Below, in pieces: positions 1-59,677 of a DNA stretch of 59,677 nucleotides. The notes beneath the pieces are model-generated. The model worked only from the letters and a program-made list of their open reading frames with translations, ran no database searches and was not told where the DNA came from. This DNA comes from a virus: the IMG/VR virus record IMGVR_UViG_3300035670_000231, positions 1-59,677 of that record; one strand, written 5' to 3'. The position numbers were made by a program, and so were the translations under genes. How positions within the stretch are numbered: position 1 is the first letter of the stretch; every line of letters starts with the position of its first letter.

Positions 1-127
1 GTGATCTCGACCTTGAGCCCGGTCTCCTCGTAGGCCTCCTTGATGGCGTTGGCCTGCATCGGCAGGCCGGGCTCCATCCCGCCCTTGGGGAAGGTGTGCT
101 CGTAGCCGCCGAACTCGTTGGTGGGCT
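1..127. repeat. 127-bp terminal overlap, left copy
   Basis: The first 127 bases are identical to 59551-59677. The overlap lies inside a coding frame, and 127 is a common assembler k-mer length, so this reads as circular closure of the assembly and not as a biological terminal repeat. The real genome would then be 59,550 bp. A true short direct terminal repeat cannot be excluded from sequence alone. Confidence 0.95.
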
Positions 128-1562
128 TGGTGAGCCAGACCCGGCCGTCGCCCTCGACGATGACCACGCCGGTGCCGATGCCCTTGCCGGGCGCGGGCTC
201 GAACGGATCCTCCTCGATCCTGGCGTTCTGACCGGCCACGGTGGCCCAGCCGGCGTCCTCGGCCGGCGGCTTCCAGGGGCGGAAGGCCACGCCGTTCAGG
301 GCCGGCGGCGTCTCGCCCCCCGGCACGAAGGTCGCCACCTTGTCGGGGTCGTTCCAGGTCTCGGGCGCGCTGGGCTTGCTCGGGTAGTTGATGGTGACCG
401 GCTTGCCCTTGTCGTCGGTGCCTGCCGGGTGCGCCTTGGCGCCGGGTGGCGGGGCCTTGGCGGCCGCAGGAGCGCTCCAGAAGGAGCCCTGCCCACCAGC
501 CCCGGAAGAGCCCGACAGCGGGCCCGACAGGCCGAGCTGGGGCGCCTTGAAGCCACCGCCTGCGCTACCCTTGGCGGGCGCGAACTGCCCGCCCTTCGAT
601 TGCGGAGCGCCAGCAGGCCAGCGGTTCGCCTTTGCAAGATCCAGCCGCTCGCGGATGTTGCTCAAGAGATCCGAGATGCCCTTGGAGACGGTCTTGCCCG
701 AGTGCATAGGGTGTGCGCTCGGCAGAAGGTCGTTGTCCTGAACGTAAGCCGACCGGGCCGGCGAGCCCCGGCGCAGCAGCGTCAGGTGCGCATTGACCCG
801 AGCCATTGCCCAGGCCGAGCGCGAGACGCCGGGCCGATGGCTGGTCGAGTAGGCGCCAGCGCCGCGGCGCCAGACGGCCTTGAGCGCGGCCAGGGACGCC
901 TTCTTCGCCGGGTCCTGGCCGTGCTTCTCGTTGTGCTCCTCGACCTTGCGCTTGAGCGCCGCCAGGGCAGCGTCATCGAGGCTGATGCCGCCGGACCGGT
1001 CGGCCGCCGAGCCTTCGGGGTTCTTCTCCGATCCGCGGATGCGATCCTCCGCCGGGGCCGGGGTCTTGCGCGGATCCTCGGCCTTGTCGATCTCGGTGCG
1101 CCCGAGCGGTGCTGGCACGTGCACGTCCGACGGCGACGGGTTCATCTTCTCCAGGCGGTTGGTGATCGACTCCGCCCAGGCCTTGCCGGCGTTGCCGCCC
1201 CACAGCCACCAAGCGATCGTGCCGGCGGTCGGCCCGCCGTCGGGCTCCTTTGCGTCCGGCCGGTAGTTCTTCGCGTGGCGCGAGAAGAAGGCGTGCATGC
1301 GCCGCACGGTCTCGGTGGAGACGGCGTCGCCGTTGGCGAGGTTCGCCGCCCGCTGCACGCCCGAGCCGATGCCCTGGTCGCTGGCCTCGGTGTTCGACAG
1401 GCCGCCGCGGCCCCACTTCTTGCGCGCTTCCAGGCCGCGTCGGGCGGCTGATCGCACGCCTTCTGGCGGGACATGGCCGTCGCCCTTGGCGAGCTGCACG
1501 GTGAGGATGGCGGCGCGCAGCTTGGCGATTCGCAGGCGGAGAAGGGCGGTGTCTTGTGGCAT
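1..1562 (-). CDS. Giant polyvalent head protein (N-terminal part; gene crosses the contig ends)
   Basis: N-terminal ~520 residues of an 1829-aa protein whose remainder is 55623-59677. I read the frame directly: it is open from an ATG at 1562 through the contig end. Residues ~31-140 form a domain common in phage head-region proteins (motif KKWGRGGLSNTEA, then WWLWGGNAGKAWAE). Residues ~173-286 form a second phage domain (RGSEKNPEGSA, RRGAGAYSTSHRPG, QDNDLLPSAHP). A Gly/Ala/Pro-rich linker with a WPAG..KGGQF motif follows, then a NUDIX domain from ~445 with GGYEHTFPKGG and KEAYEETGL at 508-516. The Nudix-box metal ligands are present, but the Glu of GX5E is a Leu. The gene follows the Mu gpF-like gene, as expected for a virion protein. 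The start at 1562 lacks an obvious Shine-Dalgarno, so it is the least certain point. Confidence 0.85.
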   Translation of the reverse strand, partial: MPQDTALLRLRIAKLRAAILTVQLAKGDGHVPPEGVRSAARRGLEARKKWGRGGLSNTEASDQGIGSGVQRAANLANGDAVSTETVRRMHAFFSRHAKNYRPDAKEPDGGPTAGTIAWWLWGGNAGKAWAESITNRLEKMNPSPSDVHVPAPLGRTEIDKAEDPRKTPAPAEDRIRGSEKNPEGSAADRSGGISLDDAALAALKRKVEEHNEKHGQDPAKKASLAALKAVWRRGAGAYSTSHRPGVSRSAWAMARVNAHLTLLRRGSPARSAYVQDNDLLPSAHPMHSGKTVSKGISDLLSNIRERLDLAKANRWPAGAPQSKGGQFAPAKGSAGGGFKAPQLGLSGPLSGSSGAGGQGSFWSAPAAAKAPPPGAKAHPAGTDDKGKPVTINYPSKPSAPETWNDPDKVATFVPGGETPPALNGVAFRPWKPPAEDAGWATVAGQNARIEEDPFEPAPGKGIGTGVVIVEGDGRVWLTKPTNEFGGYEHTFPKGGMEPGLPMQANAIKEAYEETGLKVEI

Positions 1563-1597
1563 GGCGGGCTGACGGGTGAACCGTACACTCGGCCCGG

Positions 1598-1768
1598 ATG
1601 GACCGGCTCGACGACGTGGCAGTGTACCGGCGGCTTCTGGCCGTGTGCGATGAGCTGTCCGAGCTGTCGGACGCGTGCTGGTCGCCCAGGACGGCCCGGG
1701 CGGTGGAGTTCCTGGCGAGCGTGGTCGGCCGGATGGCCTCGCTGCTGCGCGAGTCGATGCGGCGCTAG
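1598..1768 (+). CDS. Small 56-aa protein on the strand opposite the head genes
   Basis: Short plus-strand frame, ATG 1598 to TAG 1766, in the gap between the Mu gpF-like gene (stop 1765) and the giant protein (start 1562). The product is charged, hydrophobic-patterned and helical-looking (MDRLDDVAVYRRLLAVCDEL at the start, SVVGRMASLLRESMRR at the end). A TACACT -10-like hexamer (1584-1589) sits eight bases before the ATG with no Shine-Dalgarno and no good -35. Its stop shares the tetramer CTAG with the opposing gpF-like gene, as at two other convergent junctions in this genome, which supports it as real. Function unknown. Confidence 0.5.
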   Translation: MDRLDDVAVYRRLLAVCDELSELSDACWSPRTARAVEFLASVVGRMASLLRESMRR

Positions 1769-2895
1769 GCGAGCTGCTCCGGCTCGAACGGCCGGATCCA
1801 GACGGTGCAGCGGCAATTCGGGTGCAGGGGCGGCAGCATCTGCGCCCCCTTGGGCGTGTTGAAAGGCTGGCCGAAGGTGACGCCGAGCTTGGGGTTCAGC
1901 TTCGGCACCGGCGCGCAGAGCGAGCACAGCCGCTCGTCTTTCGAGACGACCCACTGGCGGCGCACGTTCGCCTCGGGCACGACGCCCTGCTGGATCGCCT
2001 GCCGCCACGCATCCTGCACGCCGAAGTTGGTGGCGCGCAGCGCCTCGGTCCTGGCGATCGTCTCCGAGCGGTGCTTGAGGTACTTCCGGGCGTAGGCGTC
2101 GACCATCTTGTCGATCTGCGCCGCGGTCAGGGGCTTGCCCTGCTGCATGGCGCGCTTGAGCTGGCCGTCGTAGCGGAAGTCGCGCAGCCGGCGCTCCAGG
2201 ATCCCGTCCTTGAGCTGGCCGTCCTCGTCGAGCGCGTAGACCTGCGCCCCGCCCGGGGCCCGGGAGATCTTCCCGCCCAGGTTCCAGCCGTCGGCCGAGC
2301 GCCGCAGGTGGAAGGTCTGCAGCTCCTTCTTGAAGTTCTTCACCGCCTGCGCCTGCCGGTCGGTGAGGCCCACCACCTGCCGGACCTCGCGGGCGACGTC
2401 GCGGGGGTTGCGGCCCTCGGTCATGCCGGCGGCGAGGTACTGGCGGATGCCCTCGCGGGTGCCCTGGTCGATCTGGCGGATCAGGCCCAGGCTGTAGGTG
2501 GAGAGCCAGTCGATCAGGCGCGGGTTGAGCTGGTTGAAGGCGAAGGTGGCGCCGGTGATGCGGGTGGCGATCTGCGTGGCCCCCATGGCCCCGGCCGCCC
2601 AGGTGGCGTCCTGCAGCCCAGCGGCCACGGCCCCGGCACCATCGGCGGGCAGGCCGAGCAGGGCCAGTACCTTGCCGATGTCGCCGCTCTGGATCGCCGC
2701 CACCACGGCATCGAGCGAGACGGCCCCCTTCTGCGCGTCGAGCGCGGCGAGCAGGGCGCGCGCCAGGGCCGGCTCCAGCTTGGCGGCGAAGGCATCGATC
2801 TCGTCGGGCACGCTGCGCCGCGCCTTGCTGATGGTCTGCGGGAGCTGCAGCGCCGGCCGGAGTCGGCGGTAGGGCCCGGCGCCACTTTGTATCAT
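1765..2895 (-). CDS. Mu gpF-like minor head (head morphogenesis) protein
   Basis: 376 aa if the ATG at 2895 is used; the frame is open upstream to 3042, but that would overrun a divergent promoter and the start of the next gene. The C-terminus carries the signature of the SPP1 gp7/Mu gpF family: SKDERLCSLCAPVPKLNP, then LPPLHPNCRCTVW, with paired Cys/His near the end. These proteins sit near the portal inside the capsid and help head assembly or DNA ejection. In most phages the gene follows portal directly; here it is separated from portal by about 12 kb of fibre genes and a plus-strand cluster. It is followed by the giant polyvalent protein. Confidence 0.87.
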   Translation of the reverse strand: MIQSGAGPYRRLRPALQLPQTISKARRSVPDEIDAFAAKLEPALARALLAALDAQKGAVSLDAVVAAIQSGDIGKVLALLGLPADGAGAVAAGLQDATWAAGAMGATQIATRITGATFAFNQLNPRLIDWLSTYSLGLIRQIDQGTREGIRQYLAAGMTEGRNPRDVAREVRQVVGLTDRQAQAVKNFKKELQTFHLRRSADGWNLGGKISRAPGGAQVYALDEDGQLKDGILERRLRDFRYDGQLKRAMQQGKPLTAAQIDKMVDAYARKYLKHRSETIARTEALRATNFGVQDAWRQAIQQGVVPEANVRRQWVVSKDERLCSLCAPVPKLNPKLGVTFGQPFNTPKGAQMLPPLHPNCRCTVWIRPFEPEQLA

Positions 2896-2905
2896 TTCGG
2901 TGATA
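2890..2905. promoter_or_regulatory. Operator-like dyad TATCA-N6-TGATA (site 1)
   Basis: Perfect inverted arms TATCA (2890-2894) and TGATA (2901-2905) around TTTCGG. It lies just upstream of the -35 of the rightward promoter and overlaps the start codon region of the leftward head gene. The same dyad recurs at 23300-23315 and, degenerate, twice near 28.7 kb, always in front of a plus-strand operon. Confidence 0.65.
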
Positions 2906-2913
2906 ACCCCTAG

Positions 2914-2942
2914 TTGCAAACGGCGCGTGATGCGCCTATAGT
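2914..2942 (+). promoter_or_regulatory. Sigma70-type promoter for the 3.0-7.4 kb operon
   Basis: TTGCAA (2914-2919), 17-bp spacer, TATAGT (2937-2942). The following 20 bases (2943-2962) match the same position downstream of the 23.3 kb promoter at 18 of 20 positions (CCAMCCCATCGCARCACGCA). An AAGGAG ribosome site and the ATG at 2987 follow. Confidence 0.8.
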
Positions 2943-2986
2943 CCACCCCATCGCAGCACGCATCATCCCACGAAGGAGCCCGCAAC

Positions 2987-3217
2987 ATGAAGCACCCCAC
3001 CCGCCCGATGCTCCGCAAAGGCAAGGACCTGTTCGAGGTCATCGATCACATCGAGTTCGCGGCCGTGTCCTACATGGCCGGCAAGCGCATGCTCGGCGAG
3101 CAGGCCATGCGCGACCTGATCGACAGCGATCCCGAGGTGCGCGCCTCCTGGCAGCGCAAGATCGCCCGCGGGCTGAAGGCCACCGGCCTGGACACCACCA
3201 AGCTGATCGGCCGCTGA
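2987..3217 (+). CDS. Hypothetical 76-aa protein, first gene of the early operon
   Basis: Basic, soluble, helical-looking protein with no motif that I recognise. It is the first gene after the 2914-2942 promoter, with AAGGAG about ten bases before its ATG, and so should be among the earliest and most strongly made products. The next gene starts two bases after its stop, indicating a tight operon. Confidence 0.75.
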   Translation: MKHPTRPMLRKGKDLFEVIDHIEFAAVSYMAGKRMLGEQAMRDLIDSDPEVRASWQRKIARGLKATGLDTTKLIGR

Positions 3218-3219
3218 TC

Positions 3220-3480
3220 ATGCCCGTGACGATCACCACCCACGTGCAGGGTATTCCCTGCCAAGCCACGCTGACGCACTTCAGCGCCTACCGCCCGGCG
3301 CGGGTCTACGGCCCGCCCGAGCAGTGCAGCCCGGAGGAGCCCGAGGAGATCGAGTTCGACATCCTCGACCGCCGCGGCCGCCCGGCGCCCTGGCTGGAGC
3401 GCAAGCTCACCGAGGCCGATCAGGCGCGCATCGAGAACGAGCTGTACGAGGCCCGGCGCGACTGGGACGCCGACTACTGA
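3220..3480 (+). CDS. Hypothetical 86-aa acidic phage protein
   Basis: Starts at the ATG (3220) right after the previous stop, giving 86 aa. The N-terminal half looks like a beta-rich fold (TITTHVQGIPCQATLTHF). The middle, SPEEPEEIEFDILDR, is very acidic, and the end is helical and charged. Small acidic early proteins are frequent in phages, sometimes as host-takeover or DNA-mimic factors, but nothing here identifies a target. Confidence 0.72.
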   Translation: MPVTITTHVQGIPCQATLTHFSAYRPARVYGPPEQCSPEEPEEIEFDILDRRGRPAPWLERKLTEADQARIENELYEARRDWDADY

Positions 3481-3512
3481 CCCACCTACCAACCACCAAG
3501 GAAACCCGCACC

Positions 3513-3692
3513 ATGAAGCGATCACACCTCACCACGCCGCGCAACCTCGGCGACTGCGACTTCACCGTCGGCTACCCCTCGGTCGAGCGAGGCCGCCTGC
3601 GCGGCATCGCCGGCACGCTCGGCAGCGCCGCCATCATCGCCGCCCTGGCCGTGATGATCGGCTACGCCCTCGCCATGATGGTGCCGGCATGA
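3513..3692 (+). CDS. Small membrane protein (59 aa)
   Basis: ATG at 3513 preceded by an AAGGA ribosome site. Polar N-terminal 33 residues are followed by one hydrophobic segment (about residues 35-56, GSAAIIAALAVMIGYALAMM) and an immediate C-terminus, so a single C-terminal membrane anchor with a cytoplasmic N-terminus is likely. It overlaps the next start by four bases (ATGA). Role unknown. Confidence 0.68.
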   Translation: MKRSHLTTPRNLGDCDFTVGYPSVERGRLRGIAGTLGSAAIIAALAVMIGYALAMMVPA

Positions 3693-4009
3693 AGCCGGTC
3701 GCCTCCAACCGCGTGGCGGTGCCGCTCAACGGCGCCATCCTGGTCCACGACGAGCGCCGGGCGCGCAACCCGCACTCCCTGATCGCCGAGCTGCCCTGGT
3801 TCGCCGAAAGCGCGCTCGGGCCCACCCTGATCGAGGCCGAGGCCACCGCCCGCGCCATCGTCGTCATGCCCGAGGTCCACACCCTGCTGCGCGACTGCTT
3901 CGGCTATCTCGACTGGATCCCCGAGAGCGCTGCCGGCGGCGACGACGAAGCCGTGGCCCTCGCCCGCCGGACCAAGGCCGTCCTAGACAAGCTGGAGGGC
4001 CGGGCATGA
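3689..4009 (+). CDS. Hypothetical 106-aa protein
   Basis: ATG overlaps the preceding stop (ATGA), implying translational coupling. The second half (AEATARAIVVMPEVHTLLRDC, then ALARRTKAVLDKLEG) resembles small phage proteins of unknown function that accompany early operons. There are no metal or membrane motifs. Coupled again to the next gene by ATGA. Confidence 0.7.
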   Translation: MKPVASNRVAVPLNGAILVHDERRARNPHSLIAELPWFAESALGPTLIEAEATARAIVVMPEVHTLLRDCFGYLDWIPESAAGGDDEAVALARRTKAVLDKLEGRA

Positions 4010-4221
4010 GCACGACACCCGAGGTCGGCAAGACCTACCACATCAGCCACCGCCGCAAGGGCGCGTTCACCGGCACCGTGACGCGCCTGGGCGATACCTG
4101 GGCCGACATCTTGGTCGTGTCCGGCCGTGCCCGCGCCATGCTGCCCTACAACGAGCGCGAAGCCGGCGAGACCGTGACGGTCCGCCTGTCGTTCTCCACC
4201 TTCACGGAGGTGCCGGCATGA
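4006..4221 (+). CDS. Hypothetical 71-aa small beta-rich protein
   Basis: Predicted mostly beta from alternating hydrophobic residues (GKTYHISHRRKGAFTGTVTR, ADILVVSGRA, ETVTVRLSFSTF); the size and pattern resemble an SH3- or KOW-like barrel, but that is only a fold guess. Start and stop overlap both neighbours by four bases, so it belongs to the coupled early operon. Confidence 0.68.
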   Translation: MSTTPEVGKTYHISHRRKGAFTGTVTRLGDTWADILVVSGRARAMLPYNEREAGETVTVRLSFSTFTEVPA

Positions 4222-4481
4222 CCCAGCTCACCATGACGGGCGAGGACTGGCTCAGCGACCGCGACCGTAAGGCCCAGGCCCGGGCCGAGGCGGCGAGACG
4301 GAAGGCCGCCATCAAGGCCGCCGAGAAGCTCCAAGCCGCGGCCGACGCCGTGGCCGAGTTCTCGATGGCCTGTTTCGAGTGCAACGACGCCAGCCGGCCC
4401 ATGGGCGCCGACGACGGGCGCAACATGCTCTCCGCCAACATGCGCGAGTTCGCAGGCTGGCTGGAGAGCGTCTACAAGTAG
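4218..4481 (+). CDS. Hypothetical 87-aa helical protein
   Basis: Strongly charged, Ala-rich helix (residues ~12-50: DRDRKAQARAEAARRKAAIK and onward) followed by a short domain with Cys-x2-Cys (FECN preceded by AC). No recognised family. ATGA overlap with the upstream gene. Confidence 0.68.
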   Translation: MTQLTMTGEDWLSDRDRKAQARAEAARRKAAIKAAEKLQAAADAVAEFSMACFECNDASRPMGADDGRNMLSANMREFAGWLESVYK

Positions 4482-4493
4482 GAGGGGCCCGCC

Positions 4494-4871
4494 ATGGGAT
4501 CCCTGAGTCGGTACGTGGCCAACACCACGGCCTACGCCGAGGTCATGTTCGTCCTGCTGCGAAAGGGCGGGACGGTGCACGAGATCGCCGAACAGTCCGG
4601 GCTCGGCCACCACACGGTCAACAAGCTCGTCCGGGCGATGCACCGGCGCGGCTTGGTCTTCGTGGTTCTCTGGCGCCGGGACGCGATCGGGCGCTATCGC
4701 TTGCCGGTGTGGCTGATCGGCTCCGGCCCGGACGCCACCAAGCCGCCGCGGCAGACGATGGAGGAGCGGCGCCAGCGATACGATGACCGGCGCCGCGAGA
4801 TCGCCGCCAGGACCGGCCGCGCCATGCGTAACGTGCGGCTGCGCGATTACCCCGAGGAGGCCACGCCATGA
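4494..4871 (+). CDS. Winged-helix DNA-binding protein (125 aa)
   Basis: Residues ~17-50 read as a helix-turn-helix: GGTVHEIAEQSGLGHHTVNK, then LVRAMHRRGL, typical of MarR/ArsR-like or replication-associated winged helices. A basic tail (RRQRYDDRRREIAARTGRAM) follows. Good AGGAGG-like site just upstream. It could regulate the early operon; no partner is evident. Confidence 0.72.
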   Translation: MGSLSRYVANTTAYAEVMFVLLRKGGTVHEIAEQSGLGHHTVNKLVRAMHRRGLVFVVLWRRDAIGRYRLPVWLIGSGPDATKPPRQTMEERRQRYDDRRREIAARTGRAMRNVRLRDYPEEATP

Positions 4872-5383
4872 GCCGCGCCAAGCCCCGCAAGAAGGCCTAC
4901 CGGCCGTCCAGTCCGGCGGTGCCGCCGATGCTCGCGCACCTGATGCTGCGCGCCAGTGCCTCGGCCACCGAGCCCGTGGCCAGCGAGAAGATCGATCGGA
5001 TGATGACCACCTTCTGGTCGGCTATCGACTGCGTGGCGCGCGGCCGCGACCCGGAGGTCGAGGACTGGCGGCAGATCGCCGACGCGATCAACTACGTCGA
5101 GACCATGATGCTGCGCGGCCACCTCGATCAGCAGGAGGTGCGCCCGACCCTGGAGGCCGCCGTCGCCGGCATGGCCGCCGCGGCCGAGCGCTACAAGGCC
5201 GGCAAGGGCCTGCGCATGGACGCGCCGGGGTTGAACGCAGTGCGCGAGACGCTCTCGATCTTCGAGCTGGCCGCCCGCGAGCTGCCCGAGATCGTCATGA
5301 TGGAGGTGCAGCACGAGACCCAGCAGCGGATCGCGCAGATCCTGGCCGACCGCGATGCGGCCGAGCGGGTCACGGCAGTGTGA
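4868..5383 (+). CDS. Hypothetical 171-aa protein, phage accessory family
   Basis: Basic N-terminus (SRAKPRKKAYRPSSPAVPPM) followed by an all-helical body (DRMMTTFWSAIDCVARG, DWRQIADAINYVETMMLRG, ETLSIFELAARELPEIVMME). Similar helical proteins occur in proteobacterial phage early regions with no assigned function. ATGA overlap with the HTH gene suggests coordinated synthesis. It is the last gene before a ~93-bp gap. Confidence 0.7.
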   Translation: MSRAKPRKKAYRPSSPAVPPMLAHLMLRASASATEPVASEKIDRMMTTFWSAIDCVARGRDPEVEDWRQIADAINYVETMMLRGHLDQQEVRPTLEAAVAGMAAAAERYKAGKGLRMDAPGLNAVRETLSIFELAARELPEIVMMEVQHETQQRIAQILADRDAAERVTAV

Positions 5384-5476
5384 GCACAACGGCAAACCGA
5401 CGGATAGCGGGCGCATGACGCGCCGTTCCTCGCGCTAACCTATCACCGTCCCAACAACCTGACCCCAGACATCCCC

Positions 5477-6580
5477 ATGAACGACACCATCCCCACCGCC
5501 GACGCAGCGGTCGCCGAGATCGCGAGCGGCATCGAGGCCGTGCGCACGCATGTAGGCGCCTTCGACCAGATCAGCGCCGGCATCGCCGAGATCGCGGCAC
5601 GCCACCCGCTCGACGTCATCGTCGGCGACATCGCCAGCACCAAGGGCATGGCCCGAGCGGTCGAGTCCCGGGCCGCATGGCGCGATCCCCGGATCCGCGT
5701 CGAGAAGGCGCGCAAGGCCGCCAAGGCGCCGCTGCTCGACCTCGGCCGCACCATCGACGCCTTCGCCGCCGGCATCGAGGCCCGGCTGCGGCTGGGCGAG
5801 GAGCACTACGACCGGCAGATCAAGGCCGAGGAGGCGCGCAAGGCCGCCGAGCGGGCCGAGCGCGAGCGCATCGAGCGCCTGCGCATCGAGCGGCACGAGC
5901 GGGCGATCGACGAGATCCGCGCCCGGGCGATGCTGGCCGCCAGCCGCCCGGCCGACGAGGTCGCCCAGATGGTCGCCAAGCTGGAGCAGCAGGAGATCGA
6001 CGCCGAGGCCTGGGAGGAGTTCGCCGACCGCGCCCGCGTGGCCCGTCGGCTGGCGCTGGACATCATGCGCGCCGCCCATGCCAGCGCGGTCCTGCGCGAG
6101 GCCGAGGAGGCCCGACGCGCCGCCGAGCGGGCGGAGCAGGAGCGGCAGGCGCAGGCCCTCGCGGCGCAGCAGCGGGCCCTGGCCGAGCAGCAGGCCGAGC
6201 TGGCGCGGCAGCGGGCCGAGATCGAGCAGCAGCGCGCCGCCATCGAGGCCGAGCGGCTGGCGCGTGAGGCAGCCGCCCAGCAGGCCGCACAGCAGGCCGC
6301 ACAGGCCTTCGAGCGGGTCGCCCAGGCCCAGGCCAATGCCGAGCGCGTCATGGGCGTGGTGGCCGCGCTGGAGGCCGAGACGCCGGCGCCTGAGCCGGAG
6401 ACGATGCGACTCGGGCAGATATGCGGCACGCTGGGCTTCACGGTGACCGAAGAGTTTCTCGCGGGCATCGGCTTCGATCGGTACGGGACGCAGCAGCGCG
6501 CCGTCCTCTACCGCGCCAGCGACTGGCCGGCGATCTGCGACGCCATCGCCGCTCACGTGCGCAGCCTGCGCGACCTCTGA
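5477..6580 (+). CDS. Long coiled-coil protein (367 aa)
   Basis: An N-terminal ~110-residue helical domain (MNDTIPTADAAVAEIASG; DVIVGDIASTKGMARAVESR) leads into ~200 residues of almost continuous Glu/Arg/Ala/Gln heptads (115-330), and a compact C-terminal domain (QICGTLGFTVTEEFLAGIGF ... VLYRASDWPAICDAIAAHV). The C-terminal part resembles domains in phage proteins that bind DNA or nucleoid, but I cannot assign it. The 93-bp gap upstream contains no clear sigma70 promoter; the ribosome site is also weak. Confidence 0.78.
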   Translation: MNDTIPTADAAVAEIASGIEAVRTHVGAFDQISAGIAEIAARHPLDVIVGDIASTKGMARAVESRAAWRDPRIRVEKARKAAKAPLLDLGRTIDAFAAGIEARLRLGEEHYDRQIKAEEARKAAERAERERIERLRIERHERAIDEIRARAMLAASRPADEVAQMVAKLEQQEIDAEAWEEFADRARVARRLALDIMRAAHASAVLREAEEARRAAERAEQERQAQALAAQQRALAEQQAELARQRAEIEQQRAAIEAERLAREAAAQQAAQQAAQAFERVAQAQANAERVMGVVAALEAETPAPEPETMRLGQICGTLGFTVTEEFLAGIGFDRYGTQQRAVLYRASDWPAICDAIAAHVRSLRDL

Positions 6581-6595
6581 CCCCAGGAGCCCACC

Positions 6596-6781
6596 ATGTC
6601 CCGAGACGAGTTCATCCGCCGCGCCGCGGCCATCTACAGGAGCGACGGCGCTCTGCGCCCGCACGACGCGCTGAGCGCCGCGGCTGCGCTCTGGGAGGTC
6701 CACGAGCCGGCCGACAACCCCGAAGAGCTGGCCCGCGAAGACCTCAAAATCTGGGCCGACAGCGAGGGCGGCGAGATCTGA
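6596..6781 (+). CDS. Hypothetical 61-aa protein
   Basis: Short helical protein (MSRDEFIRRAAAIYRSDG, then ALSAAAALWEVHE) with a CAGGAG site six bases before its ATG. No motif. Lies between the coiled-coil gene and mazG in the same direction. Confidence 0.65.
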   Translation: MSRDEFIRRAAAIYRSDGALRPHDALSAAAALWEVHEPADNPEELAREDLKIWADSEGGEI

Positions 6782-6804
6782 GCCGCGACAACCGAGGAGA
6801 GTGC

Positions 6805-7230
6805 ATGTCCTTCACGATTGACCAGACCTTGATCCGCCGGTCGGCGGAAACCCTGGGGTTCTACTGCCACGGGCTCGCCCGCGAGAGCGGCTGGTGGACG
6901 GACCTTGCCACCGGCGACGACCTGACCTGCCGCTACGCCCTGCCGATGGACACCAAGCCGCCGCGCAACATCGGCGAGCTGCTCTGCCTCGTGCACAGCG
7001 AGGTCAGCGAGGCCATGGAGGGCGCCCGGAAGGGCCTGATGGACGACCACCTGCCGCATCGGCCGATGCTGGAGGTGGAGCTGGCCGACGCGGTAATCCG
7101 CATCCTGGACATGGCCGGCGGGCTCGGGCTCGACCTGCCAGGGGCGATCGCCGAGAAGCTGGCCTATAACGCCCGGCGGGCCGACCACAAGCCGGCAGCG
7201 CGCGCCGCCGCTGGCGGCAAGGCCTTCTGA
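6805..7230 (+). CDS. mazG: MazG-like nucleotide pyrophosphohydrolase
   Basis: 141 aa starting at the ATG 6805 (GAGGAGAG upstream). It has the metal-binding signature of the all-alpha NTP pyrophosphatase family: EVSE at residues 66-69 and ELAD at 92-95 (ExxE...ExxD), in the context GELLCLVHSEVSEA and MLEVELADAVIRI. Such enzymes hydrolyse NTPs or dNTPs to monophosphates; phage versions are proposed to cleanse nucleotide pools or lower (p)ppGpp. Followed immediately by an overlapping small gene. Confidence 0.88.
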   Translation: MSFTIDQTLIRRSAETLGFYCHGLARESGWWTDLATGDDLTCRYALPMDTKPPRNIGELLCLVHSEVSEAMEGARKGLMDDHLPHRPMLEVELADAVIRILDMAGGLGLDLPGAIAEKLAYNARRADHKPAARAAAGGKAF

Positions 7231-7409
7231 TGCTCAGCGAATGGGCACAGATGATCGACGACTGCGAGAAGCGCGAGGGTCAGCTCACCGACTGGGAGCG
7301 GTCCTTCGTCGCCTCCGTGGCCGAGCGCCTGATGACCGGCCGCGGGCTCTCGGGCAAGCAGGACGAGACGCTCACCCGGATCTGGGACCGGGTGACCTCG
7401 CGCCGGTGA
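7230..7409 (+). CDS. Hypothetical 59-aa protein coupled to mazG
   Basis: The ATG at 7230 overlaps the mazG stop (TGATG). The product is acidic and helical: MLSEWAQMIDDCEKREGQL at the start, DWERSFVASVAERLMTGRGL in the middle. Proteins of this length and pattern, with the ending LSGKQDETLTRIWDRV, are frequent in phage early operons, but the function is unknown. Confidence 0.7.
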   Translation: MLSEWAQMIDDCEKREGQLTDWERSFVASVAERLMTGRGLSGKQDETLTRIWDRVTSRR

Positions 7410-7415
7410 CCGGCC

Positions 7416-7443
7416 TTGATCTGGCGCACCACGCGCCTAGAAT
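7416..7443 (+). promoter_or_regulatory. Promoter for a possibly leaderless HTH gene
   Basis: TTGATC (7416-7421), 16-bp spacer, TAGAAT (7438-7443). The expected transcription start is about 7450, at the ATG of the HTH gene (7451), and there is no Shine-Dalgarno, so a leaderless mRNA is likely. Confidence 0.6.
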
Positions 7444-7450
7444 GCGCGCC

Positions 7451-7672
7451 ATGAACACCAAGGAGTTCTGCACGCGGGCCGCGGCGACGCTGGGCGGGCA
7501 CGGCTGGATGGCCCACCTCGCCCGCATCACCGGCGTCCACTACGCCACCGTCAAGCGGTGGGCGAACGGCGACCTGCAGCCGCCGGCCTATGCGTGCGCC
7601 CTGGTCGAGCTGCTGGAGGTCGTCCCGGCGGCCCTGCGCCCCGAGCGCTTCCAGCGGCCGCGCAAGGACTAG
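7451..7672 (+). CDS. Small HTH regulator (73 aa)
   Basis: Cro/XRE-like helix-turn-helix: WMAHLARITGVHYATVKRWA is helix-turn-recognition helix, followed by NGDLQPP and VELLEVVPAALR. It has its own promoter immediately upstream and no ribosome site, a configuration known from lambda cI transcribed from PRM. It is the best candidate here for the protein that binds the TATCA-N6-TGATA dyads, but that link is inference. Its TAG stop shares CTAG with the convergent minus-strand gene ending at 7669. Confidence 0.75.
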   Translation: MNTKEFCTRAAATLGGHGWMAHLARITGVHYATVKRWANGDLQPPAYACALVELLEVVPAALRPERFQRPRKD

Positions 7673-7902
7673 ACCCGGGGCGGCATCGCCGCCTTGATCG
7701 CGTCCACGCTGTCGGCCGCGTCGATGGCCTCCTGCATCACGGCGTAGCGCTCGCGCACCTCCTGCCGGGCAGCTTCCGCGGCCGCCTGCTCGGCCGGGAT
7801 GGTGGCCTTGACGTCCAGGGGCGCGAACTCCTGCGCCCGCGCCGCCCGCCGCACCTCGTGGGCGATGGTCTTGGCCTTGGCGATGTCGATGCCGATGCCC
7901 AT
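7669..7902 (-). CDS. Small fibre-associated protein (77 aa)
   Basis: MGIGIDIAKAKTIAHEVRRA followed by a helical tail matches a family of small proteins encoded directly after phage tail-fibre genes (pattern: D..KA..I....RRAR...F..LDV). They may be chaperones or minor fibre parts. It is the last gene of the leftward fibre cassette and ends tail-to-tail with the HTH gene. Confidence 0.72.
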   Translation of the reverse strand: MGIGIDIAKAKTIAHEVRRAARAQEFAPLDVKATIPAEQAAAEAARQEVRERYAVMQEAIDAADSVDAIKAAMPPRV

Positions 7903-7906
7903 GGTG

Positions 7907-8101
7907 TCAGCCCTCGTAGGTCCAGGCGTTTCGGAAGGTGCGGTCGCTCGGGACGTCGGCCGCGTCGATGATCTGGTACGGCTTGCCGGCAGGGACGTCC
8001 TTCCGGGCGATCTCCTCGGCGGTCAACCCGCAACCGGGGGCAGGGACAATGACAGCCACGCCGCCGTCGTCGGTGGGGTAGATGATGCGTTTGTCAGACA
8101 T
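7907..8101 (-). CDS. Small fibre-associated protein (64 aa)
   Basis: RIIYPTDDGGVAVIVPAPGC ... EEIARKDVPAGKPYQIID is a highly recognisable small protein found next to fibre genes in many proteobacterial phages. Function unproven. It is five bases from its downstream neighbour, in the same operon. Confidence 0.75.
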   Translation of the reverse strand: MSDKRIIYPTDDGGVAVIVPAPGCGLTAEEIARKDVPAGKPYQIIDAADVPSDRTFRNAWTYEG

Positions 8102-8165
8102 GCTGGTTCCTCATAGTTTGCATTTGCCGGTGTGCGCGTGAAATTTGTGTACATATGCCCCCTGG

Positions 8166-8519
8166 TCAACGGAAGACGGTGACAAAGTTGTTTACGCCAT
8201 CCAGCGATGTGGTATATGTGCGATCACCTGTTCCAACACGGAAAGCAGATGTTGTTTGGCTGATGCGCTGCATTTGTCCAGCACCAGTAGCCCCGTCCGA
8301 ATAAAGTGATGCCGCATAGTTTGCGTCCGTCAGCGCGCTTGTAAAATTCACCGTGTAGTCGCCCGTGCCATTGTCGGTAATACTGCTCACGTTGAGACTT
8401 GCTCTAATCGCCACCGTCCCGGTGCCGTTGAAGTTGACCCAAGCCTTGGCGATGCCGGCCGAGTTCAAGAGGTCACCGCCGGTGCGGTTCTGGATGCTGT
8501 CGACGCGAAGGGTGCTCAC
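8166..8519 (-). CDS. Fibre-domain paralogue 3 (117 aa)
   Basis: Contains the shared core AWVNFNGTGTVAIRASLNVS followed by SITDNGTGDYTVNF. This beta-rich domain is common at the ends of phage fibres. It is the third of three tandem genes (also 8541-8951 and 8961-9332), each beginning MSTL and ending VFR or IFR. GC is visibly lower than in the neighbours (AT-rich stretch 8105-8400), suggesting a recently exchanged segment. Confidence 0.8.
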   Translation of the reverse strand: MSTLRVDSIQNRTGGDLLNSAGIAKAWVNFNGTGTVAIRASLNVSSITDNGTGDYTVNFTSALTDANYAASLYSDGATGAGQMQRISQTTSAFRVGTGDRTYTTSLDGVNNFVTVFR

Positions 8520-8540
8520 GCATCGGCCCTGCCTTTCTGC

Positions 8541-8951
8541 TCAACGGAAAATCGCGACGCCGCCCTGCTCCGCGTCATAAGCGCCAGCATTCGGGCTGTA
8601 TGGGTTGAAGTTCGTGATCCTGACGGCCGATGCTGTCTTCACCGTTGGCGTCGTTGTCCCGGAGTTGGTGACGAATGCGGAATACATGGTCCAAGTAGTC
8701 CCGGTGATCGCGCCTGGGTTCTGAAAGGCCACGACGTAGTTTGCGTCTGCCAAGGCGCTCGCAAAGTTCACCGTGTAGTCTCCTGCGCCGTTGTCGGTGA
8801 TGCTGGAGACATTGAAGCTGGCGCGGATGGCGACGGTGCCGGTGCCGTTGAAATTGACCCAGGCCTTCGCCGAGCCGTCGACCACAGTATTGGTCGGCAC
8901 GGACTTCGAGCCGTCGGCGTTGGCCAGGGTCGCGATGCGAAGGGTGCTCAT
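8541..8951 (-). CDS. Fibre-domain paralogue 2 (136 aa)
   Basis: Same architecture as its neighbours: MSTLRIATLANADGSKSVPT at the start, the shared AWVNFNGTGTVAIRASFNVS core, and a variable C-terminal region (ALADANYVVAFQNPGAITGT). The conserved core with a divergent tail is typical of receptor-contact modules swapped between phages. Confidence 0.8.
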   Translation of the reverse strand: MSTLRIATLANADGSKSVPTNTVVDGSAKAWVNFNGTGTVAIRASFNVSSITDNGAGDYTVNFASALADANYVVAFQNPGAITGTTWTMYSAFVTNSGTTTPTVKTASAVRITNFNPYSPNAGAYDAEQGGVAIFR

Positions 8952-8960
8952 GGCGGGCTT

Positions 8961-9332
8961 TCAGCGGAAGACGACAGCGGTAAGGTCGGCATTGTCGGTG
9001 CCGGCCGTGCCGCTCTGCGCCGTGCCGAAGCGGAAGCCGGAGGTCGTCGGCGCCACGCGCACGCCGTTCGTCGGGCTGCCGAACAGGTAGAAGTTCTTCG
9101 TGGCCGTGGAGCCGCCGAAGCCGTGGCAGACCAGCGCCGCGTAGTCCGCGTCCGGCAGGGCGGTGGCGAAGTTGACCGTGTAATCCCCGGCGCCGTGATC
9201 GGTGATCGAGGAGACGTTGCCCGAGGCGCGGATCGCCACCGTCCCGGTGCCGTTGAAGTTCACCCAGGCGCGGGCGGTGAAGCGCTCGACGCCCGAGGCA
9301 TCCTGCAGGGTGTTGACCTTCAGCGTGGACAT
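8961..9332 (-). CDS. Fibre-domain paralogue 1 (123 aa)
   Basis: First of the tandem trio in transcription order. MSTLKVNTLQDASGVERFTA, the AWVNFNGTGTVAIRASGNVS core, and a distinct C-terminal half (ALVCHGFGGSTATKNFYLFG). The N-terminal MSTLKVNTLQ resembles the start of the repeated domain in many fibres. Likely a trimeric fibre tip or accessory subunit; the target is unknown. Confidence 0.8.
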   Translation of the reverse strand: MSTLKVNTLQDASGVERFTARAWVNFNGTGTVAIRASGNVSSITDHGAGDYTVNFATALPDADYAALVCHGFGGSTATKNFYLFGSPTNGVRVAPTTSGFRFGTAQSGTAGTDNADLTAVVFR

Positions 9333-9342
9333 GCTGGCGCTC

Positions 9343-10344
9343 TCAAACGATGGCCCAGACGGCGCCGGACTCGACCGTCACCGTGAAGCCGTTGTTGATG
9401 GTGATCGGGCCGGCGCTCAGGCCGTTGAGGCCCGAGGTGATCGTGATGTTCTCGGCGATGGTGTTGCTGTTGTAGGCGATCGCCTTGGTCGCCGCCGTGC
9501 CCAGGTACTGTCCGCCAGCGGCCGGCGCTTGGCTTACCCAGGCGCTGCCGTTGGAGGTCAGGACATTGCCGGCCGTGCCGGGGGTCACGTTGGCCAGGGC
9601 GCCGATCTCGGAAAGCGACCACGAGACGTTCGAAGAGCCGTTCACCGACTTGCCGGTCGAGCCGATCGTCAGGGTCCGGCTGCTGCCCCAGTACGAGGTG
9701 ATGATGTTGGCGGTGCCAAAGAAAGTCGTGCCGTTGATCGTGCGGCCGGTCTGGAGCTGCGTCGCCGAGCTGGCGTTGCCCGAGAGCGAGCCCGAGAAGG
9801 TCGAGCAGGTCAGGACGTTGGTTCCGGGATTGAAGCTCAGCCCGCCGTTGTCGGTGTAGAGCGAGCGGTTGCCGTTGGCGTTGCCGGCCGGGTTGCAGTA
9901 CGGGACCGGGTAGGCCACGCTGTCGTCCGGGCTCTCGGTGATGTAGAGCTGCGTGGCCGACGCGGCATTGCCCGTGATCGAGATGCCCCAGGTGCCGGAC
10001 GCGCCGGTGCCGTTCAGCGGCGCCAGCCCGGAGCGGGCATCGGCCTTGATGTCGTCGAGCAGGGCGCGCACCAGCCGAAGCTCGACGATGGCCCCGGCCG
10101 AGAAGGCCTGCGCCGTGGTCCCGTCCTGGCCGCGCACGATGGTAAAAGTGTCGGTCGAGCGCGCCGTGACCTTCACGATCTCAACGTTGCCGGCGTTGTC
10201 GTCGAGCGTGACGTAGAAGTGATCGGCTATCGAGATAACCGGGAACAGGACGCCCTGGCCACTGGCCACGGCCATCGAGGTGGCCGAGTTGGTGATGCCG
10301 GCAGCGAGCGTCGAGACGGCGCGGTTGGTGTAGAGCGCGGCCAT
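9343..10344 (-). CDS. Tail-fibre-like protein (333 aa)
   Basis: The N-terminal ~95 residues (NRAVSTLAAGITNSATSMAV ... IVRGQDGTTAQAFSAGA) are a phage fibre module widely seen in proteobacterial phages; Gly/Asn/Ser/Thr-rich beta-strand repeats follow (GNASSATQLQTGRTINGTTF), and the end (ENITITSGLNGLSAGPITIN, then VESGAVWAIV) is a typical fibre C-terminus. It starts on the last base of the preceding long gene, so the two are coupled. Confidence 0.85.
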   Translation of the reverse strand: MAALYTNRAVSTLAAGITNSATSMAVASGQGVLFPVISIADHFYVTLDDNAGNVEIVKVTARSTDTFTIVRGQDGTTAQAFSAGAIVELRLVRALLDDIKADARSGLAPLNGTGASGTWGISITGNAASATQLYITESPDDSVAYPVPYCNPAGNANGNRSLYTDNGGLSFNPGTNVLTCSTFSGSLSGNASSATQLQTGRTINGTTFFGTANIITSYWGSSRTLTIGSTGKSVNGSSNVSWSLSEIGALANVTPGTAGNVLTSNGSAWVSQAPAAGGQYLGTAATKAIAYNSNTIAENITITSGLNGLSAGPITINNGFTVTVESGAVWAIV

Positions 10345-13300
10345 TACGCGGCCTCCCGGAAGTCAAGATAGAGCACTTCGACCGTGGCCGTGATCTGGCT
10401 TGGGGCCACCTCGGCCGAGGCGCCGCCATAGGTTACCGCATCGAGCTGCGCCACGATGGCCGACGGCTGCACCTCGGCGGTGATGGCCGAAGCCGGCAGC
10501 GCGGCGGTGATCTCGGAAGGGGCTGCGGCAGCGCCGGTGCCGACGAAGGCGTTGATCTCGGCGAGATAGGTCGAGACGATCCGCCCGTTCGCCGTGGCCA
10601 GCGCCAGGGCCGGGCCGGCGATCGGCTTGGCCAGGGCAAGGCCGGCGGACGCGGCGGCGGTGGCCGAGCCGGAGCCCGAGGCGACGAGCTGCAGGCGGGC
10701 TGCCCCGGACGCCGAGGCCGTGGCCTGCACCCCCGCGGCGATCGCCTTGGCAAGGGCGAGGTCGGCCGATGCCGTGGCCGTTGCCGTGAGGGCGGCGGCC
10801 AGGACGAGGCCCACACGGATCTCGGCGGCGGCCGTGGCCGAGGCGTCGAGGTCTCCGCCGACCAGCTTCCCAATCGCCAGGGAAGCCTCGGCCGAGGCGA
10901 CGGCGGCGGCTGATCCGGCGAGCGGGACGACCAGCTCGGCCTGCCCGGCGACCGCCACGGTGACGGCGGCAGAGCCGGCCAGCGGCACGGCCAGATCGAG
11001 GCCGGCGTCGATCGCCGCGGCGGCGGCAGCAGCGCCTGCCAGCGGCTTGACGAGGTCGGCAGCACCGGCGGCGTCCACCTGGGCGGCGACGGCCGCCTGC
11101 AGGAGCTTGCCCAGGACGGCGGCCGAGCTGGTCTGCGCCACGGCCTCGGCGGCGGCTTCGATGCGCTTGTCCAGGGCGGCGCTGGCCGTCGTCTCGCCCG
11201 AGCCGGTGGCGGAGGCCTCCAGGGCCTTGTCCACGGCCACGGCGCCAGCGGTGGCGCCCGCAACGGCGGCAGCTCCAGCGAGCCGGAAATCGAGCGAGAT
11301 CGCTCCGGCGGCTTCGACGCTGGCGGCGGCAGCCCCGGCGACGACGAAGGCCACGACCGCATCGGCCTGGGCATCGGCTGCGGCATCGGCGGCGCCGGCC
11401 AGCGGCTTCGCTATGGCGAGGTCGGCGGCGGCGGCAGCGCCGCCCGCCACGGCCGCACCCAGGTCCTTGTCCACCGCGATCGAGCCGGCGCAGGCGCTGG
11501 CGGCGGCGGCGGATCCATCGAGCGGCTTGGCGATGCCCAGCGTGCCCGCCACAGCCCCGCTGGCGGCGATCGCGGCATCGAGGCGATAGGCGACCCCTAC
11601 GTCCCCTGCGGCAGCGGCCGTGGCGGCCACGTCGGCGGCCATGGGCACGTCGAGGTCGATGGCCCCTGCGGCCTGCGCCGTGGCTTCGGACGAGCCGTCG
11701 GCCCGGAAGGCCACCAGAACGGCGCCGTCTGCCGAGGCGGACGCGATCGAGTCCCCCGCCAGCGGCTTGTCCAGCAGCGCCGAGGCGTCGGCGATGGCGA
11801 CGACCGAGCCTGCGGCGGCGATGGTCTTCTGCAGCTCAGCGCTGGCGGTCGTGGTGCCGGATGCCTGCAGCTCGGCGGACAGCGCCTTGTCGGTGACGAG
11901 GCCGGCGGTGACCGTGGTGGAAGCCTGCGCCGAGGCCTCCAGCGGCTTGACGGCGGCGACATCGGCAGCGGCGGCGGCGGTGGCATCGAGAGCGGCCGAC
12001 AGCTCCTTGACGAGGTCCAGGGCGGCGTCCGCGCTGGCCGAGGCCGAGGCGCCGCCAGCCACGGCCTGGGCCACCAGGAGCGTGCCGGAGGCCGAGGCGG
12101 TGGCCGTGATGTCGACGGCGACCGGCGTCTCCAGGTCGAGCGAGGCGAACGCCGCGGCGGTGCCGGTGAGGGCGCCGGCAAGCGGGCGATCGACGACGGC
12201 CGATCCGGCGGCCGCGGCCTGGGCATCGAGGTCGGCAGCGAGGACGAAGGCGACCTGGGCGGCGGCCGAGGCCTGCGCGGTGGCCGATGCCGAACCGGCG
12301 ACGGGCTTGGCCAGCGCGAGGTCGGCTTCAGCCGCGGCGGACCCGGCGGCAGCGCCTTCCACGACGGCGGCGATCGATGCCGAGCCGCTGGCCGTGGCGG
12401 TGGCCTGCAGCGCTCCGGCGACGGCCTTGACCGACTGCAGGTCGGCCGTGGCGGCGGCCGTGGCGCTGCCCGAGCCGGCGACCTCGAAGGCGACGACCGG
12501 CGCTGCCGCGGTCGTGGCGGTTGCGCTGATCGAGGCGGCAAGCGGGCGGTCGGCGACGGCGGCGCCAGCGACGGCAGCACTGGCCGTGGCATCGGCGTCC
12601 AGCGGCTTGCCCAGGGCGACGGCTGCGGCGGCTGCTGCGGTTGCGGCGAGCGCGGCCTGGAGCGGCTTGGCCGCGACGACGTTTGCAGCAGCGGCAGCGG
12701 CGACGGCCGCGGCGGCCCCGAGCTGCTTCGTGACATCGAGGGCGGCGCTGGTGGCGGCGGTGGCCTGGGCGGAGCCGGCGACGGCGAACCCGACCAGCGC
12801 CGTGCCGGCCACGCTGGCGGAGGCCTGGGCCGAGCCGGCCAGCCGGTAATCGACGCTCGTGTCGGCCGCGGCCGAGACTGTGCCCGTAGCGGCGCCGTCG
12901 ACCCGGAAGGCGACCCTGGCGGCAGCGTTGGCGCTGACCGAAGCGGCGATCGAGGCGCTCAGCAGCTTGCCGAGGAGAGCGGCGGAAAAGGTCTGCGCAA
13001 CCGCGAAGCCGGCGGCGCTGATGGTCTTCTGCAGGTCCGCCTGGGCCGAGGTGGCGCCCTCGGACGTGGCGGCGCCGGCCAGGGCCTTGAGCGTGGCGAG
13101 GTCGCCTGCGGTGGCGACGCTGGCGGCGAGCGAGCCGGCGAGCGGGCGCTCGGCCACGGCGAAGCCAGTGACGCTTGCCGAGGCGGATCCCGCGCCAGCG
13201 ACCACGTAGGCCACCCGGATCGCGGCGGCGGCGTTGCCGGTGGCGGTGATCGAGCCGGCGACGGGCTTCGTCGCAGCCAGGGAGGCGCTGGCGCTGGCGG

Positions 13301-14108
13301 TTCCGGCCAGGGTGCCGCCCAGCGGCTTGGCGATGGTGACGGCGCCCGAGGAGACGGCGCTCGCGGCCGAGGCGCCCGCCAGGGGCTTGGCGATCGCGAC
13401 CTGGGCGGCCGCGGCGGCCGAGCTGCTGATCGAGCCCGCGATGGTCAGCGCGGCTACGGCCGAGGCCGAGACGGTAACCGAGCCGCTGATCGAGGCGGCA
13501 AGCGGGCGCTCGGCCACCGCCAGCCCGGCGAGCGAGGCCGTGGCGGTGATCGAGGCGGCGAGCGGCTTCTCTGCGGCTACGGCGCCAGAGACGTCGGCCG
13601 TGGCCGTGGCGTCAGCGGCCAGGGGCTTGGCGAGGCTCGCCTCGGCGGAGGCGTCTGCCGTGGCCGTAGGCTCGCCGGACAGCTCCTTGGTGATGCCGAG
13701 CGAGGCAAGGGTGCTGGCATCGCCGGCGAGCGCGCCCGCCAGGGGCTTGCTGGCATCCAGGGCGGCGGTGGCGCTGGCACTGCTGGCGACAGAGCCGTCC
13801 ACGGGCTTGGCGGCGTCGATCGCGCCGCTCGTGTCGGCCGATGCGGCGGCAGAGCCCTCGACCGGCTTGGTGAGGCTGAAGGCGCCGCTGGCGCTCGCCG
13901 ATGCGGCAATCGAGGCGGCCGCCGGCTTGTCGATCGCCAGGGCGGCGCTGACGTCCGCGGAAGCGGCAGCGGCGCCGGCCAGCGCCTTGGTGACGCTGAG
14001 CGACGCCGCGACGGCAGCCGATGCGGCCAGTCCGGCAGCCAGATCGACCGGCTGGCCGGACGACGCGTTGAGGGCGCCGGAATTGAGCGGCCGTGCGTTG
14101 ATCAGCAT
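10344..14108 (-). CDS. Giant Ala/Ser-rich 20-residue-repeat protein (1254 aa)
   Basis: After an N-terminal block (MLINARPLNSGALNASSGQP) the protein is some 55 near-perfect 20-aa units of the form KPLAGSxxAxAxASAALxVA, alternating with FVVAGAA-type and EKTI/RPLAAS-type variants, up to about residue 1180. The C-terminal ~75 residues (YLAEINAFVGTGAAAAPSEI ... SAEVAPSQITATVEV) are non-repetitive. The unit resembles a short beta-strand pair or solenoid turn. The gene lies between a fibre-type protein and another fibre, so a long virion appendage or shaft is the natural guess. Composition is Ala ~45%, with few charged residues and no Cys or Trp. The exact function is unknown. Confidence 0.82.
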   Translation of the reverse strand: MLINARPLNSGALNASSGQPVDLAAGLAASAAVAASLSVTKALAGAAAASADVSAALAIDKPAAASIAASASASGAFSLTKPVEGSAAASADTSGAIDAAKPVDGSVASSASATAALDASKPLAGALAGDASTLASLGITKELSGEPTATADASAEASLAKPLAADATATADVSGAVAAEKPLAASITATASLAGLAVAERPLAASISGSVTVSASAVAALTIAGSISSSAAAAAQVAIAKPLAGASAASAVSSGAVTIAKPLGGTLAGTASASASLAATKPVAGSITATGNAAAAIRVAYVVAGAGSASASVTGFAVAERPLAGSLAASVATAGDLATLKALAGAATSEGATSAQADLQKTISAAGFAVAQTFSAALLGKLLSASIAASVSANAAARVAFRVDGAATGTVSAAADTSVDYRLAGSAQASASVAGTALVGFAVAGSAQATAATSAALDVTKQLGAAAAVAAAAAANVVAAKPLQAALAATAAAAAAVALGKPLDADATASAAVAGAAVADRPLAASISATATTAAAPVVAFEVAGSGSATAAATADLQSVKAVAGALQATATASGSASIAAVVEGAAAGSAAAEADLALAKPVAGSASATAQASAAAQVAFVLAADLDAQAAAAGSAVVDRPLAGALTGTAAAFASLDLETPVAVDITATASASGTLLVAQAVAGGASASASADAALDLVKELSAALDATAAAAADVAAVKPLEASAQASTTVTAGLVTDKALSAELQASGTTTASAELQKTIAAAGSVVAIADASALLDKPLAGDSIASASADGAVLVAFRADGSSEATAQAAGAIDLDVPMAADVAATAAAAGDVGVAYRLDAAIAASGAVAGTLGIAKPLDGSAAAASACAGSIAVDKDLGAAVAGGAAAAADLAIAKPLAGAADAAADAQADAVVAFVVAGAAAASVEAAGAISLDFRLAGAAAVAGATAGAVAVDKALEASATGSGETTASAALDKRIEAAAEAVAQTSSAAVLGKLLQAAVAAQVDAAGAADLVKPLAGAAAAAAAIDAGLDLAVPLAGSAAVTVAVAGQAELVVPLAGSAAAVASAEASLAIGKLVGGDLDASATAAAEIRVGLVLAAALTATATASADLALAKAIAAGVQATASASGAARLQLVASGSGSATAAASAGLALAKPIAGPALALATANGRIVSTYLAEINAFVGTGAAAAPSEITAALPASAITAEVQPSAIVAQLDAVTYGGASAEVAPSQITATVEVLYLDFREAA
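10570..13990 (-). repeat. Tandem 60-bp coding repeat array
   Basis: The DNA of the 1254-aa gene is periodic at 60 bp (20 codons): a GGCTTGGCGA or GGCTTGACGA-type motif (minus strand: encoding xKPLAG) recurs about every 60 bases, often in the same column of successive 60-base blocks. Units are diverged, not identical, so the array is old or under protein-level selection. Confidence 0.85.
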
Positions 14109-14127
14109 GGCGCCCTCCGGCGCAGGA

Positions 14128-14562
14128 TCAGGCGAAGGTGATGGTCAGCGACCCGGCCGGGAACGACACGGTGTCGCCCTGGTTGATGGTCTTGGCGACG
14201 GCGAGCGTGCCGTAGAAGAGCATGTTGCCGCTCGATGCGGCATCGTAGATGGCGAAGTGGGAGGCGGTTCCCCAGGTGCCGGACGGCGTGGCGAAGGTGA
14301 TGGCAGCGTTGTTGCTCGTCTGGCCGCCAGTGCCGCTGGAGGCCAAGGTGGAGCCCGCCGACTGCGTGCCGGCCCAGTTGGCCAGCGACGAGGTGACGGC
14401 GACCCGGCTGTAGTTGTTGCCGGAGATCTCGGTGCCGCCGCCCGTATCGCTCGGCGCGGACGTCAGCAGGCCGATGTAAAGCGTGGCGGGCGCGGTAAGC
14501 GTCTGGGCCCGGAACAAGTGGTCGACCAGCTTGTTCTCCAGGTAGTTCGTCAAGGCGGACAT
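14128..14562 (-). CDS. Fibre/appendage structural protein (144 aa)
   Basis: Opens MSALTNYLENKLVDHLFRAQ, the hallmark of a common siphovirus structural family (YLENxLLDHxFR), with LYIGLLTSAPSDTGGGTEIS, then SFPAGSLTITFA at the end. It is predicted as a beta-sandwich. Homologues are usually annotated as tail-fibre or appendage proteins. Preceded in the operon by the BppU-like gene. Confidence 0.8.
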   Translation of the reverse strand: MSALTNYLENKLVDHLFRAQTLTAPATLYIGLLTSAPSDTGGGTEISGNNYSRVAVTSSLANWAGTQSAGSTLASSGTGGQTSNNAAITFATPSGTWGTASHFAIYDAASSGNMLFYGTLAVAKTINQGDTVSFPAGSLTITFA

Positions 14563-14584
14563 CGCGGTTTCCTTTCGTGATTCG

Positions 14585-14914
14585 TCAGTTGAACTGGGCG
14601 CGGACGGCGAACTTCAGGGGCTCGTAGACCGTCTGTTTTTCGCCATCGAAGTCGATCTCGATCTCGCCCTCGTAGGCCCCGGGCTCGACGTCCAAGGTGT
14701 TGCCCGGAAAGTTGAACGACACCTCGCCCGCGGTGCCGCCGTTGATCTTGGTGCAGACGATCGTCGACAGGACGGCCGTCTCGCCGGCCTGCCGGAAGTG
14801 CATCACCACCGTGGCGCTGCTCACGTCCATGGGCGTGCCGTCCGCCTGCTTCAGGGTCAGGCGGATGTACGGGCGGTTGTCGCCCTGGACGAGCTTGATC
14901 TTGCCGGTGCTCAC
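14585..14914 (-). CDS. BppU-like baseplate/appendage N-domain protein (109 aa)
   Basis: KIKLVQGDNRPYIRLTLKQA, then GTPMDVSSATVVMHFR and EPGAYEGEIEI are the pattern of the N-terminal domain of lactococcal-type BppU and similar baseplate proteins (QGD..P.....L....G.P.DL..A.V.F..R). Here it is a stand-alone domain of normal length, between portal and the fibre proteins. It probably anchors the appendage to the virion. Confidence 0.78.
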   Translation of the reverse strand: MSTGKIKLVQGDNRPYIRLTLKQADGTPMDVSSATVVMHFRQAGETAVLSTIVCTKINGGTAGEVSFNFPGNTLDVEPGAYEGEIEIDFDGEKQTVYEPLKFAVRAQFN

Positions 14915-14941
14915 GCGCTGCCTCTCGGAATGGCTGGTCGA

Positions 14942-16297
14942 TTATGCCGGCAGGGCCGCGTCATCGGCGGATTCGCCGTCCGGAGTGAACGGGTCCTCGC
15001 CGCCCCCCTCCTCGGGCGCCGGCGGCAGGCCTGCGGCCTCGCGCAGATGGTTCTCCAGATCGCGGTCGGGGAAGAGCGGGGCACCAGCCGACGCGAGCGT
15101 CTGGATGAAGGTCGCCAGCTCGCCGAGGTTGGGCCGCTCCAGATCGCCCGGGACCAGCGTCGGCATGAACTCGGGCGGCAGGCCGTTCAGACGCCAGAGC
15201 CTGGGCAGCAGGTGCCGGTTCAGCGTGTCGGACATGGCCTGCAGGAACCCGCCGATAGCGGTGGCGAAGAGTGCCGTCTTGTCCGAGCTGAGCGCGAAGG
15301 AGCCGACGCTCTGCTGGCCGAGGAAGATGAAGTCCGCCAGGACCGAGGTGGCGATCGCCCGGTTGTAGCGGTCGACGACCTTGGACGTGTCGAAGGTGCG
15401 CGAGCCGCCGGTGGACAGGAGCTTGAAGTCGAAGAGCAGGTTGCCGCTGGAATCGCGGTCGGACGGGATGATGATCCCCTCCTGGCGATCGCGGCGCACG
15501 TTAGTCACCATCTGCTGCCACGCCAGATAGACCGCCCGGTCGAGCGGATCCGCCTCGGGGCTCATGTAGGTCGACGGGATCGCCGCCACGGGCAGGCCGG
15601 CGAGGTCGCGCTCGATGCCGACCCCCTCGATCTCCTCGATCCGCTTCTTGAAGTACCAGGGCCGGTAGGCGTTGCGCAGAATCGACCGGCCCTCGGGGTT
15701 GTTGCGCTCGGGCGTGGTGCGGAAGAGCAGCAGCTTCTCGATCGGCAGGTAGATCATGGCCCCGGCCCAGGGCTGCTGCCACAGGCCGTTCAGCGAGTCG
15801 TCCTCCGGGTCGAAGTCCCAGCGCCAGATGGTCTGCTGCCCGCGCAGGGCGATTGTGCGAATGCCGATCTTGCCGTCGGTGTAAGCCGAGCGGGCGGCGC
15901 CGTCGCGGGCGTTGGGGCCGAGGCGGCGCTTCCAGACGATCTCCATGGGCGCGTAGCCGTAGGTGAACATCGAGCAGGCCTCGGCCACGACGTCGCTCCA
16001 GGGCACGCTCATGTCGGCCAGGACCTCCTCGACGAAGGTCTTGGCGGCATCGGCCTCGGGCGATTCGTCGATGGCCTGGACGTTCCACTTGGCCTGCCGG
16101 ATCAGCATCGTCACCGCGAACAGGATGGCGCCGACCACCGGGTCGTTGTCGGCCATCTCGCGGTAGGTGCGGGCGCCGCGGACGCCCTGCAGCTCCTTGA
16201 GGTACTCCTCGGAGACGAAGCCGCCGAACTGCCGCAGGCCGGTCGAGCCGATGGTGGCCGGGTCGAACTTCAGCTTGTAGGGGGTCGCTTCGGCCAT
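14942..16297 (-). CDS. Portal protein (DUF935-like)
   Basis: 451 aa. The N-terminal region (QFGGFVSEEYLKELQGVRGA, YREMADNDPVVGAILFAVTM, WNVQAIDESPEADAA) and the middle part (EIVWKRRLG, LLFRTTPERNNPEGRS, LRNAYRPWYFKKRIEEIEG) match the DUF935/Mu gp29-like portal family. Twelve copies form the DNA-entry vertex. It follows the terminase genes in the canonical order. Confidence 0.88.
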   Translation of the reverse strand: MAEATPYKLKFDPATIGSTGLRQFGGFVSEEYLKELQGVRGARTYREMADNDPVVGAILFAVTMLIRQAKWNVQAIDESPEADAAKTFVEEVLADMSVPWSDVVAEACSMFTYGYAPMEIVWKRRLGPNARDGAARSAYTDGKIGIRTIALRGQQTIWRWDFDPEDDSLNGLWQQPWAGAMIYLPIEKLLLFRTTPERNNPEGRSILRNAYRPWYFKKRIEEIEGVGIERDLAGLPVAAIPSTYMSPEADPLDRAVYLAWQQMVTNVRRDRQEGIIIPSDRDSSGNLLFDFKLLSTGGSRTFDTSKVVDRYNRAIATSVLADFIFLGQQSVGSFALSSDKTALFATAIGGFLQAMSDTLNRHLLPRLWRLNGLPPEFMPTLVPGDLERPNLGELATFIQTLASAGAPLFPDRDLENHLREAAGLPPAPEEGGGEDPFTPDGESADDAALPA

Positions 16298-16315
16298 CCT
16301 GGTCTCCGTGGGTGA

Positions 16316-17581
16316 TCACGCGCCGCCGAGCCACGGCGAGATCCGGGTGCCGCCGCCCGGAGCCATCGCGCTGAACATCGCGGGCGACAGTTGGCGGTGC
16401 TTCTCGACCGCCAGGGCCAGCGCCATGACGCAGTCGTCATGATACCCGTCGGGGGCCGAGTAGCGGACACCGGTCCGCGTGTAGCGGTACTCGAAGTTCT
16501 CCAGCTCGGCGATCACCGGCCCGGCCATGATGCCCAGCTCGTGGCCCTGGATGGCGACGGCCAAGCCCTCCATGAGCTGCTGCTTCGTGGTGGCGGTGAA
16601 CTTGAAGCCCTCGATGGTGCGCCGCTTCTGGGACAGGCCCTCGACGACGGGGTCGCCCACGCCGGTGGAGTCCAAGAGCGTCGGCGCCTTGCCGACGAGG
16701 CCCAGGATCCGCTCGGCGGTCTTGTCCCAGGGCAGCTTCTGCCAGCGGTCGAAGCCAGTCATCTGGCGGGCCTTGTCCAGGCCGATCAGCACCGTCCAGT
16801 CGATCGACTTGGCGAGGTCGCCGCCGACGCACACGGTGGGCGCGGCCGACAGCCTGGTGATCGTGCAGGCGTCGATGTGCTTGAGCCCGAACGGGTTGCC
16901 GTCGTCGTCGCTGGGCTCGGCGAGGTACAGCTCGCGGAACACGTTCTCGGGCAGCAGGCGCTGCGCGTCCTCGATCTCCTCGCGGGCGAGCACGCCACCG
17001 GCCACGGCGTCCCAGGCGGTGAGCTTGGCGTAGGACATGCCGGGCTCGCCGGCCTCGGCCTTGCGGGCGAGCTTGTAGTGCCAGTTCGACCGGCCCTTGA
17101 CGTTGCCGATGATCCGCACCGGGCCGCGGGTGGCGGTCAGGGTCGAGCGGACCGCGATCCATGACTCCTCGCGGCAGCGCGAGGCCTCGTCGACGACCGC
17201 GGCATAGACGTCCTCGCCGTACAGGTTGTCAGGCTTCTCGGCCGACTTGAACCAGAGCGTGGCGCCGTTGGGCAGCGCCAGGGTGAGTTCCCCCTCGTTG
17301 GCCCGGTAGAGCGCTCGCGGCAGCCCGCGCTTGATCCGGCGGAAGGCGATCTTGGCCTGGGGGTAGACCGGGGCGACCCACCAGTAGGAGCGGCCGGGGG
17401 CGCCGTGGATCACCGCCTGCTCGACCAGCCACGCCATGCAGCCGACCGTCTTGCCGGCCTTGGTCGAGGCCTCGATCAGCGCGTAGCGGGCGGCCTGCCC
17501 GTTGACGTCGCGGGCGTCGAAGATGGCCGCCTGCTGCGCCGGGTAGAGCCACGGCCGCTCGTACTCGATGGTGACCGGCAT
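16316..17581 (-). CDS. terL: Terminase large subunit
   Basis: 421 aa ATPase-nuclease that cuts and packages DNA. The Walker A-like loop EASTKAGKTVG (~38-48), Walker B VYAAVVDEAS with catalytic Glu 132, the C motif IIGNVKG near 156, and the RNase H-fold nuclease acids VGGDLAKSIDW (Asp 254), LLDSTGVGD and HDDCVMALALA are all present. Packaging mode (cos, pac or direct repeats) cannot be read from the sequence. Confidence 0.95.
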   Translation of the reverse strand: MPVTIEYERPWLYPAQQAAIFDARDVNGQAARYALIEASTKAGKTVGCMAWLVEQAVIHGAPGRSYWWVAPVYPQAKIAFRRIKRGLPRALYRANEGELTLALPNGATLWFKSAEKPDNLYGEDVYAAVVDEASRCREESWIAVRSTLTATRGPVRIIGNVKGRSNWHYKLARKAEAGEPGMSYAKLTAWDAVAGGVLAREEIEDAQRLLPENVFRELYLAEPSDDDGNPFGLKHIDACTITRLSAAPTVCVGGDLAKSIDWTVLIGLDKARQMTGFDRWQKLPWDKTAERILGLVGKAPTLLDSTGVGDPVVEGLSQKRRTIEGFKFTATTKQQLMEGLAVAIQGHELGIMAGPVIAELENFEYRYTRTGVRYSAPDGYHDDCVMALALAVEKHRQLSPAMFSAMAPGGGTRISPWLGGA

Positions 17582-17591
17582 CGTCGGCGGC

Positions 17592-18089
17592 TCAGGCGTC
17601 GCCCACGCCGTCCTCGGCCTTGGGCTCGCGGTCGCCGATCTTGAGGGTGAACTTCACCGGCGCGTCGCCGCCCTTGCCCGGCACCTCGACCTCGGCCGAG
17701 ACCGGCCCCCCATGGCCGTCGCGCCAGCCGCGGCGGGCCTTGAGGTAGAACATGGCGGCGATGTGGCTGGCCTTGTGCGTCTTGTCCGAGGCGATGGCCA
17801 CGAGGTTGCGCGCCACCATGAGGCCGATCCGCTCGGGCCCCTGCGCCAGCTCGTCGACGAAGTGCTTGCGCAGCGTCTCGGGGTGGATGCCGTCGGGGAA
17901 GTTGACCTGCCGGGCGATCTGCTCGTGCGTCATGCCGATGGCCGCGGCCAGCATCACGAGCTGGCGCTGGTCCGGGGTCGGCTGGAACGGCGGCGGGCCC
18001 GGCTTCTTGCGCGCAGGTTTTTTCACAGGCACGGAGGTTGCGGGTTTCGCCTTCGCCCCGGCCGTGGGCTTTCCCTTGCCTTTTGTCAT
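17592..18089 (-). CDS. terS: Terminase small subunit
   Basis: 165 aa from the ATG at 18089 (GGAA just upstream); an in-frame ATG at 18095 and one at 18131 are alternatives. A basic Lys/Pro/Ala N-terminus (KKPARKKPGPPP) precedes a helix-turn-helix: QRQLVMLAAAIGMTHEQIAR, then GIHPETLRKHF, typical of phage TerS DNA recognition. The C-terminus (VKFTLKIGDREPK) contacts TerL in related phages. Divergent to the plus-strand operon at 18164. Confidence 0.85.
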   Translation of the reverse strand: MTKGKGKPTAGAKAKPATSVPVKKPARKKPGPPPFQPTPDQRQLVMLAAAIGMTHEQIARQVNFPDGIHPETLRKHFVDELAQGPERIGLMVARNLVAIASDKTHKASHIAAMFYLKARRGWRDGHGGPVSAEVEVPGKGGDAPVKFTLKIGDREPKAEDGVGDA

Positions 18090-18105
18090 TTCCATGATGT
18101 TTTGT

Positions 18106-18134
18106 TTGCGAGAGAGCGCGTCATGCGCCATAAT
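18106..18134 (+). promoter_or_regulatory. Sigma70-type promoter for the 18.2-20.1 kb operon
   Basis: TTGCGA (18106-18111), 17-bp spacer, CATAAT (18129-18134), followed 17 bases later by AGGGGA and the ATG at 18164. It lacks the TATCA-N6-TGATA dyad of the other early promoters, so it may be controlled separately. I see no equally good promoter for the terminase genes on the other strand. Confidence 0.75.
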
Positions 18135-18163
18135 TGTCGCATTTCAACGGCAGGGGATCTGCA

Positions 18164-18598
18164 ATGATGATCAGGTGGAAGAGTACGCGGTTTCCGAGCG
18201 CGCAGGCGGCCGAGGCTGCGGCGGTGGCGGCGTTCGCCGATGACGGCCGGCAGGCCGTGCTCGGTGAGGACTTCGCGGTCGAGAGCGATGGCATCGGCTG
18301 GTTCTGGTGCCCGCTGGGCAAGGACGCAGTCGTGGCGGGGCGGGTGAGCCGGGCTGCTGCGGCCGAGGCGGTGGCGCTCACGGGCGAGATCCCGGCGCCG
18401 CCGGAGATCCCGGTGGACGGCAAGGCCTACACCTACGCCAAGGCGGTGGAGCGGCTCTACCGGGCGGCGGGCGATGGCGACCGCGAGGCGATCCGGCGCA
18501 GTCGGATCACGGGCGTCAGCACCTATGCGCTCCTGGTGCAGCGCTACCGCATCGCGCTCCTGGCGGCGCTGATCGTGCGCGAGCGGGGGATGGCATGA
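18164..18598 (+). CDS. Hypothetical 144-aa phage protein
   Basis: ATG 18164 with AGGGGA upstream. N-terminal half: FPSAQAAEAAAVAAFADDG, GIGWFWCPLGKDAVVAG; C-terminal half: KAYTYAKAVERLYRAAGDGD, SRITGVSTYALLVQRYRIAL, ending in a hydrophobic helix LLAALIVRERGMA. No known function. First gene of a coupled five-gene operon. Confidence 0.7.
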   Translation: MMIRWKSTRFPSAQAAEAAAVAAFADDGRQAVLGEDFAVESDGIGWFWCPLGKDAVVAGRVSRAAAAEAVALTGEIPAPPEIPVDGKAYTYAKAVERLYRAAGDGDREAIRRSRITGVSTYALLVQRYRIALLAALIVRERGMA

Positions 18599-19062
18599 CG
18601 CAGGACATCAAGACCCCCAGGCTGTCGGACGACCAGATAGGCCGGATCTGGTTCAAGGCCAAGGTCCCGGGGCTGGTCGAGAGCGAGGCGCGGCGGCTGA
18701 TCCGCATGGCCGAGGCGGTGCTGGCGCAGCAGCAGGAGCCCGGTGGCGTATGTGCTCGGTGCGGCGGTTGGGTCTGCGACCCGGTAGTGGCGCAGCCGGA
18801 GCAGGAGCCGGTGGCGTGGATGGTCTACACGGAGGATGGCAAGTCGGCGTATGTCACCGATAACCCGCACGATCTGGTCGGCGCGTACAAGGCGTTTGCC
18901 CTCTACACCCACCCACCCCGCCGCGAGTGGCGAAACTTGACCATGCAGGAGATCAATGCCTTGCCAGAAATCGGGGGCGTAATGTGGCGCATGGGCACTG
19001 CTCCCGCAGTGCTGCGGGCCATCCGCGCCGTCGAGGCCGCGCTGAAGGGGAAGAACGCATGA
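18595..19062 (+). CDS. Hypothetical 155-aa phage protein with EPVAW/ALYTHPP motif
   Basis: ATGA overlap with the previous gene. Contains the recurring phage module EPVAWMVYTEDGK ... FALYTHPPRR, then EWRNLTMQEI, and an N-terminal helix with CARCGG (Cys-x2-Cys). Such modules are scattered in accessory genes of proteobacterial phages (Eaa/DUF551-like context), with no defined role. Confidence 0.72.
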   Translation: MTQDIKTPRLSDDQIGRIWFKAKVPGLVESEARRLIRMAEAVLAQQQEPGGVCARCGGWVCDPVVAQPEQEPVAWMVYTEDGKSAYVTDNPHDLVGAYKAFALYTHPPRREWRNLTMQEINALPEIGGVMWRMGTAPAVLRAIRAVEAALKGKNA

Positions 19063-19391
19063 CTACCCTTATCATCGACCGCGCAGTGCTGGAGCAGGCG
19101 CTGGAGGCGCTGGAGCATGCGTGCGACCACACGGACGCGAAGCCTGGGTATCGGCCCAGCATCGTGTCCAAGGCTCTGCTGGGCCTGCGGGATGCGCTGG
19201 CGCTGGCTGTTCCCGAACCATTCTTCGGGGACATGCGACCAGCGGCGTATCGGTTCCGCACGCGAGGCGTCGAGGACGCGCAGTGGCGCCTCACGGACGA
19301 CCCGGAGCTGATTCGGCAGATGCTGGAACTCGGGCACTGGGAGGTCCGCCCGCTGATCGAGGCGCCCGACGTCGCCGGGGGTGCAGCATGA
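19059..19391 (+). CDS. Hypothetical 110-aa protein
   Basis: Companion of the preceding gene in many phages: MTTLIIDRAVLEQALEALEH followed by KPGYRPSIVSKALLGLRDAL. Its second half (YRFRTRGVEDAQWRLTDDPE) resembles the EPVAW-type module without the THPP end. Four-base overlaps on both sides. Confidence 0.7.
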   Translation: MTTLIIDRAVLEQALEALEHACDHTDAKPGYRPSIVSKALLGLRDALALAVPEPFFGDMRPAAYRFRTRGVEDAQWRLTDDPELIRQMLELGHWEVRPLIEAPDVAGGAA

Positions 19392-19750
19392 GTCTGCAGC
19401 TCTTCCTGAAGCACCTGCGCGAGGTGGGCCCGTCGACCGCGGCGGAGGTGGCCGAGGCGATCGGCATCAGCCCCAAGCACGCCACTGCAGCGGCGCACTC
19501 GCTGCTGCAGGACTCGCCGGTGCACGGCCAGCGGGCGCACGTCGTGGCCTACGTCTACGACCACCCGGGCGCCAAGCGCTACCCGCGCCCGGTCCTGGCG
19601 GCCGGCCCCGGCAAGTCGGTCAAGCGGCCGAAGATCGACTACAAGGCCCGCTACCAGCGCGACTACGCCAAGCGCAAGGCGCGCTCGATCAATTCGGTCT
19701 GGTCGCTGGCGGTGCCCGTCAACCAGCGGCGAAGCGCCACAAAGCTCTGA
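19388..19750 (+). CDS. Winged-helix protein (120 aa)
   Basis: Helix-turn-helix in the N-terminal 45 residues: LFLKHLREVGPSTAAEVAEA, IGISPKHATAAAHSLLQD. The C-terminal part is very basic (GKSVKRPKIDYKARYQRDYA, KRKARSINSVW), so DNA or RNA binding is likely. Possible regulator of this operon. Confidence 0.72.
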   Translation: MSLQLFLKHLREVGPSTAAEVAEAIGISPKHATAAAHSLLQDSPVHGQRAHVVAYVYDHPGAKRYPRPVLAAGPGKSVKRPKIDYKARYQRDYAKRKARSINSVWSLAVPVNQRRSATKL

Positions 19751-19772
19751 GCGGCGGCCACAATCGGCGCCC

Positions 19773-20081
19773 ATGACGGCGCCGAGGCACCTTTACCTCC
19801 AGGCGCTGTTCGCAGCATGCCCGGGGGGAGCTACGGCAGCGCAGATCGCCATCTGGGTGGGAGACCGGCCGGAGGAGGCGCAGGCCGTGGTCGACGCATT
19901 ATGGCGGGAACGGCGGGCAGCACGCCTGCCGAACCCACGCGGCAAGGGCGTCGTCTGGCGCACCGCGCTGCGCGGCGACGGGCCGGCCGGGTTCCTCTAC
20001 GAGGCCGAGGGCGAGCCCTTCCGGGTCATCGGCGGCAAGCCCACGGTCGAGATCGCGCAGAAGCGTCGCATCAAGAGCTAG
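19773..20081 (+). CDS. Winged-helix protein (102 aa), possibly from its own leaderless transcript
   Basis: LYLQALFAACPGGATAAQIA, then EEAQAVVDALWRERR, form a helix-turn-helix similar to the preceding protein, followed by a beta hairpin wing (LPNPRGKGVVWRTAL). No ribosome site; a CACAAT hexamer (19759-19764) ends eight bases before the ATG, recalling the spacing at 1598 and 7451. Its TAG shares CTAG with the convergent gene at 20078. Confidence 0.7.
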   Translation: MTAPRHLYLQALFAACPGGATAAQIAIWVGDRPEEAQAVVDALWRERRAARLPNPRGKGVVWRTALRGDGPAGFLYEAEGEPFRVIGGKPTVEIAQKRRIKS

Positions 20082-20311
20082 TCCCTGATCACCCGGCAGA
20101 TCGGCTCGATCTCGCCGGTGATGCGCAGCGGAAAGCTGGGCTCCTCGTCGCTGACCATCGCCTGCAGGGTGTGCAGCACCGCGTAGATCCCGTCGGACAG
20201 GTCCATCAGCCAGCCGAGCAAGGCATGGCGCGGCTCGACGATCGGCTCATCGGTGTGCAGCAGGCCGATCCAGACCGGGCACAGGCCGAACCAGCCCTTG
20301 TGCGTCAGCAT
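20078..20311 (-). CDS. Hypothetical 77-aa protein
   Basis: Starts at ATG 20311, overlapping the stop of the HNH-like gene (TGATG). MLTHKGWFGLCPVWIGLLHT then RHALLGWLMDLSDGIYAVLH: Trp-rich and amphipathic, perhaps membrane-peripheral. Recognised as a small protein of phage early regions, function unknown. The stop is interlocked with the plus-strand gene through CTAG. Confidence 0.7.
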   Translation of the reverse strand: MLTHKGWFGLCPVWIGLLHTDEPIVEPRHALLGWLMDLSDGIYAVLHTLQAMVSDEEPSFPLRITGEIEPICRVIRD

Positions 20312-20679
20312 CACGATCCGGCCGCGCACGGGTCCTCGATCCCGTCGATCGCCGGCAGGGGCATGCCCTGCGGCCAGCGGTCGAGCTGGCGCAGCAGCCG
20401 CACCGTCTCGCGTGTCCATGTGACCTCCATCTCGCGGCGCTCGGCCTTGGTGAACAGGGCGCCCTGGTCGAAGCGGGCGTGGCAGCCGGGCTCGCCCAGG
20501 CGCGGCGCGCAAAGGGGGAAGCACAGCCGGTCGTCTGTCTTCTGCGCCATGCCGCGGCCGGTGCTCGGGTGCGCTGCCTGGGACGGGCCGGGCCGCCCGC
20601 AGTGGATGCAGGGCAGCGCCGCGACCAGTCGGCGATAGGGCTCCGAGCGGAAGGCCAAGGACTTCGGAATGGCGATCAT
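20311..20679 (-). CDS. HNH-like (Ref-type) nuclease, 122 aa
   Basis: Cys24-x2-Cys27 (LPCIHCGRPG) is followed by QAAHPSTGRGM (His 37), then DDRLCFPLC and GCHARFDQG, a beta-beta-alpha-metal arrangement like the RecA-dependent nuclease/Ref and related HNH families. The likely role is structure- or recombination-associated DNA cleavage. Downstream of two methyltransferase genes, four-base overlap with the upstream one. Confidence 0.72.
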   Translation of the reverse strand: MIAIPKSLAFRSEPYRRLVAALPCIHCGRPGPSQAAHPSTGRGMAQKTDDRLCFPLCAPRLGEPGCHARFDQGALFTKAERREMEVTWTRETVRLLRQLDRWPQGMPLPAIDGIEDPCAAGS

Positions 20680-22070
20680 GCCGCCTTGCGCGCCTTCTTC
20701 TTTGGCTTGTCGGCGTCGGCGTCGGCGTTGACGATCACCTTGCCCGGGCAGCGCTCGCCGAGCATCTCGGTGAAGGTTCGCCCGTCGGCTTCGAGCACGG
20801 CGACCTTGCCGGTGAAAGCCTGCCAGCGGAGCACCGCGACGTCGACATAGCGCGGATCCAGCTCGATCGCGTGGCAGGCCCGGCCGGTCGTCTCACAGGC
20901 GATGATGGTCGTGCCGCTGCCCGAGAAGGGCTCGTAGACCGCCTGTCCCGGCGAGCTGTTGTTCTCGATCGGCCGGCGCATCGCCTCGACCGGCTTCTGC
21001 GTGCCGTGGCCGGTGTCGCTCTTGGTGTGGTCGATTTCCCAGACCGTCGATTGCGAGCGGCCGCCGGCCCATTGCGTGGCTCCGCCCTTGCGGACGGCGT
21101 AGAAGCAGCACTCGTGCTGCGGCGAGTAGCCGGCCGTCTTCAGGCTGATATTCGCAGGGCTGATCGTTGGTCGCGACTTGCGCCAGACGATCTGCGAGCG
21201 GATCTGGAACTCGCACGCCCGCAAGGACTCCTCGACCTCGAAGGCCGTGCGCATCGCGTGCCAGACGTAGGCGACGTCGCCGGTGAACAGAGCCCAGGCC
21301 TCGCGCCAGTCGGAGCGGTCGTCGTTCATCACCTGCCCGACGGCGCGCTTGGCGCTGTCGCCGCTGTAGGCCGCCTTCTCCGCACGATCCTGCGGCCGGT
21401 ACTTCACCCCGTAGGGCGGGTCGGTGACCATCAGGTGCGGCCGCACGCCCGCCAGGGCGGCGTCCACGGCCTCGACGGTCGTCGAGTCGCCGCACACCAG
21501 CCGGTGCCTGCCCAGGATCCAGACATCACCCGGGACCGACACGGGCTCGTCCGGCACGGCCGGGGCCTCGTCCGGGTCGGTGAGGCCCTCGGTGCCGGGC
21601 GGGGCGAGCAGCCCGTCGAGGAAGCCCTGGTCGAAGCCCAGGAGGCCCAGCTCGAACCCGCCCTCGGCGAGGTCGGCGATCTCGACCTTGAGCAGCTCGA
21701 TGTCCCAGCCGGCGTTCAGCGCGAGCTGGTTGTCGGCGATGACGTAGGCCCGGCGCTGCGCTTCGGTCCAGCCGGTGCAGTCGATCACCGGCACGGTGCC
21801 GCGCGGCAGGTCCTGGCCGTTGGGCAGCCGGATCGCCTTGCCGGCGTCGTAGATCCGCCGGGCGGCCAGGACGCGGCCGTGGCCGGCGACGATGCCCTGG
21901 TCGTCGGCCAGCACCGGGTTGGTGAACCCGAACTCCACCATCGAGGCCGCGATCTGCCCGACCTGGGTGTCGGAGTGGGTGCGGCTGTTGCGGGCATAGG
22001 GGATCAGGGCGTCGACCTGCATGTAGCGCATGCGGTCACCGAGCCCGGCGAGCGGTTTTTCGGAGGCCAT
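20676..22070 (-). CDS. ParB-like / DNA methyltransferase fusion
   Basis: 464 aa from ATG 22070. The N-terminal ParB/sulfiredoxin-like domain (VDALIPYARNSRTHSDTQ, IVAGHGRVLAARR with GHGR at 63-66) is joined to a class beta amino-methyltransferase: motif IV DPPYG at 217-221, then motif I YEPFSGSGTT at 379-388, with WRKSRPT between. Such fusions are common phage enzymes that methylate adenine-N6 or cytosine-N4; the ParB part probably helps DNA binding. A Lys-rich tail (DADADKPKKKARKAA) ends it. It probably protects phage DNA from restriction. The sequence specificity is not predictable here. Confidence 0.88.
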   Translation of the reverse strand: MASEKPLAGLGDRMRYMQVDALIPYARNSRTHSDTQVGQIAASMVEFGFTNPVLADDQGIVAGHGRVLAARRIYDAGKAIRLPNGQDLPRGTVPVIDCTGWTEAQRRAYVIADNQLALNAGWDIELLKVEIADLAEGGFELGLLGFDQGFLDGLLAPPGTEGLTDPDEAPAVPDEPVSVPGDVWILGRHRLVCGDSTTVEAVDAALAGVRPHLMVTDPPYGVKYRPQDRAEKAAYSGDSAKRAVGQVMNDDRSDWREAWALFTGDVAYVWHAMRTAFEVEESLRACEFQIRSQIVWRKSRPTISPANISLKTAGYSPQHECCFYAVRKGGATQWAGGRSQSTVWEIDHTKSDTGHGTQKPVEAMRRPIENNSSPGQAVYEPFSGSGTTIIACETTGRACHAIELDPRYVDVAVLRWQAFTGKVAVLEADGRTFTEMLGERCPGKVIVNADADADKPKKKARKAA

Positions 22071-22084
22071 GACTTGAGTGCGAG

Positions 22085-23146
22085 TTATTCGGCGATCTGT
22101 TGCAAAAGGGGCAGGATAGCCGCCTGCACCCTGGCATGGGCGATGGCAGCATATTGCGGATCGCGCTCCATGCCGATGAACTGGAAACCCTCCAGAACGG
22201 CCGCCTTGCCGGTGCTGCCGGATCCACAAAACGGGTCGAGCACGACGCCGCCGGGCGGCGTGACCAGTCGGCAGAGATAGCGCATCAGGTCGGTGGGTTT
22301 GACGGTGGGGTGGGTGTTGCCGTCGCTGCGGTCTGCGCGGCTGGCCTTGGCGCAGTAGAAGAACCGGGCCGCATCACCAAGCAGGTCGGCGGCTGCGTCG
22401 CCGTCGTGGATCAGGTTAGCAGGCCAGCGGCCGAGGTTTGTCATGCCGATGTGTCTGCTTCCTTGAAGCCCATCTCGGTAAACCCCGTTTCCTTGCCGGC
22501 GATCGCTGGCGATGAGCGGCCTTCCTGAGTCGGCATCGACTCTGCATCCGTCAATGTTGAGCCCGCCGGTCCCGTGCAGCAGCACGTTCTCGGCCACGGT
22601 GCCCACCAGCGGCTTGCGGGCGACGGTGATCGGCTCCAGGGCAGGCTTCAGCGCGGTGCCCCAGCCTTGCCATTGCTTTGCGGCGTCGGACCGGGGAACA
22701 GTGATGTCGCGCGCCAATGGTTGCGCGCTGCCCTTCTTCAATTTGCCGCCTCTGATGTCAATGGTGACCGTGTAAGAGCCAACAACCTCGCGCTCCGCCC
22801 CCACCGCCTTATCAATCGCCTTCGACACGTCCAGCGACTTCGGGAATCCGCTGCCGTACACCCAGGCGATCATGTCCCGAATCTCAAATCCGGCGTCTTC
22901 GATGCGCACGGCCATGCGGTGCTGCGTGCGCGTCCCTGCGAACGCCAGCAGGTGGCCGCCGGGCTTGAGCACGCGCAGGCACTCGGCCCAGATGTCCACG
23001 CTGGGCACGTCGTGGTCCCACCGCTTGCCCATGAAGGACAGGCCGTAGGGCGGATCAGTGACGACCGCGTCCACGCTCCCGTCCTGCATCTCACGAAGTA
23101 AGTGCAGGCAGTCGCCGACCATGATCTCGATGGTGGAGGTCATCAT
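22085..23146 (-). CDS. Adenine/cytosine-N4 DNA methyltransferase
   Basis: 353 aa from ATG 23146 (a second ATG follows directly). MVGDCLHLLREM, TDPPYGLSFMGKRWD (motif IV, 30-44) near the N-terminus and DPFCGSGSTG (motif I, ~304-313), then FIGMERDPQY, near the C-terminus: class beta order. The insert between (ITVPRSDAAKQWQGWGTALK, PALEPITVARKPL) is the usual target-recognition region of this phage family. Together with the ParB fusion it forms a methyltransferase pair; no cognate restriction enzyme is visible. Confidence 0.9.
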   Translation of the reverse strand: MMTSTIEIMVGDCLHLLREMQDGSVDAVVTDPPYGLSFMGKRWDHDVPSVDIWAECLRVLKPGGHLLAFAGTRTQHRMAVRIEDAGFEIRDMIAWVYGSGFPKSLDVSKAIDKAVGAEREVVGSYTVTIDIRGGKLKKGSAQPLARDITVPRSDAAKQWQGWGTALKPALEPITVARKPLVGTVAENVLLHGTGGLNIDGCRVDADSGRPLIASDRRQGNGVYRDGLQGSRHIGMTNLGRWPANLIHDGDAAADLLGDAARFFYCAKASRADRSDGNTHPTVKPTDLMRYLCRLVTPPGGVVLDPFCGSGSTGKAAVLEGFQFIGMERDPQYAAIAHARVQAAILPLLQQIAE

Positions 23147-23256
23147 CGGATCGAAAGCAAACGGTAGTGCATGTGCAGGGGCGGAAGTGGGCGGCGCCGG
23201 CTCAGGCCAGCATGCCCGGAACGATAGCACCGAGCGCAGGGCCCGCACAAGCCGCA

Positions 23257-23280
23257 GGGCGCTTCATGCGCTGTTTTTTT
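23257..23280 (+). terminator. Weak hairpin plus T7 upstream of the 23.3 kb promoter
   Basis: GGCGC-TTCAT-GCGCT stem (four GC pairs plus a G-T) followed by seven T. No plus-strand gene ends here, so it may insulate the promoter from read-through antisense transcription. The stem is short. Confidence 0.35.
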
Positions 23281-23291
23281 CCGCAAACCCC

Positions 23292-23319
23292 TTGCAAAGT
23301 ATCATGGCCGTGATAAAGT
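23292..23319 (+). promoter_or_regulatory. Promoter for the 23.4-25.7 kb operon, with operator in the spacer
   Basis: TTGCAA (23292-23297), 16-bp spacer, TAAAGT (23314-23319). The start region 23320-23339 nearly repeats that of the 2.9 kb promoter (CCAMCCCATCGCARCACGCA). The dyad at 23300-23315 lies between -35 and -10, so a bound protein would block polymerase. Confidence 0.72.
23300..23315. promoter_or_regulatory. Operator-like dyad TATCA-N6-TGATA (site 2)
   Basis: Perfect inverted arms TATCA and TGATA around TGGCCG, identical in arms and spacing to site 1 at 2890. It overlaps the -10 of the promoter. Confidence 0.68.
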
Positions 23320-23353
23320 CCAACCCATCGCAACACGCAACCGGAGAGCAAAA

Positions 23354-23680
23354 ATGACCGAGCAAGAACTCGAAATCAGGCTGGCCAAGATCTACGAGCG
23401 CACGTACTTCGACATGCTTGGGTGTGGCGAAAGCGATGAGGCGGCCGAAAAGTGGGCCCGCGAAGCGGTCAAGCGGGCTCGCGGTGAATGGGAGCGGCGT
23501 GAGGTCACCCGCGAGATCGACGAGGTGGTCAACGGCCGCCGCGGCTGGGTCGCGTTGACGAAAGCTCGCGCCGCGCTCGTTGGCATCCACCACGAGTTCC
23601 TTCTCGAAACCGCCCGCCTGCGCGGCCTCAAGGTGCGCCCCCACGGCCGCTACGGCTGGACAGGCAGCCGCCCGGCCTGA
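23354..23680 (+). CDS. Hypothetical 108-aa protein, first gene of operon
   Basis: Highly charged and helical: EQELEIRLAKIYERTYFDML, then EAAEKWAREAVKRARGEWER, and a basic end (RLRGLKVRPHGRYGWTG). CGGAG ribosome site. It is the first product from the operator-controlled promoter at 23.3 kb. No family recognised. Confidence 0.72.
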   Translation: MTEQELEIRLAKIYERTYFDMLGCGESDEAAEKWAREAVKRARGEWERREVTREIDEVVNGRRGWVALTKARAALVGIHHEFLLETARLRGLKVRPHGRYGWTGSRPA

Positions 23681-23752
23681 CCCTACCCCGCTGCCGGTGG
23701 CAGCGGCTTGCCCTGAGGCAGGCCAGTGTCACCCCTAACCCGAGCCACCACG

Positions 23753-24253
23753 ATGCCCACGAAGCTCCTCCTCGAATCCACCACCTGCGGCCGCTGCGGC
23801 GGATCCGGCCGGTTCAGCCTCAACCTCATGCACGGCAGCATCTGCTACGGCTGCAAGGGCCGCGGCGAGGTGCTCACCAAGCGCGGGCAGGCGGCGCAGA
23901 ACTGGATGAACGAGCAGCGGATGGTCGCGGCCGAGGACTTCAAGCCCGGCGACCTGCTCTACGCCGACGGCTTCTCGGCCGGTTCCTACAGCCAGCCCTC
24001 GGTCTGGGCCCGGGTGCAGGAGGTGCAGCAGATCAGCGGCGCCGAGGCCGGCTACGTCAACCAGCCCGAGCTGCGCTGCGTGCGCATCGTCACCGACAAG
24101 GGCACCTTCATCGGCTTCGCTGGCGGCACACGCTACCGGCGCGGTCAGTCGGCCGAGGCGAAGGCGGCGCTGCGCGCAGCCGCCCTGGCCTATCAGGCCA
24201 CCTTGACCAAGCTCGGCAAGCCCAGCAAGCGGGCCATGGCGGCCGCGGCCTGA
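23753..24253 (+). CDS. Zinc-finger protein with DnaJ-type CxxCxGxG (166 aa)
   Basis: Start at ATG 23753. CGRCGGSGRF (Cys 12, 15) and CYGCKGRGEV (Cys 31, 34) make one DnaJ-like zinc site at the N-terminus. The rest is a globular domain (DFKPGDLLYADGFSAGSYSQ, CVRIVTDKGTFIGFAGG) with a basic Ala-rich tail. It occurs in phage early regions as an uncharacterised zinc protein, possibly nucleic-acid binding. Confidence 0.78.
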   Translation: MPTKLLLESTTCGRCGGSGRFSLNLMHGSICYGCKGRGEVLTKRGQAAQNWMNEQRMVAAEDFKPGDLLYADGFSAGSYSQPSVWARVQEVQQISGAEAGYVNQPELRCVRIVTDKGTFIGFAGGTRYRRGQSAEAKAALRAAALAYQATLTKLGKPSKRAMAAAA

Positions 24254-24278
24254 TCACCACCCTTCCGCGAGACCCAAG

Positions 24279-24572
24279 ATGACCAGCCGCCCCTGCCCTG
24301 AACAATTCGACAACCTCAGCGACTACTGCGACGCCCTGCGCACGCTGCCCTGGCTGACACCGACCGAGTACGGCTACCTGCTCCAGGAAGCGTTGGCCTG
24401 GGGGGAGGAGCACCAAGCCGAGGCTGTCGCGCAGTACCGGAGCGAGGTCGCGCTCTTCGGCGACGCTGGCCCTGGTCAATGGACCGCTTTGTGCGAAGGG
24501 TCCTGCCGGCTTGCCGAGACTCGCGAGGCAATCGCCCGCGTGCGCCGCATCGTCCAGAACCTTGCCGCCTGA
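24279..24572 (+). CDS. Hypothetical 97-aa protein
   Basis: Small helical acidic protein (EQFDNLSDYCDALRTLPWLT, ETREAIARVRRIVQNLAA). No recognised domain. Located between the zinc protein and another small gene, same direction, without a strong ribosome site. Confidence 0.62.
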   Translation: MTSRPCPEQFDNLSDYCDALRTLPWLTPTEYGYLLQEALAWGEEHQAEAVAQYRSEVALFGDAGPGQWTALCEGSCRLAETREAIARVRRIVQNLAA

Positions 24573-24597
24573 TCACCACCACCAAGGAGCCCGCACC

Positions 24598-24921
24598 ATG
24601 AACCTCGAAACCCGCCAGCGCGTCGAGCGCCAGATCGTCCGTAACCTGATCCGCACCGCCAGCCAACACGGCTTTGCCCTGGTCGCCGTCCACGATGGCG
24701 AGGAGCGCGTCCCGACCCGCACCGAGCGCGAGGCGATGGACGCGGTCTTTGCCGTGGACGAGAGCAAGATCCTGTTCCGCCACCCCGCGGAGAAGAAGGC
24801 GCACTGCGCGGTCATCATCCTCGGCAATGACGGGTGGGACTGCGTGGCCGACGCCTCCATGGGCGAGCGCTGGGATCCGGTCATCGAGGCGAACGCCACC
24901 TACGCCGACCGCTTCTGCTGA
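24598..24921 (+). CDS. Hypothetical 107-aa protein
   Basis: AAGGAG-CCCGCACC-ATG leader very like that of the gene at 2987 and 3513. Mixed alpha/beta (NLIRTASQHGFALVAVHDGE, CAVIILGNDGWDCVADASM). This family is frequent in phage genomes and remains uncharacterised. Confidence 0.7.
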   Translation: MNLETRQRVERQIVRNLIRTASQHGFALVAVHDGEERVPTRTEREAMDAVFAVDESKILFRHPAEKKAHCAVIILGNDGWDCVADASMGERWDPVIEANATYADRFC

Positions 24922-24930
24922 ACGCCCGCC

Positions 24931-25275
24931 ATGATCGCCACCCGCAACCCGCACTTCGGCTTCCACGGCACGCTGGGCGAGCATGGCCCGGCCGCTTGGC
25001 CCGTGGCCATGGCGACCATCGCCGAGCTGACCAAGGCGCCCCTGCAGGCCGTCAGGGCCTTCCTCGATAGCCGCCTGGGCCGGCACTTCGCCGACCACGT
25101 GCTCGGCCGCCTGCAGCAAGGACAACCCATCGAGCAGGCCGTGGCCACCTCGGCCGACGACTGGATGCGCTGGAGCATCGACCGCCGCACCAGCCGCGAG
25201 ACCGGCATCCCGCAGGGCCTGCCCTACCTCACCGGCTTCGTCCTTGATCAAGCGATCGCGGACGACGCCATGTGA
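24931..25275 (+). CDS. Hypothetical 114-aa phage protein
   Basis: HFGFHGTLGEHGPAAWPVAM, then LTKAPLQAVRAFLDSRLGRH and GIPQGLPYLTGFV: a small alpha-helical protein seen beside the preceding gene in related phages. No functional motif. Starts nine bases after the previous stop. Confidence 0.7.
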   Translation: MIATRNPHFGFHGTLGEHGPAAWPVAMATIAELTKAPLQAVRAFLDSRLGRHFADHVLGRLQQGQPIEQAVATSADDWMRWSIDRRTSRETGIPQGLPYLTGFVLDQAIADDAM

Positions 25276-25311
25276 CCATTTTTCCCACCACCCCTGAAAG
25301 CACCCGACCCG

Positions 25312-25731
25312 ATGTGGATCTGCCTTTCCGACGCCTTCTTCTCGATCGTCACCGCGCCCGGTCAGCCCGAGCACCTTCTGGTTCGTGCCCGCCGTCCCGG
25401 TGACCTGCAGCGGGTCTTCCCCGGCCATGCGGTGAAGCGCACGCCCGGACGCGACTACCTCTTCCGCGCCGTGATCCCGCGCCTCGACGTGGCCAATGCG
25501 CTGTCCGAGGCAGTCTTCGGGCTCGCCTACGGGAACTTCAAGAACTCGGTCCGCGACAACCGGCTGCACGGCGCCTATCACCGGATCTGGGACGTCATGG
25601 CCGATCTGCAGCCGTTGCCGCCCTACGCCAGCGAGCGCCGGGCCCGTCGCCAGGACCGGTTCGTGGCGCATGAGCGCGAGACGAACCTGGGCGCCACCTT
25701 CGACTGGGCCGTCCCAGGCCTCAAGGACTGA
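25312..25731 (+). CDS. Phage protein of the DUF6390-like small accessory type (139 aa, function unknown)
   Basis: MWICLSDAFFSIVTAPGQPE, then LLVRARRPGDLQRVFPGHAV, YLFRAVIPRLDVANALSEAV, IRWDVM-like end and ERRARRQDRFVAHERE. The N-terminal pattern is a recognisable small phage family (WICLNDAFLSIV, LxVRARRxGDI) whose role is not known; I do not rely on the family label. It is the last plus-strand gene before the minus-strand replication block. Confidence 0.72.
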   Translation: MWICLSDAFFSIVTAPGQPEHLLVRARRPGDLQRVFPGHAVKRTPGRDYLFRAVIPRLDVANALSEAVFGLAYGNFKNSVRDNRLHGAYHRIWDVMADLQPLPPYASERRARRQDRFVAHERETNLGATFDWAVPGLKD

Positions 25732-25840
25732 CCTCGTCCGCCCGGAGTAGAACTCGGCCAGCCGGTCCAGGCCGTCGCGCGGCAGCTCGATGCCCTGGCG
25801 CGCCGGCAGGCCGGCCGGCCCCCGCCGGCATCTCGTTCAC
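25721..25840 (-). CDS. Possible 39-aa terminal frame, perhaps containing compensating indels
   Basis: A GTG at 25840 overlaps the previous stop (GTGA), as at the two upstream small genes. The annotated frame is Gly/Ala/Arg-rich and unconvincing, while the +1 frame in its middle reads like protein (GIELPRDGLDRLAEFYSG). A G-run (GGGGG) near the start and CCGGGCGG near the end could be indel sites restoring one frame. Low certainty. Confidence 0.28.
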   Translation of the reverse strand: MNEMPAGAGRPAGAPGHRAAARRPGPAGRVLLRADEVSP

Positions 25841-25986
25841 GCCGGCGCCTTGACCGGCAGCGGGTCGTCCTGCCCCTTCGGGCAGAGCCGCTCGGCGGGC
25901 TCGTCGCGGCTGCTCGGCGCCACGTGGTGCGCGCACCCGGTCCGTGCCCGGCACCAGCCGCCCAGGCAGGGCACGACGGGCGTCAC
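25837..25986 (-). CDS. Small Cys-rich zinc protein (49 aa)
   Basis: GTG 25986 overlaps the preceding stop by four bases. The product has CLGGWCRARTGCAHHVAPSS and ERLCPKGQ, matching a widespread short phage/bacterial protein with a Cys-x4-Cys-x5-Cys-x2-His arrangement and a fifth Cys. A zinc-binding mini-protein is likely. Function unknown. Confidence 0.72.
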   Translation of the reverse strand: MTPVVPCLGGWCRARTGCAHHVAPSSRDEPAERLCPKGQDDPLPVKAPA

Positions 25987-26189
25987 GGGCGGCACAGGGC
26001 GTCCACCCAGTCGAGCTGGTGCGGTCCTGCCAGGGCCGGGCTGCTAGGCCGCGTGGGGCGCCGTCTCGGGCGCTGCGCCAAGCCGGCGATGACGGCGCAC
26101 TTCGGGCCCCAGCAGACGATATTGCCGTCGCTGAGCGTGACCATGGCCCGGGGCTTAAACACGGGTTTGCCACAGCGGACGCACTTCAT
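25983..26189 (-). CDS. Zinc-ribbon-like protein (68 aa)
   Basis: ATG 26189 overlaps the previous stop (ATGA). MKCVRCGKPVFKPRAMVTLS ... IVCWGPKCAVIAGL gives Cys-x2-Cys and Cys-x4-Cys, a treble-clef-like zinc site. The C-terminus (RRRPTRPSSPAL) is basic. Part of a tight three-gene chain of tiny proteins after the replication genes. Confidence 0.72.
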   Translation of the reverse strand: MKCVRCGKPVFKPRAMVTLSDGNIVCWGPKCAVIAGLAQRPRRRPTRPSSPALAGPHQLDWVDALCRP

Positions 26190-26413
26190 GCCCCGGCCTC
26201 CTGCTGCTGGCGGTAGAGCCGGACGACGCTGTCGCGCAGCGCCTTGGCCGCCGCCTCTCCGTTGCGCTTGGCGAAGGCCGCGTAGAACGCCAGCCGGTTG
26301 TCCCGCGGCCGCTGCAGCAGCGTCCGGGCGAGGCACTCCTCGCGCCACTCCTGGCTGTAGTTCGACACCTCCCGGCCGCAGGCCAGGGTGACGGTGCGCT
26401 CGCCCAGTCTCAC
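26186..26413 (-). CDS. Hypothetical 75-aa protein of the replication operon
   Basis: GTG start at 26413, overlapping the upstream TGA (GTGA). RLGERTVTLACGREVSNYSQ, EWREECLARTLLQRP, then RLAFYAAFAKRNGEAAAKAL: a familiar small protein that follows phage replication genes, of unknown role. Confidence 0.72.
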   Translation of the reverse strand: MRLGERTVTLACGREVSNYSQEWREECLARTLLQRPRDNRLAFYAAFAKRNGEAAAKALRDSVVRLYRQQQEAGA

Positions 26414-27177
26414 GACACACCCCGCTCGTACTCCTCGATCTGGCGCAGGGTCTGCCGCTTGAGCGCCGCGGTCCTGGCGGCGTCGCCGTTGCCCTGGCGG
26501 CGGGCCGACCGCTGCCGGCGCAGCAGCTCGCGCAGAGTGCGCAGCCGCTCCAGATGGTGCGCCTTGGTCCCCACGGGCTCGGGGCCCTCCAGCAGCGGCA
26601 CGGCCTCGCGTGGCGCCGGCAGCAGCGCGTCGACCGCGTACTTGGGCAACCGGCCGGCGATGACCGCCTCGCGCACCGCGGCCGAGCGCTGCTCGGGGTC
26701 GTGGCCGAGCGAGGTCACCCAGGCCATGGGCTCCCCCTTGCCGCGGGCCTCGCCGACGATCCGGGTGTAGGCCTCCTTGAACGCCATGCGCGCGCCGACC
26801 TCGTCGCCGATCTGCATCACCGGCCGGGCGATCGCCCAGGCGGCGCAGATCTCGTCTGTCCAGACCACGGTGGCCGCCTCGTCCATGCCGCGGATGGCGA
26901 TCGACCACGCCTCCTCGGGCCCGGGCCGGCCGTCGTTGGCCGCCCGGCCATGCAGTTGCGCCAAGATGTCGGCCGGGGTCGGCACAAAGCGGCCGCGCTC
27001 GGGATCGCGGACGTGGGCGTCGAAGGCCTGCCGCACCTGCTCGAACGTGTAGGGCTGGAGAGCGCGGAAAAAGATCGCCGTGCTCACCTCGTTGGGCTGG
27101 TAGCTGCCGCGGCTGAGCAGCCCGCACACGGCATCCAGCATCGTGCCGAACGGCACCAGATCGCGGTCAATGTCCAT
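26410..27177 (-). CDS. Replication-associated protein (helicase-loader-like context), 255 aa
   Basis: MDIDRDLVPFGTMLDAVCGL, RGSYQPNEVSTAIFFRALQP, then TFEQVRQAFDAHVRDPERGR and FVPTPADILAQLHG match the N-terminus of phage proteins encoded next to the DUF1376 replication protein. The C-terminal half is helical and basic (LRELLRRQRSARRQGNGD). By position it may recruit the host helicase, as lambda P does, but no AAA+ motif is present, so that is inference. It overlaps the upstream gene by eleven bases. Confidence 0.7.
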   Translation of the reverse strand: MDIDRDLVPFGTMLDAVCGLLSRGSYQPNEVSTAIFFRALQPYTFEQVRQAFDAHVRDPERGRFVPTPADILAQLHGRAANDGRPGPEEAWSIAIRGMDEAATVVWTDEICAAWAIARPVMQIGDEVGARMAFKEAYTRIVGEARGKGEPMAWVTSLGHDPEQRSAAVREAVIAGRLPKYAVDALLPAPREAVPLLEGPEPVGTKAHHLERLRTLRELLRRQRSARRQGNGDAARTAALKRQTLRQIEEYERGVS

Positions 27178-28045
27178 GGGTCACCTCGATGATCGATGCT
27201 CCGAGCAGGTCGCGGACGCGGGCCATCTTGGCCAGCGTGTCGGCCGGTTGCGGCGACGGCTTGCTCGTGGGCTTGGCGTTGCGGCACCAGTTGCGCCACG
27301 TGGCCTGCCAGTCGAGCTTGGTGGCGTCCTTGCCGGACTTGGCGCACCAGTAGTCTCGGAACTTGGCCGCCTCGGTCCGCACCTGATCGGCCGGCATGCC
27401 CAGCTCGTCCACGGACCACTCGCCCCAGGCCTTGGGCAGGACCCAGTCTTGGGCGAGCCGCGCCCCGCGGCTCGGGCTTGCGGCGCCAACACTGTTGGCC
27501 GCCGAAGTCTGGTCTTCGGTCCCGGTACTGGTTCCGGTTCCGGTTCCGGTGGCGGATTCCTGGCGGAGTCCTGCGCCTGTCCCGCGGGACAACCCCGGGA
27601 CATCGTCGGGATCACCAAAGGATTCGCCAGGACCGCCGAGGTCTTCCGGTGGGATTCCAGCGGGCTTGCGCGCCCGTGCCAGGGCTTTCCGGTCGGATTC
27701 CTTGCGACGGCGCTCCATCATCTCGCGCACCCGCTCGACCAGGGTGTGGTGATAGAGCCGGCCGTCATCGGCCAGCCACCAGCCGCGCAGCAGGACCTCG
27801 CGCATGCCGGACCACTGCTCCGGTGGGATCCGGCACTTGGCGCGAATGATCTGCTCGTCGTTGGGCAGGCTGCCGCAGGGCGTCTGCTGCCACGCCACCA
27901 TCCACAGCATGAGCAGCGCCGGCTGCGCCATGGGGATCTCGGCGGCGAGGTCCCAGGTATCGGACTGGGCGATCCGCTCGTAGTCCAGCTCGAAGCGCCA
28001 GCCCTTGGCGCGAGTGTCGGATGTATAAGGCGCCGGGGCGGTCAT
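27167..28045 (-). CDS. DUF1376/DnaT-like replication initiation protein
   Basis: 292 aa from ATG 28045 (GGGGAAGG just upstream; a TTG at 28057 is the alternative). The N-terminus (residues ~25-110: PALLMLWMVAWQQTPCGSLP, EQWSGMREVLLRGWWLADDG, LYHHTLVERVREMMERR) is the DUF1376/YdaU winged-helix type. A low-complexity Gly/Thr/Ser linker (GTGTGTSTGTEDQTS) follows, then a DnaT-like C-terminal module (DWVLPKAWGEWSVDELG, KFRDYWCAKSG, DWQATWRNWCRN) used for ssDNA and helicase-loader contacts. It is likely the origin-binding initiator. Confidence 0.82.
   Translation of the reverse strand: MTAPAPYTSDTRAKGWRFELDYERIAQSDTWDLAAEIPMAQPALLMLWMVAWQQTPCGSLPNDEQIIRAKCRIPPEQWSGMREVLLRGWWLADDGRLYHHTLVERVREMMERRRKESDRKALARARKPAGIPPEDLGGPGESFGDPDDVPGLSRGTGAGLRQESATGTGTGTSTGTEDQTSAANSVGAASPSRGARLAQDWVLPKAWGEWSVDELGMPADQVRTEAAKFRDYWCAKSGKDATKLDWQATWRNWCRNAKPTSKPSPQPADTLAKMARVRDLLGASIIEVTHGH
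27520..27560. repeat. Hexanucleotide simple repeat in the initiator linker
   Basis: GGTTCC/GGTTCCG units in tandem (about four imperfect copies) encode the Gly-Thr/Ser linker of the replication protein. Copy-number slippage in multiples of six would keep frame. Confidence 0.6.
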
Positions 28046-28228
28046 GGCCTTCCCCAATGGCGCGAGATGTCTGGCATGTTGCCTACCCTCACAGCCCCCC
28101 CATGAAGTCGGCGTGGCCAGGGCAGGGAGGGTGCACCGCCTTTTCGCCCCGTCGGGCTAGGCCGCCGAACACCGGCTTGCGCCGGGCCACCGGGACACCC
28201 CGGCCGCGACGCGACGATACCATCCCGG

Positions 28229-28270
28229 TGTCATGCCAACCAGCCGGATGACATGCCAATGACATGCGGC
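28229..28270. repeat. Three TGWCATGCSRM direct repeats (iteron-like)
   Basis: TGTCATGCCAA (28229), TGACATGCCAA (28249) and TGACATGCGGC (28260), spaced 20 and 11 bp, lie in the 234-bp gap upstream of the replication initiator. They may be initiator-binding iterons of an origin or an operator for the leftward replication promoter. The rest of the gap (28046-28228) contains GC-rich imperfect hairpins and no ORF that I would support. Confidence 0.5.
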
Positions 28271-28279
28271 GACCGTCGG

Positions 28280-28648
28280 TTATTCGGTCTCGAAGACCTC
28301 GATGCCGTGTAAGGCCTTGAGCAGCTTAACCTTCAGTCGGTATGTGGGCTCACGCCGGGTTATCGCGGACTTGACATCTTCGACCACGATCCGCCCCCGG
28401 TCGCGATAGCGGAAGTCGGCGACGTAGGTGCAGATGAGCTGATCGTTGACCAGCATGGGGTAGCGGATCTGCCGCTCAAGCTCGGCAATAAGCCCGGCAC
28501 GCTGCAGCAGCTTCAACTCACCCCATCGTGCCGCCTCGCGCTTGGAATCAAACCGAAAGCCGTCTACGACAACCGCCGTAGCCCCATATTTGTTGCGGCC
28601 GGGCACGGTCTTGCGAAACATGGAAGACAGGCTCGTTTTTTCTTCCAA
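28280..28648 (-). CDS. DUF1064 nuclease-like protein
   Basis: 122 aa (ATG 28648; an internal ATG at 28621 would give 113 aa). NKYGATAVVVDGFRFDSKRE AARW, ELKLLQRAGLIAELERQ, YVADFRYRDRGRIVVEDVKS and RLKVKLLKALHGIE are the DUF1064 family, with a restriction-endonuclease-like fold (E of DSKREA, D of YVADF, ExVK-type VEDVK). Phage members are thought to resolve or process DNA in replication or recombination. First gene of the leftward early block. Confidence 0.85.
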   Translation of the reverse strand: MEEKTSLSSMFRKTVPGRNKYGATAVVVDGFRFDSKREAARWGELKLLQRAGLIAELERQIRYPMLVNDQLICTYVADFRYRDRGRIVVEDVKSAITRREPTYRLKVKLLKALHGIEVFETE

Positions 28649-28695
28649 GACAGCCTCTTCGCGAAAAGATCTGATTCTTTCACACAGCTAAGCAC

Positions 28696-28711
28696 TATCA
28701 TCCGACGGATA
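28696..28711. promoter_or_regulatory. Operator-like site 3a (TATCA-N6-GGATA)
   Basis: TATCATCCGACGGATA has one arm mismatch relative to sites 1 and 2, with the same six-base spacing and the extended form TATCAT-N6-GATAAA when read one base further. It sits in the divergent region between the DUF1064 and exonuclease genes. Confidence 0.55.
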
Positions 28712-28717
28712 AAAGGC

Positions 28718-28746
28718 TAGCAGGACTATCACGGCGATGACATACT
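28718..28746 (+). promoter_or_regulatory. Candidate promoter for the recombination operon
   Basis: CATACT (28741-28746) as -10 with a poor -35 (TAGCAG, 17-bp spacer). The sequence after it (TCGAACAACACGGA) resembles the conserved start region of the two other early promoters, which supports the assignment. Confidence 0.4.
28727..28742. promoter_or_regulatory. Operator-like site 3b (TATCA-N6-TGACA)
   Basis: TATCACGGCGATGACA, 31 bp (three helical turns) from site 3a, overlapping the -10 of the exonuclease promoter in the same position as site 2 at 23.3 kb. Confidence 0.55.
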
Positions 28747-28773
28747 GCAGCCTCGAACAACACGGAGCCGCAG

Positions 28774-29790
28774 ATGCCATCCATCCACGTCGAATCCGAA
28801 GCCGAGTGGCTCGCTCTCCGCGAGCAGCACGTCGGCGGCAGCGAGATCGCCTCGCTCTTCTACCTTTGGGCCACACCCACCGGCGAGCGCGTCTTCCACC
28901 TCTACGAGGCCCCGCCCGAGGGATCGGTGATCCTGGAGTGCCTCTCCAGCTTCAAGAGCGGCTACCGGCTCTGGCTGGAGAAGTCCGGCATGGTCAAGCC
29001 CGAGAGCCTCGACGGCGTCGAGCGCGTGGAGGCCGGCAAGTTCATCGAGCCGGCCCTGGCCGCCTGGGCCACATCGAAGTGGGACGGCTGGAAGCTGCGC
29101 AAGGTCCGGCGCTACCTCACCCACCCCAGGGTCAAGGGCTGGGGCTGCTCGCTGGACTACGAGGTCCACGAGCCCGGCATGCCGCCGGTCGAGTTCAAGA
29201 ACGTCGACTTCTTGATCTTCCGCCGCGACTGGACCGCCGACGGCGAGGAGATCCTCGTCCCGCCGATCAAGTACATGCTACAGCTGCAGGCGCAGATCGG
29301 CGTCTCCGATGCCGAGCACGGCTGGGTCGTGGCCTGCGTCGGCGGGAACGATCTGAAGCGCGGCCGGATCGAGCGGCACGGGCCCACCCAGGACAAGATC
29401 GAGGACGCGATCCAAGCCTTCTGGCAGGGCGTCGCCACCGGCGAGCCGCCGGCCCTGGTGGCCGACTACGACGCGATCGCCGAGCAGTACCGCTTCGGCC
29501 AGAAGATCGGGGCCAAGGACCCGGGCCTGGACCTGCGCGCCGACAACACCCTTCCGATGCTCTGCCGGCAGTACCTGCGCCGCAAACGCCACCTCGCCCG
29601 CGTCGAGGCATTCACCGACAACACCAAGGCGCGGATCGCCGCCCTCATGGGCGACGGCCCGCGGGCCCGCGCATCGGGCTTCAAGATCTCCTGGCCGGTC
29701 ATCGAGCGCCCGGCCAAGCAGATCCCCGCACGCTGGCAGGACGCCAGCACCTACCGTGGCGCTCTCACCGTAACTCCCCTCGAAGACTGA
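28774..29790 (+). CDS. YqaJ/lambda-exonuclease family recombination nuclease
   Basis: 338 aa. GGSEIASLFY (21-30), KFIEPALAAW (Glu 92), GCSLDYEV (Asp 129) and VEFKNV (Glu 140, Lys 142) are the D-ExK catalytic pattern of the YqaJ/RecB-like exonucleases, followed by YMLQLQAQIGV. These digest one strand of dsDNA to leave 3' overhangs for annealing. It is four bases upstream of the annealing-protein gene, the classical exonuclease-recombinase pair. CGGAG ribosome site. Confidence 0.9.
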   Translation: MPSIHVESEAEWLALREQHVGGSEIASLFYLWATPTGERVFHLYEAPPEGSVILECLSSFKSGYRLWLEKSGMVKPESLDGVERVEAGKFIEPALAAWATSKWDGWKLRKVRRYLTHPRVKGWGCSLDYEVHEPGMPPVEFKNVDFLIFRRDWTADGEEILVPPIKYMLQLQAQIGVSDAEHGWVVACVGGNDLKRGRIERHGPTQDKIEDAIQAFWQGVATGEPPALVADYDAIAEQYRFGQKIGAKDPGLDLRADNTLPMLCRQYLRRKRHLARVEAFTDNTKARIAALMGDGPRARASGFKISWPVIERPAKQIPARWQDASTYRGALTVTPLED

Positions 29791-29793
29791 CCC

Positions 29794-30960
29794 ATGAACG
29801 ACCTCGTCTCCAACCCCTTCGCGGCACCGGCCGCCAAACCCCAGAACGGCGCCCTCGCCCAGGCCGGCGAGCAGCGAGTCATCGCCGAGGTGCAGGCGAT
29901 GCTGGTCATCGCCAAGAAGTTCCCCCGCGACGAGCGCGCGGCCGTGGACAAGATCCTGAACGCCTTCACCCGGCCGTCGCTCTGCGAGGTGGCGAAGTAC
30001 CAGTACAGCCGCGGCGGCTCGGACGTCGACGGGCCGTCGATCCGCTCGGCCGAGGCCATCGCCCAACTCTGGGGCAACATCGAATTCGGCTTCCGCGAGA
30101 TCGGCCGCGGCGTCGGGCCGGACGGTGCCGGCTTCTCCGAGGTCGAGGCCTACGCCTGGGACATGCAGAGCATGACCCGCCGGCCGGCGCACTTCCGCGT
30201 CCGGCACTGGCGCGACACCAAGAAGGGCGGCTACCCGATCACGGACGAGCGCGACATCTACGAGCTGGTCGCCAATCAGGCGCAGCGCCGGGTCCGCGCC
30301 TGCATCCTGGCGATCATCCCGGGCGACGTCATCGAGGCCGCCATGTCGCAGGCCGAGGCCACGCTGCGCACCAAGGCCGACACCAGCCCCGAGGCCATGG
30401 TCAAGATGCTCGAAGCCTTCGCGGCCTTCGCCGTCACCAAGGAGCAGATCGAGAAGCGCATCCAGCGCCGGCTCGACGCCATCCAGCCCGCCCAGGTCGT
30501 GAGCCTGAAGAAGATCTACGCCAGCCTGCGCGACGGCATGAGCACGCCGGCCGAGTGGTTCGAGACCGAGGAGGCGCCGGCCGCGACCCCGCCCGCGGTC
30601 AAGACCGCCGACAAGGCCCTCGACGCCTTCGCCGGCAGCAAGCCCACACCGACCCCCAAGCCGACCCCGAAGCCGGCCAAGGAGCCAGCCGCGGAGCCGG
30701 CCATCGATCCGGCGACCGGCGAGGTCCTGGCGGTGCCCGAGATCCCCGAGGAGGCCATGCTGGCCTGGGTCGACGAGCAGAAGTGGATGCCGGCCTGGAA
30801 GTGGATCGGCATGAACCTGACGGCGATGCCGCAGGAGGTGCGCGGCGCCTTCGTCGCCGACAACCTGCAGATCATCCAGGCCGTGGCCGCCCACAACGAG
30901 AAGTACGCCAAGGCGGTCCGCGAGCTGATGGCGCAAGCCGGGGTGGCCTATGGCGACTGA
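29794..30960 (+). CDS. ssDNA-annealing recombinase (RecT/Red-beta functional type)
   Basis: 388 aa. KKFPRDERAAVDKILNAFTR, SYSRGG-type YQYSRGGSDVDGPSIRSAEA, IAQLWGNIEFGFREI, TKKGGYPITDERDIYELVAN and RRVRACILAIIPGDVIEAA form a family consistently encoded beside YqaJ nucleases in phages. A Pro/Lys linker (~285-310) leads to a C-terminal helical domain, perhaps an SSB-contact region. Annealing activity is inferred from gene pairing and the family's usual annotation. Confidence 0.8.
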   Translation: MNDLVSNPFAAPAAKPQNGALAQAGEQRVIAEVQAMLVIAKKFPRDERAAVDKILNAFTRPSLCEVAKYQYSRGGSDVDGPSIRSAEAIAQLWGNIEFGFREIGRGVGPDGAGFSEVEAYAWDMQSMTRRPAHFRVRHWRDTKKGGYPITDERDIYELVANQAQRRVRACILAIIPGDVIEAAMSQAEATLRTKADTSPEAMVKMLEAFAAFAVTKEQIEKRIQRRLDAIQPAQVVSLKKIYASLRDGMSTPAEWFETEEAPAATPPAVKTADKALDAFAGSKPTPTPKPTPKPAKEPAAEPAIDPATGEVLAVPEIPEEAMLAWVDEQKWMPAWKWIGMNLTAMPQEVRGAFVADNLQIIQAVAAHNEKYAKAVRELMAQAGVAYGD

Positions 30961-31222
30961 CCGCACCGCGCCCGAAACCGTCCCGGTGGCGAGGAGCCCG
31001 GAGAACGCGGCCCTGGGCAACCGGTTCCGCGAGGTCCGGCGCCGGCAGAAGGTCGGGCTCCTGGCCCTGGCCAAGGCCCTGGGCTGCTCGCTCAACACCG
31101 TCCGCTGGCACGAGGCCGGGGCGCGCATGCTGCGCCTCGACCACGTGGTCCAGGCAGCCGGCATCATGGGCGTCCAGCCCGTCGAACTTCTCCCCGAACG
31201 CGACGAGGAGCCCCACCCATGA
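30950..31222 (+). CDS. XRE-type HTH protein (90 aa)
   Basis: FREVRRRQKVGLLALAKALG, then CSLNTVRWHEAG, form a clear helix-turn-helix; the C-terminus (DHVVQAAGIMGVQPVELLPE) completes an XRE-like domain. It overlaps the annealing-protein gene by eleven bases. Besides the 7451 protein, this is the other candidate for binding the early operators. Confidence 0.8.
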   Translation: MATDRTAPETVPVARSPENAALGNRFREVRRRQKVGLLALAKALGCSLNTVRWHEAGARMLRLDHVVQAAGIMGVQPVELLPERDEEPHP

Positions 31223-31428
31223 GCAGCCCCAAGACCACGGCCAAGCGGCCGAACGCCGACCACGTGATCATGGACCTCGTGACCCAGGAGTTCCGCTGCC
31301 GGCACTGCGGCCTGACTTACAAGCCGACCCTGCCGTCCAGCATCGGCCTGTTCGTCGCCATCTCCCGGCAGTTCACGGCCGAGCACCTGCGCTGCCCGGC
31401 GCCGGTCAACGTGGAGCGCCGAGCGTGA
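31219..31428 (+). CDS. Zinc-ribbon protein (69 aa)
   Basis: FRCRHCGLTYKPTLP (Cys-x2-Cys) and LRCPAP with an EHLRC end make a probable His/Cys zinc site. This small protein is common in the phage recombination operon. ATGA overlap with the HTH gene. Confidence 0.72.
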   Translation: MSSPKTTAKRPNADHVIMDLVTQEFRCRHCGLTYKPTLPSSIGLFVAISRQFTAEHLRCPAPVNVERRA

Positions 31429-32033
31429 CCGTGCCCCAGGGCGAGGCCGGCCGGCTCAAGGCCTACACCGTGAGCGACGACGAGAACGCCTGCGTCGCCT
31501 TCGCGGTGAGCAATGCGCCGGCCAGGGTCCTCGGCGCGCGGGAGCTGAACACCGACTGGGAGGCCGTCACCTGCGTCCGGGCCCCGCACTTCGACGGCTA
31601 CGCACCCGGACCGGTGCCCCAGCGCGCCCTCTACGAGTTTGGCTGGTGGTTCGAGTGCGGCCACTGCGGCCACCGCGTGGGGCTCGACGAGTACCACGAG
31701 GACCGCTGCGACGACGAGGGCCACGACGCCCCGCCCGAGGCCTTCGGCTTCGTCGAGCGCGGCCGCCGGGTCTACTGCAGCCCGGCCTGCCTCGCCCGCG
31801 AGGACGCCGAGCGCAGCGATCGCGACCGCCGGCTGGCGGCGATCATCGAGGCCACGGCCATGCACTGGCCGATGGCGCAGCAGATCCAGCCATCCAGCGG
31901 CTACGCTTCGGACCGGATTGGGGCCTTCTTCCACCTGCCGGGGCTGCTCGGCAGCGTGCGCTGGGAGATCGGCCAGAAGGACGTCTGGGTCGAGGCCCGC
32001 GACGTCGACGCCTTTCGGAGACTCTACGCATGA
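31425..32033 (+). CDS. Cys-rich protein (202 aa)
   Basis: GTG start at 31425 in GTGA overlap with the previous stop. The N-terminal domain (AYTVSDDENACVAFAVSNAP, ARVLGARELNTDW) is followed by CGHCGHRVG and RVYCSPACLARE, forming a zinc knuckle, and a helical tail that ends in a beta segment (VRWEIGQKDVWVEARD). Uncharacterised; probably nucleic-acid or protein binding. Confidence 0.75.
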   Translation: MTVPQGEAGRLKAYTVSDDENACVAFAVSNAPARVLGARELNTDWEAVTCVRAPHFDGYAPGPVPQRALYEFGWWFECGHCGHRVGLDEYHEDRCDDEGHDAPPEAFGFVERGRRVYCSPACLAREDAERSDRDRRLAAIIEATAMHWPMAQQIQPSSGYASDRIGAFFHLPGLLGSVRWEIGQKDVWVEARDVDAFRRLYA

Positions 32034-32281
32034 GCATCCACGTTCACGCGCCGCAACCGATCGAGGACGCGGCCATGGTCATCGACTGCCCGACCTGTGA
32101 GCGGCAGCGCCGGGCGCACTGCCGGCTGTTCGAGTGGTACGGCGCCAGCGTCACCTGCGCCGGCTGCGGCGACCGCTGGCACGACGGCGAGCGGCAGGAG
32201 CGGCCGTTCGCGCCCGGATGGCGACAGGCCAGCATCCGCCGCGTCCGCGCAGCGCTCTCCGCCTTGGGTGTCCCGGCGTGA
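32030..32281 (+). CDS. Zinc-finger-like protein (83 aa)
   Basis: CPTCERQRRAHC and CAGCGDRWHDG give two Cys-x2-Cys pairs plus further Cys/His, so a zinc-binding fold is likely. ATGA coupling with the upstream gene. The C-terminus is basic and helical (SIRRVRAALSALG). Confidence 0.68.
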   Translation: MSIHVHAPQPIEDAAMVIDCPTCERQRRAHCRLFEWYGASVTCAGCGDRWHDGERQERPFAPGWRQASIRRVRAALSALGVPA

Positions 32282-32463
32282 GCGCCGCCATCGGCGAGGC
32301 CCTGCGCGACCAGGGCATCGAGCGCGTCGCCATGGGCAAGGAGGAGTGGCTCGCCGCCGCTGTTGGCAGAGCAACTGCACTTCGGGGCCTGCTATGGATG
32401 ACATCCTGCTGGCCCTGTACGCCACCCTGGCGCTGCTGCTGCTCACCACGCCGTTCTGAGTGA
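32278..32463 (+). CDS. Hypothetical protein, C-terminus uncertain (61 aa)
   Basis: GTG in GTGA overlap with the preceding stop. The first ~30 residues (SAAIGEALRDQGIERVAMGK, EEWLAAAV) match a small phage protein that usually continues as a helical domain. Here the frame runs into a Cys/Trp-rich, improbable tail (LLWMTSCWPCTPPWRCCCSP), while the shifted frame encodes a hydrophobic 21-mer from an ATG at 32394. Either the gene is truncated or an indel is present. Confidence 0.45.
   Translation: MSAAIGEALRDQGIERVAMGKEEWLAAAVGRATALRGLLWMTSCWPCTPPWRCCCSPRRSE
32394..32459 (+). CDS. Possible 21-aa membrane micropeptide
   Basis: ATG 32394 encodes MDDILLALYATLALLLLTTP F, almost entirely a transmembrane segment, with a GGGGC stretch upstream and stop TGA immediately before the methyltransferase start. 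It overlaps the 3' end of the preceding frame. Very short, so only tentative. Confidence 0.35.
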   Translation: MDDILLALYATLALLLLTTPF

Positions 32464-32468
32464 TTCAA

Positions 32469-33851
32469 ATGACCGACCTATTCACGTTTGGCAGCGTGTG
32501 CAGCGGCATCGAAGCCGCCAGTGTGGCGTGGCACCCGCTTGGGTGGCGGGCCGCGTGGCTGGCAGAGATTGAGCCGTTCCCTTCGGCGGTGCTGAAGCAC
32601 CACTACCCCGGGGTGCCCAACCTAGGCGACATGACCACGCTGCCGGATCGCATTCGCAGCGGCGAGGTGGAGGCCCCCAATCTGTTCTGCGGTGGTACAC
32701 CCTGCCAAGCGTTCAGCGTGGCCGGCCTGCGCCGGTCACTTGACGATGCGCGCGGCAACCTGTCGCTTACCTTCTGCGAGATCGCTGATGCAATTGACTC
32801 TGTTCGACGAGCCGCCGGCAAGCCTGCCAGCATCATCTTCTGGGAGAACGTCCCAGGAGTTCTTTCAACCGCAGACAACGCCTTCGGGTGCTTCCTCGGG
32901 GCGCTTGCTGGATGCGATTCCCCCGTCTTTTTGGGCGGTCGATGGACAGACGCGGGTGTGGTTGCTGGCCCCCAAAGAACAGTCGCGTGGCGCATCCTTG
33001 ATGCCCAATATTTCGGCTTGGCCCAACGACGCCGACGTGTGTTCGTTGTCGCAAGTGCTCGAGACGGGTTTGATCCCGCATCGGTTCTTTTTGAGTGGGA
33101 AGGCCTGCGCCGGGATTCTGCGCCGAGCAGAGAAGCGAGGCAAGGCACTACCCGAGGCGCTTCGGCAGGCGCTGGAAGCGGTATCGACTTCCAAAACGCA
33201 GCCCTAAGCGGCGATTTAGCGGGCACGTTGGACGCCGAAGGCCAGAAGCGCGGCAATCGTGGTCACGGCATCTTGGCCTTCGGTGGTGGCCAGAACTGCG
33301 CTCAGACTGACGTCAGCACCTCGCTGAGCGCCCATCCAGGAGGTTCAAGGCTGGACTTCCAGACAGAGACGTTCGTCACCCACTCCCTGCGCGGTGAAGG
33401 CTTCGACGCCAGCGAGGACGGCACGGGGCGAGGGACGCCTCTGGTGCCGGTGGCCTTCCACCCCACGCAAGACCCGATCAGCAGCACCGATGTCTGCCAT
33501 GCCATTGGCACGGGCAACGGGCAGGGGTGTGCGACGGCGGCAGTGGCGTTGCGTGGTCGTGATGGTGGCGCCACGGCAGAGCTTGGAGACGACGCTGCGT
33601 TTGCCTTGCGGGCGTCCAGCGGTGGTGGTGACAAGCCGCACGTTTTGGCTGCCATGCAAGTCCGCCGCCTCACTCCGCGCGAGTGCGAGCGCCTGCAGGG
33701 CTTCCCCGACAACTATACGGCCATCCCCTGGCGCGGCAAGCCGGCCGACCAGTGCCCCGACGGCCCGCGCTACAAGGCGCTGGGCAACTCTTGGGCCGTG
33801 CCGGTGGTGCGCTGGATCGGGCGCAGGATAGCGGCAGCGCTGCCGACATGA
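32469..33851 (+). CDS. dcm-like: C5 cytosine DNA methyltransferase
   Basis: 460 aa from ATG 32469 (GTG at 32460 is an alternative). Motif I FGSVCSGIEA (7-16), catalytic PCQ at 78-80 (GGTPCQAFSVAG), ENV at 126-128, QRRRRVF at 186-192, and motifs IX-X (RRLTPRECERLQGFPDNY; KALGNSWAVPVVRWIG) are complete. The target-recognition region (~205-380) is Gly/Ala-rich and, in part, also translated in another frame (see 32788-33207). The product methylates cytosine-5 in an unknown sequence, probably for anti-restriction. GC and codon use are slightly lower than in flanking genes. Confidence 0.93.
   Translation: MTDLFTFGSVCSGIEAASVAWHPLGWRAAWLAEIEPFPSAVLKHHYPGVPNLGDMTTLPDRIRSGEVEAPNLFCGGTPCQAFSVAGLRRSLDDARGNLSLTFCEIADAIDSVRRAAGKPASIIFWENVPGVLSTADNAFGCFLGALAGCDSPVFLGGRWTDAGVVAGPQRTVAWRILDAQYFGLAQRRRRVFVVASARDGFDPASVLFEWEGLRRDSAPSREARQGTTRGASAGAGSGIDFQNAALSGDLAGTLDAEGQKRGNRGHGILAFGGGQNCAQTDVSTSLSAHPGGSRLDFQTETFVTHSLRGEGFDASEDGTGRGTPLVPVAFHPTQDPISSTDVCHAIGTGNGQGCATAAVALRGRDGGATAELGDDAAFALRASSGGGDKPHVLAAMQVRRLTPRECERLQGFPDNYTAIPWRGKPADQCPDGPRYKALGNSWAVPVVRWIGRRIAAALPT
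32788..33207 (+). CDS. Overprinted frame inside the C5 methyltransferase gene (139 aa)
   Basis: Read one base out of frame with the methyltransferase. ATG 32788 gives MQLTLFDEPPASLPASSSGR, SSGRLLDAIPPSFW, then VCSLSQVLETGLIPHRFFLS, GKACAGILRRAEKRGKALPE and LRQALEAV. I recognise this as a known phage protein type (MQLTLFDE... start; SLSxVLETGxxPxRxxLSxKACxGILRRAEKRGKxLP core) that is usually found near such methyltransferases. Both frames therefore carry recognisable family sequence over the same ~400 bases. Whether it is translated independently is unproven: the ribosome site (GCGAGA) is weak. Confidence 0.6.
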   Translation: MQLTLFDEPPASLPASSSGRTSQEFFQPQTTPSGASSGRLLDAIPPSFWAVDGQTRVWLLAPKEQSRGASLMPNISAWPNDADVCSLSQVLETGLIPHRFFLSGKACAGILRRAEKRGKALPEALRQALEAVSTSKTQP

Positions 33852-33880
33852 CCGCCGCTTAGCGCCTGAAGGAGATCGAC

Positions 33881-34320
33881 ATGTTCGTAGCACGCTACCC
33901 GGGCCGATGCGCCCGCACAGGGGCCCAGATCGCCCCAGGAGACACGATCGCGTCCGCAGGCAGGGGTAGGTACTACCTCGTGGCTCGCGCCGCTCCTGCG
34001 GCCTCTGACGATCCCGTCGACCCGGACGGCGCCCTGGGTGCGTCCGTCGACGAGACGCTGGACCCCCGGGACGAGGCCACGATCGCCGCCGGCCGCTACC
34101 TGCGCCGCGCGCCGCCGTTCTCAAGCGCGCCACCGAGCGCGGCGAGGTCAGCGCCGACGACCTCTACGACGCCTGTCCGCCGCCGCCCGGCACCCACCCG
34201 AACCTCGTGGGCGCCGTGTTCCGCCGCCTCGGGCTGCGTGTGCTGCGCATGGCCAAGAGCCGGCGGACGGCCGCGCATGCCCGTCTGATCCCGATCTACG
34301 GCCCGCTCGATGCGCCGTGA
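33881..34320 (+). pseudogene. Hypothetical gene split by a frameshift
   Basis: An AAGGAG site and ATG 33881 open a frame reading MFVARYPGRCARTGAQIAPG, then TIASAGRGRYYLVAR and DPRDEATIAAGRYLRRA to about 34110, after which it degenerates. From about 34112 a second frame without any start codon reads AAVLKRATERGEVSADDLYD, then GAVFRRLGLRVLRMAKSRRT and HARLIPIYG to a TGA at 34318; this is a recognisable small phage winged-helix-like domain. One single-base indel in the GC-repeat 34101-34118 would join them into a ~146-aa protein. Sequencing error and real decay are equally possible. Confidence 0.5.
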
Positions 34321-34344
34321 GCTGAACGGCACAGCCGCCAGGGC

Positions 34345-34371
34345 AAAAAACGGGCCGCACAAAGCGGCCCG
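34345..34371 (-). terminator. Rho-independent terminator of the late leftward operon
   Basis: Perfect 8-bp stem CGGGCCGC / GCGGCCCG with a five-base loop (34351-34371); on the minus strand it is followed by six T (34350-34345). It lies downstream of the lysis genes and stops the ~28-kb late transcript before the opposing plus-strand operon. Confidence 0.9.
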
Positions 34372-34449
34372 AACGTCTCAAGGAGCAGATCCCCATCTAA
34401 CCCACGGGCCGATTCTGACACCGCCCGCGGCGCTTGTGCGAACCCGCGA

Positions 34450-34582
34450 TCAGACGTCGTCCGGCTGGCGCAGCAGCGACACCGGCACCTCGGCCACGTC
34501 GCCGTCGAGGAACGCCACCAGCAGCCCGGGATCCGCCCGGCAGGGCCATGCCCAAGGCCAGCAGGAGGGCGGACGGGCGCAT
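34450..34582 (-). pseudogene. Small exported protein split by a one-base frameshift
   Basis: ATG 34582 (CGGAG upstream) starts a signal-peptide-like sequence MRPSALLLALGMALP; the frame then turns to Gly/Arg-rich. One base out of frame the DNA encodes ADPGLLVAFLDGDVAEVPVS, LLRQPDDV and a stop at 34450. Removing one G in the 8-base GC run near 34536 joins them into a ~44-aa secreted protein. It is the last gene of the lysis cluster. Could be a sequencing indel or programmed shift. Confidence 0.45.
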
Positions 34583-34607
34583 GGCGGTCTCCGGTAGGGG
34601 TAAGGGC

Positions 34608-35135
34608 TCAGTCGGGCGGCACGGCGCCGCTCAGCGCGTCGTGGGCCCGCTCGCAGGCCGCGCCTGCGGCACCTCGGGCATCGGCCACGGCAGCAAGCTC
34701 TCGGCCAGCCGCTTCCAGCCGTCCGAGCACGTCGGCGAGCACAGCGCCGGGGTCGCCGGCTGCCGCGCCTGCGGCGGCAGCGCCGGCACCACGGCCGGCG
34801 ACGGCGCACTGGCGGGCGTAGACCTCGGCGCGCTGCCGCAGGCTGTCACCAGCAGCGCGAGCAAGACGGGCGTCAGCACGCGCACGCTCGATCTGCTGCT
34901 GGCTCTCGGTGGCGATCCGGTCATGGCGGGTCCTCCAGTCGTTCTCAATCCGCCGCGCCTGCTCGGCCAGCTCCGCCCGCTCCGTCGCCCAGGCCGCCCG
35001 CTCTTCAGCAAGCACCCTCTGAGCCTCAGAAACGGCCCTCAGGGCGTTCTGACGGTCGAGGTAGAGGTACAGGCAGGCCGCGGCCAGAAAAAGGGCCACA
35101 GCGCCCGCTGCAGCGGCCCAGACCCGGTCGATCAT
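34608..35135 (-). CDS. Rz: Rz-like inner-membrane spanin
   Basis: 175 aa from ATG 35135, in ATGA overlap with the endolysin gene. One N-terminal membrane segment (residues ~7-26, WAAAAGAVALFLAAACLYLY) and a long periplasmic coiled coil (LRAVSEAQRVLAEERAAWAT and onward) define the i-spanin. With Rz1, encoded inside it in another frame, it bridges inner and outer membranes and fuses them at the end of lysis in Gram-negative hosts. Confidence 0.85.
   Translation of the reverse strand: MIDRVWAAAAGAVALFLAAACLYLYLDRQNALRAVSEAQRVLAEERAAWATERAELAEQARRIENDWRTRHDRIATESQQQIERARADARLARAAGDSLRQRAEVYARQCAVAGRGAGAAAAGAAAGDPGAVLADVLGRLEAAGRELAAVADARGAAGAACERAHDALSGAVPPD
34631..34924 (-). CDS. Rz1: Rz1-like outer-membrane lipoprotein spanin, nested in Rz
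   Basis: 97 aa from ATG 34924, wholly inside the Rz gene in a different frame. The signal peptide VLTPVLLALLVTAC ends in a lipobox with Cys 29, and the mature part is Pro-rich (GSAPRSTPASAPSPAVVPAL). This is the classical Rz/Rz1 nested organisation and confirms a Gram-negative host. Confidence 0.85.
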   Translation of the reverse strand: MTGSPPRASSRSSVRVLTPVLLALLVTACGSAPRSTPASAPSPAVVPALPPQARQPATPALCSPTCSDGWKRLAESLLPWPMPEVPQARPASGPTTR

Positions 35136-35632
35136 GGCTTGCCCTCGCACTTGGCGCGCTCAACAGCCCGGCGCTCCACCAGACCGCCGCACCTGTTGAC
35201 GGGATCTCGACAGTCCTTGCCCTGGAAGAACACCCACCTGTCAAATTCCGCACAGGCGCCAGCATAGTCGCCAGCATTGAGCCTGCGCACCAGGGTCGAT
35301 CCGCAGAACTTGCCCGCGCCCACGTTGTAGGCGAAGGACAGAAAGGCGTCGTACTCGTGCTGATGCAGGGGCACCGTGACGCAGGTCTTGAGCGCGCCCT
35401 CAAACCTGCGCACGTCGTCGAGCTTACGGGTCAAGGCCCGAATCGGGTCGGTGCGCTCGCCCATCTGCACCGGGCTGCCATCGGCGTGCCGCGTGGTGCC
35501 GAAGCCGATCGTCGCCACGTCGCCCGCGACCGGCACATAGGCCGTCTCGCGGTAGCCCTCGAACACCGCGATGCCGACCAGCCCGGAAGCCGAGAGCGAC
35601 AGCGCGGCGACGGCGATCCTGACGCGGTTCAT
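35132..35632 (-). CDS. SAR endolysin, GH24 lysozyme family
   Basis: 166 aa. The N-terminal hydrophobic but Ala/Ser/Gly-rich segment (residues ~4-24, VRIAVAALSLSASGLVGIAV) is a signal-arrest-release anchor. Catalytic Glu 25 follows directly (FEGYRETAYVPVAGDVATIG, Asp 38, Thr 41), in the PVxGDVxTIGFGTT variant rather than the usual E-8-D-5-T spacing. LHQHEYDAFLSFAYNVGAGK is the conserved GH24 centre. Activated by release from the membrane when the holin depolarises it. Confidence 0.88.
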   Translation of the reverse strand: MNRVRIAVAALSLSASGLVGIAVFEGYRETAYVPVAGDVATIGFGTTRHADGSPVQMGERTDPIRALTRKLDDVRRFEGALKTCVTVPLHQHEYDAFLSFAYNVGAGKFCGSTLVRRLNAGDYAGACAEFDRWVFFQGKDCRDPVNRCGGLVERRAVERAKCEGKP

Positions 35633-35633
35633 G

Positions 35634-35882
35634 TCATGGGTTCTCGTATCGCTTCATGCGGGCGAGATGCTCGGCGCGCTCGCGCACGTCCTGGCGGTGG
35701 CGGTAGAACCAGTTCACCAGGAAGCCGGCCACGCCGATCACGATGCCGACCAGAACGGCGAACTCGCTGCTCAGCAGCCACCCCCCGACGGTCATGCCGG
35801 CGCCCGTGTAGGTGGCCTTCGAGCTGGTGGCGGCGATGGTCGCGTCCAGCGTCTGGCTGGCGATCTCGTGGCCTTTTTCCAT
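35634..35882 (-). CDS. Holin/pinholin-like membrane protein
   Basis: 82 aa with a hydrophobic segment at ~24-38 (weak) and a strong one at ~41-60 (FAVLVGIVIGVAGFLVNWFY), followed by a charged tail (RHRQDVRERAEHLARMKRYE). The motif VGIVIGVAGFLVNWxYR is typical of class II phage holins. Its partner is the SAR endolysin immediately downstream, a pairing seen with pinholins. Confidence 0.85.
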   Translation of the reverse strand: MEKGHEIASQTLDATIAATSSKATYTGAGMTVGGWLLSSEFAVLVGIVIGVAGFLVNWFYRHRQDVRERAEHLARMKRYENP

Positions 35883-35919
35883 CGGGTCGTTCCGGGCTGC
35901 GTGCGATCACCGGATTCTG

Positions 35920-36135
35920 TCAGCCTTCGCCGGCCACGGGCGAAGTCGCGGGCTGCGCCGAGGCCTCCGGCTCCGGCGCGCGCAGGACGGCGGCGGCGTG
36001 CTCCTGCTCCTGCACCTGCTGCATCAGCGCCTGCATGAACGGGTTGGCCTCCGCCCAGGGGCGGGCCTGCAGCGCGTTGGCCAGCACGTTGACGTCGGCC
36101 GCGGCAAGATTGGGGAAGGTGATGGTGTAGCGCAT
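35920..36135 (-). CDS. Hypothetical 71-aa protein between fibre and holin
   Basis: AAGGAG seven bases before ATG 36135. MRYTITFPNLAAADVNVLAN, then WAEANPFMQALMQQVQEQEH and a Pro/Ala/Glu tail. Similar small proteins lie after the tail-fibre gene in related phages; possibly a minor virion part or fibre chaperone. Confidence 0.65.
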   Translation of the reverse strand: MRYTITFPNLAAADVNVLANALQARPWAEANPFMQALMQQVQEQEHAAAVLRAPEPEASAQPATSPVAGEG

Positions 36136-36166
36136 GGGGGCTCCTTGGTAACGAGACTGGCGATTG

Positions 36167-37600
36167 TCAGCGGAAGACCATGACGTGGATCTCGGACGAA
36201 GGGGTGTTGAAGGCGTTGGCCGAGTTGCCGATCTCGACGTCGAAATGGCCGGCGGCCTTCTCGCAGTTGGTCGTGGCGCACACGATACCCTGCGGGTTGG
36301 CACCCTCGAATCGGGCGCTGCCGGACCACGCATATTGGCTGTCTGCCAATTGGGTGATGAAACTGATACGGTAGGCCACGCCGGCCTGCGGGATCACGGA
36401 CGCGACGTTACCGCGGCCGCGCACTTGCACCTTCCGGGTGACATTGCCGGAGGTCGTCAGGCTGCTGGCGGCCTCGACCTGAAAGGTGTTTGCGGTGATG
36501 TTAAAGGCGGTGAAGAAGCCATCGACGCTGCTGCCGCTCGTGAAGTCCAGATAGACCCCTTCTCCGGCAACCACACCGTGGCCGGTGATGGTGATCGTGA
36601 TGGTCGTGCCAGACTGGGAATAGGTCCCGGAGACCTCGACGTTGCTGAAGGTGACCCAGGCGCGGCAGGAGTAGACCGGCGCATCACCTGTTGCGTTGAC
36701 GGTGTTTTTCACCAAAGCGGCGAACGATGCCCTAAACCAGAAAATAGGCGCGCCAGGGCCCAAGCCCGAAGGACTGGAATAAATAAATTCGCCCTCCGCC
36801 TCCGGCACCAACGAGTCGTCAATATCCCCCAGCCCCGTGACGCTGAGCAAGGCTTTGGCGTTCAACGTTGACTTTCCTGTGCCGCCATTGGCCACCGCCA
36901 CCGTCCCGGTAAGCTGGCCGGCCGGCAGCGAGGTCAGACCGGAGCCCGAGCCCGAGATCGGCACGGCGAACGTGGCGCCGGTGGCGCTCACCGTTACCCG
37001 GTCGGTGCCGGCCACGCTCAAGGCCACGGTGCCGCCGGTGCGCGGGTTCGCCACGAAGACGCGGTTGTTCAAGCCGGAGCTGGCCGCACCGAATTGCCCG
37101 TAGGCCACCGAGCCGTCGGCGTTCAGGAAAGCCAGCGCCCGGTCGGCGCCGGTCTCCTGCACGACGAAGTCGCCGCCCGCGATCGAGACCACGCCTTGCG
37201 GGCTTTCGCCGGCACCGAAGGAGAACCGCCCGGTGTTGCTCGCGAACAGGCGCTGCACGCCCGCGATCGCCAGGGCCACCCGGTCGGCGCTGGGCCGGTA
37301 GAAGCCCGTCGTGGCCGAGCCCTGGAAGGCGATCGACGGCGCGCTCACCGAGCCCGCAGGCGCTGCCAGCGTCCCTTCGACGTTGATCGCATAGGCGGCC
37401 GAGAGGTCGGCCCAGGCCGAGCCCGACCACTTCTGCCACTTCTTCGAGGCAGAGTTCCATCGGATCGCGTTGGTCGGCGGGCTCGTGACCGTGGCCACGG
37501 CCGGATCCAGGCCGCGGGCGAGGTCGTCGTCGCGAGCCTTCAGATCGGCCAGAAAGTTGGTGTAGAGGCTGGAGAGGGTCGGGTTTGCCCAGTTGGCCAT
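36167..37600 (-). CDS. Tail-fibre protein downstream of the tail tip
   Basis: 477 aa. N-terminal anchor (ANPTLSSLYTNFLADLKARD, NAIRWNSASKKWQKWSGSAW) as in many siphovirus fibres encoded after J, Gly/Ser/Ala-rich shaft (TVAVANGGTGKSTLNAKALL), and a C-terminal receptor-type domain (YSCRAWVTFSNVEVSGTYSQ, NTPSSEIHVMVF). The stretch 36590-36860 has clearly lower GC (for example GGAATAAATAAATTCGCC), so the distal part is probably recently acquired. Determinant of host range with J. Confidence 0.87.
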   Translation of the reverse strand: MANWANPTLSSLYTNFLADLKARDDDLARGLDPAVATVTSPPTNAIRWNSASKKWQKWSGSAWADLSAAYAINVEGTLAAPAGSVSAPSIAFQGSATTGFYRPSADRVALAIAGVQRLFASNTGRFSFGAGESPQGVVSIAGGDFVVQETGADRALAFLNADGSVAYGQFGAASSGLNNRVFVANPRTGGTVALSVAGTDRVTVSATGATFAVPISGSGSGLTSLPAGQLTGTVAVANGGTGKSTLNAKALLSVTGLGDIDDSLVPEAEGEFIYSSPSGLGPGAPIFWFRASFAALVKNTVNATGDAPVYSCRAWVTFSNVEVSGTYSQSGTTITITITGHGVVAGEGVYLDFTSGSSVDGFFTAFNITANTFQVEAASSLTTSGNVTRKVQVRGRGNVASVIPQAGVAYRISFITQLADSQYAWSGSARFEGANPQGIVCATTNCEKAAGHFDVEIGNSANAFNTPSSEIHVMVFR

Positions 37601-37601
37601 G

Positions 37602-40600
37602 TCAGACTCCGGCGGCCTGCCACGACACGGTCCCGCTGACGCGGTTGCCGGCGGTGTCGTAGAGCAGGGCCTTGAACGAGGTAGGGTTGGCGCCCCCGGC
37701 GAAATCGTAGATCGCGAAGCGGGCCGTCGTGCCCTTGGGCGTCACGGTGATCGACTTCACCGAGACGAAGGGCACCGTGAAGTCGATCGTGGTGCCGCCG
37801 ACATCGGCCGAGGCGACGGCCGCCTCGCCGCTGTCGCTGCGTTCCTTGACCTCCATGCGCACGATCGCATTGAACACCTCGGCGATGCCGCCGGTGACCG
37901 CGATCTTCACCTTGGCCCAGCGGAACGCCGTCGCGAAGGCCTGCGCCCCGGCATAGTCGGTCCAGGGGCCGCTGGCGCTCGTGTTGCTCACGCTGATCGT
38001 GTAGCTGGCCAACGGGCTGCCGCTGATCGCCGCCAGCGAGGCCGTGATGGTGATCTTGGAGCTTGGAAGGGTCGAGCCGGCGTCGACAACCGCCTCGGCG
38101 TAGCCGCTGCTTTCGCCGGGCTGGATGAAGTAGGGGTAGCCGGCGTCGATCTGGTCCTGCGGCGAGGTCCAGCCGCGTGCGGTGAAGTGCGTCTCCCAGG
38201 TCTCGCTGGCCGAGATCGGCAGGTAGAGCCGGCTATCGCTTTCGGCCGCGTTGGAGAAGGCCGACCAGACTGGCGCCTGTTCGAGCTGCAGCACGTAGTC
38301 GGGCGGCGCCGAGACGGGCACCGCCACCTGACCGGGCGTCCCGTAGTTGCCGGCGCGGTCGATGCCGGCGACCCAGTAGGTGAAGGTGCCGGCCTGGGTC
38401 TCGAACACCGTGGTGAAGAGGCCCGTCTTCGTGCCGATGACCTCGGCCGATGCCCAGGCCGCACCGCGGCGGATCTCGTAGGTGCTGATCGCCAGCGAGC
38501 CCGGCACGTCCTGCCAGCGCAGGAGCACGTTGTTGTCGATTACCTCGGCCACGATGACCGGCTGCCCGGGCGGCTCGATCGTGATCGTCGCCGCCGAGTC
38601 GGCGGCCGAGTAGTTGCCGGCGGTGTCCAGCGCCCGCACCCGGAAGGTCATCGAGAGGCCCGCGATCGGCAGCGTGGCGTTCAGGGCCTTGCCGCGGAAG
38701 ACCACCGTCCCGCCGGCCCAGATCGCCCCCAGGCGCACCTCGTAGAGGTCGAGGTCGAGGTCGGCGATCGCCGGCCATGCCAGCTCGGCCTGCGCGGCGC
38801 TGGCGTTGATCGTGACGGCCAGGGCGCCCACCGTGGCGGGCGGCGCGGCCTTGCCTAGCGGCGTGTAGGTGATCGCCGCGGGCGTGTCGCTGGTCAGCCC
38901 GAGCTGGCTCACCGCCACCACCCGGAGCTGGTACTGCGCCCCGTCGATCACGTCGATGATCTCGGCCGCCGGGGTCTGCGTCTCCGGCAGGGCGATCCAG
39001 TTGCCGTCGGCCAGCCGGAACGAGGCCACATAGCCGCGCACGTAGCCCGTCGTCACCGGCGCCCAAGAGAAGGTGATCTTCGAGCGCACCACCTTCGCAG
39101 AGTCGACGTAAATGGTGTCGCTGGCGGCGAGGCCGGACGGGGCCGGCGGCGCCAGCCGCGGATCCACCAGCACCGAGGTCGTGCGCAGGGTGAGCGAGGC
39201 GCCCTCGTCCACCACCGCGAACTTCGACGGGTTGTGCAAAAGCGCCGTCACGGCGAACTTCGCCCCGCTCTCGCGCTCAGCCACCGAGACCACCCGGTAC
39301 AGCTCGGGCTCCAGCGCCGACGACGAGAGCACCCAGATGCTCTGCGCCGAAAGCCCGCCGGTCCAGGCCGAGGCGACCGTGAGCGTGGCGGCGGAGCCGG
39401 CCGCCGTGGTGACGGTCCGCTCCTCCAGCTCGCCGGCATCGTTGAGCACCGCCAGGGTGTAGGTGAGGCCGGCCGCGAGCGTCACCGCCTGATCGAGCGT
39501 CACCGTGGTGGCGGTCGGCACGGCCACCACCCGGCCGCCGATGCGCGACCCGGCCCGATGCTGATCGGCCACCTGGATGACGTCGCCCGGCCGGGGGATG
39601 TTGCCCTCCAGGCCGGTCTCGAACGTGACCATCTCGCTCTCGTAGCGCTCGGTGTAGAGCAGCCACCGGCCGACCCGGTAGGCCATGGCGCGGCTGGTGC
39701 AGCCCATCGCCACGATCTCGGTCTGCGAAACGTAGCCCCAGCGGACGATCAGCTCGGGGTCGTCGACATACTCCACCGCCTGCTTGTAGCGCTCGGCCGG
39801 GTCGTTCCAGGCCACCAGAACGGCGTTGCGCCGCACCCGCTGGCTGCTGCCCGTGTACTCGAAGGCGCCGTCGATGACGTTGGCGTTGGCGAAGAGGTAG
39901 ATCGGATCGCTCGGCCGGTCCTGGCTCAGGTTGAGCGTGCCGGCGCCCCAGTAGGTCATAGCGCGGAAGATCGCCGCCATGTTCTGCAGGACGCGATAGG
40001 CCTCCTCGCGGGTCTGCAAATAGAGGTTGCAGGTGAAGCGCGGCTCCTGCCCGCCGCGGCCATCCGAGACCAGCTCGTCGCAGTAGACCGCCATCGCGTA
40101 CAGCGACCACTTGTCGAGCATCGCCTCGGTGATGTAGTCGCCCGTGCCGTAGCGCGGGTTGGTGGCGAGGTCGTAGAAGCACCAGACCGGATTGTTCGAC
40201 CACGCCACCTGAAAGGTGCCGTCCCAGGTGCCGCTGTAAGTCCTGGCGATCGGGTCGTAGTTGCTCGGGACTTTGATCTTCAGCAGCCGCAGATGGTAGG
40301 ACCGCTCCGGGATGCTGGAGAACTGCTTTGCATCGAAGGCGAGCCCGACAAGGGCCGTATGCGGATACCGGAGCTTCTCCTCGTAGATCGCGGTCAGGCT
40401 GTCCCACACCGTGCGGTTCTGCAGCCGGTTGGTCGTGGCATCGGGCGTAATCCGCTCGACCCGAATGGTCCAGGGGGCGCCCCCGGCCGGCAGCGGCACG
40501 AGGTGCCCTCGCTGGTACGCCGAACTGCTCTTGCCCTCGATACGCAGCACCTTGTTCCGGCGCAGCTCCTGCAGCGGCGAGAACCAAGCCCCCGAGGCGC

Positions 40601-41408
40601 CGGAGACGATCAGCGTGCGCACCTCGTAGGCCGTGCCCTCGGCCACCTCGACGTCGAAGCTGCCGAGGACCGCCTTCCACTGGCCGGTGGCGGCCACCCG
40701 GCTCTGCCAAGCCCCGTCGTCATAGTAGCCCTCGGCGCTGTCGGCGTTGCCGAGGCCGGCCATCAGGTCGAAGGTCTTGATCGTCGTCCACGAACCGGCC
40801 GGCACGCGGTACTGCACGTTCACCACCAGCCGCTTGGGCGCCCAGCCGCCGATGCCCTCCTGATAGTCGAGCTGGCAGGCGCCGCGGACGACACCCTGAA
40901 TCCGCGTCGCCGCGGTCGAGGTCGTGCCCGATGTCCAGGCCTCGCCCGAGCCCGGCAGGCTCACGAGGTCGAAGCCCAGCGGCTGATCCACGAACGAGCC
41001 CGCGGCCGTCTTGACCGCGATCTTGTACTCGACGCTGGTGCCCAGCAGGTCGCCGTTCTCTTGCTGCAGGAGCAGCGCCGGCACGGTGATCAGCACCCGC
41101 GCCGCATCGACCGCGGGATCGGTGATCGTGCGCTCGATCGGCACGTCCTTCACCACCTCGATGCCGACGCTGGAGGTGTCCTCCACGCCCGCCACCCAGT
41201 CGATCCGCTCCTGATTCTGCAGGCCGCGGCGGACGGCCACGTCGACCCCGCTGAAGTTGTCGGTTCCGTCGCGGTTCTGCACCGGCGTGCCGTCGAGGAA
41301 CACCGACTGCAGCCCGGCCACCAGCCCCTCGATCTCGCCCTCGCAGACCGCGTCGACGACGCGCGCCTTGGCGATCGAGCGCAGGCTGTCCCTGTCCTCC
41401 CTGCTCAT
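37602..41408 (-). CDS. J: Tail tip J-like host-specificity protein
   Basis: 1268 aa. The N-terminal domains (ARVVDAVCEGEIEGLVAGLQ, SVFLDGTPVQNRDG, RITVPALLLQQENGDLLG-like) are lambda J type, then IYEEKLRYPHTALVGL, the Phage-tail_3 domain and fibronectin type III repeats from ~750 (SGLAASDTIYVDSAKVVRSK). The C-terminus (ITVTPKGTTARFAIYDFAGG) is usual for the family. It closes the tail-tip complex and binds the receptor or the fibre. Four-base overlap with the I gene. Confidence 0.93.
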   Translation of the reverse strand: MSREDRDSLRSIAKARVVDAVCEGEIEGLVAGLQSVFLDGTPVQNRDGTDNFSGVDVAVRRGLQNQERIDWVAGVEDTSSVGIEVVKDVPIERTITDPAVDAARVLITVPALLLQQENGDLLGTSVEYKIAVKTAAGSFVDQPLGFDLVSLPGSGEAWTSGTTSTAATRIQGVVRGACQLDYQEGIGGWAPKRLVVNVQYRVPAGSWTTIKTFDLMAGLGNADSAEGYYDDGAWQSRVAATGQWKAVLGSFDVEVAEGTAYEVRTLIVSGASGAWFSPLQELRRNKVLRIEGKSSSAYQRGHLVPLPAGGAPWTIRVERITPDATTNRLQNRTVWDSLTAIYEEKLRYPHTALVGLAFDAKQFSSIPERSYHLRLLKIKVPSNYDPIARTYSGTWDGTFQVAWSNNPVWCFYDLATNPRYGTGDYITEAMLDKWSLYAMAVYCDELVSDGRGGQEPRFTCNLYLQTREEAYRVLQNMAAIFRAMTYWGAGTLNLSQDRPSDPIYLFANANVIDGAFEYTGSSQRVRRNAVLVAWNDPAERYKQAVEYVDDPELIVRWGYVSQTEIVAMGCTSRAMAYRVGRWLLYTERYESEMVTFETGLEGNIPRPGDVIQVADQHRAGSRIGGRVVAVPTATTVTLDQAVTLAAGLTYTLAVLNDAGELEERTVTTAAGSAATLTVASAWTGGLSAQSIWVLSSSALEPELYRVVSVAERESGAKFAVTALLHNPSKFAVVDEGASLTLRTTSVLVDPRLAPPAPSGLAASDTIYVDSAKVVRSKITFSWAPVTTGYVRGYVASFRLADGNWIALPETQTPAAEIIDVIDGAQYQLRVVAVSQLGLTSDTPAAITYTPLGKAAPPATVGALAVTINASAAQAELAWPAIADLDLDLYEVRLGAIWAGGTVVFRGKALNATLPIAGLSMTFRVRALDTAGNYSAADSAATITIEPPGQPVIVAEVIDNNVLLRWQDVPGSLAISTYEIRRGAAWASAEVIGTKTGLFTTVFETQAGTFTYWVAGIDRAGNYGTPGQVAVPVSAPPDYVLQLEQAPVWSAFSNAAESDSRLYLPISASETWETHFTARGWTSPQDQIDAGYPYFIQPGESSGYAEAVVDAGSTLPSSKITITASLAAISGSPLASYTISVSNTSASGPWTDYAGAQAFATAFRWAKVKIAVTGGIAEVFNAIVRMEVKERSDSGEAAVASADVGGTTIDFTVPFVSVKSITVTPKGTTARFAIYDFAGGANPTSFKALLYDTAGNRVSGTVSWQAAGV

Positions 41409-42013
41409 ACCGGGATGTCCTCGGACCAGATCCCGGTCGAGATGCGCGCACCGCCGACGATCAGCTCGCCGTAGCCCACCGGGACCGGGAAGCCCACCTG
41501 GGTCGTCTGCACCGGCCCGTTGAAGAGGTAGCTCGGCTGGTTCTCGACCGGTTCGGTGTACTCCGGCGTCGGCGCCAGGAGCTGCGCCACCCCGCCGATC
41601 ACCAGCGACAGGCCGACGTTCACGGCGACGGCTGCAAGCGTGGTCTTGCCGATGGCGATGGCGCCGAGCGCCGGGTTCAGCACCGCCAGCCCGATCAGCG
41701 CCACGCCGAGGATGATCTGGAAGAACTTCGACTTCGCCCCGGCGATGACCGGCGCGATCGTGAAGCTGGCGTCCTGGCCGTGCTGCAGGTGCAGCTCGCG
41801 CTCGAAGTCGGCCACCGGCGCCTTGCGCACCAGCACCTTGAACCAGCGCTCGCGGCTCTCGACGTACTGGCGGAAGCCGGGCCGGACGACGCAGAGCGCC
41901 CGGATCGCCTCGGCCGGCGTGGCCACCGCCAGCCGGTGCTCGCGGCCGAAGCGCCGCCCGAGGTCACCCAGCAGACGGATCGTGCGCAGCGGTTGCGACG
42001 TGGCGAAGGACAT
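41405..42013 (-). CDS. I: Tail assembly protein I
   Basis: 202 aa from ATG 42013 (a longer frame opens upstream but is covered by the K gene). RTIRLLGDLGRRFGREHRLA at the N-terminus, a hydrophobic central region (IILGVALIGLAVLNPALGAI) and GYGELIVGGARISTGIWSED at the end match lambda I. It is needed for tail-tip assembly but absent from the virion in lambda. Overlaps the upstream K gene by 50 bases. Confidence 0.88.
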   Translation of the reverse strand: MSFATSQPLRTIRLLGDLGRRFGREHRLAVATPAEAIRALCVVRPGFRQYVESRERWFKVLVRKAPVADFERELHLQHGQDASFTIAPVIAGAKSKFFQIILGVALIGLAVLNPALGAIAIGKTTLAAVAVNVGLSLVIGGVAQLLAPTPEYTEPVENQPSYLFNGPVQTTQVGFPVPVGYGELIVGGARISTGIWSEDIPV

Positions 42014-42677
42014 GCGTGGTGCGCTCGCGGTAGAGCCGGTCGTAGGTGTCGGTCCCGGAAATCCGGCCGGCCAGATGGTGAAGGATTCTGCCACCCGGCA
42101 TGACGATCGCGGCGTGATTGGGCACAGGCGCCCCGATCTGCAGCAGCAGCGCGTCGCCCGGCCGGCACTCGCCCTGCACCTCGACGAAGCCGGCAGCGGC
42201 GAAGTTCTCGCGGTAGAGGTCCCGGCCCTGCTCCCACCAGCGGTCCTGGCGGGCGTAGTCGGGCAGCAGAACCCCGCGCTCGCGCCAGAACCAGTCCCGG
42301 ACCAGGGTGTAGCAGTCGTTCACCCCATGGGTGAACGTTCGGCCGGCGTAGGGCAGCACGCCAGCGGCCGGCAGCAGCCGCCAGCCGTCGGCGCCGAGGA
42401 TCCACCAGTCGAGCCCGGACGCCCGGTGCGCCACGAGGTCGGCCGGCGACGGCGCGCTCGATGCGCCCGGGTGGCTGTGCACCACGGCCACCACCTCGCC
42501 GTCATCCTCGGCCAGGGCGTAGGCCTCGGGCGCGATCTGGAAGCGCTCCAGGGGCTCGTCCGCCGCGTTGTCGCAGGCCATGAAGCGCAGGCGCCCACGG
42601 CGGACCACGAGCAGCCCACAGGCCTCGGCAGGGGCCACGGCGGCGGCATGCCGCTCGGCCTCGACCTGCCACGTCAT
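41964..42677 (-). CDS. K: Tail tip protein K: JAMM plus NlpC/P60 peptidase
   Basis: 237 aa from ATG 42677. A JAB/MPN domain (VVHSHPGASSAPSPAD: His 67, His 69, Ser 77, Asp 80, with Glu 18) precedes an NlpC/P60 cysteine peptidase (HGVNDCYTLVRDWFW with Cys 122; PNHAAIVM with His 188). Both active sites look intact. In lambda-like phages the product matures the tail tip and may cleave peptidoglycan. Interlocked by ATGA with L. Confidence 0.92.
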   Translation of the reverse strand: MTWQVEAERHAAAVAPAEACGLLVVRRGRLRFMACDNAADEPLERFQIAPEAYALAEDDGEVVAVVHSHPGASSAPSPADLVAHRASGLDWWILGADGWRLLPAAGVLPYAGRTFTHGVNDCYTLVRDWFWRERGVLLPDYARQDRWWEQGRDLYRENFAAAGFVEVQGECRPGDALLLQIGAPVPNHAAIVMPGGRILHHLAGRISGTDTYDRLYRERTTHVLRHVATAAHDPSAG

Positions 42678-43381
42678 CGGCTGGCCTGACCGGCGCCCGG
42701 GAAGCCGCCGAACGGCAGCACGGCGGCCACGCCGAAGCGCAGCTTGCACCCCGCCAGGGTGCGCGAGCAGTTGTCGACGGCCGGATCGCTCGTCGGCTGA
42801 TCGAAGCGGTCGGCTTTCGGCCCGCCGCTGTAGCCGCAGGTCCCGGGGTCGCGGTAGCGCCAGCCGCAGATGCCCGAGACGATCTGCCGGCGCGGCAGCA
42901 TGACGCCCTGCAGATCGAGCGCCGAGCCCAGCTCGAACTCCACCAGGAGCTTGGTCTCGGAGGTCTTCTGGGTGACGAAGTAGGTCTCGTCGGGCAGGTG
43001 CGACAGCGGATCCGCGCTGGCGTTGGTGCCGCCCGGGAAGTTCACCGCATCGAGGAAGCGCACCATCGTCCGCTTGCGGGTCAGCCGCATGCCGACGAAG
43101 TCGTCGTACTGGCGCACCAGCGCCGAGATGGCGCCCGAGACGTTGGCCACGCGCAGGCGCGGCCGCGGCATCCGCCCCGAGCCGTCCATCTCGAAGCCGT
43201 CGACCTGGATCGGGAAGGGCTGGTACGTCTCGCCCTGCCAGACCACGGGCTGGCGCAGCGCGTTGGTGCCGGCGTGAAAGCGGACGATCCCGGCCGACAG
43301 CGGCGTCAGGTCGAGCGCGAAGAGGTCGACCCAGGCCCCGGCGTCGAGCTTGTGCAGTTGCCCGGTGATGGTGACGGTCAC
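42674..43381 (-). CDS. L: Minor tail protein L
   Basis: 235 aa from GTG 43381 in GTGA overlap with the M stop. TGQLHKLDAGAWVDLFALDL, then GFEMDGSGRMPRPRLRVANV and PDETYFVTQKTSETKLLVEF; a CGWRYRDPGTCGYSGGPK cluster with four Cys near the C-terminus is the iron-sulfur or zinc-type motif of gpL. Part of the tail tip. Confidence 0.9.
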   Translation of the reverse strand: MTVTITGQLHKLDAGAWVDLFALDLTPLSAGIVRFHAGTNALRQPVVWQGETYQPFPIQVDGFEMDGSGRMPRPRLRVANVSGAISALVRQYDDFVGMRLTRKRTMVRFLDAVNFPGGTNASADPLSHLPDETYFVTQKTSETKLLVEFELGSALDLQGVMLPRRQIVSGICGWRYRDPGTCGYSGGPKADRFDQPTSDPAVDNCSRTLAGCKLRFGVAAVLPFGGFPGAGQASR

Positions 43382-43713
43382 GGCTCGAACACCTCGGAGA
43401 ACGTGGCGGCGATCGTGGTGGCGCCGTAGGTGTCCAGCGTGGACGACCATTGCGGGCAGACCCACTTGCCGGCGCTGCCCCTGGGCGGCGTCCAGTCGAA
43501 GGCCTCAAGGCTGCCGCGGGCGGTGAGGAAGGCCTCGATCGCCGCCGCCTCGGTGTCGTCGCGGTTGCCGAAGGTGAGGTTCCACACCCTGGGGTCGGTG
43601 TTGATGCCGTCGGCCGAGCGCTGCTGGTAGCCGTCACCGAACTGTGCGGTGCGCACCCGCGGCCGCCGCTGCTCCTGCGCCCGCCAGTCGGGCGCCCAGA
43701 TGAAGGTCGCCAT
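43378..43713 (-). CDS. M: Minor tail protein M
   Basis: 111 aa. MATFIWAPDWRAQEQRRPRV, FGDGYQQRSADGINTDPRVW, FLTARGSLEAFDWTPPRG and CPQWSSTLDTYGATTIAATF match lambda M, a tail-tip protein that binds the tube end. In the usual order H, M, L, K, I, J. Confidence 0.92.
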   Translation of the reverse strand: MATFIWAPDWRAQEQRRPRVRTAQFGDGYQQRSADGINTDPRVWNLTFGNRDDTEAAAIEAFLTARGSLEAFDWTPPRGSAGKWVCPQWSSTLDTYGATTIAATFSEVFEP

Positions 43714-43719
43714 GTCGTC

Positions 43720-46700
43720 TTACCTCCTGGCCAGAAGCCCGCCCGGGCGCTGCTGCTGGACGATCTCCGATCGCACCGCCGCCGCCACCACCTCGCCCAG
43801 GCGCTGGCCGCGATTGTCGGTGGCGTCGCCGTCCTGGCCATCGCCCTGGCGCTGCGCGCCCGAGGCATCGACGTTGACCGCGATGTTGAACGTGTCGCCC
43901 CGGCTGCCGCCCCCGGCCGCCGAGACGCCCAGCCGCCCGTCCGGCCCGCGGCGTAGCGGCATGATGGCCTCGGGCCCCGCCTCGCCCATCAGGCCCGGCC
44001 GCATCACCCCGCCCTGGGCGAAGCGGAACAGGGTCGGGCTGTTGACCACGCCGCCATAGGCGAAGCTCGCCCGCCCGCCGGCGAAGACCGCCCCGTTGGC
44101 CGCCGCCGGCAGCGGCGTGCCGGCGATCCCGCCGACGAGCGAGGTGCCGATGGTCTTGATGATGTTGACGAAGGCGTCCTGCAGCGGCTTCAGCGCCTGC
44201 GCCAGGATGTCGGCGGACATCTTCTTGAAGGTGTCGGACAGGCCCTGGCGCAGCACGTCGCCGGCCTTCTTGCTCTTGTCGAAGGCGGCCAGGAAGGCGT
44301 TGGAGAGCGAGTTGCTCACGCCCTGCCCTGCGCTGTCCCAGATCGCCTGCCACTCCTTGGCATCCTGCTGCGCCTTGGTCAGCCGGACGTTGCCCCGCGC
44401 CACCTCCTCGGTGAGCCGGAGCTGCTCCTTGGCGCTGGCGCTGTTGAGCGCGACGCCCTCGCGCAGCAGCTCGTTGCGCTTGGCCATCAGCGCCTGCTGC
44501 ACCGACACCTCGTCGCTTTCCATGCCGACCAGCAGCATCTGGTCCTGCTGGAGCTTGAGCTGCTCGCGCATCGATTCGGCCTGCTCGGCGAGCTGGACCG
44601 AGAGCTGCGCCTCGTCCTCGGCCCGCATCGACTGGTCGATCCGCTCGGCGAACACCGGCATGGCGTTCTCCTGGGCGGCGCGGATCCGCTGGTTCAGGGC
44701 CGTCAGGCGCCGCGGCTGGCCCTGGCGGATCCCCACCTCGGTCTCCCGCGTGGTGCGCGTGCGCAGGCTCGCGTCGGCCAGCATCTGCTCCGTCGAGAGC
44801 CGCTCCTGGGTCATGAACTGCTGTTCGAGCGCTTGGGACATGCCGCGGTTGCGCTCCTCCGCCTGCCGTGCGCGGGCCTCGGCCTGGGCGCGGCGGATCT
44901 CGAAGGAGCCGCCGCCACCGAGCACCGCCTGCAGGGTGACGCTGGTCATGGCGGTGCTCTCGTTCACGCCCCGCACGGTTTCGGCGTCGTCGCGGCGGAT
45001 CCTGGCGGCCTCGCCGGCCCGCATCTCCCGCTCGATCTCGGCCGCCCGGTCGGGCGAGGCGCCCCGCTGCGCCTGCCGGATCCGGGCGTCCAGCTCCAGG
45101 CTGCGCCGGTCCCAGAAGCCCGGCGTGAGGGCCATGACCTCGTCCATCGAGCGCTGCTCGCGCATGCCCTGCAGCCGCTGTTCGAGCGAGCGCCCCTCCT
45201 GCGCGTCGAACTGCCGGAGCTGCAGCCCCCCGGCGCCCGGCTGATCACGCTCGGCCTGCCGTGCGCGCTCCTCCGCCTCGGCCCGGCGGACCGCGAAGTC
45301 GCCCTGCGCCAGCACACGATTGCCCGCCATCAGCACGGCCATCTGGTCGCGCATGCCCTGCACGAACTGCGCGTCGGCCAGCGCGTTCTGGGCCTGCTTG
45401 GCGCCGCGCAGCGCTGTCGTGTAGTCCTTGACCGCCTGCTCGACGGCTGGCGTGGTGACCGTGCCGAACTGCTGGAAGCGCCAGTCGAGCGCCTCCTGGG
45501 CGACCTGGAAGTCGACGACCTCGTCGCGGGTCTTGCCGATCGTGTCGGTCAGCCGCTGCTGCTGCGTGGCCTGCCGGTTCAGGGCCTGGATGTCCGGCGC
45601 GGTCGCCGAGGCACGGCTGTTCGCCACCCGGGCGATCAGCGACTGCGTGTCGGCCTGCCCGCCTTCGAGCCGGATCGAGCGGGCCAGCCCCTGCGCCTCG
45701 GCCACGATGCCGATCCCGCCGCCGCCGCCACCGCGTCGCACCTGCTCGGCGAAGTCCTTGGCCTGCTTGTCGAACTTGTCGGCGGCACCGGCCGCGTCGA
45801 GGAGCTTCTGCCTGAGCGATCCCAGCGCCCGCTCCAGCTCTTCGACCTGCCTGGAGTTGGGTCGCTGGTCGGACGGCAGGGTGCTGTCCGTCCCGCGCAG
45901 GCCGGCGGCGATCAGCGCGTTCTCGATCTGGAAGATCTGCTCTTCGATCTCGCGCCGCGTGCCGAACGGCGTCTGCACGTTCTTCGCCATGTTGGCGCCA
46001 CGGGAGAAGATCGCGATGGCCGGTCGCGCCGCTTCGGCCGCCCTCGCCTCGTCCTCCTCATTCTGCTGTTGGCGCTGCAGCTCGCGGATCCGCGGTTCGA
46101 GCTGGCGGAGTTCCGCGTCGATCCGCTCACGCCTGCGCTCGCCCTCGATTCCGGGCAGGTCGGCGAAGCGTCGCCTTTCGGCCTCCAACTCCTGATAGCG
46201 CTCGACCTCGGGCGGAACGCCACCGGGGGCCGGCGTCATCGCCTGGATCAGGCCGTTGGTCGCCCGCAAGATCGCCTGTATGAAGCCCGAGCTGTTGGCC
46301 TTCTCGCCCATGCGGGCGAGCATCTGCGACCAGCTATCCGAGACCCGCTGAAACGCCCGCTCGGTCGTGTCGGGCATCGCCTCGAACTGCTTCTGGACGT
46401 CCTCGGAGCCGCTGAGCAGGGCGCGGAAGACCTTGTCGCCGGTCAGCTCGCCGGCTGCGCCCATGGCGCGCAAAGCACCCACGCTGACGCCCAGGCCGTC
46501 GGCGATCGCCTTGGCCAGGGCCGGCATGTTCTCCATGATCGAGCGCAGCTCGTCGCCGTTCAGCCGGCCCGCGGCCAGCGCCTGCGAGAGCTGCAGCATG
46601 CCGGACGCGATCTCGCCCTGGCTCGCGCCGGAGACCACGCCCAGCTTCTGGATGGTCGAGGAGAGCTGGAGGATCTCGTCGTTGCTGGCGCCCAGCTCGG

Positions 46701-47496
46701 TTGCGTTGCGTGCCAGCCGGTTGAAGGACTGGACGGTCGAGTCGAACGAGATGCCGGACGCCTGGGCACTTTTGAAGAGCGCGTCGATGGCTTGGCGGGC
46801 CTGCGTCGTGGTGCCGAGCGTGTTCTTGAGCTGCCCCTCGTAGGAGCGCCACCGATCCTGCACCGTGGCCAGCGCTGCCTGCAGCCCGACCAGCGTGGCC
46901 GAGACCCCGGCCACGACCCCGACCGTCGCGGCAGCCGCTGGCCCGAACCGGCCGAGAGCGCCGGTCAGCCCGCTGAGCAGCGACGACGAGGTGCGCAGGG
47001 CGCCGCTGAGCGCGGCCCCGCCGGCCGAGCCCGTGCCGATGCCGAAGGCCTGCGACAGGCTGGTGATCTGCCCGACCGCCCCCTGCCCGGCGTCGCCCAC
47101 ACGCTGCAGCACGCCGGCCAGTGCGGCCGTGCGGCCGGCTGCCTGCCCGGCGGCCGCGCCCAGGCGCTCCGTCTGCGCCGCGGCGGCCTGCGCGGCCCTG
47201 GCCTCGGCCGTGGCTGCCGTCGTGGTTCTGCCCAGCGCCTGGGCCAAGGCCTGCTGGGCCGTGCCGGCCGCCTGGATCTTGGGCGCCGCCGACCCCGAAG
47301 CCGTCCCGACGGCAGTGATCGCCCCGGAGGTGTCGCGGGCGGCCTTGCCGGCCTGGGTGACCTTCTTCGACGTGGCGTCGGCCGCATCGCCGACCTTGCC
47401 GATCTGTGCCGCCGCCGTGGCCGACACCCGCGAGGCGGCGAGCAGCGGCGAGGTGTCGATCTCGAAGCCTAGCTTGGCGATGTCGTCCATGGTCAC
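43720..47496 (-). CDS. H: Tail tape measure protein
   Basis: 1258 aa. The tape-measure N-terminal domain includes MLQLSQALAAGRLNGDELRS, IMENMPALAKAIADGLGVSV, LRAMGAAGELTGDKVFRALL, then long Gln/Arg-rich coiled coils and a lambda-H-type C-terminus (AANGAVFAGGRASFAYGGVV, GPEAIMPLRRGPDGRLGV). At ~0.15 nm per residue it predicts a tail of about 190 nm. ATGA overlap with the GT frame. Confidence 0.95.
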   Translation of the reverse strand: MTMDDIAKLGFEIDTSPLLAASRVSATAAAQIGKVGDAADATSKKVTQAGKAARDTSGAITAVGTASGSAAPKIQAAGTAQQALAQALGRTTTAATAEARAAQAAAAQTERLGAAAGQAAGRTAALAGVLQRVGDAGQGAVGQITSLSQAFGIGTGSAGGAALSGALRTSSSLLSGLTGALGRFGPAAAATVGVVAGVSATLVGLQAALATVQDRWRSYEGQLKNTLGTTTQARQAIDALFKSAQASGISFDSTVQSFNRLARNATELGASNDEILQLSSTIQKLGVVSGASQGEIASGMLQLSQALAAGRLNGDELRSIMENMPALAKAIADGLGVSVGALRAMGAAGELTGDKVFRALLSGSEDVQKQFEAMPDTTERAFQRVSDSWSQMLARMGEKANSSGFIQAILRATNGLIQAMTPAPGGVPPEVERYQELEAERRRFADLPGIEGERRRERIDAELRQLEPRIRELQRQQQNEEDEARAAEAARPAIAIFSRGANMAKNVQTPFGTRREIEEQIFQIENALIAAGLRGTDSTLPSDQRPNSRQVEELERALGSLRQKLLDAAGAADKFDKQAKDFAEQVRRGGGGGGIGIVAEAQGLARSIRLEGGQADTQSLIARVANSRASATAPDIQALNRQATQQQRLTDTIGKTRDEVVDFQVAQEALDWRFQQFGTVTTPAVEQAVKDYTTALRGAKQAQNALADAQFVQGMRDQMAVLMAGNRVLAQGDFAVRRAEAEERARQAERDQPGAGGLQLRQFDAQEGRSLEQRLQGMREQRSMDEVMALTPGFWDRRSLELDARIRQAQRGASPDRAAEIEREMRAGEAARIRRDDAETVRGVNESTAMTSVTLQAVLGGGGSFEIRRAQAEARARQAEERNRGMSQALEQQFMTQERLSTEQMLADASLRTRTTRETEVGIRQGQPRRLTALNQRIRAAQENAMPVFAERIDQSMRAEDEAQLSVQLAEQAESMREQLKLQQDQMLLVGMESDEVSVQQALMAKRNELLREGVALNSASAKEQLRLTEEVARGNVRLTKAQQDAKEWQAIWDSAGQGVSNSLSNAFLAAFDKSKKAGDVLRQGLSDTFKKMSADILAQALKPLQDAFVNIIKTIGTSLVGGIAGTPLPAAANGAVFAGGRASFAYGGVVNSPTLFRFAQGGVMRPGLMGEAGPEAIMPLRRGPDGRLGVSAAGGGSRGDTFNIAVNVDASGAQRQGDGQDGDATDNRGQRLGEVVAAAVRSEIVQQQRPGGLLARR

Positions 47497-48259
47497 TTGG
47501 GCTTCTCAGCCTGAGAGTCGAGGTAGGCGTCGTCGAGGGCGCGGATGGCATCGACCTCCCACGGCCTGAGCGGCCACGCCTTCAGCCGCGACCATGCGTC
47601 GATGTCGGCATGGGTGATCGGCGACAGGCCGAAGCCGCTGGCACCGCGGGCCCGGTGCAGCTCAAGGAAAGTGTCCCACAGATGCGCGCCCGCGGGCGGC
47701 ATCCTGGGCGGCTCCGGCGGCGCCTTGCCGGTCTGGCGGGCGACCGAGCGGTAGTGGTCGGCCATGCTCGCCCCGGCATGGCTGCGAGACATCAGGAAGA
47801 GGTGCCGCCCGCGCTCGATCAGTCCCTGGACGACACCGGCAAAAAATTCCGGCGCTGAACGATGAAGCTGTCGACCTGCTCGCGGATGACCGGAAAGCGC
47901 GTGTAGAGCTGGCGCGCGGCATCGACCGAGAACTCGATCGGTGCGCCCTGGCGGTCGAGAAAACCGGTCCAGCCCTTGGTGCAGCGGGCCATGACGTCGA
48001 TGGCGTCGGCCTTGGCCTCCTCGGGATCGGCCGCCGCCGTCTCGCCCTTGGCGTGCGCCGCGGCCGCCGCCTCGATGCGCTTCTGCGTCTGCTGGTGAAC
48101 CAGCCGCTGGTAGACCGGGCTGTCGGGCCCGAGGAGCGTGATGACGTGCGGCTCGCCCTTGGAATTGAGCAGCGGCCGGCCGTCGATGCCCGCCACGGTG
48201 AGCGGCGCGCCCGCCACCGAGCCCGTGAGCGTGTCGATGCCGTCGAGTGCGAAGTCCAT
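47493..48259 (-). CDS. GT: Frameshift product GT, tail assembly chaperone
   Basis: A -1 shift at T-TTT-TTG continues the G product into the downstream frame: EFFAGVVQGLIERGRHLFLM, SRSHAGASMADHYRSVARQT, then THADIDAWSRLKAWPLRPWE and a stop at 47493, giving 255 aa. The T part has no good start of its own near the shift. Fixed G to GT ratios are required for tape-measure chaperoning in lambda. Confidence 0.85.
47819..48259 (-). CDS. G: Tail assembly chaperone G
   Basis: 146 aa from ATG 48259. MDFALDGIDTLTGSVAGAPL, LLNSKGEPHVITLLGPDSPV, then VMARCTKGWTGFLDRQGAPI and ARQLYTRFPVIREQVDSFIV fit the G-type tail assembly chaperone with a DUF-like N-domain. It ends shortly after a slippery T-TTT-TTG (47846-47840) where some ribosomes shift -1 into T. 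Confidence 0.85.
   Translation of the reverse strand: MDFALDGIDTLTGSVAGAPLTVAGIDGRPLLNSKGEPHVITLLGPDSPVYQRLVHQQTQKRIEAAAAAHAKGETAAADPEEAKADAIDVMARCTKGWTGFLDRQGAPIEFSVDAARQLYTRFPVIREQVDSFIVQRRNFLPVSSRD
47840..47846 (-). promoter_or_regulatory. -1 ribosomal frameshift site T-TTT-TTG
   Basis: The heptamer reads T TTT TTG in the G frame and fits X-XXY-YYZ. The -1 frame is open across the site and the joined protein is collinear with known G-T proteins. Confidence 0.82.
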
Positions 48260-48261
48260 GC

Positions 48262-48627
48262 TCAGGCCTCCCCGGCAAGCCGGCTCTTGAGGGCGTAGCC
48301 CATCAGCGGCCAGACCTTGGCGACCGCGTTGGCGCGGGCGACCTTGCGGCCGATCTCGGCGTTGAAGTTCTCCGGGCTGGCGCATGCCGACTCGCCCGTG
48401 ACGGTGAAGCCGTTGCGCAGCACGAGCACACAGAAGGTCAAGAGATGTAACGGAGAGGCCGGACGCAAACAGCTGTCCTCCAGCAGGTGGCTGGAGTCGC
48501 CCCACACGCCGCGCATGCCGTCGGCCGCCGTGAAGTAGTGCTCGCTGGCGATGTTTGCCTCGATGTCAGCCGGCGTGATGCGCGGCGCGGTCAGGCCTTT
48601 GGCCTGGATCTCCTGCTCGATGTCCAT
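48262..48627 (-). CDS. N4 gp49 / Sf6 gp66 family protein in the tail operon
   Basis: 121 aa from ATG 48627. TPADIEANIASEHYFTAADG, then LLTFCVLVLRNGFTVTGESA, CASPENFNAEIGRKVARANA and VWPLMGY are an unmistakable match to the N4 Gp49/Sf6 gp66 family. The family is usually a lone early or accessory gene; here it lies between the tail tube and the chaperone. Function unknown, possibly gained by recombination. Confidence 0.88.
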   Translation of the reverse strand: MDIEQEIQAKGLTAPRITPADIEANIASEHYFTAADGMRGVWGDSSHLLEDSCLRPASPLHLLTFCVLVLRNGFTVTGESACASPENFNAEIGRKVARANAVAKVWPLMGYALKSRLAGEA

Positions 48628-48688
48628 GGGTGCTCCTGAAATGACGAACGGCCCCGCAGGGCCGTCGAAGTGTAGCGCCATGCGCCTA

Positions 48689-49900
48689 TCAGGCATTCGC
48701 CCGCTGGATCACCAGCGTCGAGGCATCCCGGCCCGAGCCCGCCGTCGGCAGCAGCGCCTGGAACGGGAAGGTGGCGATCACCCCGCCGTCCGGGCCCACC
48801 GTCTTCGAGTAGCCCGAGAGCTTCACCCGCTGCATGTTGAAGACGAGGAAGTCGGGCGCCGCGCCACCGATCGCCGCCAGATCGAGCTGGGAGACGATGT
48901 CGACCTCGCTCTCCGCCACGAACGCGTCGATCAGGCTCGTGTCCTCGATGTAGGCCGAGACGTTGCCCGTGAGGACCATCCGGCCGAAGAAGATCTCCGG
49001 CGCGATCGGCGAGCCCACGACGCCCTGCATCGAGAGGTTGTTGGTGACCTGGAAGTCCAGCGCCGTCACCACGGCCCGCTCGGCCCCGGCGATGCGCAGG
49101 CTGCCGTTCAGGCCGGCGAAGATCCCGGTGTTGGGGGCTGCCGTCGGCGCCGTGAAGTAGGGGCTGCTGGCGCCGGAGAGGATCGTCCCGTCCTGCCCCA
49201 TCATGTCCCAGCTCACCGTGGCCATGCCGTTGGGCGGCAGCGAGATGCTGGCGCTGTTCATGCGCACCCCGACATACCGCTCGGAGTTGTCGAGGTCCGG
49301 ATTGACCTGCTCGATCGTGTAGCTGTCCTTGAGGACGCCGGTCGTGAGCTTGCGCCCCTGCACCGCCACGGTGAAGGTGGTCACAGGCGATGCCACGTCG
49401 ACCGCGGGCTTGGGGAACACCGTCACGGTGCGATTGGTGGTGCCGCCGAAGCCGACGATACGGAAGTTCCGGCCGTTGATGCTGGCGTTGACCGTGCCGA
49501 AGCGGACGACGTCGCCCAGGCGCAGGCCGAGCGCCACCGGGTCGCCGCCGCCGAAGGTGAAGGTGCCGGCCGAGGCCGAGGCCGCGACGCTGGTCAGTTG
49601 CGACTGCGACAGGCTGGTGCCGGCCGCCCAGGTGCCGCGCAGCAGCGAGGCCAGCCAGTCGTCGTAGGTCTGCAGGCTCAGCTCGCCCTCGATCCCGCCG
49701 GTGACGCTGCGCATGCCGTGCCGCAGGTCCGACACCTGCTGATCAGGGCGCACCTCGTTCGACGCGAAGCTCTCCTTGCTCAGGCTCAAGGACGAGGAGA
49801 CGCGGCGGATGGACTGGCTCGATCCGGCGCTGGCCGGCGTGCCGAAGGTCGACTCCTTGGCGTAGGCGATCGAGACATTGACGGCGTTCTGCAGGGCCAT
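48689..49900 (-). CDS. V: Major tail (tube) protein
   Basis: 403 aa. AVNVSIAYAKESTFGTPASA, GMRSVTGGIEGELSLQTYDD, WLASLLRGTWAAGTS, YTIEQVNPDLDNSERYVGVR and MRTVSWDMMGQDGTILSGAS-like stretches are the phage tail-tube family; a later domain (IEDTSLIDAFVAESEVDIVS, DFLVFNMQRVKLSGYSKTVG) completes the tube fold. Forms the hexameric tube rings. Confidence 0.9.
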   Translation of the reverse strand: MALQNAVNVSIAYAKESTFGTPASAGSSQSIRRVSSSLSLSKESFASNEVRPDQQVSDLRHGMRSVTGGIEGELSLQTYDDWLASLLRGTWAAGTSLSQSQLTSVAASASAGTFTFGGGDPVALGLRLGDVVRFGTVNASINGRNFRIVGFGGTTNRTVTVFPKPAVDVASPVTTFTVAVQGRKLTTGVLKDSYTIEQVNPDLDNSERYVGVRMNSASISLPPNGMATVSWDMMGQDGTILSGASSPYFTAPTAAPNTGIFAGLNGSLRIAGAERAVVTALDFQVTNNLSMQGVVGSPIAPEIFFGRMVLTGNVSAYIEDTSLIDAFVAESEVDIVSQLDLAAIGGAAPDFLVFNMQRVKLSGYSKTVGPDGGVIATFPFQALLPTAGSGRDASTLVIQRANA

Positions 49901-49915
49901 GGTGCTCTCCGAAAA

Positions 49916-50335
49916 TCAGGTGAAAGTGTAGGCGATCAGGGTCGCCGTGACGGTGGTCTGGATCCAGTCCGGCTCCGGCCGGAGTGGGGTGCGCTCGACC
50001 TTGGTGACGATCGCCGACTGGCCGCCGTAGACCACGGTGACACCAGGGCGGAAGCCGTCCATCAGCGCGCTCGCGGCCTGCTCGATCGCCAGCGTGCCCT
50101 GGCCGGACGGGTAGACCAGCGACAGGCTCGCGGCGATCGTGTGCGCGAGCGCTCCGCTCGCACCCATGCCGCGCACCTCCGAGCCGATCGGCCGCATGGC
50201 CTCGGCCAGGAACGGCGTCCCCCGCGTCGGCTCGAACGCGAGGCCCTCCCAGGCGCGCTCGGCGGGCAGACCGGCAAGGCCGACCAGCCGCTGGCGCACC
50301 GCGGCGCGAACGTTGGCGTGGACGTTGGCGCTCAC
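49916..50335 (-). CDS. U: Tail terminator-like protein (DUF4128)
   Basis: 139 aa. AAVRQRLVGLAGLPAERAWE, GLAFEPTRGTPFLAEAMRPI and EQAASALMDGFRPGVTVVYG match the DUF4128 terminators of siphophages that cap the tail tube and join it to the head. ATGA overlap with the next gene upstream. Confidence 0.85.
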   Translation of the reverse strand: MSANVHANVRAAVRQRLVGLAGLPAERAWEGLAFEPTRGTPFLAEAMRPIGSEVRGMGASGALAHTIAASLSLVYPSGQGTLAIEQAASALMDGFRPGVTVVYGGQSAIVTKVERTPLRPEPDWIQTTVTATLIAYTFT

Positions 50336-50772
50336 GACAGCTTCAGCTCCTTGGCCACGCGGGCCACGATCCGCGGCCAGCGCTTGACCGCGTTGCCGAC
50401 GAAGAAGCGCCCGGTCTGGTTGTAGGTCCGGCCCAGGCTGTCCTGGCCGACGAAGCCGTACTCCAGGCGCATCGCGTAGCGGGCGTTGTTGGTGAGAAAG
50501 AACCGATCGCCGCGCTTGATGCCCTGCACGGCCAGGGTGACCGAGGCCTGCGCCGCCGCACCCGAGGCGTCGAGCGCGCCGCCGCCGCCGGCCGGGGCGC
50601 CGATGCTAGGCTGCCAGGAGCCGCGCAGGAAGCCCGTGTCGACCGGCGTGGCCTTGACGACGTCCTCGCTCAGTTGCAGGGCCGACTGGCGCGCCAGGGC
50701 GTCGAGCTTGTCGCCCGCCTTCAGCGCCCAGGCGCCGAGCGTGGCCTTGAACTGCTTCCCGTTGCTCGCCAT
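50332..50772 (-). CDS. Head-tail joining protein, HK97 gp10-like
   Basis: 146 aa from ATG 50772 (an ATG at 50793 also exists). ATPVDTGFLRGSWQPSIG is the HK97 gp10 hallmark (VDTG.LR.SW), with FFLTNNARYAMRLEYGFVGQ and SVFVGNAVKRWPRIVARVAK-type ends. Neck or tail-completion protein. Confidence 0.86.
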   Translation of the reverse strand: MASNGKQFKATLGAWALKAGDKLDALARQSALQLSEDVVKATPVDTGFLRGSWQPSIGAPAGGGGALDASGAAAQASVTLAVQGIKRGDRFFLTNNARYAMRLEYGFVGQDSLGRTYNQTGRFFVGNAVKRWPRIVARVAKELKLS

Positions 50773-50776
50773 GACG

Positions 50777-51142
50777 TCACTCGGCGTAGGCAAGGGTGTA
50801 GATCGCCCCGTCGGCGGCCGGGTCGTAGGTGGTCGACCAGAAGATCGTCCACTGCTTGCCGCCCCAGGTCACGATGTCGCCGGGCTCCGGGCGGATGGTC
50901 TGCGAGCGCTGCGCGATATGCAGCTCGATCAGGTCGCGGCGCTCAAGGCTGCCGATGCGGAACTCCGCCGACTTGCCGGGGGGCAGGCCGACGGCGCGGA
51001 AGGTGTAGCTCGCGGTGACCGTCACCCGCGCCTGGGTGACCGGGTCGTAGCTGACGCCGGTGGTGCGTTGCAGCGGCAGCGCGGCGCCCTTGACGGCGAT
51101 CAGCCGGTGCGCCGCGTCGATGAGGGCGCCGTAGCTCGCCAC
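50777..51142 (-). CDS. Head-tail adaptor protein (121 aa)
   Basis: ALIDAAHRLIAVKGAALPLQ, RTTGVSYDPVTQARVTVTAS, RIGSLERRDLIELHIAQRSQ and PGDIVTWGGKQWTIFWSTTY: a small beta-barrel neck protein of the stopper/adaptor kind, located where siphophages carry gpFII-like proteins. Confidence 0.8.
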   Translation of the reverse strand: MASYGALIDAAHRLIAVKGAALPLQRTTGVSYDPVTQARVTVTASYTFRAVGLPPGKSAEFRIGSLERRDLIELHIAQRSQTIRPEPGDIVTWGGKQWTIFWSTTYDPAADGAIYTLAYAE

Positions 51143-51146
51143 GGCG

Positions 51147-51701
51147 TCACACCTCGCCCGGCGTGTCGTGGACCCCGAGCGAGACCGCTGCTGCCACCGC
51201 CGGCGGCGTCCAGCCCGGCCCGCCCATGCGGCCGGCCTCCGAGCGGGCGAACGGCTTCAGCAGCTCGACGGCCACGGTGTAGACCGTGCCGGTGGGGGCG
51301 TCGTCGGCGTAGGTGGTGCTGATCGGCCCGACACTCTCCGAGACGACCTTGCCGCCGCGGGCGAGGTCGGTGAAGAGCGAGGTCGAGGCGGCGCGCAGCG
51401 CCAGCTCGGCGCAGGCGTCCTTGACCCGCTTGGGCACGCCCGTCACCTCGTAGCCCGACCAGTCGAACAGGCCGGTGCGCGGGAACTCCAGGGCCTGCGA
51501 CGGCTTCAGCCGCGAGGCCTTGTAGCGCTGCAGGCTGTCGATGTAGGCCGTGGCCTGACGCAGCGCCTGCTCCTGCACCTCGAAGTCGAGGTCCTCCCAC
51601 GCGGCATTGCCGCGCAGGCGGTGATAGGCCGAGGCCTGATTGACCGAGAGGTAGCTCTCGGCGTCAGCCAGCCCGGTGCCGTTCTCGACGATCAGCGCCA
51701 T
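51147..51701 (-). CDS. Head-tail connector of the DnaT-like (DnaT_2) family
   Basis: 184 aa. VENGTGLADAESYLSVNQAS, RGNAAWEDLDFEVQEQALRQ, AYIDSLQRYKASRLKPSQAL and VPKRVKDACAELALRAASTS are the family annotated DnaT-like but found in the head-tail region. Position next to the adaptor indicates a connector. Confidence 0.85.
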   Translation of the reverse strand: MALIVENGTGLADAESYLSVNQASAYHRLRGNAAWEDLDFEVQEQALRQATAYIDSLQRYKASRLKPSQALEFPRTGLFDWSGYEVTGVPKRVKDACAELALRAASTSLFTDLARGGKVVSESVGPISTTYADDAPTGTVYTVAVELLKPFARSEAGRMGGPGWTPPAVAAAVSLGVHDTPGEV

Positions 51702-51726
51702 GGCGCGCGCCCTTCCTTGCCGCCCG

Positions 51727-52134
51727 TCAGGCCGCGGCCGCCGCTTCGGCCTCGGCCTTGGTCATCGGGCCGTCCTCGGTGCCGTCGGCATGCACCACGT
51801 ACCAGCGGCCGAAGCCCCGGTGGACCGCGGTCTTGCCGGTGTCGGCGGCCGACTGGACATCCTCGCCGTTGTCCGGGTCGATCTCCTGGCCGGCAGGCTC
51901 GTCCGCCACCGGCTCGGCGGCCCTGCGCGGCGCCTGCAGGAGCGCCGGCACGACCTCGGGCGGAATCGGGCTGACGACCCGGTTCTCGTACATCTGCCGC
52001 AGGCGGCGCTCGGCGAGGTTGGCCTTGTCGAGGCGATCGCCGGGCTTGTACTGTCGCCCGTTGATCGTGACGACCCGCAGTACCTGGAAGTCGTAGAGCG
52101 GCGAGAACGGCAGCGGGTGATTGAAGCGCGACAT
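51727..52134 (-). CDS. Head-region protein (135 aa)
   Basis: FQVLRVVTINGRQYKPGDRL, LDKANLAERRLRQMYENRVV (a lysine/arginine-rich small domain), then a disordered acidic linker and a GFGRWYVVHADGTEDGPMTK tail motif seen in phage head completion proteins. It lies between the capsid and the connectors; exact role unknown. Confidence 0.78.
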   Translation of the reverse strand: MSRFNHPLPFSPLYDFQVLRVVTINGRQYKPGDRLDKANLAERRLRQMYENRVVSPIPPEVVPALLQAPRRAAEPVADEPAGQEIDPDNGEDVQSAADTGKTAVHRGFGRWYVVHADGTEDGPMTKAEAEAAAAA

Positions 52135-52199
52135 GCGGACCTCGTGCGGCAGGAGAACGCGTCAGCATAGCAGGGCGGCCTGCGCCGCCCCGCCACGCA

Positions 52200-53186
52200 T
52201 CAGGCGACGATGCTGTCCCAGAAGTAGCCGAGATCGGCGGCGACCAGCTTGCAGTCGAACGCCATCTCGATCTCCACCCGGTCGGATGCCAGCGGCTCCA
52301 TACGGAACTGCTTGATCCGGCTGCCCTCGGCGCCGGCGCCCACGTAGCCGGTCCACGAGAACACGTAGCCGGCCGACGGGGTCATCAGGCCAGGGCTCGG
52401 GTTGGCGTAGCAGAGCAGCGCCTTCTTGCCGCCGATGAAGGCGTGCTGGGCGGACCGGCCCTCGACGGCGGTGTTCTCGATCGCGTTCATGACCTCGATC
52501 GAGTCCACCTCGAACAGGCGGGCGAGCGAGTCACGGCTGGCCTGCGCCGGCGCGCCGGAGGTCTGGCCGTACTTCAGGCGGTCGATGACGTCCGGGTGAT
52601 CCACGAGCGCGTCGTAGACCTGCCGGCCGAGGACGAGCTTGTTGGGCTCGAAGCCGGTGGACTGCAGGATCGCCGTCTTGGCTGCGCGCACGTTCTCGAT
52701 TGGGTTCGAGTTCGCGTCTGACCAGTGCAGAACCTGGCCGCCGCCGGTGATCGTGGCCACGCCATCGACGTCGTTGGTCCAGACCCCTTCCCGGAAGTAC
52801 CGGGAGACCCAGATCTTCTCGCGCTTGATCAGCGCCTTGTGCGTGACGAACGCGGTGGCCTCGCGGTCCGGGTTCAGCATCGCGTCAGCGTTGGAGCGGA
52901 CCTGATCCGGGATGTCCTTGTGGAAGGCGTAGACCGGCGCGTAGTAGGTCGGCGAGCTGTCCAGGCGGTAGCCGCCACCCGACGATTCGGTGCCGGGCGC
53001 CCGCTCCGTCATCTCGTCGCGGTTGAAGTCGCCGCGCTCGTAGGTGTAGTAGCGGTCGGATTGCTTGCTGACCGGGATGTTGGGGAAAACCCGCGCCGCC
53101 ACGAAGTTGCTGGCGTTCTGCAGGTACGCGATCGAGATGTTCGAAAGCGGGACGTTGACATGGACGTCGCCGGGAGTCGGTTGCAT
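52200..53186 (-). CDS. Major capsid protein (HK97 fold)
   Basis: 328 aa. VPLSNISIAYLQNASNFVAA, RVFPNIPVSKQSDRYYTYER, PTYYAPVYAFHKDIPDQVRS, LNPDREATAFVTHKALIKRE, RVYDALVDHPDVIDRLKYG-type segments and SWTGYVGAGAEGSRIKQFRM are the proteobacterial siphophage capsid family with the P-domain near the C-terminus. No obvious long delta domain, so scaffolding comes from a separate gene (53695). Confidence 0.92.
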   Translation of the reverse strand: MQPTPGDVHVNVPLSNISIAYLQNASNFVAARVFPNIPVSKQSDRYYTYERGDFNRDEMTERAPGTESSGGGYRLDSSPTYYAPVYAFHKDIPDQVRSNADAMLNPDREATAFVTHKALIKREKIWVSRYFREGVWTNDVDGVATITGGGQVLHWSDANSNPIENVRAAKTAILQSTGFEPNKLVLGRQVYDALVDHPDVIDRLKYGQTSGAPAQASRDSLARLFEVDSIEVMNAIENTAVEGRSAQHAFIGGKKALLCYANPSPGLMTPSAGYVFSWTGYVGAGAEGSRIKQFRMEPLASDRVEIEMAFDCKLVAADLGYFWDSIVA

Positions 53187-53229
53187 GGTGGTCCTCCGGT
53201 ATCAGTGAGGTTGCGGTTCCGCCCGGCGA

Positions 53230-53655
53230 TCAGGCGGCGGTGGTGGGCGCAGCGCCCGAGCTGGTCAGCAGCACGGCGAAGACGTCGTTGGTCGCGGCAC
53301 CTTCCAGGGCCACGCCGACGACGTTCGAGCCGATCAGGGCGTCGGCGGCTTCGTGCTGAGTCGTATCGGTGCGGCCCAGAGTGGCGGCGACGAGCTTGCC
53401 GTCGGCGTCGGCCGCGACCAGCGCGCCTGCAGTGACAGGTCCGCCAGCGATGGCCTTGCTGACCGGGCCCACAGTCACGACCGTGGCGGCCTGCCCGGCG
53501 GTGGGCTTGTTCTGCAGGATGCCGATGGCGAACTCGCCGGCAGCGGCCAGCGCGGCCTGCCCGGACGAGTTGACCTTGACGGCGTAAAACTGCTTGGCCG
53601 ACAGGTCGGCGGCAGCCGGCAGCGAGTGAACGTTGCCCGTGTTCTGGATGCTCAT
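53230..53655 (-). CDS. Capsid decoration-like protein (DUF2190)
   Basis: 141 aa: QFYAVKVNSSGQAALAAAGE, FAIGILQNKPTAGQAATVVT, GPVTAGALVAADADGKLVAA, then EAADALIGSNVVGVALEGAA. The beta-rich DUF2190 pattern next to the capsid gene is typical of head decoration or cement proteins. Confidence 0.85.
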   Translation of the reverse strand: MSIQNTGNVHSLPAAADLSAKQFYAVKVNSSGQAALAAAGEFAIGILQNKPTAGQAATVVTVGPVSKAIAGGPVTAGALVAADADGKLVAATLGRTDTTQHEAADALIGSNVVGVALEGAATNDVFAVLLTSSGAAPTTAA

Positions 53656-53694
53656 GGTGTTCCTCCGGTGGAGTGGTGCACAGGCGACGCGGCT

Positions 53695-54612
53695 TCAGGC
53701 AGCCCGGCGCTTCTGGACATAGGCGCCGTACAGCGCCGGGTTCTGTTCGACCGCCTTGGTGTAGGCGGCCTCGTAGGTCATGCCGGTGTTGGCCTTCTGG
53801 ATCTCCTCGGCCTTGGCCTTGAGCATCTCGGCGGGGTCGCCGTCGACCGCGGCAGCCGAGCCCATGGCCTTGAAGAGCGGCGACTTGCTGGCGATCTCGC
53901 CGGCCGACTTGAGCAGCGTCTCCAGGGCGGCGGCATCATCGGCCGTGGTGGCGCCCTTGGCCACGCGCATCAGCAGCGGGCCCACCTCGTCGGCGTTGCC
54001 GAAGCCGATGGCCTTGGCCTTGGCGATGGCCGTCTCAGCGTCCTGCTTGTCGCGGGCCTTTTGCAGCTCCGCACGGGCGTCCGCCTCGGCCTTGCGCGCC
54101 TTGAGGATAGCCTCGCGGGCGGGCTCGGGCAGCGACTTCAGGAAGGCCTCGTCGGCCGAGGCAGGGTCGGCCGCCTTGGCGATCGTGCCCTCCAGCTCGG
54201 CGATGCGTGCATCCTTGGCCTTGACCACGCCCTCCAGCTCGGCCGCCTTGGCCGTGGCCGCCTCGTTGCTCTTGGACAGCTCGTCGAGCCGGGCCTCGGC
54301 TTCTTCCAGCGACTTGCTCAGCGCTTCCAGATCCATTGCGATCTCCTGGTTCATTGCCGCGGCATTCGCCGCCGATTTCGCCATGGCGCGCCGGCCGCGC
54401 GGGCCCATGTCGTCGTCTTCTTCCATGTCGTCGTCGTCGTAGTCCGCCGACTTCGCCATGCAGTTGCCCTTCTTCATGCACGCATCGGGGGTCTTGCAGC
54501 CCTCGCACGGCTTCATCTTGGCCTTGAAGATCTCGACCTTGGCGCCAGGGTTTGCGCCGTCATCGACGAGGCTGATCTCCTCGATCTCCATGTCCGAAAG
54601 TGCGGTTGCCAT
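53695..54612 (-). CDS. Scaffold-like capsid assembly protein (305 aa)
   Basis: From ATG 54612, in TGATG overlap with the protease stop. N-terminal LVDDGANPGAKVEIFKAKMK, CEGCKTPDACMKKGNC, then acidic DYDDDDMEEDDDM, a long coiled coil (KSLEEAEARLDELSKSNEAA and onward) and a helical end (GDPAEMLKAKAEEIQKANTG). Coiled-coil proteins between protease and capsid genes serve as scaffolds. Confidence 0.82.
   Translation of the reverse strand: MATALSDMEIEEISLVDDGANPGAKVEIFKAKMKPCEGCKTPDACMKKGNCMAKSADYDDDDMEEDDDMGPRGRRAMAKSAANAAAMNQEIAMDLEALSKSLEEAEARLDELSKSNEAATAKAAELEGVVKAKDARIAELEGTIAKAADPASADEAFLKSLPEPAREAILKARKAEADARAELQKARDKQDAETAIAKAKAIGFGNADEVGPLLMRVAKGATTADDAAALETLLKSAGEIASKSPLFKAMGSAAAVDGDPAEMLKAKAEEIQKANTGMTYEAAYTKAVEQNPALYGAYVQKRRAA

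Positions 54613-59677: not shown

What the first reader, a model, noticed from the sequence alone, without database searches (positions are those of the whole stretch)
10344..14108. 1254-aa Ala-rich protein of about 55 units of 20 residues between portal and fibre genes
Period is exactly 60 bp with conserved KPLAG-type cores. Such a regular, nearly uncharged solenoid in the structural operon would be a long stalk or capsid-tail appendage. Units are diverged rather than identical, arguing for function over slippage.
Basis: seen in the sequence. Interest (0 to 1): 0.75.

Follow-up and report, generated by a model that had tools for sequence, protein, structure and literature searches.

The report
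Repeat string for bead-chain phage fibre
A phage gene encodes a 1254-residue protein made of 58 diverged units of exactly 20 residues, and comparison with a solved phage fibre suggests it is the string on which a small neighbouring bead protein is threaded to make a long virion fibre whose length follows the number of units.

Summary
The ORF lies on the minus strand (14108 to 10344) and contains 58 consecutive 20-residue units with no insertion or deletion. At the nine odd positions 3 to 19, 0 of 522 residues are D, E, K, R, Q, N or H, as in an extended beta-strand pattern. The gene before it (14128-14562) is a PF23140 protein, the bead of fibre I of podophage GP4 (PDB 8jou). In contigs found by the portal gene alone, a period-20 protein is present in 8 of 14 with the bead and 3 of 57 without. 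Relatives differ in array length (300 to 1542 aa) but keep the frame, an N-terminal LN motif, and usually a terminal AA or VA. A contig carrying GP4's own bead gene encodes next to it a 325-aa protein with 11 such units; 8jou holds 10 bead chains. I conclude that this is most likely the string of a bead-chain fibre, about one unit per bead, and that it sets fibre length. The main rival is a self-folding beta-solenoid stalk, which AlphaFold2 predicts (pLDDT 70) but is known to over-predict for repeats. Virion presence, stoichiometry and structure are inferred, not shown.

The parts
10344..14108 (-). string (rope) protein P0001, 1254 aa
   Evidence: ORF and translation; period
14049..14108 (-). 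N-terminal LN motif, residues 1-20 (MLINARPLNSGALNASSGQP), shared with homologues as M[LQ]LNxSxLNxxxLNG
   Evidence: alignment A2: N9, N14, G18 nearly invariant in 29 rows; listing
10569..14048 (-). 58 units of 20 residues, residues 21-1180; consensus K-P-L-A-G-A/S-A-x-A-S/T-A-x-A-x-A/G-x-L/A-x-L/V-x
12969..13088 (-). special two-unit segment, copy 1 (residues 341-380)
   Evidence: read rows; similar segments in L088 and L089
11769..11888 (-). special two-unit segment, copy 2 (residues 741-780)
   Evidence: rows
11109..11228 (-). special two-unit segment, copy 3 (residues 961-1000)
   Evidence: rows
10347..10568 (-). C-terminal non-repeat region, residues 1181-1254; ends in AA as in most relatives
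   Evidence: 24 of 26 distinct family members, this one included, end in AA or VA
14128..14562 (-). bead gene, 144 aa, PF23140 (Podophage GP4 fiber I gp80)
   Evidence: Pfam 1e-45; PDB 8jou_a 7.9e-17; a relative's model hits 8jou_a at E 3e-5
14585..14914 (-). 109-aa protein, phrog_1084 / weak BppU_N; candidate connector of the fibre to the virion
   Evidence: role inferred from position; no homology to GP4 gp77 found by hhalign
14942..16297 (-). portal protein (Portal_Mu, phrog_113)
16316..17581 (-). terminase large subunit
   Evidence: phrog_2 8e-28
9343..10344 (-). tail-fibre gene, 333 aa, its start overlaps the stop of the array gene by one base; candidate tip
   Evidence: phrog_8469 4e-30; coordinates

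Best explanation
The protein is the string of a bead-chain fibre. Bead: the 144-aa PF23140 protein encoded just before it (homologous to GP4 gp80: shown). String: each 20-residue unit lies in extended beta form and binds one bead, its uncharged odd-position face against the bead and its polar even face outward (inferred). About one unit per bead monomer (inferred from GP4: 11 units, 10 bead chains). The number of units therefore acts as a ruler for fibre length; 58 units would hold about 58 beads or 29 dimers (inferred). The N-terminal LN motif and the conserved C-terminal end would anchor the string to a connector and/or a distal tip such as the 109-aa and 333-aa neighbours (inferred; which end is proximal is unknown).
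For: Bead identity: Pfam PF23140 1e-45, 8jou_a 7.9e-17, fold match of a relative's model to 8jou 'Fiber I and fiber-tail-adaptor of phage GP4' E 3e-5. Linkage: a period-20/40 protein is the best periodic ORF in 8 of 14 portal-found contigs with the bead and 3 of 57 without, Fisher p 3.6e-5; in 64 of 73 and 21 of 28 bead-found viral and bacterial loci. GP4: in a 61,129-bp contig whose bead is 100% identical to 8jou_a over 137 residues, the next gene is a 325-aa protein with the same kind of LN N-terminus and 11 core units spaced 19-22 residues, followed by a 568-aa gene and an ORF like the gp77-type adaptor (PF23148 was matched in relatives). JC1, BcepIL02, Itty13 and L221 also give 11 units. 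8jou holds 10 bead chains and 3 adaptor chains. Dimers of the Milano garland and of A511 gp105 are described as beads on a string crossed by an extended chain, with the string of the Milano garland unknown (PMC10811340 passages). Purifying selection and constant length within clades.
Against: No direct evidence of contact: the read-through bead+string model has pLDDT 33-49 in the string part. AlphaFold2 folds the window's first 240 residues into a self-contained solenoid. JC1 gp54 is not in the JC1 virion list quoted, and phiM5_18 lacks the 'detected in phage particle proteome' note that its bead neighbour carries. No string-like sequence tried, that of the GP4-like contig included, is in the PDB. 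Homology of P0001 to the short GP4-type strings is by architecture; P0001 gives no hit to their PHROG. 11 units against 10 chains is close, not exact, and BcepMigl has about 7. 22 of 115 bead-bearing loci did not meet the criterion.
Confidence: 0.62

Rival explanations
1. A self-folding three-sided beta-solenoid stalk of 58 coils, about 28 nm long, that carries the following fibre gene's product, independent of the bead protein.
For: AlphaFold2 of residues 1-240: mean pLDDT 70, pTM 0.60, identical strand pattern in every unit; VIA-align Z 21.3, rmsd 2.1 over 210 residues to the beta-helical antifreeze protein 3p4g. 0.48 nm per coil x 58.
Against: [quoted passage not shown] Foldseek gives no PDB match at E<=0.001. 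The string part of a relative gives only pLDDT 33-49. Does not explain the linkage to the bead gene or 11 units with 10 beads in GP4.
Confidence: 0.22
2. A homotrimeric beta fibre shaft (triple beta-spiral type) with 20 residues per layer.
For: Alternation of small/hydrophobic and polar residues; neighbouring tail-fibre genes.
Against: No fibre-shaft family hit; bead linkage unexplained.
Confidence: 0.09
3. A flexible, largely disordered spacer or mucin-like linker whose exact register is a by-product of unequal recombination.
For: Block similarities at unit lags 16 and 31 show growth by duplication; Ala/Ser/Gly-rich composition.
Against: 0 of 522 charged, amide or His residues at odd positions 3-19, no indel in 58 diverged units, dN/dS 0.13-0.31 with near-constant length over 50-91% identity.
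Confidence: 0.05

Closest known systems
Fibre I of Ralstonia podophage GP4 (PDB 8jou; bead gp80, PF23140; adaptor gp77, PF23148)
   Same: Homologous bead gene directly before the repeat gene; string-like neighbour with LN N-terminus and about 20-residue units
   Different: GP4-type strings have about 11 units with 18-25-residue spacing; here 58 with none deviating from 20. No gp77-type protein found here; the virus has siphovirus tail genes
LSH1 gp34-gp35-gp36 extra structural module (PMC13243795, section 16 read, passages elsewhere)
   Same: Always together in LSH1 relatives as reported there; gp35 matches the GP4 bead by HHpred; gp36 Ig-like; gp34 has a long part the authors could not explain and thought might be repetitive
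   Different: gp34 carries a lyase-like domain; I did not have its sequence
Garland of Agrobacterium phages Milano and 7-7-1, and A511 gp105 / T4 gp8 connectors (PMC10811340, PMC12796354, passages; one section of the latter)
   Same: Small dimers arranged as beads on a string; the string of Milano's garland is said to be unclear; 7-7-1 chain 9rkv_A resembles the bead model, E 0.057
   Different: Located at the baseplate; no long repeat string described in the passages seen
Neck fibres of cyanophage A-1(L) (PMC10966104, passages)
   Same: Bead-chain fibres about 100 nm long near the portal
   Different: Beads are trimers of gp81 at about 14:1:1; no string protein reported in the passages seen
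phrog_19041 virion structural protein (JC1_54, Itty13, GP4-like contig)
   Same: Short strings of about 20-residue units
   Different: P0001 does not match it

Membership tests
GP4-type bead-chain fibre (fiber I) | bead protein of PF23140 | tested here: met
   window 14128-14562, 1e-45; 8jou_a 7.9e-17
GP4-type bead-chain fibre (fiber I) | fibre-tail adaptor gp77 (PF23148) | tested here: not met
   The 109-aa neighbour gives no PF23148 hit and hhalign against gp77-type proteins aligns 8 columns, E 0.041; of the window's genes only the 14 given to Pfam were scanned
GP4-type bead-chain fibre (fiber I) | string protein of about 20-residue units next to the bead gene | tested here: met
   for this family; for a GP4-like contig. 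That GP4's neighbour is its rope is inference
GP4-type bead-chain fibre (fiber I) | five fibres on a 15-fold collar at the portal vertex (recalled) | not testable with these tools
   needs virion microscopy
phrog_19041 string family | profile match | tested here: not met
   P0001 has no PHROG at E<=0.1
beta-solenoid proteins | stacked coils of fixed length with inward hydrophobic ladder | tested here: inconclusive
   AlphaFold2 pLDDT 70, VIA Z 21.3 to 3p4g, against known AF2 bias and no Foldseek match at E<=0.001
T4 gp8 / BW3TFN bead fold | fold match of the bead | tested here: inconclusive
   9rkv_A E 0.057, prob 0.93

The most novel reading that the evidence does not exclude
A widespread family of phage proteins encodes fibre length in a simple code: one 20-residue unit recruits one copy of a small bead protein, so unit number sets the number of beads. 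This supplies the unidentified string for GP4-like fibres and perhaps garlands, and extends bead-chain fibres from about 10 to about 58 beads.
Probability: 0.45. Interest if true: 0.78.

Novelty: new variant of a known kind. Interest (0 to 1): 0.62.

Why it matters
Phage fibres carry host recognition, and how their length is set is rarely known outside the tail tape measure. A one-unit-per-bead string would be a directly testable ruler, would explain why these long genes resist annotation (of ten scanned together none had a Pfam match except a Gly-rich part of one), and could name the missing string in published bead-chain structures.

Tried and rejected
tblastn of P0001 in phages and a pattern scan of viral contigs found nothing; low-complexity filtering probably hides it, so I went through the portal and bead genes. 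A profile scan with A2 was not possible; single relatives as query found only near copies.

I considered that the three bead-negative contigs with a period-20 protein (L014, L032, L038) carry diverged beads. hhalign of A4 against A5 gave E 0.011, probability 3.8, 26 columns: inconclusive, claim dropped. Equating the 109-aa protein with GP4 gp77 was not supported. A charge-parity test in the family was mixed: of 26 proteins z>=2 in 7, below -2 in 1, so the perfect parity is a property of this array, less of the family. Period 20 is not absolute in relatives: several show single-residue slips.

The read-through model was meant to show docking of the string on the bead; no coordinates are given and confidence is low, so it shows nothing about contact. 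Foldseek of the array model in BFVD gave one hit at E<=0.001, an uncharacterised phage protein. A literature search on 20-residue repeats in phage fibres gave nothing relevant in the ten titles listed, and searches for the GP4 rope gave no paper on it. The pooled Fisher value printed is not used because the sets share contigs.

Full report
What is there. The window is a 59,677-base virus record from IMG/VR. The 1254-aa ORF lies on the minus strand at 14108-10344. From residue 21 to 1180 it can be written as 58 rows of exactly 20 residues. Lag-20 identity is 0.331 against 0.170 +/- 0.008 in shuffles, and every one of 59 windows has the same phase. Neighbouring units share on average 7 of 20 residues, so this is not recent slippage. 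Blocks of five units resemble each other at lags of 16 units (52%) and 31 units (51%), the trace of older block duplications.

The unit. Odd positions are small or hydrophobic, even positions variable and polar: mean entropy 1.68 against 2.42 bits. Of the 522 residues at odd positions 3-19 none is D, E, K, R, Q, N or H; position 1 is K or R in 38 of 58. Such strict alternation through the whole unit is what an extended beta strand with one buried face would show.

Neighbours. In transcription order: small terminase candidate, large terminase, Mu-type portal, a 109-aa protein, a 144-aa protein of Pfam PF23140 (Podophage GP4 fiber I gp80, 1e-45), the array, a 333-aa tail-fibre protein and small tail-fibre paralogues. 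Elsewhere the record has tape measure, GpJ-type tip and capsid genes, so it looks like a siphovirus. The 144-aa protein matches PDB chain 8jou_a at 7.9e-17; the bead part of a relative's model matches it at 3e-5 and the entry is titled 'Fiber I and fiber-tail-adaptor of phage GP4'.

Relatives. Direct searches with the array fail, so I used the portal (80 loci kept of 457 relatives) and the bead (80 kept of 392 in viral contigs; 30 in bacterial genomes, mostly Betaproteobacteria). Among loci of at least 5 kb, the most periodic ORF has period 20 or 40 with z above 5 in 8 of 14 portal-found contigs with the bead, 3 of 57 without, 64 of 73 bead-found viral loci and 21 of 28 bead-found genome loci. 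For the portal set Fisher p is 3.6e-5. The sets share contigs and contain near copies, so they should not be pooled. Of the 22 bead-bearing misses, L031 and its copy L129 do hold period-20 genes but an unrelated ORF scored higher, and several others are short contigs.

Family features. 47 complete proteins with the LN motif, this one included, collapse to 26 distinct ones of 300 to 1542 aa. They share the N-terminal motif M[LQ]LNxSxLNxxxLNG in more or less diverged form, and 24 of 26 end in AA or VA. The relative L089 (bead 83% identical) aligns with P0001 at 39% identity with gaps near multiples of 20 residues, for example 38, 82, 40, 20, 80 and 76. In the 23 pairs printed, dN/dS is 0.13-0.31 for the array protein and 0.03-0.09 for the bead, and aligned length is 589-603 in the clades of about 600 aa over 50-82% identity. 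Length is thus stable within a clade and different between clades. In relatives the register is less strict: single-residue slips occur.

The GP4 comparison. The GP4 genome is not in the phage collection under the accession I recalled. A viral contig of 61,129 bases has a bead 100% identical to 8jou_a over 137 residues. After it comes a 325-aa protein beginning MRYALNVAPING, then a 568-aa protein, then an ORF of the gp77 adaptor type by eye. A dynamic-programming fit finds 11 core units in residues 18-245, spaced 19-22 apart from the last; JC1, BcepIL02, Itty13 and L221 also give 11, CSP3 11 plus one weak, BcepMigl about 7. In the GP4-like and L219 sequences the program went on to 15 segments; I set aside the four beyond residue 245 (scores 5.4, -9.2, 15.5 and 6.8 in the GP4-like protein) because they lie in the C-terminal region, which is a judgement. 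8jou holds 10 bead chains and 3 chains of the 93-aa adaptor. One unit per bead monomer fits. I recall, without having been able to read it, that the GP4 paper describes five fibres of five gp80 dimers linked by an elongated rope protein. [quoted passage not shown] None of the string candidates tried, the GP4-like one included, matches a PDB sequence, so the rope may be unmodelled or of unknown residues.

Virion evidence. BcepIL02 gp56 and BcepMigl gp57, the string-like genes after the bead, are annotated as virion-associated. Against this, JC1 gp54 is not in the list of virion proteins in the JC1 paper (passages), and phiM5_18 has no such note although its bead neighbour does.

Structure. AlphaFold2 of residues 1-240 with 28 relatives gives mean pLDDT 70, pTM 0.60 and a regular solenoid, strands at unit positions 7-11 and 14-19. 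VIA-align gives Z 21.3 to 3p4g; Foldseek gives no PDB match at E<=0.001. AlphaFold2 is known to fold repeats into unrealistic solenoids (PMC11795689, abstract), and the LSH1 authors met poor beta-helical predictions in the protein beside their bead. The bead+string read-through model folded the bead core (block means 66-88 in its better parts) but not the string (33-49).

Conclusion. Shown: the exact repeat, its coding constraint, the bead homology, the genetic linkage, and a shorter counterpart beside a bead identical to that of GP4. Inferred: that the array threads the beads, one unit per bead, and sets fibre length. A lone solenoid stalk remains possible. The kind of structure is known; the long, exactly periodic string and the unit-per-bead code would be new as far as the searches show, none of which covers most subscription journals.

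Noticed in passing
12969-13088, 11769-11888, 11109-11228 (minus): Three copies of a distinct two-unit segment (TSEGATSAQADLQ-KTISAAGFAVAQTFSAALLG type), also in L088 and L089; perhaps a binding site for another component.
   Followed up: partly
8166-8519, 8541-8951, 8961-9332 (minus) and 36167-37600: Small tail-fibre paralogues in tandem; phrog_11355 matches two of them and the C-terminus of a second fibre gene; the third is a phmmer match.
   Followed up: no
L016, L026, L031: Two period-20/21 genes each, both downstream of a 109-aa-type gene, as if the fibre module were duplicated.
   Followed up: partly
L014:2186-2587, L016:12231-12638, L032:11328-11723: Small proteins (phrog_3758 for the first two) near other period-20 genes; resemblance to the bead is inconclusive.
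   Followed up: partly
L005:7402-8427 (Psychrobacillus phage PVJ1): Gene after the bead begins with a few 20-residue-like repeats and goes on into a different domain; may attach the bead module to the tail.
   Followed up: no
L011:11699-13573: 624-aa protein of period 18 after a 109-aa-type gene, no bead found.
   Followed up: no
24 of 58 bead loci with an LN-motif neighbour, e.g. L115, L025: Bead and string ORFs are in the same frame separated by a single TAA; possible read-through not tested.
   Followed up: no
55623-59627 (minus): 1334-aa ORF close to the end of the record with only a sub-threshold NUDIX match at its N-terminus.
   Followed up: no

What the first reader, a model, noticed from the sequence alone, without database searches (positions are those of the whole stretch)
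32788..33207. Two recognisable proteins encoded in the same DNA: C5 methyltransferase and an overprinted phage protein
The methyltransferase frame has intact motifs (ENVPG, QRRRRVFVVA). Read one base over, the same DNA gives MQLTLFDEPP..., VCSLSQVLETG and KACAGILRRAEKRGKALP, which I recognise as a separate phage family. Long overlapping genes in which both frames match known families are rare; it may be a conserved dual-coding region or a recombination scar.
Basis: partly seen in the sequence, partly recalled or inferred. Interest (0 to 1): 0.82.

Follow-up and report, generated by a model that had tools for sequence, protein, structure and literature searches.

The report
Hidden gene inside phage DNA methyltransferases
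The stretch of DNA that encodes the catalytic core of a phage DNA-cytosine methyltransferase also encodes, one base over, a second small basic protein that selection has preserved in phages of many bacterial groups (phage P1 included) and that annotation almost always misses.

Summary
Inside the C5-cytosine methyltransferase gene (32469-33851, +), ORF 32788-33207 is open in the +1 frame and encodes a 139-aa basic protein, here called Cmp. Among 485 related loci, every one has the methyltransferase open in one frame with Cmp over it in +1; the third frame is never open; no free-standing Cmp was found. Choosing relatives only by the methyltransferase N-terminus, outside the overlap, gives Cmp in 167 of 168 loci from three divergent groups. 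Cmp's ATG sits at exactly the aligned position in 53/53 and 69/69 non-redundant loci. Fourfold-degenerate sites are 31-36% identical outside the overlap and 62-71% inside, peaking at 89% over the part AlphaFold2 predicts as a folded helical domain. Synonymous recoding destroys the second frame. So this is a conserved dual-coding region, not chance and not a recombination scar. It occurs in phages of Pseudomonadota, Bacillota, Mycobacterium, Akkermansia and cyanobacteria, and in P1 dmt. It matches no Pfam or NCBIfam family and no solved structure; some members match one PHROG named 'DNA methyltransferase'. Most likely Cmp is translated from its own internal start. Its function is unproven; a methyltransferase partner or regulator is my guess (about 0.35). 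No prior description was found in the open library searched.

The parts
32469..33851 (+). C5-cytosine DNA methyltransferase CDS (460 aa): catalytic PCQ at about 32700-32708, ENVPG from 32844, QRRRR 33024-33038, motif X LGNSW near 33780
   Evidence: PF00145 1.5e-33; phrog_116 7.6e-88; motifs read
32788..33207 (+). Cmp: overprinted +1-frame gene, ATG to TAA, 139 aa, pI 8.8
   Evidence: open frame; homologues in 485 loci; synonymous-site constraint; pI
32776..32780 (+). Shine-Dalgarno-like GCGAG 7 nt before the Cmp ATG (GGAG, AGGTG, GTGAG and similar in homologues)
   Evidence: mean duplex energy -4.83 against -2.65 kcal/mol after synonymous recoding in 335 starts. Weak in this window itself.
32787..32790 (+). 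MTase codon GAT plus the following G, forming the Cmp ATG; AAT or GAT, never AAC or GAC, in 53/53 aligned relatives
   Evidence: 69/69 with ATG in the Firmicutes type
33037..33192 (+). Cmp residues 84-135: predicted helical domain, the most constrained part of the overlap
   Evidence: AlphaFold2 helices 87-93, 104-117, 123-135, block means of pLDDT 89-96 over residues 101-130, same architecture predicted for the Firmicutes type; fourfold sites 89% identical over residues 81-120
32788..33027 (+). Cmp residues 1-80: Ser/Pro/Thr-rich, predicted disordered
   Evidence: pLDDT about 50-56; composition; fourfold identity 56-64%

Best explanation
The region is a conserved dual-coding segment. One mRNA encodes a phage C5-cytosine methyltransferase (frame M) and, in the +1 frame, a separate small basic protein (Cmp, about 14-17 kDa), translated from its own internal ATG with a Shine-Dalgarno-like site. 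Shown by computation: both frames are open in nearly all relatives, the start codon is conserved, and Cmp is under purifying selection strongest in a C-terminal helical domain. Inferred: independent internal initiation rather than frameshifting; overprinting of Cmp onto an older MTase gene, probably once, in an ancestor of this phage MTase class; Cmp acting in trans. Favoured function (a guess, about 0.35, not part of the confidence given here): a partner or regulator of the co-encoded MTase or of phage DNA metabolism, because it was never found apart from the MTase and in four unrelated loci is joined in frame to the MTase's C-terminal half.
For: Co-occurrence: M frame open 485/485, Cmp open 475/485, third frame 0/485; 5 of the 10 Cmp stops lie beyond the conserved end and 2 lie in the first 10 residues, leaving 3 real interruptions. 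Unbiased sampling by the MTase N-terminus outside the overlap: 79/79, 76/76 and 12/13. Exact ATG position 53/53 with background T use of 0.34 (AAT) and 0.52 (GAT), and 69/69 in the Firmicutes type. Fourfold-site identity outside 0.31-0.36 against 0.62-0.71 inside at 50-90% protein identity; along the gene 0.39, then 0.56, 0.64, 0.89, 0.66, then 0.33, 0.41. Recoding control: Firmicutes Cmps score 102 bits (minimum 87) against a proteobacterial Cmp profile, recoded versions mean 17, maximum 62. In the window MTase GC3 falls from 0.80 to 0.55 in the overlap and returns to 0.77. SD-like enrichment, Wilcoxon p 1.5e-42 (related sequences, so read as indicative). 19 C5 MTase loci of other types from the same genomes lack Cmp while 11 phage-type loci have it; dual-coded MTases fall on one side of a branch, support 88/45. 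Joined Cmp-MTase C-half ORFs: L065, L206, L242, L282.
Against: No ribosome profiling, mass spectrometry or genetics: translation is inferred. The SD-like site in this window is weak (GCGAG). Among four P1-like plasmids, differences from P1 in the overlap are mostly silent in the MTase and change Cmp (24 of 41 counted, many shared), so short-term constraint on Cmp's N-terminal part is weak. Relatives are not independent, so probabilities are inflated. The partner role rests on linkage that overprinting would give anyway, and the joined forms may be frameshift mutants. The single origin is not strongly supported (88/45).
Confidence: 0.9

Rival explanations
1. The second frame is a by-product: MTase protein conservation plus codon bias keep +1 open and similar without any product.
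For: The MTase motifs ENVPG and QRRRR are themselves conserved, and high GC lengthens chance ORFs (the window has many such ORFs).
Against: Synonymous recoding leaves the frame open in only 9-23% of trials and loses most of the profile score; fourfold sites are constrained only inside the overlap; in block 33087-33146 the Cmp frame is more conserved than the MTase frame (0.91 against 0.79); the third frame is never open.
Confidence: 0.02
2. The second frame is reached by programmed +1 frameshifting from the MTase, making a truncated MTase with a Cmp tail rather than a separate protein.
For: Frame-swapped joins occur in nature: L093 (Faecalibacterium phage Toutatis) joins the MTase N-half to Cmp, and L065, L206, L242, L282 join Cmp to the MTase C-half.
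Against: A frameshift needs no conserved ATG or SD-like site, yet both are conserved, and Cmp similarity begins at that ATG. No slippery-site search was made.
Confidence: 0.06
3. The constraint in the overlap is on RNA structure or a DNA site, not on a second protein.
For: Fourfold-site conservation alone cannot name the cause; no RNA-structure test was run on the overlap.
Against: Constraint ends near the Cmp stop codon and peaks over the predicted folded protein domain; the Cmp frame lacks stops over about 130 codons in hundreds of loci; Cmp residues align between Firmicutes and proteobacterial types.
Confidence: 0.02
4. Cmp is real but unrelated in function to the MTase (for example a host-takeover or anti-defence protein) that merely arose in this gene. 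This is a rival to the favoured function, not to dual coding.
For: Overprinted genes often have functions unrelated to the host gene (general knowledge); Cmp is small, basic and phage-borne.
Against: No free-standing Cmp in 485 loci or in profile searches of 299 genomes, although an unrelated function would gain from escaping the overlap.
Confidence: 0.4
5. A recombination scar that joined two genes in this phage.
For: None beyond the oddity of the arrangement.
Against: Identical arrangement and start position in hundreds of divergent loci.
Confidence: 0.005

Closest known systems
Nested same-strand overlapping phage genes (phiX174 overlapping genes; Rz/Rz1 spanins, an instance of which lies in this same window)
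   Same: A second protein wholly inside another gene in another frame, with its own start
   Different: Here the host gene is a conserved enzyme and the overlap covers its catalytic core; Cmp has no known function and spans phages of several bacterial phyla, whereas reviewed de novo overlapping genes usually have a restricted distribution (PMC8227390, heading of its section 3)
PHROG 16143 ('DNA methyltransferase', 139 positions)
   Same: 11 of 35 Cmp members match it, best 1e-8, so it holds at least part of this family
   Different: This window's Cmp does not reach significance (0.38), and its name appears to describe the overlapped gene rather than the protein (inference)
Split C5 methyltransferases such as M.AquI (two subunits; from general knowledge, not tested)
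   Same: L065, L206, L242 and L282 separate motifs I-VIII from the target-recognition region with motifs IX-X
   Different: In those loci the second ORF begins with Cmp; in this window the MTase is one continuous ORF
Phage P1 Dmt
   Same: Dmt carries the same MTase domain with Cmp over it in +1 (P0002)
   Different: Dmt is a larger protein (754 aa) annotated as a bifunctional methyltransferase with GATC adenine methylation

Membership tests
Overprinted (dual-coding) gene pair | Both frames open across homologues | tested here: met
   485/485 and 475/485; 167/168 chosen without regard to the overlap
Overprinted (dual-coding) gene pair | Purifying selection in the second frame beyond that from the first | tested here: met
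   Fourfold sites 0.62-0.71 inside against 0.31-0.36 outside; recoding control
Overprinted (dual-coding) gene pair | Own translation start (sequence signals) | tested here: met
   ATG at the exact aligned position 53/53 and 69/69; SD-like enrichment; sequence evidence only
Overprinted (dual-coding) gene pair | Protein product detected | not testable with these tools
   No ribosome profiling or proteomics at hand; a P1 virion proteome (PMC9024508) mentions Dmt among the proteins detected with two peptides; Cmp was not looked for by name
C5-cytosine DNA methyltransferase (PF00145) | Profile match with catalytic PC, ENV, QRRR and motif X | tested here: met
   1.5e-33; motifs read; activity not testable
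PHROG 16143 | Significant profile match of the window's protein | tested here: not met
   E 0.38, although 11 of 35 relatives match
Known solved fold | Structural match of the C-terminal helical domain | tested here: inconclusive
   No Foldseek match with E below 0.001 in PDB for two models; VIA-align best Z 3.3
Programmed ribosomal frameshift product | Slippery site at the frame switch and no need for an internal start | not tested
   No slippery-site search was made; the conserved ATG argues against it

The most novel reading that the evidence does not exclude
A whole class of phage C5 methyltransferases encodes its own protein partner or regulator in the +1 frame of its catalytic core, an arrangement old enough to span phages of several bacterial phyla and essentially never lost.
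Probability: 0.35. Interest if true: 0.92.

Novelty: new member of a known kind. Interest (0 to 1): 0.8.

Why it matters
Long overlapping genes are usually young and narrowly distributed; here a dual-coding region of about 140 codons has lasted through deep divergence and is nearly universal in its MTase class. It adds an almost entirely unannotated protein family to well-studied phages (P1, mycobacteriophages, Vibrio and gut phages), shows that gene callers and MTase annotation miss it, and gives a natural system for studying how two proteins evolve in one sequence. It also warns that mutants or recodings of such phage MTases (P1 dmt included) have probably altered a second gene. In P1 it is directly testable with one silent base change.

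Tried and rejected
Chance or codon bias as the cause (recoding control) and a recombination scar were rejected. Free-standing Cmp copies were sought and not found: all 485 fetched loci have an MTase hit in the overlapped frame, and the profile hits in 299 genomes are also overlapped. Family libraries: no Pfam match; one weak NCBIfam match (LaoB_over_CadC, 0.0053 in one member) that I take as chance; no PDB sequence match. Fold searches gave nothing reliable in PDB; in the viral library the only two matches with high probability were a mycobacteriophage Thibault 81-aa protein (gp104 has that length and is annotated in the Cmp frame) and a protein named cytosine methyltransferase. P1-like plasmid variation was too sparse and shared to test selection. 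Paper searches for a prior description found none; the GeneTack survey of frame transitions does not mention a DNA cytosine methyltransferase case in the passages found. That library lacks most subscription papers and all bioRxiv preprints, so priority cannot be claimed.

Full report
WHAT IS THERE. The window is a 59,677-base IMG/VR virus record, about 70% GC. At 32469-33851 (+) lies a C5-cytosine DNA methyltransferase (PF00145, 1.5e-33) with the expected motifs. In the +1 frame an ORF runs from 32692 to 33207; from its ATG at 32788 it encodes 139 residues. I call it Cmp.

IS IT CHANCE. For a single GC-rich sequence a 170-codon open frame proves little: the window has many. The comparison with relatives decides it. 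Among 180 loci found through Cmp, the MTase frame is open in 180, Cmp in 178, the third frame in none; the larger set of 485 gives 485, 475 and 0. Of the ten Cmp interruptions, five fall after the conserved end and two in the first ten residues, leaving three. Most of these loci were found through Cmp, so I repeated the test without that bias, choosing loci by the MTase N-terminus, which lies wholly before the overlap: 79/79 relatives of this window's type, 76/76 of the Firmicutes type and 12/13 of a Caulobacter jumbo-phage type carry Cmp in +1 (first pass). The start codon sits at the same alignment column in 53/53 and 69/69 non-redundant loci, although the MTase residue there (Asn, Asp, rarely His) could as well use a codon ending in C.

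SELECTION ON THE SECOND FRAME. Cmp's second codon position is the MTase's wobble position. For pairs with 50-90% identity in the upstream MTase part, fourfold-degenerate MTase sites are 31-36% identical outside the overlap (near saturation) but 62-71% inside. Along the gene the figure runs 0.39 (before), 0.56, 0.64, 0.89, 0.66 (Cmp residues 1-40, 41-80, 81-120, 121-138), then 0.33 and 0.41 (after). Recoding the MTase synonymously at its own codon usage leaves the second frame open in 9-23% of trials; Firmicutes Cmps score 102 bits against a profile built only from proteobacterial-type Cmps, their recoded versions 17 on average and at most 62. So similarity between the two Cmp types is not an echo of MTase homology. 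In the window itself, MTase GC3 drops from 0.80 to 0.55 within the overlap and recovers to 0.77. In block 33087-33146 Cmp is more conserved than the MTase (0.91 against 0.79). A limit: among four P1-like plasmids most of the few differences from P1 are silent in the MTase and change Cmp, mainly in its N-terminal half, so that half is loosely constrained over short times.

HOW IT IS PROBABLY MADE. The ATG is preceded by Shine-Dalgarno-like sequence: in 335 starts the mean anti-SD duplex energy is -4.83 kcal/mol against -2.65 after synonymous recoding. The p-value there ignores relatedness and should not be read literally; the window's own site (GCGAG) is weak. Conserved ATG and SD-like site favour independent internal initiation over frameshifting. 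This is inference; no expression data were available.

WHAT THE PROTEIN IS. Cmp is small (126-189 aa, median 142), basic (median pI 9.0; C-terminal part of this one 10.0) with a Ser/Pro/Thr-rich N-terminus. AlphaFold2 gives a disordered first 80 residues and a confident C-terminal helical domain (helices 87-93, 104-117, 123-135; block means of pLDDT 89-96 over residues 101-130); a Firmicutes-type model repeats the three helices. That domain is where synonymous constraint peaks. No reliable fold match was found, which does not show the fold is new. Pfam, NCBIfam and PDB sequences give nothing useful; 11 of 35 members match phrog_16143, which is named 'DNA methyltransferase'.

DISTRIBUTION. Annotated phages with Cmp in +1 over the MTase include Escherichia P1 (dmt), Pseudomonas TC7, Enterobacter CobraSix, Pectobacterium MA11, Providencia, Caulobacter and Brevundimonas jumbo phages, Mycobacterium Dove and Phoebus, Streptococcus Javan phages, Ruminococcus, Akkermansia and Pseudanabaena phages (frame offset computed from the annotated CDS start). 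Cmp itself was annotated as a gene in only one of the records I opened, Mycobacterium phage Thibault gp104. Its P1 form occurs in 517 of 5,426 complete E. coli genomes, mostly on plasmids, and the family in 5 of 299 sampled genomes from the phylum of a Pseudomonas. In 19 genomes, 19 C5-MTase loci of other types lack it and 11 phage-type loci have it; a tree of the N-terminal part puts the dual-coded MTases on one side of a branch (88/45, few columns). One overprinting event onto an older MTase gene is the simplest reading, not proven.

FUNCTION. Unknown. No Cmp was found away from the MTase. In four unrelated loci (one an isolate genome, Pseudomonas abyssi, L206) Cmp continues in frame into the MTase's C-terminal half while the N-half forms its own ORF; in Faecalibacterium phage Toutatis the N-half is joined to Cmp instead. 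These may be frameshift mutants or working split enzymes. Linkage and joins make a partner or regulator of the MTase my favoured specific guess (about 0.35), with an unrelated phage function at least as likely (0.4) and frameshifted products less so (0.06).

NOVELTY. Nested phage genes are a known kind (phiX174; Rz/Rz1, present in this window at 34608-35150). The Cmp family and its near-universal, deep association with phage C5 MTases were not found described in the open-licence library searched; most subscription papers and preprints are not in it.

Noticed in passing
window 34608-35150 (-) and 34631-35011 (-): A second, classical nested pair: Rz-like spanin (phrog_312, 2e-24) with an Rz1-like lipoprotein (phrog_11621, 7.6e-13) inside it in another frame.
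   Followed up: partly
window 30950-31222 (+): Small repressor-like protein (phrog_2328, 6e-6).
   Followed up: no
L524, L525, L527 (Mycobacterium phages Thibault, Constella, Schatzie), about 848-1465: An HNH endonuclease gene, apparently within an intron ('unable to determine intron boundaries' in one record), interrupts the MTase gene at or near the dual-coding region, so splicing would have to restore the MTase and possibly Cmp.
   Followed up: partly
L065, L206, L242, L282: Cmp continues in frame into the MTase C-terminal half (target-recognition region, motifs IX-X), giving a possible two-subunit enzyme.
   Followed up: partly
L093 (Faecalibacterium phage Toutatis) 2093-2707: MTase N-half joined in frame to Cmp's C-terminal part; the MTase C-half is a separate ORF.
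   Followed up: partly
window 32469-33851, phrog_864 ('DNA primase'): This PHROG matches the MTase strongly (9.5e-69, profile positions 654-951 of 1064), so it seems to contain primase-MTase fusions or a wrong name.
   Followed up: no
P1-like plasmids; L083, base 406 of 471 of the Cmp gene: Many E. coli P1-type copies match P1 only up to base 406 of Cmp and diverge after it, suggesting a recombination boundary near Cmp's C-terminus.
   Followed up: no
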